Source: Dastarcus helophoroides (lineage: Eukaryota > Arthropoda > Insecta > Coleoptera > Bothrideridae). From it: a DNA stretch of 64,000 nucleotides. The stretch is taken from contig CM053330.1 of assembly GCA_028583605.1 (NCBI GenBank), forward strand, positions 27,912,598 to 27,976,597, read 5' to 3'. Numbering within the stretch: the stretch's first letter is position 1; each line of letters begins with the position of its first letter. Positions 1-64,000 of this stretch are shown in pieces. The position numbers were made by a program, and so were the translations under genes. The notes below the pieces were generated by a model. It had not been told where the DNA came from. It saw only the letters and a list, made by a program, of their open reading frames with translations, and did no database searches.

Positions 1-798
1 CCGTTTCCGGGTTCTAGAAGAATCAAGCAGATAAGGCTTATCGTTTGCCGAAATTTCTGGAACGCTTATCTGCCGATAACTTCATTATCGCGGCCCATTT
101 CTCTTATCAGATTTTTCTAGAAAATTTCCTTAACTAAACTTTATAATTACATTTCGTTACAATACATACATATCTTCTTAATATTCCTAACTACCTGTAA
201 ACATTCGACTGACGTTTAGAAATGATGAATAATTTTTCACTAATTATAGTAAATATCTAGTATCAACTTCACAATCCGTTGCAATACATAGACTCAAAAT
301 CTTGAAATTACATTGTTTTAGAAATTATGAAATTTACACGCTTTGATTAAACTCGAATTTGATTTTGTTTTCAAACTAAAAATTACGAGAAAGCAGTCTT
401 CGATAATGTAAAGTTTTTTAAATTTAAATCTTCACTCTTCGATTTTAAAATCAAAATTTTGAGTTTGAATGCAAACTTTGCCTTCAAACGTGAAATTTTT
501 AGTTTTTTAATTTTTACTTTAAAATTTCCATATTTCGATTGTAAACTAATGGGTTACATTTCAAAGTTTTTTATTTTACATACTTTAAATTTTACATATT
601 TCGATTGTAAACCCATTTGGATTTGAAACAAAATGTTGAATATGTAAGCTCGAGATTTTTAGAAATTTGGAATTTTTTAACTTTAAATCTTCACATTTTT
701 TTTTAACTTTGAACACTAAAGTGTTTTGATGTTTAACATAAAAGACTTTCGACTTTGAACACAAAACTTTAACTTTTAGTAGAATTAAAAATGTTGAT
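1..798. other. AT-rich intergenic DNA, no gene seen
   Basis: AT-rich sequence with runs of A and T and short quasi-repeats such as the pair of ATTTCGATTGTAAAC copies near 535 and 600. No open reading frame with recognisable protein content and no clear transposon ends are visible. Confidence 0.5.
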
Positions 799-886
799 CG
801 TACCGCGGATCAAACTTAGAACCTTTCACGTGGTAGAGGCAAACTCTCACATCATTGAACTACCGCATAGGACCACTTATTGACAT
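799..886 (-). repeat. tRNA-like SINE remnant or tRNA pseudogene
   Basis: On the minus strand this GC-richer island has an A-box-like GCGGTAGTTCAATG and, about 35 bases later, a B-box-like AGGTTCTAAGTTTGATCC, the arrangement of a tRNA-type pol III promoter. It is too diverged to fold as a sound tRNA, so a tRNA-derived SINE head or tRNA pseudogene fits best. No 3' tail or target duplication was found. Confidence 0.45.
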
Positions 887-2255
887 CACGTACCCTAATC
901 TCGGTACCCCCTACAAACTTTAAGTTTAAAATTTTTAAATTAATCTCTTTGGTATTAAACACAAGGATTTTTTAATCTTGAGAAATTGTTATTTAGAAAT
1001 ATCTAAGTTTCTTCAATATTAATTCGCTTCCTACTATAAAGAAAAAATTTTAATTTTATACAACAAAATTTTTTAGAATAAATGTAATTTTTCTAAATTA
1101 TATTTTTATTAACACGAATCAGGCGCGGATCCAGAAAGGTTTTTCGTGGGGGGGGGGGGCACTTCCATCCCTACCAACCCTTTTACATGCTTGAATAGCG
1201 CCGCAGACAAAAATTTCAAGTTCATGTGAGATTTTCAATTCAAAATTAAATAATATAAAAAAATTGATTTTCATACGAAACCAAGATCAAAATTCAACCA
1301 CCATATTGCATGATTAACATTTTATTTCCGACTGAAAATATATAAGATTCTAGTAGAAAAGGAAAACAAAATATAATTTTTATTTCAAACTGAACATTGT
1401 CAAGTATATACCGTATAATACAAATAAAACTACAAAACTTTGCAACTAAAAGGTTAACATAATAGAACAAAAACCATAAAATTCAATTTTGTTTTTCGTT
1501 AATCTTAACCTGAAACTGTGTGCTTGAATTATTTGGAATTAGAAAATTATGAAATAAATAATAATATAGTAAATTTAAAAAATGGTCAAAATTTCGAAAA
1601 ATTTGTACCAGAAAAGAGCAGAGAATTTGAAATTTCGAGATCAATGTTAAAATTTCGAATTTAATATTGAAATAGTACAAAAGTAATAAAAACTTGGCTG
1701 TGCCAATTTTGACAAAATGATAAAGTTTAAAAAATCCTTAATTCACAAAAAGAAATTTTTCTTTAATTTAAAAAAAAATGTCATAACATACCCATTCATT
1801 TCCGTATTTTTGCAAAGCTCAGCTTCTCTTTCATTTCCTTATAAAATTTTGCTAACCAGACATTTTTTTACCTCGGTCAAACATTATGAAAAAACAAATA
1901 AAACCAAGAATACACACACAAAACTAATCGTAAATGTTTTTTTTTTTTATTTTAAAACTATGTCACTGTATAGAGTATACATATAAATAAAGAGGGAGAA
2001 CAAAAAGACTGACTGAAAAAATTAATGTGTAATTTGAGATAAAATTTTGCTCACTTGTTTTGGTGTTGACTGTTTGGTAAATTCTGGGAACTCTTGTAAG
2101 CGATAGTTACTAAACATAGCGTCACAGCATCAGATTACATTCGTAAATAAGAAAATCACCGGCGATAAAGCATAAAGCCCATAAAATCAAGTCAATTATT
2201 TATTAGAAGAATTTCTGTGAGGCGATCAATTTTGCATAAGAATATTTCTACAAAT

Positions 2256-5200
2256 CAGTGGCGTGTTCTTCATGGAAGCTAGGGAAGCACAGCTTCCCTT
2301 GTAAAATAAAAATGTCTATTTTCATTCATGTTTTATTGGCTTTGTCTGCACCAGTTACTCCTTCCACAATTTTAGATTTTCAGAAATCTTCTGTTAAGGA
2401 ACTGGCGAAGTAAAGGCCAATAAATTATGAATAAAAATACCAATGCTTCGCAAAGAAGATATACAGAATATCCAAAAATGCCCATATTTATTTTATTCTA
2501 AAATTTCTTTTTTTACACAACAGTTGCTGCCACTCTTTAATGATATTAGTCACACTTACGATCGAAATTTCAAAATTGTATTTGTAAAATAACATACTCA
2601 ACTTATTTTTGAGATAATTAACCGGAATTTATTTGTGTACAAATTTTTAACGAACGATAAACAATTGTATGTTATTGAAAATGTCAACATTTTTCAAAAT
2701 TGTTATTTCAAAAGTCGAATCTTTTCAAAATTTTAACTTTTTTTAAACAATTTAACATGTTTAAATTTTAATTAATCATTGAAAATTTCCACTTTTTTCG
2801 AAATTGAGACTTCAAAATTTTTCCTATTCCAAAACTTTCTTTTCCCAAATTTCCTCTCTTGTAAATCTCGACTTTTTCAAAATTTCGACTTTTTTAATTA
2901 AATGTCATCTTCCGGCCTCTAGTGAAAGCTTCCATATTTCATCCATTTTTTTCAAATTTTTCGAATTCCAAAATTTCTTTTTTCTCGAAATTTTGTAATT
3001 TTGATTATTTCTCCAAATTTCGACTTTTAATTTTGAAATTTGGACTATTTCGTTCTCAACTTTTTTTTTAAAATGCAAACTATTTCTCAAAAAATAAAAT
3101 AACATTTTTTTTGAAAATTTCGAATATTCCGAAAATATTAATTCTCTTTTTAAAAATTTCGTCCTTGTTGCACAAATTCAGATGACGAAATTGTCAATTT
3201 TTTCAAAATTTGCGCTTTTCCTTGTGATTCTGACTGAAAATTTTTACTTCCTTTAAAATATTGACTCCTTTTTAAATTTTCGACCTTTTCACCAAATTCG
3301 ACTTTTTGTAAATTACAACTTTTTTTGAAAAATTACTCTTGATAATTTGAACCATTTATTTGAAAAATTCACTATTCGCTATTTCTTAATAAAATATACA
3401 GAAAGACCTTTTTTAATAATATTTACCGAAAATTTCGACTTTTTTGAAAATTAAGAACAAAAGATATCCAAAATTTAGGCTTCTTTTTGAATTTTCGACT
3501 AAAAATTTTTGCGAGAGTTTCAATTATTTAAAAAATCCTAACTTTTCTTAGTAAAATTTATACTTTTGCTCTAAATTTTTACTCGCGTTTAAAATTTCGA
3601 CATTTTTGATTTTTCCTAAAATCTAGTTTTTTGTCGTGACATTTTGATCACTTTTTCAAAATGTCCTAGTTTTTTTGAAAAATCAACATTTTCTGGAATT
3701 ATTAGTTTTTCTAAAAATTTGTATATAAAATTTCGAATTTTTTTTGAAAAGTGGGCTTCTTTTCGAAAAATTAGACGTTTGTCAAAATTTCGATTTTTTC
3801 TCAGAACTTCAATATTTTTCTCAAAATTTCAATTTTTTTTTGGAAATTGCGACTTTCTTTGTAATTGTAATTTTGTGGTAAATTTGAATTTATATTAAAA
3901 ATTCGACTTTTTAAATTTGGATTTATTACTGAAAATTTCGACGTTTTTGCCGATTTAGACATTTCAACATATTAACTTTTCAAAACTGTCTTTTTTATAA
4001 CAATGTAACCTCTTCTAGAAACGTCGACTTTTTTTTATTGAAAATTAAAAAAATTTTTTTTTAAATTATGACTTCAATAATTCGTCTGTTTCTCAAAATT
4101 TTGGGTGTTTCTCCATATTTTAACTTTTACTGAAAATTTCGACTCCTTTGAAAATTTGATTTTTTCTAAAATATAGTTTTTGTCGCGACATTTTGACCAC
4201 GTTTTGAAAATGTGCAAATATTTTGAAAATTCAACTTTTTTTGAAATGTGGATTTTTTGAAAATTTTGATTTAAAATTTCGAATTATTTTTGAACAGTGA
4301 GCTTTTTTCGAAAAATTAGACTTTTGTCGAAATTTCGATTTTTTCTCAACGTTTCAATTTTTTTCTCAAGATTTCAAATTTTTTTCGAAATGTCGAAAAT
4401 TTTTATAGTTTTAAAAATTCTTTGAAAAATTTTACTTTTGTTAAACATTTAAATTTATTTTAAAAACTTGATTTCTTTAATTTAGAAAATTTGGACTTTT
4501 TTAACAATTTGGAGATTTCAACATATTAACTTTTCAAAATTTTCTTTTTTTGAATATTTTAACCTTTTCTCGTAATACCGATTTTTTTGACTGGAAATTT
4601 CGAATTTTTTTTGAAATTATGACTTGTTTAAATATTTAATTATTATGTTGAGGTTATATATTATTATAGATTATGTTGAAAATTTCGACTTTTTTAAAAA
4701 TTTGCTTTTTTCTACAATTTAGATCTTTTCCCAAAATTTTGACTATTTTTGAGAAATGTCAATTTTTTAGAGATTTCAGCTTTTGTAGAAATTTACACTT
4801 TTTTGAAATATTGACTTAAAAATTTGGACTTTTTTTGAAAAATTTCTGTTTTTATAATCTTTTTTAGACACTTTTTAGACAATTTTGACTATCCAAAATT
4901 GCGACTTGAAAGTTTCGATGTTTTTTAAAAATTTCAATTGTTTCTGTAAATTTTAATATCTGTTTAAATTGTTTGAATTTGAACTTGTTTTAAATTTCTT
5001 CAAGAATTTTGACTTCTTTCGGAATTTCGAAATTTTTTCAAATTCCGGCATTTGATAATCAGGATCTTTTTAAAAATTTCGTAAATTACATTTTCTTAAA
5101 ATTTCGATTTTCTTTAAATGTTGAAGTTTTAAAGACCTCAGGAAAAAATATATTTTTGCTTCAGTACCATTTTGTGAATAAAATGATTTTGATAATTTTG

Positions 5201-5846
5201 ACTTTCCAGAATTGTGACTTGAACGTTTCGAAGTTTATTAAAAATTTTAATTTTTTCTTTAAATTTTGAATTCTGTTAACAAATTTTAATTTTTAAAAAT
5301 TTGAACTTGTTTTAATATTTTTTAAAAATTTTGGTACTTTTTTCGGAATTTCGACTTTTTTTGATATTCCGACATTTCGACAAAAAATAAATTTACATTT
5401 TCCTAAAATTTTGATTTTCTTTATATGTTTCAAAGATCTCAGGAAAAAATATATTTTTGCTCAAGTTCCATTTTTTGAATGAAATGATTTTTGTAAATTT
5501 TTAACTTAGAATCTTAATTCGAAATTTTGATTAAGGATCCAAATTTAAACTGAAAACTAAACATTAAATATTCAAAGTTTTACTGATCTAGATATTTTTT
5601 AAATAAGTTTCGACAATATCTGGACTTAAACTTAAAATTTGTAATTTTTTTCGAATATTTTTTAACGTCTCTTCCAAATTTCAATTTTCTTTTGAAATCC
5701 TGAATTTATATCGCTATTTCGATTAATCGAAGCACGCCAGAAAGGAATATTATTTTTTGGATGCTAATGAAAGCAAAATTATTATTAATCCTTTTTAAGG
5801 GTTTCCGGTCAGCTTCCCTATTCATAAAAGTCACGACACGCCACTG
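2256..5846. mobile_element. Inner hAT-like element filled with AT-rich array
   Basis: The left end is CAGTGGCGTGTTCTTCATGG and the right end, reversed, is CAGTGGCGTGTCGTGACTTT. Both continue into a related GGGAAGC motif. Flanks CTACAAAT (2248-2255) and CTACAACT (5847-5854) form an 8-bp target duplication with one mismatch. The 3.6-kb interior is almost entirely the AT-rich array described at 2690-5720 and contains no transposase, so it must have moved in trans. Confidence 0.7.
2690..5720 (+). repeat. AT-rich quasi-periodic array (TTTCGACTTTTT family)
   Basis: A long run of degenerate units built around AAAATTTCGACTTTTTT, spaced irregularly at roughly 25-35 bases. The short open frames here (for example 2804-2998, 3644-3898, 5009-5269) are low-complexity F/K/N/I strings produced by the repeat and are not genes. 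The same motif recurs in many other places in the window, in both orientations. Confidence 0.7.
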
Positions 5847-5973
5847 CTACAACTTTTTATTCTTTATTTTATTTCGTATTTTTTAATTATTTATTTTGAA
5901 CTTCTTGAGCATCTCGGGAGGGGGAAGCACTTGCACTTGGTGCCCCCCCTCTGGATTCGTCACTGACACGAAT

Positions 5974-6387
5974 ATAATCGGTGAGGGACCTATTACGATG
6001 TAATCTGTGAGTAGTTGCTTTCAGCAGGGAGATATTAAATTGCAAAAAAAATCTGGTCCCTAGTAATATTCAGAACAAAAAAAACGTTGGGTCCTGACCA
6101 TATTTAATATTTTGGAAAAAAGAACGTTATCACCTCAAAATAATGTTCATCGTCCAAAATGAGAAAACATCATAGACACACTTCTGAAGCCCCCCCGTCT
6201 CCCCAATGCTTTGAGCTAGCTACCGCTTTGGATATAATGTTTAACGTTCACCGAAATATAATTTATTTTTGTTCAGAAAAAAACACAGACCTATATTATG
6301 AAATTATAGCCTATATTTCATGAAATAAGTATAAAAGTTGTAGAAAATGTATAAACTTTTACATATAAGGTTTTATAGAAATTATTT
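5974..6387. other. Intergenic, nothing recognisable
   Basis: Unique AT-rich sequence downstream of the membrane protein gene on the minus strand. It would hold that gene's 3' UTR. No other gene or repeat boundary is evident. Confidence 0.4.
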
Positions 6388-7753
6388 CTATTGGTGCAGC
6401 AAGTCATATTTACATAACGTCGATCGGCTTTGATTCATCATTTCGACCACATATTCGGTATCTTCCCTCTCTTGTAAATCATCCTCTTCATAAACATCAA
6501 CTACTGGTCCCCTATTTGGACCTTCATCCTTGAAATGAGCAAAGGTAATAGATGTTCAATCAATAAAACTAACTAAAAAATAGTAGTTATTTTATACCTC
6601 ATCATCGACTTTGAATTTAACACAATCCATAAACCTAATGATTCTCACTGATTTAAAACAGACATTATCTTCACTCCCTTTGTAGTTTTTTATGCAACAT
6701 ATAAAAGTACAAAGATTTGAGATCAGGACTAGAGGAAGAGCCAGGAAAAAGACTGTATTAAGGCAAAATTCCGTTCTTCTAAAATATATAACGAAACTTA
6801 GATTAAGGTACAAATTGAACATCAAATCTTGATTCTGGACCAGAAGTTATTTGACTGCTCGTATCTCTAATGAAATCAATTCACAATATTTACATTGAGA
6901 GAGGTCGAACAGATCTTTCTAGAGTAATAGGATGCACAGGCCAGCCCCCTACATCATAAACAACTTGTTTTCCTTTTATGCACTGCTCCTGATATTCATC
7001 CAGCGGTCGTGGCATATCAACCAGCAGGGAAAGTCCAAACAAGCCTATCCATGGCGAATAAAATAGTCCAAGCAACCCTTTTGTTAATCCTACAAAAAAG
7101 AGTTTTGCATCTCATCCCAATAAAAATAACAAGCTGATTTAAATTTTAACCGATTTGATTAGTGTCGATTATCAAACAAAGTGAGTACAAAAAAGAATCA
7201 GAAGTTGTAAACTCTGAAAAACTGACACGTTTTTGCTAAACCTATCATTTGCTTTATTAGATTAATAGATAATAAGACACAAGTGTTACGTCATGATCGC
7301 CGTTCTTGTTGCGGTACATCAAGTTTCGCCTTCTATACAATTTAAATTTCACACGTACACTGGCTGTTTTAAAACATTTATTTTAAACAAATTGTCGCTT
7401 TCGCTATACCGGTTTACTCGTTAGATTGAAGGGACATCGAGAAGACATAAGAAAAACTCAAACAAAACTATCATCCTCGACAAGTCTTCCTTGGAACCTT
7501 CTTCCAATGAGTAGGCAGAAATAAAAAGCTACTTACCTAATAGTATTAATAGAAATATCACACTAATGAATATAGTTAGTATTAGAACAGGAATGTTTTC
7601 GCATAACTTTTTCTTGTAGTACAACATTTGTTCCGGGGACTCGCACACTGTCCCTCGGCCCGCTCTGTATTTAAAATTAAGCTCATCATTTGCATAGGCA
7701 GACGCACTGGTCCAAATTAGATACAACGTTAAGCAAATTTTGACGCAAAACAT
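6388..7753 (-). CDS. Unrecognised signal-peptide, multi-pass membrane protein, 4 exons
   Basis: I do not recognise the family. Four exons join in frame with GT-AG introns: 7537-7753, 6894-7089, 6598-6778 and 6388-6528, giving 735 nt and 244 residues. The protein starts with a likely signal peptide (about residues 1-22), followed by a short segment with two cysteines and a hydrophobic stretch near 53-73 (VLILTIFISVIFLLILLG). A second hydrophobic patch includes FYSPWIGLFGLSLLV (about 78-92). A soluble stretch contains DEYQEQCIKGKQVVYDVGGW. Another membrane segment, near 143-163, includes FFLALPLVLISNLCTFICC. The C-terminal tail is acidic (VDDEDEGPNRG, YEEDDLQERED). Consistent phase across all three junctions (lengths 217, 196, 181, 141) supports the model. 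The start is the first ATG before the hydrophobic leader. A tail facing the cytosol is inference. Confidence 0.72.
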
Positions 7754-7924
7754 GAAACATGACGGGATGTTTTCCAGTCTGTGTCCTTTGATTAAATGCA
7801 GGCGAACATATTAGCCACAGAGTTGAAACGAGTTTTGAAAGTGGCGCGAATGTGATCAAGATAACACAGAAAAAAATGTTCTTCAGTTTCCTCCTTTTTT
7901 TAATACGTCCGTGACACATTGATT

Positions 7925-8870
7925 TTTGTCTCCAGATTTTAAATTTATACTTTCATACCATTTTTTACTTAAAATTTTGAGTGAACTCAAAAATTCGGTC
8001 TTTCAGATTTTTTTTCGAAATTCCCGATCATATTTAATTGTCGAACGACGATTTTTTTCATATATCTTCTACACATTACATAATAATTATGTATGCTTCC
8101 TTTTAGAAAATCTCAAGTATAAACTGGAAATTTCGGTAAAAGTTAGATTTCAATTTTTTCTCATTTTATGTTTACACTGTCTTTTTTTAATATTTCTTCT
8201 TGATTTTAAATTGAAAATAATGACTTTTTTCCAGAAATATTTTGTTATATTTCCAAATTCATTTGAATTTATTTCTTAAGCATTTGATTGGAAACTTAAA
8301 ATTTCAAATTAAAAAAAATGTTTTCTTAATCTCAGTTTGGGTTAGACATTTCAAATTGTTTTCGAGATTTCGACTTTTTCGCAAAATTTCAGGTTTACAC
8401 TTTTTAAGTTCTGATTTTACAATGAAAATTTCAACTTTTTCTAAAAATTGACCTCAAAACTTTCACTTTTTTTAGAAGTTGCCAATGTAAATTCACTTCA
8501 ACTTATTCTTAACACTTTTTTTTGAAATTAAGACATCAAAATTCAAAATTTTTGTTCGAAATTAAAACAATACATTTTTAAAATTTTTCACTTAAACTCG
8601 AAAGTTAGAGTTTTTTTAAATAGTTTAGATATTGTTTACGAAATTTTGATGTTAATTTCGAAATTGTGCTTTATTGTTCTCGAAATATTCTTTCACATAA
8701 AATCTGAATATTTTTCGAAATTTTAACGTTCTCTAAATTCATTCTTCTAATTTTTATCTTTTTCCCTAAAATTTTGTTTTCAAACGCGATATTTCGATTA
8801 GCACCTTCATTTTTCTTTAATAAATCACCATTTTTTTTTCGAAATTTCGTACTTGTAGAAAAGAGACAAG
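7925..8870 (+). repeat. AT-rich TTTCGACTTTTT-type array
   Basis: Same low-complexity family as 2690-5720, in the same orientation. The open frame at 7926-8279 is F/I/L/K-rich and belongs to this repeat. No gene seen. Confidence 0.6.
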
Positions 8871-9129
8871 TCACCAACCATTCGCCTGTTTTCCACTGAT
8901 TCGATAGACTCGGTCAAATTCTTATCATCAATTAAGCAAATCGCTCTACTTTGAATTGACTCCAAAAAAGCCAAAATGTGCTTTGGGGCTGAACTCAAAA
9001 CATGAGAACTCTATTCTGTGATGGCCTAGCATGAGTTTTGCAGAGAATGAGCAGCTGATGGGATGTGAAATGCTTTTTATTCCTAAAAAGAAAACCCAGC
9101 TTCTGAGAGGCGGTCCATGAGAATGTCGA

Positions 9130-9311
9130 TTGCATTATCCTTACTCTCTGATATAAGTATCTACTATCCTGAGAGAAGCTATTCGAGACTTATCTGCACA
9201 AGTGTGAGAAGATAGCTTCTCTCAGGATAGTTGACACTTTCGTCAGAAAAAAATATAGTTTATGTCAGAGAGAATTATACGGAATAAAGTGTCTAGTGAA
9301 AACGCACAGTT
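9130..9311. mobile_element. MITE, left-truncated copy
   Basis: It shares with the complete copy at 36478-36680 the segments TCTGATATAAGTATC, GAGAGAAGCTAT, GATAGCTTCTCTCAGGATAG and GGAATAAAGTGTCTAG. Internally GAGAGAAGCTAT pairs with GATAGCTTCTCTC to form a hairpin. The left terminal repeat seen at 36478 is not recognisable here. Confidence 0.6.
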
Positions 9312-9689
9312 AGAGAAAACATTGTCCTGAGCATTTAGGCATATTAGATTTTTTTTTCCGTTGCAGTATGATCTCGAGATCCCGATTAATCATCCGTATC
9401 TGATGTTTCCTTAGCTTAGATTATCTGAGAAAAAGAACTATTATAAAGCTAAAAGATCGTTTATGTGTAGCAGAAACAGAGTAGGACACGTAAGGGATCA
9501 CTGGGGTACCTCTGTATTAAGCACAAATGTCTCATTGTCAGATGAGATGCCATCACAACAATCTGAAGAGATCTGTCATTGGAATAACTACTCATTGAGT
9601 TTAAACATTGTAAAGCTGTCGAATTTTTAATTGTTTAAAAAGTGATTCCTTTAGATTCATCCTCGAATTTGTCATGTTAGAGGTAGCTT

Positions 9690-9976
9690 GGAGCCAATAA
9701 TCTTGCAACATGACAACGCTCCATACACCTTAGGCGCAACTCCAGAGGTTCTACCAAACCTGAATCGATTTCACACTCTTACTACTCCGATCTTGCACCT
9801 AGTGATTTTTATTGCTTTTTTTTTACTTTGAATAGACTTCAAGGATAATCATTACCCCTCGGACAATGCGGTGAAGGCAACTATCAAATTCTAGATTCGA
9901 GAAGTCAGAATTTTGTAGTGACTGAATGAAAAAAAAAATTACACCCTGGGAGAAATGTGATAGCCTTAACAATGAC
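9690..9976 (+). pseudogene. mariner-type transposase remnant, 5' of pogo insertion
   Basis: Across several frames the plus strand encodes mariner C-terminal landmarks: LQHDNAPYT (second catalytic Asp), a degraded SPDLAPSDFY-like segment, SDNAVKATIKF and IREVR, then GEKC..NND. Frameshifts and stops break it. The coding trace is cut at the TA at 9977-9978 by the pogo/Tigger element and resumes at 13703 as a short YVEK-like stretch, so the mariner copy was there first. Confidence 0.6.
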
Positions 9977-10071
9977 TACAGTAGAGACTCGATAATTCGG
10001 ATCAATTAAAGCTATAGCTAATCCGGATTAATAAAAGATCCCAAGCGTCTTCTGTTCCCAAGAGTTCTTTG

Positions 10072-10283
10072 TTACTTTTTGGCTAAGTTAATGCTTTTAA
10101 TGCATTTACCATCATCCCCGTCTTCTAATAGTAAAAACATATATGCCAAAAGGCCTTTTCGATAATTAACCTTTGTTAATCTGATAGCATTTTGATTCAT
10201 AGGCAGTATTACAGCCGTGCAATCTTCACTAATTAATTCCTCCTCAGAACTGTGACTTGGTGCATTATCTGCCGACAATAAAG
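10072..10283 (-). pseudogene. pogo/Tigger transposase, C-terminal fragment
   Basis: Minus-strand reading gives ALLSADNAPSHSSEEEL, then DCTAVILPMNQNAIRLTK and YRKGLL. These match the (L)LLDNAPSHP..FLPPN..I..KxxYR core of pogo/Tigger/jerky transposases, including the catalytic DNAPSH aspartate. The open frame upstream (10284-10317) lies in the inserted hAT-like element and is not part of this protein. The N-terminal half lies at about 13300-13570. Confidence 0.7.
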
Positions 10284-11089
10284 CAGTAGCGTGCATACAA
10301 TGAAGACAAAAAGGCATTGCCTACCCTAGTAGAATAAAAAAATATATATAATGCAGGCCTGCTCGTAAATAAAATTAATTTTTCAGCGGACAGGATTTTT
10401 TTATTAATGCTTTTATTAATGCAAAGTTAACACGAATACGGTAATATTCCAATGACCAGTCACACTCCCTCACAATATTCCTATGTAGGTGGCCCATAAA
10501 CCAAACGCATAGGCAGATAACAATACCATAACGCTTATATGGAGTAGTAAAAGCCATAGAGTAAATATAAACTAGAGAAGACAATAAACAAACCTTCGTG
10601 TCGTTATTGGAGTGAGAGGAAAGATGTTTATCAACATGAATTTTTTGGCAGACAAAGATTGTTTTTTGCAATTTTGTCGTTAATTTCAGCTTTAATGAAT
10701 TTAAATCTAGTGTTCGTTATGCAGCATAGTGACTAGAAGTAGTTCATATCGTTAATTGTTAGTAAAAAGGGTTATTTTAAAAATAATTCGTATACTTCAA
10801 AGAGAAGCGTGTTCAAGATCGTTTATTGAGTAGAACACAAGGTCGTATTCACATCGACTGCTTTCTAAAATTATCTATTTCAATTAACCTACTAGTAAAA
10901 AAATTGATGTGGATGGAAAAATGCTATATCCGACCAAAAATGGGCCATATTAGTCAGTAAGTTTTTTTTAATACAATGAGGTCCAAAATTAACGCATCAA
11001 TTCAATATTTACGTAATTTAAAATTCATGAGCAGGTCTATACTGAATTCTAAAATGAAACTTTTTGAGCATAGTTTTATCCTTTTCTCT

Positions 11090-12080
11090 TCAACTTCCTC
11101 GAAGTGACAATTACCCGTTTAAGATTTTAAAATTGAATGAGAGTGTGCTTGATAGGTCATTTGGAAGGGATTTTAATTATCTATTCAGCAAAGTTTTTTT
11201 GAATTTTATTAATATTCGTTGAGAAAAATAAATCTGACAATTTTAAAATGTATTTGAAATGTATCTCAGTTATGCTCATGTATCAAATATCTGTGAAATC
11301 TGACTTATCTAATTGATTTTGTAATGCACAGACCAATAGGTTTGAACATTTATTAGATTCGAAGTTTGGAAACCAAATACCGGTTTCGATCTTGTTAGAT
11401 CTCGTCAGTTTGGTATATCCAACATTCGAGTTGGATATACCAAACTGACGAGATCTAACAAGATCGAAACCGGTATTTGGTTTCCAAACTTCGAATCTAA
11501 TAAATGTTCAAACCTATTGGTCTGTGCATTATAGAATCCTTGTCTTCTGGGAATTCTCCTAGAGAGCAACCGCTTCGCTAGGTGGCAGTGTTTCAACTGT
11601 TGGTAGTTCAGCTACCTATGATTCACTATACACGCCTAGAGGGCTGCATGAATTTGTAGTCTAGGTTGCATTCTTCTTGCATAATTGATTTTGTGTCATA
11701 CTTATTCAATTTGAATGTATTCCTTTTTTCTGATGGCAAAATATCCAACACGAAGGAAGAAGTAAAAAGGATTTCCTTTTTACATATCAGAAAAAAATAT
11801 ACTTTTTTTCTATACCTGCAGTTTATCAGTAAAATCCTGTATGGCGTTAAATTTTAAATCTAACATGACGTTTTTTTCAAGCCTAATTTGATACCGCCTC
11901 GTTCAACCCCCTTGAAGTGACAGCTACCATTTAAAATTTTTAAATAGAAGAAGGACGCTTACTATAGCACATCTGAAAGGATTTTTAATTCTCTATCCAG
12001 CAATATAAAATTTTCCTAATTTCTGTTAATTTTTTTTATTGAAAAATATTAAATTTTTCCTGATGTGTAAAAAAGAAACT
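11090..12080. repeat. Pair of related direct segments flanking the palindrome
   Basis: Segments near 11090-11245 and 11905-12065 share landmarks in the same order: TGAAGTGACA-like, a TTTAAAATT stretch, GGATTTTAATT.TCTAT.CAGCAA and TGAAAAAT. This suggests an old direct duplication about 820 bases apart. The palindrome lies between them. Similarity is moderate and was judged by eye. Confidence 0.45.
11322..11531. repeat. Perfect palindrome: 102-bp arms, 6-base loop
   Basis: The left arm 11322-11423 is the exact reverse complement of 11430-11531; the 6-base spacer is ATTCGA. I found no mismatch along the arms. Transcription would give a long hairpin RNA, and the DNA could extrude a cruciform. 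A recent palindromic duplication or an assembly artefact are both possible. Confidence 0.9.
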
Positions 12081-12587
12081 CTCATTTACTTTTTTTCTTG
12101 TGGGTATTTTGCCACTTAGATATCGGAAAAAAATAAATTAAATAGTTATGATGACACAGATTCAATCAGAAAAGTCACCCAACGCTTCAAAATTTATTAC
12201 ATAAATCTTTGCCAAGTTGTTGAAAAACAATAATTTAGATTTGCAACGAAAACGTCTGATTTATTTAAAAAAGTAATATGCTTCAGTATTAGATATTAGT
12301 TACATTAGGCAATATCAATTTAGAAATCTTTGATTTATTAGAAAATCATTTATACGATGAGTATTAGGACAATTTTTTATTTTAAGAATATTTCATGATG
12401 TTAGGCAGGTGAGTTTTTGCAAAAAAAATATAGTTAGGACTGATTAACAAAGTTCTGATTGATTTTAATAAGCTATTCTATTGGGCCAGTCAGGGACTGT
12501 AGAATGTTTTGATTGAGAGAGCGTACCCGCACGATATGTTGCCCACAACATCAACTACAGAAAATAGCCTGGGTGTCGTCTCTAGTC

Positions 12588-12617
12588 ACAAACCACTAAT
12601 ACTTGTTAGTGGTTTGT
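12588..12617. repeat. Short perfect hairpin, 12-bp stem
   Basis: ACAAACCACTAA at 12588-12599 pairs with TTAGTGGTTTGT at 12606-12617 around the spacer TACTTG. It sits inside the hAT-like element. Its function is unknown. Confidence 0.6.
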
Positions 12618-13299
12618 ATCTCTAGTTATAAAACATCTTTGGTAAAAGCAGCACCTTTTACGTGCTAAGGTGCATATGGTAACCACATCTTTGTACATTA
12701 CATTAGAATTTTCCATTCCGGTAAATCCCCTAGGTATTAACTTATAATGCAATTTGTTAGTCTTGTAATCGTCCACGTTTCGTGTGTGTTTTGTAGTGTT
12801 TATTTAGTACAAACCGAAATCATTGGTTTTATTTTATAAAAAGCTTTATTCAAGACCTTTAACATATACACTGTTAGTGACAGTACGAAAATGCAGTGAA
12901 AATGCGATCATTGTGGTTTAAAAACTTTCATTGGTGTTCAAATCATTTTAAAATAAACACGAAATTATCGCAAGAGGACGTTTTATTCCTCCACTTAAGC
13001 TTGTGTTTGGATATTTCTGTAAAAAAATCTATGACAATTACAAATAGATTATTATTTTCAAAAGAAAAAAAATGCGTGGACTCAAAAGTTTAATAATTCA
13101 TAAAGTTTAGTTCCACTTTCAAACGTGCGAATAGGATTCTTGCAACGATTTTCTGCTCTGTAAGTAGAGAATAATTTTTGCTACGTTACATTTACTCCAA
13201 CGTTTACTTTTGTCTATATTGGAATCATCGGATATCTATTTGCCTACCCTGTCTCAAATGGCACTGCACGCCACTGCTATACAGCTTTTTTAGAAAGTT

Positions 13300-13570
13300 G
13301 TTGGTTTTTAAAAATGACTTCACTTGTTTGCAAAACGAATTGTGAAAGCAGTCCTTAATAATTGCAGAAGTCATCCATGCATTACCATTAGAGACGTATT
13401 TCCACGGGTAAAGCTTTGTTGTTGAATATCATCGGATTCTTGGCTTTTCCAAAGACAAATAAAGTGAAGTTTTTGGATACCACCGCCGTTTGTGCAGACT
13501 AGAAACGCGATTTGTTCTTTGCTAGACTTTCTGCTACACCACTTTCTTTCAAAAACGCCTTAAGACAAAT
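13300..13570 (-). pseudogene. pogo/Tigger transposase, N-proximal fragment
   Basis: Minus-strand frames give FLKESGVAESLAKNKSRF, then VSKNFTLFVFGKAKNPMIF and NNKALPVE, then (after a frameshift) KYVSNGNAWMTSAIIKDCF. The pattern GKAKNP..F....LPV.Y..N.NAWMTS..F is typical of pogo/Tigger transposases just before the DNAPSH block. An in-frame stop and a frameshift show it is dead. Confidence 0.65.
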
Positions 13571-13702
13571 TAGGACCAATGACCATATATGTAACGATTG
13601 CAAATCTGAATTATTGAATCATACAGTCCGGATTACAAGCTGCATAATGTAAACTTGGCGTGAATCCGTACTGTCACTCTCCCGATTATCGAGTCTCTAC
13701 TG

Positions 13703-14286
13703 TATGTTGAAAAATATATTTACGATTGTGAAACTAAGAATTTTTCTTTAAGGTACTTTTTGCATGATCTTGCTATTTGTGTTCTACAAACATTACTTTT
13801 CACCCTACCTTCGTAAATTAGTTTTCTCTGAAACTTTTTTTCACAACATTTCATTTTATACTTCCAGATTTTACTTGGCATTCTCTAAAACGTTGCTTCA
13901 GTCAGTTAACGTTTACTCGATTAAAAACTGCAGCTTCAATTCAATTTATATTTTTTAAAAACTTGGGCGTTATTTCAAAATTTTGAGTTCTAACCTTTTA
14001 ATTTTCACTCTTAAAATTTACATTCTGGGGCGAATTTTTTTGAAACGTTTTTTGAAATCTTTTTTTGCTTAACATGCGATTTCCGTTCAACAAGAAAAAT
14101 TAGCATGTACATGGATTTTAAAGACGGCTTAGGAGAAAAAATAATAACCACGTCAGTTCATTCTTAAATCTTTAATAATTGAACTAAAAATAATATTTCG
14201 TATATGCATAAGCAGTAAAAAACCATTAATTTAATCGAAAAATAACTAGTCTAGTAAATGGAGAGAAAGGGGGATGGGTTTTAGGT
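13703..14286. other. mariner tail, then intergenic AT-rich DNA
   Basis: The first ~35 bases continue the mariner reading frame cut at 9977. After that the sequence is AT-rich with no recognised gene and includes the 3' flank of the DDX43-like gene. TTTAAT at about 14231 (ATTAAA on the minus strand) is a possible poly(A) signal for it. Confidence 0.4.
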
Positions 14287-19566
<5,280 letters not shown>

Positions 19567-20200
19567 GGTTTTGAAGCTGGTTTATTAAATCGTGCGGTAA
19601 AAAGAAGGTTGTATTAGGTTAACCTTCTTTGTGTAATATCGGGGCAATACTGGACAAGATAAGTACTGTTAGTTGGTGTACAAATAACATAAACCACAAC
19701 CGGTGTGGTTTTAATACAACTGTCCTTAAATTAGACAGCAGAAAACAGACAGTTGTTGCCGACAAAAAAGTCTACGCAAAGACACAATCAAGTCAACGCA
19801 TTTTTGACATTTTAAATTTGACATGCCTATTTCTATTTGATGCGAATACTTACTATTATTGGACCAATTAATTGCAAGAAACCACAATAAATTGTTTTCA
19901 GGTGACGGAGTTTGTAACTGCACTTAAATTACAATTTTTCAAACATTTATACATTTGACATGTAATTTGCCTACCACAACATTGTGCCTACACTTCATTT
20001 TGTCTACAGGCTAACCACAGAAATATCGTATTTAGAGATGGGTCGCGCGATAGGCGCCAGGAGCATGACAGACTAAGGCTAGCCGCACACGCACGGAATT
20101 CTGATTCAAGGTAAGGACCGGTTAGGAAGGGGAGCAGAACAGGGCATCGAGAGCAAAAATCGCCAAGATCGATTATACAAAATTCCAGATCAAACCTGAT
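19567..20200. other. DDX43 upstream region and intergenic DNA
   Basis: This holds the 5' flank of the DDX43-like gene. A GC-richer stretch at 20036-20165 (GGTCGCGCGATAGGCGCCAG) stands out from the AT-rich surroundings but was not identified. Short open frames on both strands at 19629-19923 look like chance. Confidence 0.35.
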
Positions 20201-20204
20201 AATT

Positions 20205-21310
20205 TTATAAAATATTTATGTGTACATATTTTAAAATTGGAATTTCTATTTATTTACGAGCTCTATTTGAAGTGTTGTTTAAAACAGGATTTTGGTGCTT
20301 TAAAATTTCAAATTTCATTTTAAAGTTTCCACTAATTTCCTAAAATGTCGAAATCAGATCATTTTTACGATTTTACTAGAAATTTCTATTTCTCTTCCTA
20401 AAAGTTTAGTTATAAAATAGAAATTTCTTCTCGTAATTTCGAATTTAATTTTAAAATGTTCGACATTTTTCGCATAATATTGATATAAAACTTTCCTCCT
20501 CAAATTTCGATATATTTTTTTTTACTTTTGATATTAATGTTTCAACTTCTCTTGTGGAAATGTCGAAATATATTTTACATTTTGAGTTAAAATTTTTAAA
20601 ATTCTGAGTGTTCCTCAAAACTTCGACTTTTTTCTCAAGTTGGTTACTTAAAACTACATTTTTTTTCCCTAAAATTTAAAATTTTGGGTCAAAATTTTAG
20701 AAAATTTTTGTTTTTCGAGTATCTGGACTGCTCCCAAAACTGCCTCTTTATACTTGAAACTTTTTACTTTTTCCTATAATTTCATGTTTAGCAGCGAAAA
20801 TTAAACTATTTTCCAAAATTTCAGTTTTTTTTTCAAATATTTCAAATTCAAAATTGGTTTTCAGATTCGACTTAAGGTTCTAAGATTAAAACCGAAAAAT
20901 ATTGACTCTAATAAAAAATTTGACCATTTTTCTCGATACTTGAAAAATAAACTGATAATTTTGGTTATTAATATTTGAAATTGCTGTGAACTGTTAATAG
21001 CGTAAGGTAACATGTAACTTGTGCCGTCTAAGGGGCTTTCAAGAAAAAGAAACTTCCGAGTTTAAAAGTTAAAATTTCGACTTTAAAAAGTCGTTTAATC
21101 CGTAATTTCTAACTTAATCTCGAAATTCCGCCTTTGCACTTGAAATTTTGATAAAATAGTCAATATCTCAAGAAAAATAGTAACTTCGAGTTTAAACTCT
21201 ATTAAAATAAAAAATTTCATCTAAAAAACAAAATTTCTACTTTAAACACCATATTTTGACAACAATATGATATCTCGAGATTAAGGTCGAAATTTCTTTT
21301 TTTTTTCCAT
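20205..21310. repeat. AT-rich array
   Basis: Low-complexity AAATTTC/TTTCGAC sequence of the dispersed family between the DDX43-like and CCDC103-like genes. No gene seen. Confidence 0.5.
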
Positions 21311-21339
21311 TCTGCCTTTTGTAATTAGTACTCACATTC

Positions 21340-21345
21340 TTTAAT
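21340..21345 (-). terminator. Possible poly(A) signal of CCDC103-like gene
   Basis: ATTAAA on the minus strand, about 60 bases beyond the stop codon at 21406. Suggestive only. Confidence 0.3.
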
Positions 21346-21405
21346 AAAATTAAGAGTTTAGAAATACAATTTTAGTTAGGAATAAATAATGTCCAAGAAT
21401 ATTAA

Positions 21406-21682
21406 TTATTCGTCATAGTAAATGCTTTCTTGCTTTTGCTTCTTCTTCTTGTCGTCTTTAGTTACGGGTTTAAGATGAGCAGCAGCTACAATATCCCTGA
21501 ATAAAACGAAAATGGAATTTGATTTTTAAAATTCAATAATCCGAAGTCACAGACCTGAATTCATCATAATTTTTTGATGAAACAGCGGCTCGAATTTTGG
21601 CGTCATTTCTAATCCAGTACAATTTATCTTCGTCGATTGCTCCTTGCAGTTCCTCATATAATTTTTCTGATTTCTTAGTCAT
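21406..21682 (-). CDS. CCDC103/DNAAF19-like short protein, 2 exons
   Basis: A 72-residue protein resembling the N-terminal dynein-attachment region of CCDC103 (dynein axonemal assembly factor 19), which helps attach dynein arms to ciliary microtubules. Exons 21555-21682 and 21406-21496 are joined by a 58-nt intron (GT at 21554, a weak GTCTGT donor; acceptor TTCAG). Family-like stretches are KLYEELQGAIDEDKLYW, NDAKIRAA and YDEFRDIVAAAHLKPV; the last is the most diagnostic. The end is lysine-rich (KDDKKKKQKQ) and stops at YYDE. Human CCDC103 is about 240 aa with a further C-terminal domain, absent here. I see no later exon, so this is a short form or the C-terminal part is elsewhere. Too small for a simple ORF search because of the intron. 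Confidence 0.75.
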
Positions 21683-22850
21683 TAAAATTCGTTGTTTGCG
21701 CTAAACCTTTGGTGACACAACTGGGAAAAAATCAGTCTAGTTTGATCGATGTTTGGTAACTATGGAGACGACTTTCCACGAAATACCTTCAATTTTAAAT
21801 TTGTCGCTTTCAATGTAATTGAAAAGATCGAAATTTTGAAATGATAGCTTCATTCCGAAATTTCATTTTTAATCTAGAAAGGACTTCACTGAAAATTTTG
21901 ACTTTAATCCTTTCAGTCAAGAATTATTTTTTCTTTTTTAAAAATTTAGGATTTGCTGACCAGTTCTTTGAATTAAATTATCATTTTTCACTAACGCAAA
22001 AGGGACCTAAGGGGACTCCCATGTATCCCGAAATGAGGACAATCTAATGTGCTATCAGTAAAAATTTCAAATTATTGAACACATTTATTAAAAAAGTCAG
22101 TTCTTTCTTTCCTTCCTTAAGGTAAATTTTTCTTCGCTATTAGGTCTCCATAATTATGAAGGCACCTTTAACTACCAACGTCCATCACATCAGGTTTAGA
22201 CTAAAGGTCCATTTTCGGGTTGTTCTTTTATTCGTCACTATCACATATACTTCGCGAAAGAGGGGTTCCTCCCCATATTATTTACGGAAAACTTTAGATA
22301 TTACCAGTGCCTTAGCGCTTTTTTCAAAACGACCACCTGAGTCATCAGCCAGATCTTAAATTTCAGATAAATTATTAGCAAAATGATGTTTTTCTTCTGT
22401 AAGCACCCTTAGTCGACTTCAGACTCCAAACATTGCAAATTACTACAAAATAAGCCTACCAAATGAAGAACACAAAAAAAAGTGTGCTATCACGAACTTT
22501 ACTCCGCAATGTCCTCAAATGAGGACAAACATAAAGTAAATAATTCACTTACTTTTTGCTCCCCAGAATTTTATTAGGTATTACCTTTAAAAACAAACTT
22601 GTCTACAGAAAAAAATACAAGTTTGCTTTTAAATCTACGACATACCCGTGGGTTTGCAAAAGACATAAACATAGTACAACAGAGTTCGATTGAATGTGTG
22701 TAAACAAACCTTTTTGAAAACAACACAACTGGATAAAAAGTTACAACTGTTTTTAATTTAAAAATGGTAAAAATGACGAAATCTGAATATAAGAACCGGC
22801 CGCGTGCTTCTCAGCCGCCCTTGTGCAAACCTAAAAAAAGCGCCCCTTTC
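21683..22850. other. Intergenic; possible piggyBac-like remnant
   Basis: GAGGACA motifs occur near 22034 and 22523, and TGTGCTATCA near 22050 and 22482. Minus-strand frames at about 22150-22300 include KRTTRKWTFSLNL, reminiscent of the RTRRWPLALFYN block of piggyBac transposases. Stops and frameshifts are present and no TTAA-bounded ends were confirmed, so this is weak. No cellular gene seen. Confidence 0.25.
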
Positions 22851-23479
22851 AAATTCAATTAAAATCACAAAATTTCGACAAAAAAAGCGAATGTTTGATA
22901 AAAACTGGAAATTACGAGGCAACATTCAAATTTCAAACTTATACTGGAAGATTTGAGAAAAATCTAAATTCATAAAAAAAGTAGGGATTAGAAAAAAACG
23001 TGAATTTTTAGTTGAAACATGTCGAGGAAACTGAATTTCGAAGACAAAAACTGAGATTTCGAGAAAAATTTGAAATATCTTTAAGTTGCCGAGATGTAAA
23101 TGGATGTTTAAATTCTGAAAGTCGAAAGGGAAAAATAAAGCAATATAAAAATTTAAAAAAATATATATTTCAAAAATTTTCGATTGCTCTCAAAACTGAT
23201 TTTTTTTAACTTGAAAATAATTAGACTTTGAAAATTAAATTTTCAATTTTTTTTCCAAATTTTATCTTTATCTTAAAATTTTGGGTTTTTCGTCATTAGA
23301 ATTTTAAGATGGAAGTCGAAATTTCGAGATTAAGTTCGAACGTCCAATATTAAATAATCTGGTTTTAAAATTGGCTTTTTCTTTGATTCTGCAGCATAAT
23401 CTTTTTGTTTTTCTTTCTTTTGACGTAATTAATTTCTAATTTTCAAAACGGAATACTGCAATCACAAAAAAGAAAGTAT

Positions 23480-23600
23480 AAGTATCTCTAAAGATGATAG
23501 CTTGGCTATTGAAATGCGTTAGAGCAACTGTTGTTGTGTTTTTTATCTTTCTTGGTTTCAGGGAACAAGATTTGTATATCAATTTTTGATGATAACCAAG
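23480..23600 (+). repeat. Conserved dispersed block, copy 1
   Basis: Contains GATAGCTTGGCTATTGAAAT, GCGTTAGAGCAACTG, a TGTTGTGTTTTTTATCTTTC stretch and GTTTCAGGGAACAAGATTTG. Much better conserved with copies at 25385-25455 (inverted) and 25660-25765 than the AT-rich DNA around it. Possibly the tail of a retroelement; unidentified. Confidence 0.55.
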
Positions 23601-25384
23601 GACCAGTCCATTCAACCAAAAAAACTATAAGAAAGAAAAAGGTTAAAAACTCCAATTTCGAAATTTCACCTTTCTTGGAACCTGAAATTTCTTGCTTAAG
23701 ATTTTTTTAATTGTAGGTTTTTTTCTCTGGACACTCACCTTTCTTTTATAATTTCCAGCATCTTTTCTGAAGATTTTTGAGATCACACCTAAAATTTCAA
23801 GGTCGAAGTCGAAATTTAAAAATTTTCATGGAAATTAATTTTTACACACATAACAATGAAAGTTGTTATCTAAATTAAGTTTTTCTTAAGATGGGCTTTT
23901 TTACAAATTTTAAATTTTTTCTATAATCATCGTTAAGCTCAAACATTCGACTTTTTTTGCAAATATTTCTGGATGTTTCGACTTTTTATTAATCATATTC
24001 AAGATAATCTCAAGATCACAGTCAAAATTCTGAAAAAAGAAATTGAAGTCAAAGTTTTCAGCTTAAAGTAAAAAAAAAATAAAAAGGCGAGATTCCGAAA
24101 GTTTTTCTTAAACTAAAAATGTCAACATTTTTTCGAAATCTAGCCTGTTTTTCAAAATCCCCGAAAAAATTTTAAATTTCTATATTTAAATTTTAGGAAA
24201 AGCCATCGAATTTTGATTCTTACTAAGTGGAACATTAAAAAAACATTTTGATCATTTATGGTCTTTAAGACCAAAATTTAGATAATTCTTGAAACCAAAT
24301 TCGATGTTTACACTTTAAAAAAAAAAATTATTTTATAAATTATAACATTCCCTTTCTTCTAATTTTGATTTTTTAAAAATTTCGACTTTAAACTTTTAAC
24401 TTTAAATTCAGAATTATTAGATAATTATTTCTATAACAAATTCGTAATTTCTAAATTAAGTTTAAGAAGATAAGCTGTTTTAGAAACTAACGGTTTTCCT
24501 CGAGATTATCTTTTATAAAATGTCAAAATTTATTGGAAAAGTACATTTATACATGAAAAAATGATCTACATTTTATGAAGGTTTAAAGGCAAAGCTATAA
24601 AAAAGTCGAAATTTAACAAATTCTCAAATTTTGAAATTGGAAGTCAGTTTCTGAAAAAAATTCCATATACCACGAATCAGTCATAATTTACTTTTTTTTA
24701 TTTAAAATTTTCCAGAAAAAGTAAACAATTTATAGAAACAGAATTCATTTTGAAATGTTCAAATAAAATTAAATTTTATTTAAAAATCTACAAAGAAAAA
24801 ACTTTATGGCAGAAAAATTCACAAGTGTCCGATTTCTGGTTTACTCGAGAAATGTTGATTTTAATGGTGAAATTTCAAGTTTAAATTCAAATATATGACT
24901 TTTCTTTTGAAATTTTAAATTGTTACGAAATTCTACATTAAAAAACTAGCAGAAAAGTAACAAAGAAGAGTTTTAAAACCCAGAACTTAGAAGAACGCTA
25001 CATAAAAAGCCTCAACATTCGTTTTATTTTTCGAAATTTCGGTCAATGAAGAAACTTTGAATTATGATTGAAAAAAGAATCTCGGAATTTCCTGTTTAAT
25101 TGTGAAATTTTTAAGCAATCAAATAACGTACACAAAATTTCGAGTTGAAGAGTAACAGAAAAAACTCGAAATTTATATAAAGATCTGGCATTAGGTGTGG
25201 AAATTTTGACTTTTTTCTCGACATTTCTCTCGAAAATCTAAAATGAAAGTCCAAATCTCGTGACTAATGTGAAGAAAGAACAACATTATAAAACTGGAAA
25301 TTAAAAAAAAATTAAAATTTCGTAAACAAAAACGAAAATTGCCACTTGTCTATAAAAAGTCGATACTACGAAAATAATTGAAAC

Positions 25385-25455
25385 ACAAATCTTGTCCCCT
25401 GAAACCAAGAAAGATTAAAAAACACAATGGTTGCTCTAACGCTCTCACAATTTTT
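25385..25455 (-). repeat. Conserved dispersed block, copy 2 (inverted)
   Basis: Reads on the plus strand as CAAATCTTGTCCCCTGAAAC, AAGAAAGATTAAAAAACACA and TTGCTCTAACGC, the reverse complement of part of copies 1 and 3. Confidence 0.5.
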
Positions 25456-25659
25456 GAAGATAACCAATGTCCGTTCCACCAAAATTACGATCATTTCAAG
25501 AAAAAACTAAATTTGTATAAAAATTTCTCGAATTTACAAGTTTAAAAAAATAAAAAAATCACAAAATTTTAAATCAAAAGAAAAAAATTACAAAAAAATT
25601 GAATTTTTAGAATAAAGTCGAAATTTGGAATAAAAAAACTTAAAATTTAAAAATAGTAT

Positions 25660-25765
25660 TTCTCTGAAGATAATAGCTTGGCTATCGAAACGCGTTAGAA
25701 CAACTTGTGTTGTATTTTTTAATCTTTTTTAGTTTCAAGGGAACAAGATTTTGTATATCAATTTT
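25660..25765 (+). repeat. Conserved dispersed block, copy 3
   Basis: Contains GATAATAGCTTGGCTATCGA, ACGCGTTAGAACAAC and GTTTCAAGGGAACAAGATTT in the same order as copy 1, about 2.2 kb away. Confidence 0.55.
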
Positions 25766-26960
25766 TCAAAATTTCTAAATTAAAGTCAAGATTTTAGGAG
25801 AAAATAAAAGCAGTAAGTTCCAACTTAGAATTCACTAAAAAATGCCAAACTTTTGAAAAAAGACTGAAACGTATTATACATATAAACATGGTAAGAAAAA
25901 TCCCCGAAATTTTGAGTTTCAAAATCTAAAAGTTAAATCCATTTTTTTTTATTTTAAAATTAAAATTTGCTGGCATTTCAAAACTATTTTTTAATCTCGA
26001 AATTTCAAAATTTTTAGAAACAGATGTAAGAATTCGAAATTTGATTACTAAAATTTTAATATATTGTAAATTCTGATTTTTTTTTCTCAAAATTAAACTT
26101 TTAGCTTCTTTAAGCCAATATTTCGGCTGAAAATATTTAATTTACGAGTTATAAATTTTAAAAAACTCGACTTGAAATTTCGTGGTTGTTTATTTGTAAA
26201 TTCGATGTTTTTTTTCTTAAAAAGTATATTAATTTAGAGATTTCGAGTTTGCAATTTGAGAAATGTTCTATTAGAGGAAAAATTTGGGAACCCGAGCATG
26301 AACAATCAGTGAAATTGCCGCGCAACACATACACACGCGGCGGCTCTGATAAGAACCCTACATATGGTACGTCATCCCGTAAGGACGCCATGACCGAAAG
26401 GGTAAAATTCGAAAGCTGTGCTATTTTCCATTAAAATGTTTACTCGTAGTTTAGAACTTTTGAACGACGAAAACGTTTCATTTATCAATTTCGTTTTTTT
26501 TAAATAAATGTTTCAATTTTTTTCCAATAAAATTCAATTTCAACTGTTAATTAGACATTTTGACTTTTTTCTAAGTTCCTGACTTTTTCTTCAATTTTTT
26601 TCTGAATGCACAAATTCGAATGTAAACTATTGTACATACACACATTTATTCAAAAATGAAGTAATGTTACTGAAAAAATGAATTAATTATTTTACATTAG
26701 AAAGTCTAAAGAGAGAAATGTAATTTCAAACATAGAAATTTCGAATTTAACCACGAATTTTGTCTTTAACAGACACTTTTTAAAGTTTTGAATTTTAAAA
26801 CTTCAGTGTCCCTTAAAAATCATTTTAAAAACGAATTTCCATTGTGTTGTGTAAAAATATTTACTTTAAAAGGGAATTTTCAATTTTTGGACTACATTTT
26901 AAAATTATCAGAACGATATCTCGAATTTAATTCAAAATTTTGGTATTTTAACGGAATTCT

Positions 26961-27590
26961 GAATTTTATGTATCAAGATTTTAACTAATCTTTACGACTT
27001 TAGCCCTCTTGGTTGACAGAAAAAAATGAGTAAATTATAATTCCAACAATTTATATTAGAAAAAAATCGAAATTCCGAATTCTTTTCGTGTAATTTGTGG
27101 TTTAGTTCTTTCTCATTTTTTCTGTATACTAAATATATTAATTGAAAATAATTTTAACAACTGCAATTATGCATTTATTAAGTTTTAATCTTAATTTTTT
27201 ATCTTATGCATAACTGTTCGATTTGTCTGGAATTTTACGGAAGACTTCAAATGAAAAATACTCAAGTTAAATACAGTTTAATGTAGTTTTAAAATCATCT
27301 ACTTTATACAATTTATAATTCAAATAATGTATATGAATATAAATAATTATATATTTAGAGAAGCCAACAAAATGGCTCTTAATCTATAAAGCTGTCTATG
27401 TATTATAATAATATGCAACATAATTAGAGCTTTATGACAAACTTTACAATTAAAATTATGATTTTAATTATAGTATCTGTCTTAATCTTTAAATATTTCA
27501 ATATCACTCATCTTTTATTACTAGTATACTTAAACAAAAAACAAATTACATTAAAATTAAAGCGTTAATACTAATGGAAGAGGAAGAATA
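26961..27590. other. AT-rich DNA downstream of SNAP-25
   Basis: No gene or clear repeat boundary. The region could lie beyond or within the 3' UTR of the distal SNAP-25 terminal exon. A minus-strand AATAAA (TTTATT at about 27514) is present but unproven. Confidence 0.3.
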
Positions 27591-27910
27591 AGTGGAACAG
27601 GAAATAAACTTCCAAGTAAGTTTTGTGATTTGTGACACTATCAGTGTCACAAGAAGCATGCGCAGAGTTTTCATGTATAACGACAGTGCACATACACATC
27701 ACAGTGACGTTTTAGGACATTAGCACTGTCTTTAGGCATGCGTAAATTCTACAGGCGCGCGTAAACTCTCCGCGTATGCCTTCATGACACTACTAGTGTC
27801 ACACAAAACATAGGCAGAGATTTGACGTATGCGCGGAGGTGTCACACATGCGTAAAGACAGATGCTGCAAAACGCCATAATCTAATATAGTTCCTATGAC
27901 CTGTTCCACT
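27591..27910. mobile_element. MITE-like element with AGTGGAACAGG ends
   Basis: The left end is AGTGGAACAGGAAATAAACT; the reversed right end is AGTGGAACAGGTCATAGGAA. The 320-bp interior is less AT-rich than its surroundings and has repeated short palindromes (GTGACACTATCAGTGTCAC, TGACACTACTAGTGTCA) and several CATGCG motifs. No coding content. The superfamily was not determined. Confidence 0.6.
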
Positions 27911-29441
27911 TTTAAAGAACACGACGAACAATTATAAAACTTAGTTTTTATAAAACTCATCCTGCTCCGTTAACAAATTGTATAAACTGCTCCAAACTTT
28001 AACAAATGTAAACGACCACTAATGACGTAATTACGATTTTAACAAAAATCAGCACCATTTTTTAGGTCAGTAAAATACCATTTCTAAATTTGCATATTCT
28101 TATACATTTACATTTTTTTTTGTTAAAATCATATTACACGTGCGATATCTTGTATTTACAAAAAAAAACCGTGACATTCTTATGTACACATGTGCCGACA
28201 TATACAACATAATCCAAGTTTCGTCTCATCACAAATTACGTTTAAAAAAGGACGTCACTGAATCGTAATTGCTAGAACTAGGAAATTCAACTGGCGTGAC
28301 CGAAAAATAACGTTAATGTGCCAAATTTTGTGCAATTCTAACATTTACCTAATAAATACCTGCCAATTACGACTTCGCAAACGTTTTGACCTAATGCCAC
28401 ATTGGCAGATACTTATAAATGGGCCGAACTCTAGGTTAACAAACATTTAGGACAATTTCTTATTTGACTATGCTACGAATTACTTGATATATTGGTTTAA
28501 TTAACAGAATTACGGTAAATGAAGCGAACTCTTATATACATAACAAATGAGCCGGCCAAGGCAAAAATTGTGGACCCCTAGCTACACAAGAAAAACTAAG
28601 AGGCCAACGTCATTAAGTAATGAAAAGTCGTTGAATACTGAAAATATACCTAATAAAACTACAGTTAAGGGTCCTTATCACTTATCCAGTTATATGGATC
28701 TACAATTCTGAGCATGAATAATCTTAAGCGAATCGTAATTATTAAAAATTTTCATTCGTTTGCAACTTGACGTGTTTTCCTTTGTGTCCCCCTATAACCA
28801 ATCAAAATGTCAATCCTGAACTAGAATCAACATTCTACTTGGTTTTATAGATATTACATCTTGTCATGGGAATAAATTTCCTGGAAGTCCCAATTTCACT
28901 TTTTTTGTTGTAATTCTAATTGTGATGGTTCAGATTTCAAACATTGGTCAAATTTTGTGACCATATTTCCAGTATATATCAACCATAAAATTATGTTAAC
29001 TTCGAAGCAACTTCTTATCGAAATAAACACCACGTAAAATTGGAGAACTTAGTATGAGAATCTCCTTGGATTCTGAGTTTAATCAGTTTTAAGGAAGGAA
29101 AACTTGCGAGTGATTTTTCGATGCTAGAGACATCTTCCGAGTTGACACTAATCTGAAAATGTCCTCAGCAGCAGTGAAAGGATGATTCTCAAAATTTCAT
29201 GCGTGGAAAACTCCATTTAACTAACTTAAAAAATATTAATAGTTTTGATAGCTCTTCATGGTGCAAAACGTTTTCAAATTTTTTTTTCAAAATCGGAAAA
29301 ACTAACACGTCAAGTTTCAAAAGGTTCAAAAACATTTCTAACTACAAATGATGAACATATTACGCATTTATGCTCATACTAAGCCATAACATTGAGAATT
29401 CTGAGAAGAGTATAAAAGTTGAACTCGTCCCCAAGCTCCCC
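27911..29441 (-). other. Probable 3' UTR/flank of distal SNAP-25 terminal exon
   Basis: Sequence after the stop of exon 6b on the minus strand. It is mostly unique and less repetitive than elsewhere, which fits a long neuronal 3' UTR. Candidate ATTAAA signals lie near 29076 and 28495. The UTR end is not defined. Confidence 0.35.
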
Positions 29442-29507
29442 TTACGACTTAAGGAGTTTGTTGGCACGCTGGTTTGCCACTGCAATTCGAGTTTCGTTGC
29501 TCTCACC
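29442..29507 (-). CDS. Snap25: SNAP-25 alternative last exon 6b (distal)
   Basis: The acceptor GTTGGTTAG precedes an exon reading [20 protein letters not shown], then S and stop (22 codons). It is phase 0, as needed after INLK. It is a full homologue of exon 6a at 30057-30119 and encodes the last turns of the second SNARE helix. This copy is nearer the usual insect sequence (IAVANQRA) than 6a. Confidence 0.85.
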   Translation of the reverse strand, partial: GESNETRIAVANQRANKLLKS

Positions 29508-32500
29508 CTAACCAACAAACATATAACCAGAGTGCCCCAATACATCGACTAACGCAGATCTGAATCGTTCCTTATCAACTTGATACTCTCCCAATTTAGT
29601 CACTTTAAATGAATCCTAACACTTACCTTAACTTGGACACCAGCCGATAAAGTGATGAGACTAGTTAAATTTTTTGACCTTCCTTGACTAAATAATTCTA
29701 CTTCTACCACCACTAAAGATATGTGTTTCGTGTATATAGAGCAAATTGCGTTACAAACTTTTTTTAATATCACATCACTTACCCCATTGTCTACCCCAAG
29801 GTTATTGTCTTTTATTGAAAGAGGTCAGTTACTAACCAGTGGGGAAGTCCTTGCAATATTAAACTAGCCCCAAATTTCATTGCGGTTGAGTAGTTCACCA
29901 ATTAGCTTCCCCCTGATCAGTAAATAATGAATCATGGAATGTACCCCCTATGAAATCAAGATTAATGCAGGAACGACTCAGAGCTACGCACAAAGTGATA
30001 CAAACATCAATAAACTGAGTAAATGATAAATAGTAGTGTTGTATGTGTTTTTGTGTCTACTTGAGAAGGTCGTGGGCTCGCTGATTTGCCACCTCTATCC
30101 TCGTAGCGTTGGACTCGCCCTGTGTTTCGGCCATGTTATTGTGAACGGACCAGTAGTGTTTGTACAATTTGTACATGTAGGTATTGTTGTTGTTGTTGTT
30201 GAGTAAACGAAGTTGCAATGTAAAACAAACAACATCGAGATTATTCAAAAATTCAAGCAGCAAATGTCATTCAGTAATCGAAATTTAAACCCCCGGAAGC
30301 CAAAAATGTCACACGTAGTCACAGAAGGCAAAACTGTCCCAACCAAATTGAGCAATTCGTTTAGAGTTCAAAGTTTTAAACTGACAGCAGTCATAAATAT
30401 GATCTAAAGGACAATCGCATTCTCTCTCTGTTGGACATTGTATTACCCCCAATTTGTTACACGAGCTAAAAGAATGCGCAATTGTTGTAACAATCCCTAG
30501 ACTGCACGCGCTTCTCAGCAAGTGAAACGGATGTGGCCGAACTATTGCGCCTTCGCGTCTTTCTAAGCCTTTCTCCCTTTCACAGCAAAATTTCTTTTAA
30601 ATTTTAATAGATTTAAACTAAACAAGCACATGTGTTCAATAAAGAATAAATTACAGAGCTGTCCATCATTTTGGGCTAGGACCTATCGCTTTACTCGAGT
30701 TACAAGTCCCCAAAACGCTTGGTAGATATTTCAGATTTTTCAATAGTCTCTCCCACTTCTGACAAATAGATTTCATATTACAGGACCACAAAATGCGTCC
30801 GCTTTAGTCAATTCTGAAGCGCAGAATCATAATTTGCCAAACAAATTGATCTATGTCATTTCTTTTCAAAATTAGAACGATCTAAAACTTCGAATATCGT
30901 AAAAGAAATCTCACTGAGGGGTACTAATGCTAAAAAATTCTGAACTTTGTATAAATATAGACAAAGGTTATCCAATTATAGGATATGCCACAGCTGATCT
31001 TCTTGGGGAGTAAAATGGATCAGAATGATCATATTTTAAAGATACTGATTTTTCACTCCTTTCAAAGTGTCGATGCCTTTCATAGCAGCCACGATTTAAG
31101 TTAAATAAACAAAGCATGTATCCAGCTTGACTAATTTTGAGTCGTTGATTTCGAATTTGCTAACCAATTTGGGTTTGAACTTATCATTAAAAGCCCAAAG
31201 ACGATTGGAAAGTATTCCTGATTTGATCAAGCCACTTTTGACAATCAGACTATACATTAAGTAATAATTGCTGTTAACATCCATTATGCGAATTTGACAT
31301 AATTCAATATTGATTCTTCAACACTGATGTTTTGTGAACACCGATCAACCCTGGTAGTTACTGCACCAGGAAGAGGGGGTTATTCTACATTCTCTTTCGA
31401 AGACATTAGCAAGGTTCTTCCCAAATTGAAAAAGGAAATGAATGTTGGTATAGGATCAATACTTTAGGATCATCGATCCAAAACTCATTAATTGAGTCAA
31501 TAGCCCAGCTCAATTAAAACGAAGAAAAAATTTTTAAGGACGAAACAGAGACCAAACGTTTATGCAATCCCAACTAAATAGACTTAGATGAAAATGTACA
31601 AAATGCTTGAATCTCGTTCATCTTATGTGTACATTTTTCGCCTTCCCAGGAGTTTGGTTCTAAGCTTTTTGAAAATAAACTGGATAATCACACTACGTGA
31701 AAAGTAAGAAACAAAACACGCAAAAATTAACTGGCATAAAATTTGACGTTGTGCTTTGAAAATATCCAATTGTGCTGATGGTTCAAAAAGCTTAATAATG
31801 AAGACTGCCTTCGACATTTTTCAAGAAACTTTCACTGAGCGATTAATACAAAATCGGGCAATCTTCATTAATCCAAAAATAAACAAATCTAATAGGCTTA
31901 AATGCAAAAAAAGTCGAACCCTATCCATTACCTTGAGATTGATGCGATCAATCTGCCTGTTTTGATTCTCCAACTCAGATCCCATGTCGATGGCCATATT
32001 CCTTAAGTTGCCGATCATAGTGTTGACTTGTCCCATGTTTTCCTCCATTTCTTCTTCCCGTGCGTCATTGGTGATCCGGCCAATGTAACCGCCTTGAGGA
32101 CCCATGCCATTCCTGTCGTCCATCATTCGTTGGGGCTGATTATTCACTACTTTGCCGTCATCGTTGCCTTTCCAAGTTCCCTCGTCCTCTTTAAACGATG
32201 AACCCCTACAGACATTTTTATCAAATTTTTTCTAAATCCAGAGATTTTAGCGACTTGTTCAGAGGATTTAAGTGGGGGTATTTTAAGAGGTAATTAACTC
32301 AACGAAGTAGCGTGCGTATCTTCCATTTAAACTATAAAGGTTGAAGCACATATGTTGCACTGTACGGGAAGGAAAGCGACGCGAACCAAATCTTCCTTTT
32401 AATTTCGTTGCATTGCCCTTCCCACAAGTGTGCGTTACCACATTAAAAATCATTGAATGTAGAATGGTAACACTACTTCGCGTCGCTTTCGTTCCCGTAC

Positions 32501-35500
32501 AGTACAATATATGTGCTGCTCTGAGGCAATTCTTATACTACGCGAAGTTGCTACATTTTCCGCGACGTTGCCACTTTGCTAACGTTGAGTTGTTTAAACA
32601 TTCAAACACATGTGTGGTTACCTGTTATTAAATTGGTGAATTTAAGTTATGAACCCTATACGTTTCGTACACAGCAGCAATAAACGAAACAGTTTCAAAA
32701 TTAAATTACTTTCTTCACTCAAGGACATTTGCACCTATGATATGGTACTAAAGCGAACTACAATAAAGAAATTCTACTAATCTATAAATCTGTCGAAAAA
32801 AAAAAACAGACATAACAAATTGCTGTCCCAAGAAACTTGATTAATTTTGTTATGTTGTCAGGCTGGGTCTGTAGTATGCTGATCACCAGAAACGGCGCTA
32901 CTTACTTTTGACAGGGTAGCACGCAAAGGCCGCAACATTTTTCCATTCCCGTGAGGTTCTTTTCTGCTTCTCGCATATCCGTGTTGATTTGGTCCATGCC
33001 ATCTTCGATCCGGTCCAGTTGTTCTAAACGAAGTCACAGAAAATTTGCACATTTCGCTCATTTCAAATCGTCGTGATCAAGAAATGGTGTAACGCTGTTT
33101 GTGTGTTAACAAACCACATGCGCATGCACTAAACTAAAAAGTTATCGAGCGTCGAAACGCGACGAATTTTCTAATTTTTTTTGTAAATTGAGAATAGCGT
33201 TGAATTCGTCGCATTTCGACGCAGTTATATGAGGATTATTCTAATGCATCTAATGTTGTAGGAAGCATCTTCATTTTGAAGTTCATGCGTTTTGTTGTTT
33301 TGTAGAAAAAGGGCATAGAGCTGGGAGAAAAGAGAATAAAGTGTAACACGATTAACGGTTATGTGAACATGTGTTAACTTACTGCCAATGTGTTACATCC
33401 TCATATATTGTAGATGTCTTTGTCTTTCAATCATGTTAGAGATTTAGAATTTATTGGAATTATAGTACAGTTCTAAATAGTATGCTCTGATTTCGTGATC
33501 ATTTTGATAGCTCTCGTTCGAAAAAGCTTAAAAAATAAAAAAAATAAAATAAATTCAAAGTTCTAAAAAAAGAATCAAAGAAGTCATTCCGTACCATACC
33601 GTCTCAGTGAAATTAGGATCAATGCTGTTCTGAAGGTAACGTGAAAGAAGCAAAAACATCAAGATAGAACAACACGCTAATTTAGTGTATTCCAGGGAAA
33701 CGAAACTCTCGTAAAAGAAACCACTTGGTAGACGAAATTTCTGCAAATGAATGCCTTTGGTGGGCGAAACTTCTACAAAAGCCCCTTGCAACCAAAATTT
33801 TGCAGAAGACTTTGGGCGGACGAAACTTCTACAGAAGTTTCCTAGTGGGCGAAATTTTTACAGAAACGTATTGGTAATCGAAGCTTCTACAGAAATCTTT
33901 CGATAAACAAACCTTCTGCAAAAGACTTTCAGCGGACAAAATTTTTGTTGCAGTTTCTTATGAGGAAAAACTTTTGCAGAAGTATCTTGGTGAAGAAAAT
34001 CCCTACAAAACGCTCTTGGTGGACAAAACTTCTGCACATGGCACTCGACAATTCTGCAGAAGTACCTTGGTGGACAAAATTATTACAGAAGGCTTTCAGT
34101 GAACAAAATTCTTACAAAAGTCTCTCGGTGAACAAAACTTCTGCAGAAGCTTTTTGGTGGACAAAATTGGTGCAGAGGATTCTCAGTGGGCAAATAAATC
34201 TTCTGCAGATGGTTCTCGATGGGCAAAACTTTTGCAGAAGTACCTTGGTGGACAAAATTCTTACAGAAGGCTCTTAGCGAACAAAACTTCTGGAGAATTC
34301 TTTTAGTGGCAATATTCTCGCAGAAGGCTCTCGGTGGATAAAACTTCTGCAGAAGCTTTTTGGTGGACAATATTCGTGCAGAAGACTCAGTGGGCAAATA
34401 AATCTTCTGCAGATGGCTCAATTCTGGCAGAAGGCTCTCAGCGGATAAAACTTCTGGAGAAGTTTCTTAGTGGACAAAATTCTTGCAGAAGGCTGTCGGT
34501 GGATAAAAGACAAAACTTCTGCAGAAGTTTCTTGATGAACAAAATTCTTGCCGAAGGTTCTCGTTGGGCAAATCTTCTGCTGAAGTTTTTTAATGCTTGG
34601 AACATTCGCCACTTGATGGGCCAAATTTTTGCAGATGCTTCTGGTTACTCAAATTTCTGCAGGAACGCATTGGTGGACAAGGATTCTTCAGAAATCTCTT
34701 GGCGATCGAAACATCGGCAGAACCGCCTTGGTCACAGAAACTGCTGCAGAAACATGCTGGTAGGAGAAACTTTTGCAAATGCCTCTGGATGCAGGAAACT
34801 TCTGCGGAAGTCTTTTGGTGGAACAAACGTAAAACACTTCGCGTTGTCCATTTCCGAAAAACGTATCTCTTGGAATGTATACCCCTATCAAGGAAACCTT
34901 CGACATAGTATTCAAACTTCCATACTAAGAAGACATTTGAATATTATGACGAAATTAATGTTAAGTAGAAATAAGCTGGATTTCGCAGCTTCTCACTTCG
35001 CTATAATATAATTTCATATTTATTTAAAAATTTGCTCGATAATACATCAATGATCTTTTCAAATTCTAAGGGTTGATTCAAATTACAACTCTTTGGCAAT
35101 AAGAGCATACTATTTAGACTTAAGAATTCTGTCGTGATACTTCTGTGTCCTAAGAATCGGGATTTGGGCGGTAATTTTCGTGAAAAAGGAGCATCGATTA
35201 TTTATAAATAGATATCTCACAGACTGCAGCAATTTACCATAGTACCATATACAACTAGATAAGCTTTTGCAGCTTATTCAACTGAGAGAATCCTTTGTTT
35301 TTCAATTTATAAAACTTGCCTTCAGTATTCCCTTTAATCGCATGATGTTGGTGTTTACGACAGAAATAATAGTGAAGTGAATAATTTATTCGAATTTATA
35401 AATAGGCCCCGAATTACTTCTTAAATTAAATAATCGATAAAACAAGAAAGGTAAAGATATCAGATGAACTCGAAACAACTCGTTTACATGGCACATCGGG

Positions 35501-38500
35501 TAATTTACCCCAATCTATAAAAATATCTAAGGATAAATACGCTTTATGACACATATTTTATGTTTATCTCTATCAAACAAAGCTAAATGACCTAAATTAC
35601 CTAAACTAAAAACGTCGGAATATATAACAGGCGGCAATGAATGCCCCTGATAATAAATGCTTGTTAAGTGCATCAAAACATAAAACGCTAAGAGTCAATG
35701 GAAGTGAACTCGCTTTAAAGACTACGTTGTTTTTACAAATTCTCTTGAATTTCCATTATTTTGCTTTGCGCTTCTAATAACTGCTTTGCGATTCTATAAT
35801 TGCTTTGCGGTGCTGTTACTCTTTCTATGATTTTGTTCAGAAATCCACGATTTTGTTCTATGTTCCCATAAATTTAATTTGCATTTTCTATGGTTTTGTT
35901 TTGGATATCTTATGATTCTATTTAGCGCTTCTATAATCATGTTTTACGCTTCTACAATGTTGTTTTGAATTTCTATGGTACTGAGATTCTAGGATTTGAA
36001 ATCGAGCTTTTGTAATTTTGTTTAGTGTCGTTTAAGAGTTGTTTTTAATTTCCATAATTTTATTCAGTTTTTAACAGCGATTTTGCTCTGTATTTTTATG
36101 ACTTTGTTCTGCACCTTTCTATGATCTTGTGTTGAGCCTCTAAGATCCTGTTTTACATTTCTACGATATCAAGATTTGAAACCGAGCTTTTGTGATTTTG
36201 TTTTGCGTTTTCTATAATTTTGCACGTTGTTTCATCAAACTGTTTCCTTTAAATATGTTTTGTTTGATAAAGATAAAAAAATATGCATCAACGATAAAAC
36301 GGGATAATTGTGCTTTGTCAGATTTAACTTTGTACGACTTCACAGCAATTGTTCACAACAAACTCCCGATTTATACAGGTTTCGTGTGCTAGTGAGTTGC
36401 TCAGGAAAAGACTGAAATTTTATTAGAAATACACACTTCCAGCAAAGATTTTTTTAATAGGATTCACTTCTATCCCTTAAGGGAGCGTTTAGATTAGACA
36501 CTTTATTCTGTACATTTCCCTCTGATATAAGTATCCATTCTCCTGAAAGAAGCTATCCGAGACGTATCTACACATCTGGGAGGAGATAGCTTCTCTCAGG
36601 ATAGTTGACACCAGAGACTGTTGACACTTACGTCAGAGAGAAATTTACGGAATAAAATGTCTAATTTAAACGCTTCCTTAGAATAATTTTTAAAATGAAT
36701 ACGAGGTTCAAATCATTAATTCGATGGTTTGGGGAAATTCTGTGGTACAAAATGACAATTTGCAAATTGATCGATATCTCTTAATGCAGAGGAAAAAGTT
36801 TAAATGTTTTCAATATCTTTTTTTGTTAGTATATATAATTGTTTCGCAAATAAATGTATTATACTTGAGATCACTACGAGTAGGGTGCGGGGATCAATAT
36901 AAACGCCGATGAATGGATACTTTAAACGTATACAAGTTGTAATCCTTGGAGAAAATTCTACTCATCAACGAATTCTGGAGTTTGAGGTTTCACAGAAAAA
37001 TGAATTCCTGTAGATAGAAAGTTTTAATTGACCTAACGCTTTTTTAACTCGGACCAAAATACAGAAAAAAATTAAGACACGTGCACTTTATCGAAAACAA
37101 GATTGAATTTCTGCGAACTGACAATGGCCTAAAAAGGAAGATACCCCCCCCCCCCGGGGTTTTAGAAATGTGATTAGAAAAAAAATTGGCAAGAAATTAA
37201 GTATTAATATGGTTACCCAATGAATATCGAATTCAAAACAATGCTGCCTTAGGGTGCATTTAGATTAGACACTATTCCGTATATTTCTCTCTGACATAGA
37301 AATATATCATGTGTAAACCGTCCTGAGGGAAGTTATCTGAGACATCACACAGCTGGGATAAATTACACGACATAAAATGCCGATACAAATTTCAGCTAGT
37401 GTCTGACATATATCGCAGAAGTTGTAGTCATCTCCTTTCTCTCGAAATATTTCATGCGAATAACTATTCTATATCATTTATAATATTGAGATACTATTCC
37501 ATATAGGTAATTTACAAATTTAATTAGACAAATTTTGATTATTTTAAGCAGCAAAGACATTTTATATCGACACTATATCAGATAGAAGGGTCAGCAATAT
37601 TCAGCTATATTTGTGTCATAGTGTAAACGGACAAGCAAATTTAGTCTCAGATACTTGAGATTTCTATCATGCAATAATTCTCTATTCTAAGCGCACCCTT
37701 AGGTATATTTTACAGTCTATTTTTAATAAGTAATATTACTCAAATAATAAAGAAAATGTTTTGAAACTTGATGTTATATTTATCTGCGCGTGATTCAAAA
37801 AATGCCATCCAAAGTTCTTTAGTTCACAAATTGACATTCACAGCGAATTCATCTTCAGTTTTAACATTTTTTTAAAATTTCGATATCACATCTGAATATT
37901 AAAATAACCACATGGCAAGACGGAAGTCTTGGGAGCTATTTAGTCGCATTTGTAATTTATTGCAGAGTTCATCGTATTAATTGATCAAACCTCGTATAAC
38001 ACCCCCTTACAGTTGGTTTCATTCGCTTGAATGAACTTTTGTAATTAAAATTCAAATATTAAAATCTTTGTTGTGTTAAGTATTAAATCTGACAAAAAGT
38101 AACTTTTCAATTCGAGTGTACTCTAAGATTTGGATATCGAGATGGTAAAAATGTAGAGGTGGTTGGATAGAATTCACATCGATATTGTTATGCTTACCGC
38201 CCTGTTCATCCAGCATGACCAGGGTTTTCATTCCCACCTCGTGGCTCTATAAACATCAAGATAATCAGCAAGGCCCACGGATAGTACAGGATCCCCCAAA
38301 GACAGAATCAATGTTCCTTAGTTAGTTGAAATAGTCGTACAGACACCTAAGTATGATTATTAAACCACAAAAAAACACCCCGTTAATGTGGTTAGAATTA
38401 CGACATTTAGAAGTTTCTAAACTTTGTGATTTTTATTGAAATTTGGACAACTTAATTACATTGCACTTAAATGTTTTTGTCGCCTGTTTTTTTAAATCTT

Positions 38501-41500
38501 GAAACCGAAACTAAGATTTGTTTTAGATTTACTTTCTTTTTAGATTCAATATCCCCGAACAAGGCAAGAAGGCACCCTTTTAAAAAATCATAGAGAACCA
38601 TCTTGCGTTGGTTGAACAAACTCGGTTTTTGGGTTTAATCCGCGTCAAATTAGTCACTTCAGTGTTCAGGACATTTGACGCACTATGCTGGTTCAATCCA
38701 GAAACCAAACTTCAATTATGACAGCCTCCACTCATTTTCTTTAAGTTATTTAAGTAGTAGGTAATACTTCAGTGAAATAGCTTAAGAAATCTGAGGATTT
38801 CAAGGAAAAAACAGGTCATTCGCTTTTCAATAAAAACCACGTGGTTAATTCGAGTAGAAACCTCCTCCATTACGATTACGAGTGGTAAGTACTCAACACC
38901 CCAAATTCGTTTCTTACCGCCTTGATGGCAGAGCATTTCCAATGTCTTTGCGCCTGCGTCATTGCTCTATAAAACGACAAATACTAGTAGCAAAAAACGG
39001 TACATCAAGCGACTAAAACACACTTAAAACATCAAACGATAAGCCAAAAAAGTCAAGACAAAATAACAAAACGAACGGCTAAATTTACGGAAGAAAGCGA
39101 AGCGAAAGTTTAATTTCGTGCAAGTGTTTTCAATGCAAGTGTTAACAACTGTAGTAGGTCATGTAAATTCAAAGTACCTTAAATATAATAATAGTAAAGA
39201 ACGAATGATGCAAAAACATGTATGTTATTTGGCCTCGAGTGCAGAATTATATTTCTTGGCAGTCTCAAACCCTGAAAACTGGAAGCCGAATATCATGAAA
39301 GCTGCAAATTAAAAAAAAATATGTGGATGAGTTTTTTTCTACGCCTTTTCCATGAATTTATGTGTATAGTTTTGCTTTAGCGTTGTTTTTCTATGCATCG
39401 GTTTTACATCTTTTTATTTCAGATAAATGTGCACCATAGCAGGCACTGAACTTCTAATTTTGCAGTGACAATAAGAACTGGTGATATTTAGACATGGTCT
39501 TGTGGCAGCGCTGTGACATTTCTTACGCTGTTCTATGTTCTAAAATTCTAACTTAAATATTTGGATTTGTGTTGTCGGTTGTTTTGAGAGCGATTCGTTT
39601 CTATTTTATGTGCGTTTCCGCTGAACACTGTTAAACTGTTAATAATGCTAATAAAAACAATATGAAAAACAATTAGTCCGATTATTTCTGTCAAACAAAC
39701 CCTGAAATATACGCAACACATTAATCATCAAAATTTTTTACGCGTGATGTCTGCGGTCCACTTTTATGCATATTTATTTGAAATGCACTATGCCTACATA
39801 TAATTAAATATTGTGATTTGTTGTCGGTCGTTTCAAGAGTGATTCTTTTATATTTTATGCCAATTTACTTTTATGCATATTGATTTGAAATTAAATATAA
39901 TTTGCTTCTTTGTGTTTCTATGGTTTGTTTTGCGTTTTCTTTATTTTGCTTTGCTTTTCCATAATTTTGTTCAACATTTCTACTTCGTTTCTCTATGATT
40001 TTGTTTAGTTTTTTTGATTTGTTTTCCGGTCCGATGCGTTTGTTTTGTGTTTCTGATTTCGTTTTGTCCTTTTAGATCACTTAAGCTGCATTCAGAACCT
40101 CTCAATTAATACATGAAATTAGTACAGGAAATTAATGGACGAGTTTGTCATATGGAAATCACCAACACCATTCATAATGCAAAATTAAAATTAATATGTG
40201 AAATTACACAGGTTTACGCGGGAGTTTGCAAACTTCAAACTTTTCGTACTAATTGGAAGTGGGAACTTGACAGATATTTTAGTTCCCTAAACTTTTAAAT
40301 TAAATAGCTTAGATATTTCTTTTTTTTTTTTTCAAGATAAATTATTATGAATATCGATAAAACATCTTTAGCACGTCTGGCGGTAGCATTAGGTGCTTAT
40401 TATTATTTAAAAAAGAAAACCAAAAATAAAATAAAGTGGTGGGTACGTGCCCATAAACCAAAAAAGACGCATGCAAGGAGATTATTACAATTTGCTTCAA
40501 GAAATGCGCCTATCTGATCCTTTAATGTTTTTTAATTATACGAGATTGTCTTATCAACAATTAAATAAAATTTCTGTGACAGGCGAGAATTACTATCAAC
40601 TCAAAATATAAAACTATAATTCTATTCACTATTTGGGTGAATTCGAACAGATAGCAGCACCATTTTAAAAAAATTAATTTCATGTTTTAATTTAGGCATT
40701 GTGAATGTTCGTTCTGATTAATTCTAATTCAAATTTGAATATCAATTGGGTCTACTAATTGTGGCGTTAATTTTGTCATTGTGAATGCAACTTTAATCTT
40801 TAAAATTTAAATTAACTGTCAAGTTGATTCGCGTGCCAATCGCTAAGCAATTTGTGTAAAAATTGAAAAAAAGATTACCACCCCCGAATTTTCATCAATT
40901 ATGGACAAGTGAAGAATAACTACGTATACATTGACATTTTCATAAGACCACCCATATTTAATTGTTAATCTTGAAATTCGTCGAACTGGTGGTCGCAGTA
41001 GTACTTGGGAGTCGATGAGGTTATGCTGTTAAACACAAAGGGTATTTCGCAGTTTTTAAACAAAAAATGCTTATGTTCAGATATTTTTTTGTTCAATATT
41101 TTTTATAAGTGGATTTTACAAAAAAATTTCCTTTTTCAATAAATTTTGCTTTGGATTCGTATTTTTGACAGGACTTTAAGACTAAAAATCTAAACATTGA
41201 ATTTGCGCCAAATATAATTCTGCATCCGATTAGGTAAATGCATGACATAATACGTCAATCATGACAAGGTGATAAAAATGGCGGAATAGTTCAAATGCTC
41301 GAGAGTAGGTAACATCGGGCATTATGAGTACAGAAAGGTTAAAAAAGGTAATGACAGTGAGGTGGGGGGGACTCACCTCCCTGGTCGTCAAGGGCGACCA
41401 AGGTGCGGATTCCAGCCTCCTTGCTCTATAGCAGCACAAAATAAGTGTAACATTGTTTGTTAGTATAGCTGTTAGTGAAAAATGCCCGACATAGATTAGT

Positions 41501-44500
41501 AACAGTTCAGTATGCCATGTCCGCGAAGATTTTTTTTTTGTTGGAATGCTGCGCAACAAATACCCGCTGCTTCACCGCGGACACTTAGTTCCTAACCCTC
41601 CGCCGCTGCGTTAACAACTGAACTCTCATTAAAACCATTTTTTATTTTGATTTCATTAAACACCAATGAAACGAGTTCGAAATGTAGAAAATAAGTGAAT
41701 CACTCTTAAATTCTAAGAAAAACAATAACAAAAAGTATTAAAATCGTTTCATGAGGTTTTGTCATCTGAACCTTAACTACTTAATACCTGTTTACCGTCC
41801 AGATGGCGGTAACAAATGGTTTCATATGGTACCGCCATCTAGACCGCTACAGGTTACTACTTAGTAACTGTTTATGGTCCAGGTGGCAATGGTTTCATGT
41901 GGTACCGCCATCTAGACCCTAACAGGTTACTACTGAGTAACTGTTTAGGATCCAGGTGGCAATGACTTCATATGGTACCGCCATCTAGACTAGGTGGTTC
42001 TAGTATAGCTTGTGAATCACATCCAGTGACGGTTGTCCCCTTTGTGATTCATTTGTATAATTCCTTCCGCGCATTTTATTTACTCTGAAATTTTGAAGAT
42101 CAATTAGAGAGAATTAACTCATTTAACGAAATCTACCGAACACACAGTGAATGTAGGCTGAAATCAAACGTTACGAATTTTTTATAATTAATCGCCTTTT
42201 TTCTTTACTTCTATGTTATACTCGGTGTGCTTATAAATAAACGAGTTAAATCGGTTTTGCATTGAGAGTTTAAAATCGATAAGCTGATTTATCGTCCATT
42301 ATTTGTTTTATCAGACTTGAGGCATTTCGGAAAACAAAAACATGCAAATAATAAAACGTTGTTAACACAGCTTGGAGATTCATCAAGCAATTTTTAACAT
42401 GTTTACCAAGTTACAGAATAGCATGCATTTACAATAAATCGATAATTTTAGGACTCATCTAAACATCAATCTGTTTTATACACGAAACCGCACAGCCAAT
42501 TAAATAAGACAAATTTTCGACCCGTAAAAATTAATATTACTAAGCACATCCAACTATCTGTATCTTGCTTAACGAATAATTCAGTTCCAGTGCTATTAAA
42601 TGAAGTCATTTCTTTAGAAGAACTAATATAACCGAGCTCTTGGCTTCCTTGAGCCAGCGAAGCCCTAGACCAGCAAGAATTCATGAGGACTCCTTAAGAG
42701 AGCACAAGCTTATTTAATAGAATTTCTATAACCTTAAAAGATCATCTAGTTTTGAATTAAAAACCACACCACTCTAAAGGCATTTTGTAACTCTTTGAGT
42801 TCTTTACGAGAGTTCCTAGCTCTTTACGATTCTTTGAAAGAGCTCTCAGCCCCAAGTTTTAAAATTTGTGGTTTCGATGCAACTGCGGTTTTTTGACGCC
42901 CTCTCGCTTTTAAAATCGACGGCGTACGTATGTTATGGTAGTGGTTGTGATTGTATATTTCTGCGGGTCTGCCAGTGTGTGTGTATGTGCGAAAGTGCAT
43001 GTTAAGATTATATCTGTTAACACAAAACACAGCACGAACACAGCCACACTTGCAGGTCTACCGCTACCACAACATAGAGTCCGGAGGCACACAGTTTGCA
43101 TGCGCCAGGACTATAGAGTTAAAACCGTCCCTATTGTGTTCCTTTTAATTAAGAGACCGTAGCCTACAAATAATTCACACGAATAGCTGTCATCAAGTCG
43201 ATATCTATTTATCTGATCCACAGGAAACAACTTTTAACAGAAACACGAGTCATAAACATTTAGTTCTACACAGAGAAAAGTAAACGAAAGAAACAACAGA
43301 TAATACAGATACCATTTATTGAGTACAGCTATTACAACAGCATTTCGCATGTTCAACATTTGCATTTCAGTTAACGGATGCATATAAATCAGACCAAAAA
43401 CATGCATTAAGTCCGACTGATGCCACAATGTAACTCGAGTTTGAAATCAGATTCAAACTATTGATTTTTATTCTGGGCAATTTCGGACCCGACCTATTCG
43501 GTAAACAGGACTTTCGGGGCGAACAAACAAAAGTCCAAGAAAGTAATAATTTTTATACATTGCACTTCCAGTAATCAAAAGTCGTAAAAACAGGCGCCAC
43601 TGATAGTAGCATTACCATAGATTTTTATTTTTTACTCATTTTCATACAAAACTGCTATTAATTTTATCAATGTTTAATTTTTTAATCCTGTAGTAGGATT
43701 TCGTTTTTTATATTCTATGTAAAATGTAATTTGTCAGTAGTTCAAACTGAAAAATTTTTTTCAACAACTGTATTTGAAAAAGGTTATGTAACAATAAACT
43801 GATAATTAATTAATGATCAACGTTTCATTGAATCGTGGTGTTTTTGATAAAATAATAAATGTTTAAAGGGAGCGCTTATTAGTGATGATAAAAACTAACT
43901 TCTACCCTAAATTAACTTGTTGTTGCGATTTATATTACAAATTGTATGATTTAATGAACCTATAATTGTCTATGTTTTTAACCTCAAATGCAGTTATATG
44001 TCAAATTTTACATCTCTCATTTTGACATCTGTATCAATATCAACCTAAACTCTTTCTAGAAACCACGAATTGAAACTAATTGGTCCTGTCTGCCTAAAAT
44101 TCGCAAGTGACAGCTCGATTTCAAGACAAATTTAATTGGGAGCATTGCAGCCACGATAATATGCACTGAATATAATTAGGATCTTTTCGGCAGTGTTTAA
44201 TTACAATATGCTTACTTTAAGTTACTGCTTAACATAATTGTGCAGACACATATTTTCAAAGTGAGATAGTTTATTAATAAATGGCGAATGTTGAACATTG
44301 GAAATGCTGTTTACATTACTTGTATCACGGTAGTCCTGCTTAGAAAATTAAAGATTGACAGGACAGATTCAGAGGAAGACAGTGCATTAACATGCAGCAC
44401 AATTAACATGTATACATAAATCATAACCTCCCTATATCGATTAAAGAATTATAATATTTAACCTTATATTCCTCGTATCTATTTAGAAAAAGCAAAATAA

Positions 44501-44814
44501 ATAAAGCCAGAAGACCCACACAGGCAAACAATTGTTAATAAATCAGCTTTTATACTTAATAACATCAGAAAAAAAATTATTTTTCACCACAGAAGACAAC
44601 GATAACACAACATGAATAATACTTTACCTCTTCGCAGAGAGCGAGCATTCGCCTGGTACTTTCCAAAGACTGTAAACAAAAATATTTAAATACACCACTC
44701 ATTTCACTTGAACCATAACCATACCTCATCTGTAACCTGTCCTGTTTTGAGTTGAAGCTCTTGCAGTTCGGTTCGAGGAGCCCCATTTTCAGCTGCTGGG
44801 GCCGGCGCTGGCAT
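29442..44814 (-). CDS. Snap25: SNAP-25 (t-SNARE), with alternative exons
   Basis: Synaptosomal-associated protein 25, the Qb+Qc SNARE that pairs with syntaxin and synaptobrevin in exocytosis at the plasma membrane. Coding exons: 44725-44814 ([20 protein letters not shown]..), 44628-44669 ([14 protein letters not shown]), one of three 49-nt exons (41377-41425, 38918-38966, 38198-38246), 32906-33023, 31932-32205, and one of two last exons (30057-30119 or 29442-29507). The length is 211 or 212 aa, as in fly SNAP-25 (212). Exon 32906-33023 has the palmitoylated linker cysteines (CCGLCVLPC). Exon 31932-32205 has [20 protein letters not shown] and most of the second SNARE helix, ending INLK. A strong acceptor sits four bases before the ATG, so a noncoding exon lies upstream. 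The introns carry MITEs, a minisatellite and a Harbinger remnant. Confidence 0.95.
29811..29816 (-). terminator. Candidate poly(A) signal for exon 6a
   Basis: AATAAA on the minus strand, about 240 bases after the exon 6a stop and before exon 6b. This placement would let 6a end its own transcript. Confidence 0.45.
30057..30119 (-). CDS. Snap25: SNAP-25 alternative last exon 6a (proximal)
   Basis: The acceptor CGAAACACAG precedes [20 protein letters not shown] and a TAG stop (21 codons, phase 0). It differs from 6b at N/E-A, A-E, N-H and K-D positions and lacks the final serine. Both keep the ANQRA..LLK core. Confidence 0.9.
   Translation of the reverse strand, partial: GESNATRIEVANQRAHDLLK
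30120..31931 (-). other. SNAP-25 last intron
   Basis: The sequence between exon 5 and exon 6a contains a short GTT microsatellite (about 30183-30201). No other gene or element recognised. Confidence 0.4.
32296..32591. mobile_element. Foldback MITE in SNAP-25 intron
   Basis: Ends AACTCAACG and CGTTGAGTT are complementary. Inside, GCACATATGTTGCACTGTAC (from about 32346), continuing GGGAAGGAAAGCGACGCGAA, pairs with the reverse complement of 32477-32516 over about 40 bp with few mismatches. It lies between coding exons 4 and 5. The open frames on both strands here are products of the foldback. Confidence 0.65.
32906..33023 (-). CDS. Snap25: SNAP-25 constitutive exon 4 (end of SN1 and Cys linker)
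   Basis: Reads (E)[19 protein letters not shown], then [19 protein letters not shown]. It starts in the phase left by any of the three 49-nt exons. The four cysteines are the palmitoylation cluster that tethers SNAP-25 to the membrane. Confidence 0.93.
33149..33222. repeat. Hairpin with GCGTCGAAACGCGACGAATT arms
   Basis: GCGTCGAAACGCGACGAATT at 33149 pairs with AATTCGTCGCATTTCGACGC at 33203-33222, with one mismatch. Probable core of a small MITE; GTTAAC/GTGTTAAC motifs on either side may mark its ends. Confidence 0.5.
33715..34830 (+). repeat. 30-bp minisatellite in SNAP-25 intron
   Basis: About 37 degenerate copies of a 27-31-bp unit with consensus near TTGGTGGACAAAACTTCTGC followed by AGAAG. 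The core CTTCTGCAGAAG is itself palindromic. Because the unit is close to 30 bases, frames stay open on both strands (for example 33945-34277, 34083-34421, 34334-35011), giving 10-residue repeats such as [10 protein letters not shown]. These are not genes. Confidence 0.85.
34831..35749. other. SNAP-25 intron, no feature seen
   Basis: AT-rich intronic sequence with no recognised exon, repeat boundary or RNA gene. Confidence 0.35.
35750..36230 (+). repeat. Minisatellite of TTTCTATGATTTTGTTTTGCG type
   Basis: Degenerate tandem units of about 20 bases with consensus near TTCTATGATTTTGTTTTGCG. The same unit recurs at 39905-40070 in the same intron region. Confidence 0.6.
36478..36680. mobile_element. 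MITE, complete copy (203 bp)
   Basis: The left end TAAGGGAGCGTTTAGATTAG and the reversed right end TAAGGAAGCGTTTAAATTAG continue matching for about 35 bp (through ACACTTTATTCTGTA). The interior has an AGAAGCTATC/GATAGCTTCT hairpin. Related copies lie at 9130-9311 and 37249-37702. Confidence 0.7.
37249..37702. mobile_element. MITE relative with TTAGGGTGC ends
   Basis: The left end TTAGGGTGCATTTAGATTAG and the reversed right end CTAAGGGTGCGCTTAGAATA are imperfect inverted repeats. The left 70 bases (ATTAGACACTATTCCGTATA, TTTCTCTCTGACATA) match the family at 36478. It is more diverged and longer. Confidence 0.5.
38198..38246 (-). CDS. Snap25: SNAP-25 alternative exon 3c
   Basis: A 49-nt exon with acceptor TTTATAG and donor GTAAGC, encoding [16 protein letters not shown] plus one base. 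Homologous to 3a and 3b and the same length. Its TLVMLDEQG end equals the vertebrate SNAP-25 sequence. Confidence 0.88.
38600..38705. repeat. Imperfect inverted repeat (GCGTCAAA type)
   Basis: CGGTTTTTGGGTTTAATCC..GCGTCAAAT and the reversed GGTTTCTGGATTGAACC..GCGTCAAAT form a loose foldback about 105 bases long. A small MITE remnant is possible. Confidence 0.35.
38918..38966 (-). CDS. Snap25: SNAP-25 alternative exon 3b (most divergent)
   Basis: A 49-nt exon with acceptor TTTATAG and donor GTAAGA, encoding [16 protein letters not shown] plus one base. It keeps the zero-layer glutamine and the AG, TL and L positions. The pair of acidic residues before the glutamine (DD or DE in the others) is replaced by Cys-His, and Val by Glu. 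Confidence 0.85.
39560..39895 (+). repeat. Direct duplication in SNAP-25 intron
   Basis: TTGTCGGTTGTTTTGAGAGCGATTC near 39573 recurs as TTGTCGGTCGTTTCAAGAGTGATTC near 39822, and ACTTTTATGCATATTTATTTGAAAT near 39760 recurs near 39868. An old tandem duplication of roughly 250 and 110 bases respectively. Confidence 0.5.
39905..40070 (+). repeat. Second array of the TTTCTATGATTTTGTTTTGCG minisatellite
   Basis: Units such as TTTCTATGGTTTGTTTTGCG and TTCTCTATGATTTTGTTTAG match the 35750-36230 array. The two lie 3.7 kb apart in the same intron cluster. Confidence 0.5.
40086..40793 (+). mobile_element. PIF/Harbinger-like remnant with transposase N-terminus
   Basis: Ends GCTGCATTCAGAACC and (reversed) GTTGCATTCACAATG are similar. 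Within it, from the ATG at 40347, the frame reads [20 protein letters not shown] then [12 protein letters not shown] shifted frame continues [20 protein letters not shown] then YTRLSYQQL. This matches the start of Harbinger/HARBI1-type transposases (WWVHPW, LL.EL...D...F.NFLRM). The rest of the transposase is missing and a stop interrupts it. Confidence 0.55.
41377..41425 (-). CDS. Snap25: SNAP-25 alternative exon 3a (canonical insect form)
   Basis: A 49-nt exon with acceptor CTATAG and donor GTGAGT, encoding [16 protein letters not shown] plus one base. Identical to the fly SNAP-25 segment as I know it. It is nearest the 5' exons. Confidence 0.92.
41770..41995 (+). repeat. Three-copy tandem repeat, ~75-80 bp unit
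   Basis: Each copy contains TAACTGTTTA..GTCCAGGTGGC or a variant, then TATGGTACCGCCATCTAGAC and TACAGGTTACTACT. GATGGCGGTA and TACCGCCATC within a unit are complementary, so each unit can form a hairpin. It lies just upstream of exon 3a in transcription order. Confidence 0.65.
42001..44627 (-). other. SNAP-25 intron between exons 2 and 3a
   Basis: Mostly unique. A GC-richer island around 42860-43100 (CGACGGCGTACGTATG, GTGTGTGTGTATGTGCG) stands out and could be regulatory or a repeat fragment. GGCGCCACTG at 43595-43604 resembles a hAT-like right end but no partner was found. Confidence 0.3.
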
Positions 44815-45174
44815 TTTTCTGCACAAAAAAGTCAAAAATCAATAAAAAACGACCTATTCCGGCGTCAACTTTGGTTGAAAAAGTCGAAATGACCCATGCA
44901 AGTGACAGCCGACGCAAGTTTGCGTTGGGATACACAATTATATTGTTCTGGCGAGAAAATCAATAAATCGTACCCTCAAAAGCCGCGCACATAGAAATAA
45001 AAACACTCGACGATGAAACCCAAAAACTCGAGTGATATCATCTCTTGGGGTAAATAGAAATCATGAATAAACACATGAATCATTACAAATTTAACCATGT
45101 TCTATAAATATCCGAGAAAATGTAATTTAGGGTTGTGAGGGTGTTGACGTTTGGAATTAATGAATAAACTTACC
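44815..45174 (-). other. Putative SNAP-25 5' intron and noncoding first exon
   Basis: A strong donor (AACAGG then GTAAGT; intron would start at 45173) faces the acceptor TTTTTTGTGCAG that ends four bases before the ATG at 44814. The first exon, noncoding, would end at 45174 and start somewhere upstream toward 45300-45400. The transcription start was not identified. Confidence 0.45.
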
Positions 45175-46318
45175 CTGTTCAATAGGACAGCTGATGAACA
45201 ATAAACAATGATAAATATAATTTTTAACAAACTTGTTCAACGGTAGAAAGTTTTCACTTGATTTTGCATCACTTCTCGCGATATTCTTAAATATCCGCGG
45301 GGGGTTAACTGCTTAATCTCCAAATTTATGCAGCAGGAAGAACGATTCAGCAGGGAATTTTGGGATAACCCCTATCTGTAGTCATGCGCACCAAGCGAAC
45401 TGCGCTGAAGCGTTGAATGATTACTTTCTTAAGCTGATTTCCCATCGCAATTTACTTCCAAAAATAAATCGAAAAAATAAATAATATTCAACAACAATAC
45501 GACTTAGTTTTGAAGTAACATCGTGTAAGTTTTCTTATAATTTTGATATTTGCCTTTGTTTAAATCGCAAGCATTAAAATTTGTCACTTCAATTCCAATC
45601 TATATCTATGTTCCGACCAGTGATTTTTTAAATAATTGATGATGCAATAATGCGAAACCTGGTCCAGTGGTAACAAATAATTATTGAAACATTGTGGAAT
45701 TTGTAATTTCTGTTGCGTTATTATCTTTAATAAAGGTTAATAGTTATGAGTGATTTTTTAATCAGTTGCAGATTTCCCAAAAATGCTCAGTCAGAACCCA
45801 AGTATGACGTAACTACGTTTATGTGTAGTGAATATATTCAATCAACGTTTGTTTTAATTAAATACAGTAAAAAATAACATGAAACAATATTCTCAAATTA
45901 TTAAAACGGTTTCGCCTGTATCGCAGGCGGCAGGTGGATGCCGATACCAAACCAATTCATATGATTTAAAAAAATTTAAATCTTGCTATTATTAGATATA
46001 AAGAAATAAATAAAAATGTAGCTATAATATAATAGAGCTTTTGAATTAACTTTTATTATTCAGATCATTGGAGGGAGGGCATAAAAAACCGGCGATCTGC
46101 GCATATAAAAATTTTATTACTTTCATCATCATCTTTACTTCATATATAATATAAATGCGAAAGTGTGTTTGTCTGTCCATTTGTCCGCTTCAGAGTTGCC
46201 AGATCTCGCACATTTTCTACTCTCAGGCATATTGCACGACATATTTTCTAGGTAAATAAATGCAAAACTTAGCAATGACGACACGACGACATCATCATCT
46301 AACGACGAGGGTTCATGT
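45175..46318. other. SNAP-25 5' flank and intergenic DNA
   Basis: Likely SNAP-25 promoter side. Near 46150 the sequence AATGCGAAAGTGTGTTTGTCTGTCCATTTGTCC looks like a widespread insect repeat motif, but the element was not bounded. No gene seen. Confidence 0.3.
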
Positions 46319-46518
46319 ATTTTAAAAATCGAAATTTTGAGAATTTTTCAGAATAGTGAAAATTGTCAAAAGAAGACGAATTTTTAAATTTCTCAAATAA
46401 AAATCCAGTTTACTATATAACAGTAGAAACTTCGAGAAAGTCGAAATTTTTGAAAAAATGGTAATTTTCACAAAAAACTGAAATTTTGAAAAAGTCTACA
46501 TTCTAAAAAGGTCATATC

Positions 46519-47100
46519 TTATGCCAGCTCCACACTCGCGCCGCAAAATAGCGCGAACGCGAGTGTGAAGGCTTTTGCGTCTTAGCATTGGCGCTTCGCG
46601 CAGTTTCCCGTTCGAAGTCGGTTTTTTGATCTGCGTCAAAGGGTTAGCGGGACTTTCGGATGGTGCGAGTGCGAATGAAGCGTGAATTCGGTCACAGTTT
46701 TAAAGTCGTTTCTGGTAATTGTTGTGTGGTTTCAGCGAGGACGATTTTCTTTTTTATATTTTTTAGTGTTTATTTTTAATATACAGATAATTATAATATG
46801 CTATAGCGCAAAGCGCAGCGGCAGCAGCAGTGGCTACCTGTGGGTCCATTTCTCTTGGAAGCGCGAACTGCACTGCGAAGTTTGCGAGTGTGGAGAGGCA
46901 TGTTTTTCGTGCAAAAATCGCGCGCGAATCGTCGCCTGAATTCACGCTGCTATTCGCGCGCGATTTTTACATCTCGCGCATTCCGAAAGTCCATCGAACC
47001 CTTTGACAAAGATCAAAAAACCGACTTCGAACGGGAAACTGGCGAAGCGCGAATGCTCGCGTTCGCCCTATTTCGCGCCGCGAGTGTGGAGCCGGTGTAA
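46519..47100. mobile_element. CpG-rich foldback element
   Basis: The left end TTATGCCAGCTCCACACTCG and the reversed right end TTACACCGGCTCCACACTCG begin long inverted arms of about 160 bp that share TTTCCCGTTCGAAGTCGG, TTTTTTGATCT and GTCAAAGGGTT. The left arm has about 32 extra bases. Strikingly rich in CG and GCGC against AT-rich flanks. Frames at 46682-47100 arise from it. A 3-bp TTA/TAA at the ends would suit PIF/Harbinger, which is unproven. Confidence 0.7.
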
Positions 47101-48440
47101 GAAAAAAGCCGAAATTTGATGACAAACGATTAGGATTTTCAGAAAAGCGAAAATTCTGAAAAAAGTTCGAAAAAAATCGAAATTTTAAGAAAAATCCAAT
47201 TTTTGAAAAAAGTGAAAATTTTCGAAAAAAGTCGATTTCAATTTTTTAAATAAAAATATCATTTACTACCTAAAAGTCGAAATTCTGAAAAAAAAAATAA
47301 AAATTTTTGAAAAGTTTAAATTCTGGAAAAGACCATATCTTAAAAAAAAAGTCGCATTTAAATGAGAAAAGGTTAACATTTTCAAAAAAAGTAAACATTC
47401 TAAACAAAAGTTCGAAAATTTTAAAAATCGAAATTGTGAGAAAAATCCAATTTTTCAAAAAGGTAAACTTTTCAAAAAAGTTGATTTTTTTAAATTTTTA
47501 AATAAAAACTCATTTGCTACATAAAAGTCCAAACTTTTGAAAAAAAGTAGAAATTTTCAAAAAATTTTAAAACTTCGAGAAATAATCAAAAATTTGAACA
47601 AAAATGGAAATTAAAAAAGCGGCTTTCTATTTCAATAAAGCAATATTTCAACAGAATCATACTTAAAGAAAAACAAAATTTTCAGAAATCAAAATTTTGT
47701 ATCAAAATTTTAAACAAATTGGAAAATAAATCACAATCTTACAGAGTCAACCTTGTGAGAGAGTTAAAATTAGCAAATTGAGTAAAGTGGAAATTAAAAA
47801 AAAAAAATGGAAAATTGAAAATTCGAAATTTTCAAAATATAAAGTCGAAATGTTTAAAAAAGGCGAGATTTTCAATAAAAATCGAAGTCAGCTGAAATTT
47901 GAAAAAAAAAGTGGAATTTAGAATGAAAATGTTTTATAAAAATTGAATTTTAAAAGTCAGGTTTGTAAAAAAGTTGAAATTTCGAGTCAAAATTTTAAAA
48001 AACGTTGCAAAAATTTTCAATTACAAGACGGGAATTTTGAAAAAGGACAAACTTTTCAAAAATATGGTCAAAAATGTGATAAACTCCGAAATAGAATCAA
48101 AATATTAAAAATTTAAACTATTGAAAAGCAGATTTTTGAAAAAGAAATTGTTCAATAAAATCAGAAATTATTATAAAAAGTTGCCAAAAAAGAAAATTAA
48201 AATTTACCCAAAAATCATTATTTTAAAGCTGAAATGTTCAAAAAAAGTAAAAAATTCGAAAAAAGTAGAAATTTTCCAAATTAAGACAAAATTTCGAAAA
48301 AACTTGAAATTTTGGGAGTCGAATGAATAAATGACGACATTCTGAAAAATTTGATATTTTAAAATGTCGAAATTTTCAACATACATAATTCTACATTCCC
48401 AGTAAAAACCAAATTCTTCAAAAAAAGACGCAATTTCGGA
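47101..48440 (-). repeat. AT-rich array, inverted orientation
   Basis: AAAAAAGTCGAAATTTT units: the same family as 2690-5720 but reversed. A shorter stretch lies at 46320-46500, so the CpG-rich foldback seems to have inserted into one array. Lysine/asparagine-rich frames here are not genes. Confidence 0.6.
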
Positions 48441-48610
48441 AAAGGTGACCCAAGAATTCTTGCTCTTCTTTCACGCTGACAAGGCGCGGGTATCCGCATT
48501 GCTTATCAAATACTGACAGAAAATATTAAATACAGATGTAAGACAATGACAAGCGCAATTAAAAAAATATCATAACGAAGGCTTCCATGGCCAGAGTCAG
48601 TACAGGATAA

Positions 48611-48960
48611 ACTTCTTCCGGGATTGGACCGTGTCAAAGAACTACTAAAAGTGTTCGACGTTTCGCCTCTGATATGGTGGACATACTGAGTTCACGTGTT
48701 CTTCTGTCTAAACCTTCTCATCCTTTGTACCAATTTTCAATTCAGAAGTGTTTCGCCTCTGGTATGGTGGACATACTGAGTTACCGTGCTCTGATGTTTT
48801 CAAATTGGTCTTTTCATTCTTTCATTTTTGCATATTCCCTTATATTTCCCTTTTTATTTATTGTTTCTTTTTTTTGTTCCTGAAGAAGCCACTTACGATG
48901 GTGGGCGAAACGTCGAACACTTTTTGTAGTTCTTTGACTCAGTCCAATCCCGAAAGAAGT
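48611..48960. mobile_element. Foldback element with GTTCGACGTTTCGCC arms
   Basis: Arms 48611-48667 and 48903-48960 are inverted copies (GGATTGGAC..GTCAAAGAACTAC, AAAGTGTTCGACGTTTCGCC) with few mismatches. Inside, TTTCGCCTCTGATATGGTGG at 48661 is repeated directly at 48751 with its following 18 bases. The phrase CTGAAGAAGCC..GGGCGAAACGTCG is common in invertebrate repeats. Confidence 0.6.
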
Positions 48961-49113
48961 ATATCCAGTCAAAAAATATCACTTTAAATTTCTCTCTTTG
49001 TCATTTTGCATGCAATTTTTTGTTAATATCGTTTATATCAAGCAATTTTAAAACTCTTCATACTAGTTTGTAATAAAACTGCAATAAAACCAAAAATGCA
49101 ACAAATTGATTTA

Positions 49114-50421
49114 TTATCTAATTGTAACAAACAATTGTTTCCTTGCTTCATTTTCTATTTCTTTGTGTATCACATTAACCTCACTCTGCTTTAAAGTTCT
49201 TTCCATATGTCTATAAGTTATTCTGTAACAATGACTCACATTCCCAGTTTTTGGGTGTGTAAAATTATCAATTAGATCAACTTGTTCCACAAAATCCCCC
49301 CCAATGGTCCGCACCAAATCATAGAAATCATTACTTGTGAATGCTCTATCATTTGGAAGCCAAAAACTTATGTCATTTTTACACTGCGGAAACTGACTTA
49401 TTGGCTTATAAATAACATTAGCATCAGGGTTTTCCACTTTGAACTGATTAAGAAACCCAGAATCCGTTGACCAGAACAATCTGATATCGGGAATTTTGTA
49501 CAGACACATTGCAATTCGCTCCAAACCTAAACCAAAGGCCCAACCGATTCTATCAGTAATGCCAGCGTTGGTTATAATTGGTTGCTTCATTATCCCACAT
49601 CCTAACAATTCCATCCAATCGCCCTCATGGAAAACTTCCAGCTCCCACGATGGTTGAGTAAATGGAAATTGTGAATCCACCCATCGATATTTCACATCAC
49701 CACCAAAAAGATTCCTAGCTAACCCCTCCAACGTTTTTTTCAGTTCATGCTCCATAACTTTTACTGCTTCCAGCGTATGGCAAGCTTGTTTGTCTTGTGA
49801 GCCGATATTTTCAGTGCAAGCGCCCCCCTCGAATAACTGCAAGTCTTCATCATTGGGGAATAAATCTTGTTTAGTCCGCAACCTCACAGCGTCCACCTGA
49901 TGAAAAACTGGGTAATGAGTGCTATCTATCTCATCCCGTCGATAAACGTCCCCAACCATTAAAAAGCAGTTGAGTCCTGACCTCATTAACTCCGATTGGT
50001 GGGCAGTCATGTGCGCCCTTAATAAATATTCTCGATTAAGATAGTAGCAGTCGCTTTTGGCCCTCGAAACGTGGTCTTTAGGTATGAGTAGACTGTCGAA
50101 GTTTTGTTCAATGGTGACAATGGGGGCTAAGTTGTCGTACATGGAAAACGCAGGGCTTCTGCATTTCGGAAATTCCTTATAGAAGTAGTCCCGAATCCTG
50201 AGTTTTACCAAGTTTAAGGGATGATAGGGTTGCAGGTGCAAATTGCGGCCAATGTGAGACAATATTTTTTCAGTAACGTTTGTGTATTCGTCTTTTATGT
50301 AATTCGTGTTGTGCAAGGTTATGTCATTCTTTATGTTCGGTTTTGTGGAATAATTGGACACTACCTGGATTTGTAAAAGGGCGGTACACTTCTGATTAAT
50401 TAAACGTCGAAGACAAATCAT
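49114..50421 (-). CDS. FARS2: Mitochondrial phenylalanyl-tRNA synthetase
   Basis: Charges tRNA-Phe with phenylalanine in mitochondria; single-chain class II synthetase (fly PheRS-m). 435 aa in one open exon. The basic, hydroxylated N-terminus (MICLRRLINQKCTALLQIQV) fits a mitochondrial targeting peptide. Motif 2 is near 156-181 (VGDVYRRDEIDSTHYPVFHQ then VDAVRL), motif 3 at 293-305 (GWAFGLGLERIAM), and PSWELEVF and ELLGCG lie in the catalytic core. The C-terminal ferredoxin-fold anticodon-binding domain (about 339-435) contains YKPISQFPQ and ends KQLFVTIR. The length matches the family (human 451). There are no introns and no damage. The start is the first ATG, in front of the targeting peptide. 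Confidence 0.96.
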   Translation of the reverse strand: MICLRRLINQKCTALLQIQVVSNYSTKPNIKNDITLHNTNYIKDEYTNVTEKILSHIGRNLHLQPYHPLNLVKLRIRDYFYKEFPKCRSPAFSMYDNLAPIVTIEQNFDSLLIPKDHVSRAKSDCYYLNREYLLRAHMTAHQSELMRSGLNCFLMVGDVYRRDEIDSTHYPVFHQVDAVRLRTKQDLFPNDEDLQLFEGGACTENIGSQDKQACHTLEAVKVMEHELKKTLEGLARNLFGGDVKYRWVDSQFPFTQPSWELEVFHEGDWMELLGCGIMKQPIITNAGITDRIGWAFGLGLERIAMCLYKIPDIRLFWSTDSGFLNQFKVENPDANVIYKPISQFPQCKNDISFWLPNDRAFTSNDFYDLVRTIGGDFVEQVDLIDNFTHPKTGNVSHCYRITYRHMERTLKQSEVNVIHKEIENEARKQLFVTIR

Positions 50422-51002
50422 TTTAAATTAATTTTAACATAACTTTTTGTTTACTATTTAGTCAAACTAGTTGTCAAACTTTTCAGGTTAGTTAAAAATC
50501 ACAGATATTATAAAATTTGTCATGCATCTAAAGGCGCTTTCACACTTGCGGTTTTAACCTAATTGACGGCATACAACGGGGCAGAGATAAGAGCACAGCG
50601 GAGTACAAGTCATAGGTCACAGGACAACTAATTTATTTATGAAGAAATTATGCACACCGTTGGTTGTTACGGTTTAGAACGATAAACTATTAAATATTAG
50701 AAATAAAACGTTATTACAGACTTTTTTATTTGTATCCCTTCACACCTCCTTTGAATATGGTGAGTTCCTTCCCAATCACCGTGTATATTACGATCTTTTT
50801 ATTTTATTTTTTAAAATATTATTTTGTATAGGTTATCGAATTAAAATTGTAAAAATTCACGCTGTCAATGTCCACTATACGTTAAATGTTAGTGATCAAT
50901 CATCAGTAATGGAATTTTTTAGAAATCTAGATAATATGTTCGAATCTACAAGTTAAAACTCAACATTTGAAATTTAACATATAGTGGAGTGTCTAAGGGT
51001 TT
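50422..51002. other. FARS2 upstream region, intergenic
   Basis: Short AT-rich gap with a less AT-rich patch at 50530-50640 (AAAGGCGCTTTCACACTTGC). It would contain the FARS2 promoter. Nothing else supported. Confidence 0.3.
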
Positions 51003-51277
51003 TGACCTAGGATTTCATTTGTAGTGAGTGAAATTAAATAAAAATACATGGAATGTTTAGCTAAGAGTATTTGTAAAAAAGTTTACCTATTAAAAAATTG
51101 TGATCTTTATTAGAAATAATAATAATAATCCGGGTGTTTCAAAATAAGATGCTCATACTTAAGGAGCATAATCTTCGAGCGATTTTAAGAAAAAAAGTTT
51201 ATATCAACTTAGGTCCGCTTTATTTTTAAGTTACAGGGTCTTGAAAATTAAGAAAAAATTTGATTTTTCCTTACATA

Positions 51278-52551
51278 CGAGGGCGGTTCAATAAGTACCC
51301 GTGTTAGAAATGAAGAGACCATTTTTTTCAAAAATATGTTTTTTAATTTTCAACATAGTCCCTTTTTAGAAAGATACACTTCTCCCAACGTTCCGGCCAT
51401 TTTTTTAACCCCTCCAAAAAATAGGATTTGTCGAACTCCAAAATACGCCTCTGTCTCGGCGATGACTTCCTCGTTTGAGCTAAATTTTTTCCCGCTTCTT
51501 CATGTTGGGGAACAAGAAAAAGTCGCAGGGAGCCAGATCGGGTGAATACGGGGGATGCGGCAGCGATTCATAACGCAATTCATGCAGTTTGGCAACACCA
51601 CATGAATGTGCTGGTGCGTTATCGTGATGAAACAACACCTTTTTTTTCGCCAAATGCGTGTCTCCTTTAATTTTTTGTCGAAGTGGTCCAATAACTCACT
51701 GTAGTATTGTCCAGTGATCGTTCTTCCTTTTTCTAACAAATCTATGAGGATGACGCCCTTCGCATCCCAAAAAATCGTCGCCATGACCTTACCGGCCGAT
51801 GAGGCCGTCTTCGTCTTCTTTGGTGCAGATTCACCGGGAGAAATCCATTGTTTTGATGGTTGCTTAGTTTCTGGTGTGTAATGATGAATCCAGGTTTCAT
51901 CAACGGTGACAACTCGACGCAAAAAGTCCTTCGGATCTCGCTTATATTGCCCCAAACACTGCTTCGAAGTTAACAGCCGCATCCGCTTGTTGTCCAGCGT
52001 GAGCAATCGCGGCACCCATCGGGCCGACAACTTTTTCATCGCCAACTTATCATGTATTTTATTAATTGCCGTTCCGGTCGACACCCCTACGGCCTTTGCT
52101 ACTTCGCGCACTTTCGTTCGTCGATCATTGAGAATCATGTCGTTGACTTTTTCAATGATTTCCTCGGTAACCACGTCTGCCGGGCGTCCTGGTCGGTCCT
52201 CATCAAAAACGGATGTTCGCCCACATTTAAATCCGTTGAACCAATATCTAACTGTGGTCATAGATGGCGATGTATCCCCATAAACAGCATCCAACTTTGC
52301 TTTTATCTCCTCGCATTTTTTCCCATCCAAAAACAAAAAGTGAATTACCGAACGATACTGTTCTTTTTCCATCTTAGCGAAAATCACGAAACACGTCTGA
52401 CTCGGATGACTGCCAAATCGAAACTAACCTAACAATCAGTCTGAAATTTGTATCAGCGTCGTCTGATAGATGGCAGCACACGATGATAATACTAACTTTA
52501 CTCAGGAACGTCCTCTGTCTTCAAACACGGGTACTTAATGAACCGCCCTCG
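51278..52551 (-). mobile_element. mariner element, 1274 bp
   Basis: Terminal inverted repeats of about 27 bp: CGAGGGCGGTTCAATAAGTA at the left; the reversed right end is CGAGGGCGGTTCATTAAGTA, continuing CCCGTGTT. They are flanked by TA at 51276-51277 and 52552-52553. Size and ends are typical of mariner. The transposase within is frameshifted. Confidence 0.92.
51340..52372 (-). pseudogene. mariner transposase, frameshifted
   Basis: Starts MEKEQYRSVIHFLFLDGKKC with an N-terminal helix-turn-helix. The conserved linker ARWVPRLLT and first catalytic Asp (TVDETWIHHY) are present. Open to about residue 240, then a one-base deletion near 51655 shifts the frame. In the other frame HHDNAPAHS (second Asp) and YSPDLAPCDFFLF (third Asp) follow, consistent with DD34D. 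A further frameshift occurs before the end. The longer upstream ATG at 52387 is possible, but MEKEQ fits the family. Confidence 0.88.
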
Positions 52552-52651
52552 TACTATGAAACCACTAGAAATATTTTTTTAAATTTTGGTAGTTACTATC
52601 TAGGATTAAACACGCACTTTTTGCTGGAAAAATATTTGCTTTTCTTCCATC

Positions 52652-53674
52652 AGTGGCGTTCAAGCTAATTCGTCTTTGAGCATTATTAACAAAAAAAAAC
52701 TAGTATGTCACTGCTTTTTTACACATTAAGTACCAATTTCATAAACAACTTTTATTTCTTAGTAAAAATGCTCCCCTGGATTTTTTTCGTCTGACGAACG
52801 GTTTTCGGTTAAAACAAAAAAAAACTCTAAAAACTCTGTTTACTTATTTTGCAGTATGGTTTATTAATTATTAAAAATAGTTATATTCCAAAAACATATA
52901 AATTTAACTTACATATTAACATAAATTTTGATAAAGAAACACTGATGAGCAAAGTTGTCTTAAAATAAGGCATTAAATTTGTAGAAAAGAATATAAAACG
53001 CCCATCGAAATGCAAAGAAATGCATTTTATTATTTTAATTAGAAACCGTTGGTCGGGTGAAAGAAGTTAAGGAGGACTTTTTCATAGAAATAAACAGTCT
53101 TAGTGAAAGCTATATTTATTTTGAATTAAAAAAAATAGTGGCGCGATTTTTTTATTTTATTAAAAGTATTCAAAGATATGTTAGTCGAAAACCGTTCGTT
53201 ACACAAAAAAAAGTTGAGGAGGCATTTTTACCAACAAGTAAAGGATGTTTATGCAATTGATGCTTGTTAAAAAAAAAAGCAGTAACGTAACATTTTAATT
53301 TAGCTATTTTATGCAGATAGAAGAGTTTAAGAATTTTGATAAGATAGCTCAAACTGTTCCACGTCCTAAATTGTACCCCTTGGTGCCAGTGAGAGGGGAA
53401 GCGAAGGGCATGTGGAGCTGCAATATAGGGTTTGGTAGCCCAAAGTAAACCGCCTCCTAAATTGAACCGTTTAATTTTTCCTATTTTCTTAAATTTTTAG
53501 AAAAATTTAAGGGGTTTAGTTTAAGGTGACGTACTCCACTAGGCGTACCTTACCCAACCTTTTTATCAAGAAATAAAGGTTGTTTATGAAATTGGTACTT
53601 AATTTGAAGAAAAGGAGTGACGCACCATTTTCTTCGTTAAGAATACTCGATGACATTAGCACGGATGCCACTGA
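52652..53674. mobile_element. CAGTGGC-ended element with long inverted arms
   Basis: The left end CAGTGGCGTTCAAGCTAATT and the reversed right end CAGTGGCATCCGTGCTAATG continue to match for about 160 bp (ATTAAGTACCAATTTCATAA, ACAACTTTTATTTCTT). A related inverted stretch occurs again near 53180-53295. The hAT-type ends resemble 2256-5846, but no matching 8-bp duplication was found. It sits inside the foldback element 51003-54226. Confidence 0.55.
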
Positions 53675-54226
53675 TAGACGAACAGCAAAACAATTTCCAG
53701 CTAACTGTTAGATTCTCTTAAAAATATTTAAGCTTGGCGGCTGATCTATTAATAGAACAGAGTTACGCATGAACAGTTTGAATAATTTTACATCTAGCTC
53801 TTCGTACACGCGGTCGATGCGGAAGAACCACGCATCAATGACTGGTTGTTCGATGCACCTATTTGCTTTAATGAGCCAAATTCAAAAGATATATAAAGTT
53901 TCTAACAAAACAGTGCGTCTTTGTGTCTAGTTAGTATCTAGCAAAATTAAAAAAAATATTTCGAGTGGTTTTATAGTATTTAAGAAAAAACCAATTTTTC
54001 CTTTATTTTAAGGCCCTGCATGTTGATAAAAACTTTTTTTCTTAAAATCGCTCGAGGATTATGCTCTTTAAGTATGAGCACCTTATTTTGAAACTCCTGG
54101 ATTATTATTATTATTACTATTGTTAATAAAGATCACAATTTTTTAATAGGTAAACTTTTTTTACAAATACTTTTAGCTAAACATTCCATATATTTTTATT
54201 TAATTTCCCACTCTGTTACTGAAATC

Positions 54227-54566
54227 CGAGGTTTTTAGATTTTTTATGCTCCAGGCATTCCACTAATAGAAATTTTCAAGTTTTGAGAAAAAAATCCAAA
54301 TGTTTCAAGTCGAATATCGAAAATTTGGGTTTTAAGACTTTAAAGCTTACATTCGAAAACCGTTTAGATTTCTTAAAAAAATTCCCTAAATTCTTGTCAT
54401 CTTAACCCTTTTACGTAAATTTTAAAATATTAATATATTGAAGGATTTAGATAACCTATACAAACTGAAATTATCGCGTAAAAGTTATTATTTCCGCTAT
54501 AATTATGATAAAAACTGTTACTAAATTGTGAACACTCAGTTTTAATAATAATAATAATCGATAGTA
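54227..54566. other. AT-rich spacer between transposons
   Basis: AT-rich sequence with a short TAA/ATA microsatellite near 54545-54558. No gene or element boundary seen. Confidence 0.35.
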
Positions 54567-54869
54567 CGAGCCCTGTGGCATATGAATTGAACCACTAAGA
54601 AAATTTGTTAAAATATGTATTTAAAGGAAACTTTTCTAAAACTAAAACAAAAAGAAACAAATGAATAGTTGTAATACTTAACTGCTTTACATATTATAAA
54701 TAAAGTAAACCTATTTTACAACTATATTAAATTTTAAACAGAATATCATCAAAACAGACATTATGATCTTTTCTCATATTGATTGAACCATGATTATTTG
54801 GAATATTGTACTACTGTGTACAGTCTGCTTTTTGCTTTAAAATTGCTAATGTACGATTAGACAGTGTGC

Positions 54870-55500
54870 CACCAGTGATTTTCAAAATTCAGGTTTAAAT
54901 TGTTGCCAAATTTCATTCAACATATCAATTAGTTCCGCTTTTGTTCGTACGGAACTAGTTCTTAATTGTTTTTTTATTTCATGTCACAATGTATCTACTG
55001 GAGGCAGGTCTGGGTTACTAAACGTACGTTCTAACAATAGTATATTTTGTGTATTAACATTTTTTTAACTATCTTTGCTGTGTGGCATAAAACACCATCT
55101 TGTTGGAAAATAAATTCTCCGTTTTCATTTGCTAGCATCGGCATGAATGGCAATAGTTCATTTTGCAGAATTTCTACATATTTACTAGCATTAATCGTTG
55201 TATCTATCACAAATAGTCGACCCACTCCTTAAGAGGACATACAACCCCACACCTTGACTGAAGCAGGAAATTTAACCTTAGGCTTTAATGTATCTGGATG
55301 ATGCTCCTTTCCTTATTTTTCTTTAACCTGACAACCTACCTCCCACACACAGATCTTTAATTTCGATTCATCACTCCAAATAATTCTATCCCAGTCATTA
55401 GTAGAACATGTGGAGTGCTCCTTAGCCCATTTCTAGCTAGTCTTCTTTTGCTTTGTAGTAAGAAGTTGCTTCTTTTTTGCCTAAATATTTTTATTTGACA
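54870..55500 (-). pseudogene. Tc1-like transposase, C-terminal part
   Basis: Minus-strand frames read WDRIIWSDESKLKI, then VKVWGCMSS and GRLFVIDTTINASKYVEILQ. These are followed by FIFQQDGVLCHTAKIVKK, the second catalytic Asp block, and DLPPVDTL.HEIKKQL. An in-frame stop before GRLFV, a stop in place of tryptophan (L.HEIKKQL) and other damage show it is dead. Confidence 0.75.
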
Positions 55501-55510
55501 AAATTATATA

Positions 55511-55769
55511 TGTTATCAACCATGGCAACCGAGGGTACTCGCACAAGGTCAGCGATCTCAGGGGTCGAGTGCGACAGGAATGCTGAGGGAAAAAGTGCTT
55601 GCGATGAACCGAAATGCGGCGCCTGGGTTGAGGGATTCATTCGGGGTGATTCATGGGAGACGTATGGGCGGGGCTAGCTAACGTTAACATGGATGGTTAA
55701 ATGTATAGATTTTACTTTGTCTTTTCAAATGTTACAGTTTGATATTTTTGTAATAAACGGTTGTTTACA
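55511..55769 (+). repeat. 5' LTR
   Basis: Identical by eye to the 3' LTR except one base (GGGGCT here against GCGGCT) in 259. Contains AATAAA near its 3' end. A TCAGAAGTGGGAT sequence directly follows and may be the primer-binding region; the tRNA was not assigned. Confidence 0.88.
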
Positions 55770-57000
55770 TCAGAAGTGGGATAGTATTGGTGTGTTTTTG
55801 AGTTTTTAGTGAAAAAGGTGCAAAAATATACCAGAGAACGCGCTCCAAAGTAAAAGAAGTACTGAGGACTCGGCATGAATCCAGAAGACATCGGCGATGG
55901 CAGGGGAGCTCTCGAGAGAGCTTAGCAAGCCATAAACAGAGGTGAAGACAGGAGGGTGTAAGGTCAAGTTATACATCCCCAAGAACCTCAAGTGTGGTAA
56001 TAATCGCCAGCAGGGTGCAGGAGAGTAGTGAGTCGATAACCAAATTAAATGCTTTTAGTAATGTTCTGCGTTGCGTCAGATGATTGATAAAATCATAAAT
56101 GCAAAAAAATCCAAAGTTATTAAATTTAACAGTCAATCACAAATAATCTAAACGTAAACGAAGTAAGCATACAAAGAAACGCATGCTTCTCTTAATAAAA
56201 GTATTCGTGACTCAACTTTACCCATACACGAGTATGTGATCGTCGAAATAAATGCTAATGGAGTGGAAGACTAGAGCTCCATCATAAACAAGAGCGTTTT
56301 GAACGTTGAAAATCTGTTAGAACTTTAGGACTTAAATTAAATGATGTTTATTATAAAAAAAAGTAGACGGGTTATTGCGTTTTGACGATTACTCAACAAA
56401 GGGTTTTAAATTAAAGGAAACAAATCTAAACATTGATATTAATAAAATAGAACAGCGATTCAAATACTTTTACAACCTTTAAATCTGTATAAAGGGTTAT
56501 TCCCAAAAAAAAAGGTTTTTGCTATCGAACTTGTAACGAACTAATGAACATACAAAACTAAAATCAAAACAATTCATCTTTTATCCAAGAAAAAGGACTG
56601 CCATTTAGGTGATGGTATTAGTCAGCTATCAGGTTACGGAACGATCTGTTAAAGATTCGAGTTATGATGTTTACGATTGCGACAAAAACAGAACACTGAT
56701 ATTATTTTAAGAGAGCGGACTGAGAATTATGGCCATTATGGGTTTTTTTAAGGTAATTAGTTTGATCTGAAAAAGGCCATTACGTATTTACATTTATTTT
56801 TATGAGAACATTGTTAGATTTTGGGTGCATAAATTAATCTGCTGTGCGAATCGTCCATTTTATTAATAGGTGTACCTTTACTATGATATTTCTTAGTAAT
56901 TATTGGTATTATTTTAAAGAATTAATTCCTACAATAAACATAATCTAACTCTTACATTATTGAAGTATATACATATATTGAAGTGTTAATTTTTGCGAAC

Positions 57001-57464
57001 CAAGGTTGAAATATTGGAGTATGCGGTACCTGATCCGATAATAAAAGGGATAAACTACTACTAGTCGAAAACACCTGGTTCGGCAACTTAAATAATATTT
57101 GAATTTAATCGAATATTTTAGAAAATGTACACCCTGTTATTCAGAGCAAAGTAAGCCATAAAGTGTATTGTTTCACAAAAATATTATGTTGATATGGAGA
57201 GACCATTCCTTTGAATTAGAAACTGTAGCAATTGTGTTATTAGTTAATAGATTTCGGCAGTACTTAGTCGGAAGGCCCTTCACAGTGATTACTGATTGTG
57301 CTGCAGTAACAAATACTTTAAAAAAGGTAGAATTAAATCAGAGAATTGGCTGGTGGGTTTTGGAATTGAGCGAATACCAGTTTGGCATTAGACAATCGAC
57401 CTGTCAGCAAATGCTTTATGTTGATGCTAGCGGTTGTACAAGCGACTACACTCATAATGTATGA
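57001..57464 (+). pseudogene. Ty3-type RNase H remnant
   Basis: Frames read FELETVAIVLLVNRFRQYLV, then GRPFTVITDCAAVTNTLKK and GWWVLELSEYQFGIR. This is the connection/RNase H stretch usual after reverse transcriptase in Ty3 elements (the E..ELE motif, TDC catalytic block). Stops upstream break the polyprotein, and no reverse transcriptase core was recognised. Confidence 0.65.
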
Positions 57465-57819
57465 ATTGAAGGGTAGAGAGGTAAAAAAAAAAAAAATCAC
57501 AAATCATGGTCCTCACTGGCTTGTATTTAAACGAGCACGTTTTTAAATTGTTCAACTAAATTTTGAAGATCTTGGTCTTTTTGCAACAGGTAAAATTTAT
57601 GATCAGGTGGCTCATAATTATTGGTTTCTGCGCATGCGACGTTTGGTAGAGCAATACATGAAAAACTTGTATATTGTTGTATATTTCAAATATGTAGAAA
57701 GCGTCGAATACCATAATCTTGTTAGAAAATATCCAGGTCCTTTTATAAAATTCTCACTGATTATCTAGGGTCCTTAATAAAAACGATATGAGGTAACACT
57801 CAAGTATTCTTCGTTGTGG

Positions 57820-58265
57820 ATGCGTTTACAAGGTTTGTTTTAATTTACTCTTCACCTAATACAAGGTAAGACATGTACTTACTGTAATGATAGACTTCTT
57901 CTTAAGGGGTTTTGGTGCACCATTTCAAACTATTAACTGTGACATAGGTAAACCATTTACGTCGAATAATTTTGAAATATTTCGCAAAATTAAAATACGG
58001 TATCACTAACTACTTGAATGCAGCTGGGCGACCAAGAGGAAATGGACAAGTTGAAAGTTACAATAGAACCATTTTCGATTCATTGGCTACTATGGGAACA
58101 GAAATAAACCATGAGAAATTGAATGAAAACATTAACAAACTCCAGTTAGGATTAAAAGGTACCATAAATCAGACATTAGGAGCATCTTCAAGTGAGGATC
58201 TGATGGAGTTTCGTGTAATAGGGCAGGTGACCTTATTACTAGCTGAAATGGAGCAGAATATTTGA
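57820..58265 (+). pseudogene. Ty3-type integrase remnant
   Basis: From about 57972 the frame reads KYGITNYLNAAGRPRGNGQV then ESYNRTIFDSLATMG. GRP.GNGQVE..NRT is the conserved part around the catalytic glutamate of the integrase core. VDAFTRF-like and GAPFQT-like pieces precede it in other frames. No intact polyprotein. Confidence 0.65.
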
Positions 58266-58484
58266 TGTTACAGTGGTACTACAACAAATAATTGAAAATG
58301 CATCTATTTGCCAGTCCAAACAAAAATGCATATTTCGATCCAAAGCGTTGTTTCCGATTAGCTCAAGCAAATGATTAATTTTCCTTAAAACAAATTCTTT
58401 CTTTTACAGCACAGGTACAAGTCAAATTATTACCAAAATAAAAAGGTTTTTAAGGTCACAACAACAGGAACACTGAAGGATAGA

Positions 58485-58800
58485 GTAAGGGAGGTTAGGT
58501 TCTTGGAGTAGGGTTACTACTCAGACAAGAACAGCTGGATAAGCAGATACCCAGGAAGCTCTTCAGTGCGGTGAAAGGAGATAGAATGGTGGTCAACTAT
58601 TCAGAAGCGTTCCTTTCAGGTTCAACTTAACAAAATGGTTGGATAAGTTAAGGACACTGATGAATGGAGTAGGGGGATTCGGTTCTTGGAGTAGGGTTAC
58701 TACTCAGACAAGAACAGCTGGATAACCAAATACTCAGGGTGCTCTTCAGTGTGGCGAAGGGAGATGGAATGGTGGTTAACTGTTCAGAATCATCATACTT
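58485..58800 (+). repeat. Two direct copies (~130 bp) before the 3' LTR
   Basis: GGTTCTTGGAGTAGGGTTAC, TACTCAGACAAGAACAGCTG, CTCTTCAGTG and AGATGGAATGGTGGT-like words occur in order at about 58496-58610 and again at 58680-58795, a period of about 185 bases. Noncoding part of the LTR element. Confidence 0.65.
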
Positions 58801-58994
58801 TCGCGTGGGATTAGCCCATAGAGTTAGCATTTAAGTAGGAGTTTAAGTTCTAAAAATATAAGCTGCCCCTCACTAACCAGGGTACTAATATTCTTCAAAA
58901 ATAAATAGAAAAGTTAATATACATGTTCTTATAAACTTTGTTGCACAGATCTACCACTGGAGTGAGGACACTCCAGCTGTCAGGAAGGGCCGAA

Positions 58995-59253
58995 TGTTAT
59001 CAACCATGGCAACCGAGGGTACTCGCACAAGGTCAGCGATCTCAGGGGTCGAGTGCGACAGGAATGCTGAGGGAAAAAGTGCTTGCGATGAACCGAAATG
59101 CGGCGCCTGGGTTGAGGGATTCATTCGGGGTGATTCATGGGAGACGTATGGGCGCGGCTAGCTAACGTTAACATGGATGGTTAAATGTATAGATTTTACT
59201 TTGTCTTTTCAAATGTTACAGTTTGATATTTTTGTAATAAACGGTTGTTTACA
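58995..59253 (+). repeat. 3' LTR
   Basis: Partner of 55511-55769, differing at one position. The frame at 58938-59165 overlaps it by chance. Confidence 0.88.
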
Positions 59254-59269
59254 TATATTTGAAAATTTA

Positions 59270-59482
59270 TAGGTGAGTTTTACATACCTTATAAAATCCG
59301 TATCCAAGTCTTTTTATATTTCACAGGTATGTATCCTTGGACACGGATTTTCCAATGATTTGATCCCATTGGACGCCAAACTCTCTAGACGATATCCTTC
59401 TGTCTTTTTTAATTAATTTGTCCAATGCACGTTGTTTCGGAAGAGCGATTTTCGACCTTCTGGTACTTTTTTGATAGCTCAT
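59270..59482 (-). pseudogene. Tc1-like transposase, N-terminal part
   Basis: From the ATG at 59482 the minus strand reads MSYQKSTRRSKIALPKQRAL, then DKLIKKDRRISSREFGVQW and SVSKDTYL. After a stop it continues KRLGYGFYKV. This is the paired helix-turn-helix region of Tc1 transposases. It is separated from the catalytic part by the LTR element. Confidence 0.68.
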
Positions 59483-59969
59483 TATATGTTCAAAAGTTTA
59501 ATATCAGTAAATGATATTGCACACTATACACCTAGGTATTCCGAATAATTTTGAAATATTCCAACCTGAGTTACCATTATTGTGGGCAGTTAAAATGACC
59601 TTACGAAGGTCTGCAGAAATAAATTTTCCACGCACTATAATAAATAAATGTATAGCCTTATGTAAGGCCTATTTTATTTAAATAGTATAATGTTAGTTAC
59701 TACGACAAACAAACACTAAAGTTTGAAACCTATTTTGAAGAAACCATCATTTTATTGCAATTTTTAAGAAAGTGGCGCAATACATTTGCGACAAGCACAA
59801 CTGTAGCTTTTATTTTTCAAGCGAAAATTAGTATTAAAATTCAGCAGCATAATAATAGCAAGAAGATGTATTTGTAGCAAAATGTCCTACTTCATAAAGA
59901 GTGTTTAAATTTTCCTAAAAAATTATGGAAATATTTTATGGTGGTTCAATTCTTTTGCGACAGGGCTCG

Positions 59970-60777
59970 TACTACAATCAAAATAGTTGTTTAATAAAAA
60001 AGTTACATATAAAACTGATAAATTTCTAGATATGCCAATGGTTTTGAAAAAAATTTCAAATATATCGTAATTCTACGAAGGTTTAAAATGGACATAAATT
60101 TAGAAAAAGAAAAAAATACAAAATTTGAAAATAATGTCGCAATTTCAACTTTTTCTCAACATTTTGAAATTAATGTAAAAATTTCGACTTTAGTTTATTA
60201 TTTCGATTTTAATTTCGAAATTTCAACTTTAATTTCAAAATTTAGAAAGGAAAGTGCAAATTTTAATTACATACTAAAACTTAAACTTATTGAACGTACC
60301 CCACTGTCAGTTGTTAATAATGTATATTTTAGTTACGCCTTCTTGGAACTACAATTTATAATACCTAAAAATTACAAAAACTGTCCAAACCAGTGGCGCA
60401 CAACCTTTGAAGGGGGTAAGATTGAATAATTTTTAAATATTTCATTAGTAGATGTAACCTTTTGGACGAAATGTGCTGATATAGAGATAAATATTGACTT
60501 GTGCAAAATCATCTACATAACTAAAATTGTGTTGTGTGTTCTGTGTTGCGTAATTATTACAATTACTAATTGGTCAAAGGATTAATTTTTTTTTATTTGT
60601 TTGAAAAAAGGTGTTTTAATTCGATAGTTTTGACTTTTTGACTCTACGGCAGAGGAACTGGTAACCAGAACGCAATTCTTTCGCAACTTATGTTTGGTTT
60701 ATTTCTAAAACACCGATTTATTTCATATATTTTTTAATCATTTTTTCTTAATATTTAAGTATATTATTTTTAGGTCA
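59970..60777. other. AT-rich DNA with short array and a CAGTGGCGC end
   Basis: 60040-60260 belongs to the AT-rich TTTCGACTTT family. CAGTGGCGCACAACCTTTGA at 60391 looks like a left end of the hAT-like group, but no right end was located. No gene seen; the 113-aa frame at 60088-60429 is the repeat. Confidence 0.35.
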
Positions 60778-61199
60778 AATAAGATATACACCGAACTTTC
60801 CCGCACGTTTGCGGAATCACAGCGTCAGCGGTCAGCGGAAAAAATCATGCATACTGGGTTCCTGTCGCTGCATTGCCATGGCTATAGCGGAATTCGCGTA
60901 TGTAGTGTAAACTCCTATATAAGCCGTCATGTCATGCCATCAATCCGCTGCGAAATCGCAACGGTCGCGACAGCTAAAATTTGGCGTCGGTCTGGTGAAC
61001 CTTAAAAAACCTTTCAAACATCAGCTTATTCAACAATTATTGAATTACAAATAAATTATATTTAATAATGAAGTCATATTCCGATAAATTTACTTTAATT
61101 GTCTTAAAAATACATGCGTATTTTTATTCGGAAATTCGTTTTTAGATAATAAACGTTGTTTGCTTCTTATATTTTTCAATTTTGTAGTATTGAAGCTAA
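60778..61199. repeat. Possible GC-richer repeat upstream of PKC
   Basis: Between 60800 and 60995, CGGAATCACAGCGTCAGCGG and GTCATGCCATCAATCCGCTGCGAAATCGCAACGGTCGCGAC are richer in CG than the surrounding DNA and partly complementary (CCGCTG/CAGCGG). It could be a MITE or a promoter-proximal element. Confidence 0.3.
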
Positions 61200-61565
61200 A
61201 AGTTCATTCGTCTCTCGTCACACCCTTGACCTTGCCTCTGCGCCATCTCTTTCGCGTCTTGTGACCCACATTCGGCGGCGCGGCGTGCGAAATAAGCATC
61301 GCAGAGATAAGAGGCCTCGGTGAAGATGGCGCCAGGTGAGGAGCACCGTCGATAGGCGCATTTATGTGTGTCACGGACGCCGCGACGACAACGACGCAGG
61401 GCATTGTGGGAGTCTACCGACGGCGACCGATGCCGATGCGCGTACTGTAGCGAGAGCGACCTCCATGGCTGTCAATGGTCGGTGCGAGTGCGAGGAGACA
61501 CGCTCGTCCCACAGCCCTATGTAGCTGTTGTACATCGCGAGTGAGTGTTTTGTGTGTGTGGTGCC
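61200..61565 (+). promoter_or_regulatory. CpG-rich 5' region of the PKC gene
   Basis: A sharp rise in CG content directly before the PKC start, with GAAGATGGCGCCAG (a YY1-like AAGATGGCG) at 61322 and several short upstream ATGs. A promoter plus 5' UTR is likely. No TATA box was identified. The frame at 61336-61524 looks like chance CpG-rich coding. Confidence 0.45.
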
Positions 61566-61913
61566 ATGTTTACGGGCTGCCTCAAGCTGAAACTATGCGA
61601 GGCCCAGGGCTTAAGGCCGACCGACTGCTCTAAGCGTCTCAACATGGCGTTCGGGAAGGCAGACGAACAGCAGCTGATGGACCCCTACGTTACGATAGAC
61701 GTGGACGACATGCACATCGCCCAATCGACCACTAAGCCCAAAACGTTGGACCCCGTGTGGAACGAGGTCTTCGAGCATCAGCTACACAACGCCAAGACCC
61801 TCACCTTAACAGTTTTCCATGACGCCGCCATTCCTCCAGACGTTTTCGTAGCTAACTGCAGTCTTCACTTCGAGGATCTTCTTACTCGAGAAACCGACGA
61901 CTGCGATTTCTGG
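61566..61913 (+). CDS. Novel-type protein kinase C, first coding exon (C2 domain), partial
   Basis: The first 116 residues of a novel protein kinase C, epsilon/eta type (fly Pkc98E): a diacylglycerol-activated Ser/Thr kinase. The exon is the amino-terminal C2 domain. It opens MFTGCLKLKLCEAQGLRPTD, then DPYVTIDVDD, KPKTLDPVWNEVFEH, LTVFHDAAIPPDVFVANC, and ends DDCDFW at a donor GG/GTAATG (intron from 61914). In the family DFW is followed by V, which fits a phase-0 junction. I prefer the ATG at 61566 (GTGCCATGTTT, family start MFTG) over the upstream in-frame ATG at 61545. C1 and kinase domains lie beyond the window. This class of C2 lacks a full calcium-binding Asp set. Confidence 0.9.
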
Positions 61914-62790
61914 GTAATGACAGTTTATGCATCGCGTCTATTGCACCTGGCGCGTTCTTTCCGATTAAATATTCACCGACCTTGTTTATATTTCACGACA
62001 CTTTAAAATCAAATGATATATAAATAAAGGAAATTAAACAAATTTAACACGGGATTTCGTTTCGAAGCTTTAAGAAGTTTTATAAATTTTAGAGGTCATG
62101 GAAGATGTCACCAAATTGAATATGCAAATGGACAGAGTTGAATGAAATTTAAAGTAAAAATAAAAAAGCAATTCGGCAACCTTCATGGAAAATACCAAGA
62201 ATTTGTCCGGTTAATCGCAGATATCTCTTTTCGATGTTAATGAAATATTTTAATTTTGTGCCTCGTCTACAATAATATTTGTTATCTTAAACGTTACAAC
62301 TTCGGAATCCGTACAACTCTGCTGAAAACAATTTAAAAGTAATAGATCGTGATAGTTCCATTTAAAATTTTAAACAGTAATGCGTCCCAGTTAATATTTA
62401 TGAAGGTTACACAGTCAAATTATCCAATGAAAAACTAGCAGAAATCATAATACGTAACATACGTTATCGTGAAGACCAGACTAATAAATTGGCGAAGCAT
62501 CTTAATCAAACTTATGAAGCTTAATCAAGGAACATTCATAAACATTACGTTTAAAATAACATTGATTGGAAAGGTACAAGAAATTTACATACGTACATAA
62601 TAATTATTAAAATTAAAACGTTTAACTATCTACTTATTGAAGGTATACCATGTACCAAAAAAGATCATCCTTAAAATTGTTGTCAAATGTTCTGATGATT
62701 TATTATTTTTTGATTGCTTGATTTGAACGAATGGCCAACAATTTCCTTCACATCTACAAGAAATTGCAAACAAATATTTTAAAAATGTAA
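61914..62790 (+). other. Start of PKC intron 1
   Basis: Intronic AT-rich sequence with no recognised exon or element. Confidence 0.4.
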
Positions 62791-63890
62791 ACATTTTATA
62801 AGAAAACTAATGAGAAAAATAAAATGTTTGGAGTAAATCAAAACAGCGCGAAAAAACTGAAAATTTCGATAAAAGAAAATATCTGGAAAAACTCGAATAT
62901 TCGCAAATATTGAAATTTTACTGAAGAGCGCATTTATACATGAAATTCGAAATTTTAAAATTTCGTGAAAACGGTAAAAAAAAATTACGAAAAATCGGGA
63001 TTTCAATTTCAGTCATTTTGAGTTTTTTCCTGAAGTTTCGATTTATGTCTAAATATTTCTGCTCTTTTTTTAAAATTCCAACATTTTCTGGAAATTTCGG
63101 CTTTTCTCTACAAATTTCTTCTACAGAATATTTCGAGGTTTTTCAAAATTTCAATTTCTGATAATTCGACCTTTTTGTAGCAAAAAAAGTGCCAATTTCG
63201 GAATTTTGACCTCTTTTTCCAATTTTCGCATGCATATTTTCTAGAAAGAAAAAAATCATAGAAATTACGAATTTTTTTTGTTTTCATTTCAAACTTTTTG
63301 AAATTTCACTTTTTCGTGAAATTTCAGTGTTTCCAAAAATGTTTTGCAGAAATTTCGAATTTTTTAAACTTCCGAATTCTTTCTCTAATTTTAACGTTTC
63401 GACTTCCATAATCTCTTTATAGCAGTGTGGAGTTTTTTTTTAATTTCGAGTTGTTCTTAAAATGTTGGGTTTTCTTTAAATTTTTTTATAGATCTTTCAA
63501 TTTTTTTAATAATCCCGTTTCTCAACCTTTCCCTGAACTTGTATAAAATTTAAAGTTTTCTCTTTGAATGTCTGGTTTGTCTTTAAAATTTAAATCCTTT
63601 TTCTTCAAAATTCGCCTTTTCTTTGAATTTGAAATTTCGAGTTTTTGCAATAACCTGTAATTATTATTTCTAAAAATTTAAACATTTAAAAAAATATATA
63701 GAAATGTCTAGTTTTTCTAGAGATTACAACTTTTTCAAGCATTTTATAACAGGAAAAAAATAATAAGATTTCTTCTCAAGTAGTATATTTTTCAAAGTTT
63801 CAGATACCTATTCTCTAGAAAAAAATTATAAATGTTTTTGATTCTTTTCTTTAAATATAGACTTTTTAAATTTCGATTTTTGAGCTTCGA
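62791..63890. repeat. AT-rich array in PKC intron
   Basis: TTTCGAATTTT/AAATTTCGA units of the dispersed AT-rich family, mostly plus orientation. The frames at 62779-63161 belong to it. A GC-richer scrap follows at 63895-63980 to the window end and was not identified. Confidence 0.5.
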
Positions 63891-64000
63891 CTGTTCGTTT
63901 GGGCGCTATTAGCTAGATGATATTTGATGATGAGCAGAGGGTCATAGTATCGTACCCATGCGCCCTTACGTCACGTTCTGTTAAAAATATGATTGGTGCG

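Follow-up and report, generated by a model that had tools for sequence, protein, structure and literature searches.

The Snap25 gene in the 64-kb stretch of Dastarcus helophoroides DNA analysed here (the window) contains three tandem homologous exons, 3a, 3b and 3c, of which one copy, no more or fewer, gives a full-length protein, the other outcomes tested being rejected by the reading frame. The frame and the homology of the cluster are well supported by the sequence. We consider it somewhat more probable than not that this mutually exclusive cluster in one SNAP-25 gene serves to tune the coupling of the SNARE complex to its calcium sensor.

Structure and reading frame of the exon cluster

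The encoded protein was identified as SNAP-25 (a Qb,Qc-SNARE) by its two SNARE motifs, cysteine-containing linker and full-length match, and its coding exons extend over about 15 kb of the window (Table 1). Exons 3a, 3b and 3c are equal in length and phase and have the same TATAG/AGC acceptors and GT donors; the coordinates, peptides and splice sites given for them in a preliminary description of this DNA were all confirmed from the sequence. Each of the three exons singly joined exons 2 and 4 in frame when the joins of exons 2-3-4 were translated. Skipping all of them, or joining ab, bc, ac or ba, led to frameshift and stops, as had been proposed when the exons were first described. The combination of all three (abc, 147 nt), a case absent from that proposal, is in register by length, yet it also contains internal stops. 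Among the three donors, that of 3a comes nearest to the donor consensus, which suggests that 3a may be the default choice.

Table 1 Features of the Snap25 gene in the window
Feature	Position	Strand	Remarks
Coding exon 1	44725..44814	-	Starts at ATG
Exon 2, 42 nt	44628..44669	-	Donor GTAAAG; common 5' partner of 3a, 3b and 3c
Exon 3a, 49 nt	41377..41425	-	SKEAGIRTLVALDDQG; donor GAG/GTGAGT
Exon 3b, 49 nt	38918..38966	-	SNDAGAKTLEMLCHQG; N40, E48, C51 and H52 replace K, V and two acids
Exon 3c, 49 nt	38198..38246	-	SHEVGMKTLVMLDEQG; V48 and two acids, without K40
Exon 4, 118 nt	32906..33023	-	Common 3' partner; E55 (split codon) and Q56
Exon 5, 274 nt	31932..32205	-	Contains D166 equivalent
Exon 6a	30057..30119	-	Alternative last coding exon; GESNATRIEVANQRAHDLLK then stop
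Exon 6b	29442..29507	-	Alternative last coding exon; GESNETRIAVANQRANKLLKS then stop

The chance occurrence of such exons was evaluated with the open AG-49-GT stretches of the window as candidates (54 on the minus strand and 53 on the plus strand). Scored against 3a, exon 3a itself reached 77 and the two extra copies 52 and 34, and the next best candidate scored 1. When the intron region was dinucleotide-shuffled 400 times, no score exceeded 21, versus 52 and 34 for the two copies.

Several ways of enforcing exclusive splicing were considered. Steric block was set aside because introns of some length (2410 and 671 nt) separate the three exons, and a U2/U12 mismatch was set aside because the sites, read by eye, are plain GT-AG. 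Competing intronic RNA pairing between the exons had been suggested as something to look for; among the computed stems of at least 13 pairs the best 25 were listed, and a dock/selector model scored against shuffles gave no signal above them (9/40 and 26/40 shuffles were as good or better). In addition, intron 2 (44308-44294) is complementary to exon 3b (38946-38932) over one stretch of 15 nt, possibly by chance. An Rfam scan of the window at the gathering threshold returned 0 matches.

By alignment, the three-exon block corresponds to the 16 residues 39-54. Q59 of the window protein is equivalent to Q53, residue n pairing with n-3 of a PDB SNAP-25 chain, which we take to carry three residues ahead of the native start, and hence with n-6 in native numbering. 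The glutamine kept in all three exons is therefore the zero-layer residue, as had been stated before. Inward positions were assigned by 3-4 spacing from Q53, and all five of them (S39, G43, T46, L50 and Q53) are identical across 3a, 3b and 3c, whose differences all fall at outward positions of the first SNARE helix. Since the inward residues are unchanged, the SNARE layers are expected to be unaltered by exon choice, and the earlier suggestion that the choice would alter the layers around the ionic centre was not upheld. Vertebrate exons 5a/5b cover about residues 56-94, downstream of this block; the cluster is indeed placed differently, as exon 4, the next exon here, has a single match within the window.

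Exon versions in related species

Comparison with Snap25 of related insects had been recommended, and the annotated isoforms of relatives supported the three versions. All three are recorded as isoforms in a stick insect, a parasitic wasp and a mayfly, and same-species pairs differing solely inside the 16-residue block were found in eight species (five insects and three gastropods). Identical outside the block are a/b and a/c pairs in Bacillus rossius and in Copidosoma floridanum, an a/c pair in Cloeon dipterum, b/c pairs in Planococcus citri and Cotesia typhae, and the isoform pairs of the gastropods Pomacea, Physella and Babylonia. At least two versions are on record for Drosophila (D. yakuba P0137 and P0198). 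At the level of annotated isoforms of relatives, products carrying each exon and otherwise identical are thus established. Full-length proteins were also found on short contigs, of 980 nt for 3b (P0003), 1102 nt for 3a (P0102) and 2618 nt for 3c (P0132), which fits spliced RNA because the coding exons of the window span so much more.

Of the 267 proteins fetched, 15 carry the 16 residues of 3c unchanged; their sources are beetles, bees, butterflies, a moth, a wasp, a cricket and a stick insect. For the b class, the list was retrieved with the 3b of the window as query, so that look-alikes are favoured in the following counts, and residues 40-43 defined the classes. Among 48 distinct b peptides (59 named arthropod proteins), acids at both 51 and 52 were present in 1 (centipede), one acid in 20 and none in 27, and V48 was kept in 3; both acids and V48 were kept in all seven c peptides. 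The acidic pair has not been lost throughout the second exons, because 9 of all 77 b peptides keep both acids, the named carriers being molluscs, a brachiopod and a centipede. Position 40 in b exons is mostly Q or E.

Two versions are also recorded in some gastropods and crustaceans, and the gastropod and arthropod clusters may be independent, the same exon having been duplicated more than once, instead of descending from one protostome ancestor; we give separate origin slightly less than an even chance. Three mollusc b peptides matched ten arthropod b peptides at a mean of 8.4 of 16 residues, versus 10 of 16 for mollusc a, and the peptide identities give no support to the b exons of molluscs and arthropods as demonstrably one lineage. 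However, the same block is duplicated in both phyla and paired with a conserved a version (13/16 between phyla), and Q40-D41 is shared by b forms from crustaceans, molluscs and some insects. The comparison spans sixteen residues, too few to decide between the two origins.

Exon choice and the synaptotagmin-1 interface

Residues K40, D51, E52, E55, Q56 and D166 of SNAP-25 have been named in the interface with synaptotagmin-1 (PMC8967716). The triple change D51A/E52A/E55A impaired C2B binding while assembly was normal; the complex was also less SDS-resistant, so such changes may not wholly spare stability (PMC4878868). With V48F and with D166Y, spontaneous release was raised and evoked release desynchronised (PMC10911398).

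The outer-face changes among the three exons take in the 'primary interface' positions 40, 48, 51 and 52, part of the patch on which the calcium sensor docks in mammals. Exon 3b is without the usual residue at all four and has N40, A44, E48, C51 and H52, while 3a and 3c retain V48 and two acids at 51/52, 3c being without K40. The Syt1 of the same genome keeps all five partner residues (R281, E295, Y338, R398 and R399), a set that was not kept at the three other C2B-like loci examined. From these residues we infer a synaptotagmin role of exon choice. Exons 3a and 3c would give SNARE complexes with the usual C2B docking patch (V48 and the acids at 51/52), and 3b would give a complex that zips normally and binds synaptotagmin-1 weakly. 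In a cell choosing 3b, release would be less tightly triggered by calcium and would shift to a spontaneous or constitutive mode or to one governed by another sensor. The cluster would not be a simple on/off switch, because 3c keeps V48/D51/E52 but has lost K40, and the target of 3b may be another partner, because some of the positions altered in 3b have no known contact with synaptotagmin. Uncoupling of release need not follow from changes at 40 and 48 alone, because airway SNAP-23, with K40Q, L47I and V48T, remains functional together with synaptotagmin-2 in fusion triggered by calcium (PMC8967716).

It is also conceivable, though unlikely, that exon choice substitutes for a missing SNAP-23, with 3b (or 3c) marking a non-neuronal SNAP-25 for ordinary secretion and the main difference lying in a partner or membrane preference other than synaptotagmin. 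A search of the genome gave one Snap25 locus and one distant open frame (24% identity), read as a probable SNAP-29; the search ran exon by exon and may therefore have missed a paralogue. SNAP-23 retains D51/E52, unlike the insect and crustacean b exons, which do not keep both. No difference between SNAP-23 and SNAP-25 at 51/52 is given in PMC8967716, and those it lists near the interface for the mammalian proteins are K40Q, L47I and V48T, the first of which has a parallel in the prevalence of Q or E at position 40 of b exons.

Less probable still is that the three versions are equal in function and that the cluster regulates the gene, e.g. as an off-switch, the transcript being frameshifted and degraded if none or two of the exons are included. 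The wrong combinations tested do run into stops, but one exon would suffice for such a switch, and the 3c peptide is identical in the 15 fetched proteins noted above, from several insect orders, with class signatures kept, although an equivalent spare would need no fixed residues of its own. That 3b and 3c are decayed, unused duplicates is hardly credible: C51 of 3b occurs in none of the 77 fetched b peptides, but frame, sites and length are intact, the scores lie far above the shuffle maximum, class signatures are conserved and same-species isoforms exist in other species.

Relation to known systems and meaning for insects

Vertebrate Snap25 exons 5a/5b are likewise mutually exclusive tandem exons of the same gene, dated to early bony fish (PMC2581893); the insect cluster differs in having three copies of the exon for residues 39-54, whereas the vertebrate duplication concerns the stretch that follows the zero layer. 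The clusters of Dscam and muscle myosin also consist of tandem homologous exons used one per mRNA (PMC5740500); compared with them, the Snap25 cluster is small, lies in a SNARE gene and yielded no detected docking/selector pairing. Vertebrate SNAP-25 and SNAP-23, two proteins with differences at 40, 47 and 48 close to the interface (PMC8967716), are two genes, whereas here the differences lie in exon versions of one gene. The SNAP25 encephalopathy changes V48F and D166Y affect the same synaptotagmin-1 interface (PMC10911398), but these are disease mutations, whereas 3b carries its four replacements together in an apparently normal exon.

In the literature searched, by titles and the opening lines of abstracts, no description of a cluster of SNAP-25 exons in insects or molluscs was found; a 2013 catalogue of mutually exclusive exons of the fly (10.1038/ncomms3460), outside that search, may list Drosophila Snap25. 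Exon choice is not mentioned in the available part of a paper on bee Snap-25 methylation (PMC5717273). The preliminary remark that no description of the arrangement was known holds for papers in this sense, but not for databases, which already contain the isoforms of several insects and molluscs under the plain names 'isoform X1' to 'X6'.

To our knowledge, work on the fly commonly handles Snap25 as a single protein. Few synaptic proteins have been studied as much as SNAP-25, and knowledge of its synaptotagmin-1 interface comes mostly from structures and from mutations, either designed or found in disease. With positions 40, 44, 48, 51 and 52 rewritten together and the core spared, a natural exon of this kind would be a ready-made tool for testing whether the contact between SNARE complex and synaptotagmin is regulated by splicing, apart from zippering. 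We tentatively propose, as a possibility we hold with rather less than even confidence, that in winged insects an old splice switch in one SNAP-25 gene swaps the outer face of a SNARE helix that is otherwise constant and lets the cell choose whether the fast calcium sensor, synaptotagmin-1, docks on its fusion machinery, exon duplication doing the job that vertebrates may have given to separate genes.

Structure of the Snap25 gene and its exon 3 versions

The Snap25 gene has two alternative last exons and three 49-nt versions of exon 3, and therefore could make 3 x 2 proteins. All six combinations of one exon 3 with one last exon encode a SNAP-25 of 211 or 212 residues. Stops result when no exon 3 is included and when ab, bc, ac, ba or abc are joined, so the preliminary description was right that skipping or pairing breaks the frame, as it was about the acceptor type shared by all three versions. 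The donor of 3a is the nearest of the three to the splice consensus. SNAP-25 isoforms with different ends are present in Anoplophora, Photinus, Polypedilum, Cherax and Pomacea.

Features of the Snap25 locus and its neighbourhood in the window
Feature	Position	Strand	Details
Snap25 coding exon	44814-44725	minus	
Snap25 coding exon	44669-44628	minus	
Snap25 exon 3a	41425-41377	minus	donor GAG/GTGAGT, acceptor TATAG/AGC
Snap25 exon 3b	38966-38918	minus	donor GCG/GTAAGA, acceptor TATAG/AGC
Snap25 exon 3c	38246-38198	minus	donor GCG/GTAAGC, acceptor TATAG/AGC
Snap25 coding exon	33023-32906	minus	
Snap25 coding exon	32205-31932	minus	
Snap25 alternative last exon	30119-30057	minus	
Snap25 alternative last exon	29507-29442	minus	
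Complement, intron 2	44308-44294		15 nt, to 38946-38932 in exon 3b
Tandem 73-nt unit, intron 2	41990-41776		about 350 nt 5' of exon 3a; internal complement GTCTAGATGGCGGTA / TACCGCCATCTGGAC
Arrays of about 29-nt units, intron 3c-4	33967-34585		palindromic TTCTGCAGAAG cores; several self-complementary stems
Mariner-type transposase frame	51500-52387	minus	Mos1-type HTH and partial DDE domains
Open frame, presumably mitochondrial-type phenylalanyl-tRNA synthetase	49114-50421	minus	tRNA-synt_2d and FDX-ACB domains; some 4.3 kb upstream of the first Snap25 coding exon
C2-domain frame	61545-62006	plus	
DEAD-helicase piece	15110-15487	minus	

Every open AG-49-GT stretch of the window was scored against the 3a peptide; there are 54 on the minus strand and 53 on the plus strand. 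The scores were 77 for 3a, 52 for 3c and 34 for 3b, the next-best stretch reached 1, and the maximum in 400 shuffles of the intron region was 21. The DNA identity of the copies (a/b 26/49, a/c 33/49, b/c 28/49) suggests that they are old duplicates. That the cluster is really spliced, as predicted for this species, is considered nearly certain.

The introns between the copies are 2410 and 671 nt long, which argues against simple steric crowding as the means of enforcement. Competing RNA pairing, a check proposed in the preliminary description, found no support: for one docking site with selectors near all three exons, 9/40 and 26/40 shuffles were equal or better, in one genome and at low power. 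What remains is frame-based rejection together with further regulators. The 15 complementary nucleotides of intron 2 and exon 3b may be a chance match or may mask that exon. A search of the genome with 90 bases of the tandem repeat in intron 2 gave three matches, all at the site of this repeat.

Exon 3 versions among related proteins

The best 120 of 1390, 1590 and 1694 hits from three protein searches were pooled into 267 distinct proteins, in which 273 exon 3 stretches were located by script and classified by residues 39-43 only. Class a (K40 with E/D41) comprised 136 stretches and 16 peptides, class c (SHEVG, SHQVG, SAEVG, STEVG or STETG) 28 stretches and 7 peptides, and class b all remaining stretches (109, with 77 peptides). 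The window's own 3b was used as a query, which biased retrieval to look-alikes; the best match of the 3b isoform over residues 29-74 was from Aethina tumida (96%), and named matches through rank 7 were all beetles. The 3c peptide was found unchanged in 15 of the 267 listed proteins, the named carriers being beetles, bees, a wasp, a cricket, a stick insect, butterflies and a moth.

Isoforms of the same species were compared in sixteen hand-picked groups, one being a self-comparison without information. In eight species, differences were confined to the 16-residue block encoded by exon 3: the a/b and a/c pairs of Bacillus rossius and Copidosoma floridanum, the a/c pair of Cloeon dipterum, the b/c pairs of Planococcus citri and Cotesia typhae, one pair each of Pomacea and Babylonia, and a Physella pair with seven differences, all inside block 41-56. 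The Cloeon a/b pair had four more differences beyond the block, the Anoplophora and Cherax pairs also differed in the last exon, the Procambarus pair had one extra residue, and the Drosophila yakuba and Aedes pairs differed widely beyond the block (odd ends, short model). In Dreissena and Biomphalaria the paired proteins had identical exon 3 stretches.

The comparison with relatives upheld the arrangement, since each version is among the annotated isoforms of stick insect, wasp and mayfly. If this is one cluster by descent, its origin would lie at or before the root of the winged insects. Drosophila species have a plus a c-like form, SAEVGMRSIVMLDEQG (proteins P0137, P0161, P0163). For Cherax and Procambarus a and b versions are recorded, and no class c was found in crustaceans among the 267 listed proteins.

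Six gene models among these proteins join two versions: a then b in Cotesia congregata P0019, Cloeon P0039 and P0264 (its label TCALIF taken to denote the copepod Tigriopus), a then c in Exocentrus P0051 and Aphis P0100, and b then c in Choristoneura P0008. In all six the order is compatible with a-b-c, as in the window. These fusions are apparently prediction errors, and the six public models merit correction. Full-length proteins are also encoded on short contigs (3b, P0003, 980 nt; 3a, P0102, 1102 nt; 3c, P0132, 2618 nt), far below the length of the window's gene. Spliced RNA is the natural reading of these contigs, with retrocopies as the alternative. Some matches, such as P0009, P0012 and P0017, have a UniRef source only and no contig, the pattern expected of transcriptome entries.

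Inward and outer residues of the exon 3 block

When aligned to SNAP-25 chains from the PDB, the window's protein has its position n at n-6 of SNAP-25, up to the linker gap. Q53 is layer 0 of SNAP-25, as in the preliminary description. I67 is placed at layer +4 in a passage of PMC10911398. The 3-4 spacing from Q53 and I67 gives 39, 43, 46, 50 and 53 as inward positions, and these residues are identical across 3a, 3b and 3c; the earlier idea that exon choice alters the SNARE layers is therefore unsupported for this gene. Among the 267 listed proteins, all five are kept in 14/16 a, 62/77 b and 4/7 c peptides; the class c exceptions have S in place of T46, and at least one of the five is changed in 15 of the 77 b peptides.

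The outer face differs. It reads K40, I44, V48, D51 and D52 in 3a, H40, M44, V48, D51 and E52 in 3c, and N40, A44, E48, C51 and H52 in 3b. In the parts of the literature consulted, K40, D51, E52, E55, Q56 and D166 of SNAP-25 lie at the primary interface with synaptotagmin-1 (PMC8967716), which was disrupted using K40A/D51A/E52A/E55A/D166A (PMC9811660). D51A/E52A/E55A weakened C2B binding, with normal assembly and a less SDS-resistant complex (PMC4878868). V48 is within a hydrophobic patch of the interface, and V48F and D166Y raised spontaneous release and lowered synchrony, with a gain-of-function part besides lost binding (PMC10911398). In the window's gene E55, Q56 and D166 are encoded by constant exons and all kept.

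Among the 48 listed arthropod b peptides (59 named proteins), one has both acids at 51/52, 20 have one and 27 none; H52 occurs in 33, V48 in 3, and K or R at 40 in 1. The sole entry with both acids, centipede P0156 (SREVGIQTLVMLDEQG), also has R40 and V48 and was placed in class b by the residue 39-43 rule alone. Among the 267 listed proteins, both acids and V48 are kept in all seven c peptides, and in class a both acids in 13/16 and V48 in 15/16. Both acids are kept in 9/77 b peptides overall, the named carriers being molluscs, the brachiopod Lingula and the centipede. Because these carriers retain the pair, its loss is a trait of the listed insect and crustacean entries, not of all second exons. 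It has been reported, in text from PMC8967716, that SNAP-23 differs from SNAP-25 near the interface by K40Q, L47I and V48T and still functions in synaptotagmin-2-triggered fusion; the case for uncoupling by 3b thus rests most on 51 and 52.

Known exon choices in SNAP-25 and the proposed role

In the available part of PMC2581893, vertebrate Snap25 exon 5a/5b is dated to bony fish and stated to be absent in fly. The part of the human survey PMC5740500 consulted has one SNAP-25 mention, citing exon 5a/5b work, and SNAP-25 is absent from the main texts of PMC3228551 and PMC3923563. The preliminary description knew of no earlier account of the arrangement, and none of an insect exon 3 cluster was found in the literature searched, but the versions were already in databases as isoforms; as far as searched, they are not in print. 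Exons 5a/5b are likewise mutually exclusive, whereas the insect cluster is at a new place in SNAP-25 and has a new likely target.

The genome search, exon by exon with only the best candidates scored, gave one Snap25 locus and no SNAP-23/24 type paralogue. A different contig carries a distant open frame with 24% identity; its protein has NPF near the start, as SNAP-29 does.

Synaptotagmin-1 was found in the same genome on contig C2, in three aligned pieces with 100%, 91% and 66% identity, and retains R281, E295, Y338, R398 and R399. Of 25 matches listed, three further C2B-like loci were examined, and these do not keep this set in their aligned parts. The docking patch is thus expected to work with 3a and 3c, which, judged from the residues, would make its rewriting in 3b meaningful. 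That 3b weakens synaptotagmin-1 coupling is possible and is put forward tentatively. For the explanation as a whole, an exclusive exon cluster that would tune SNARE coupling to this calcium sensor, with the second part weighing most, we lean slightly in favour.
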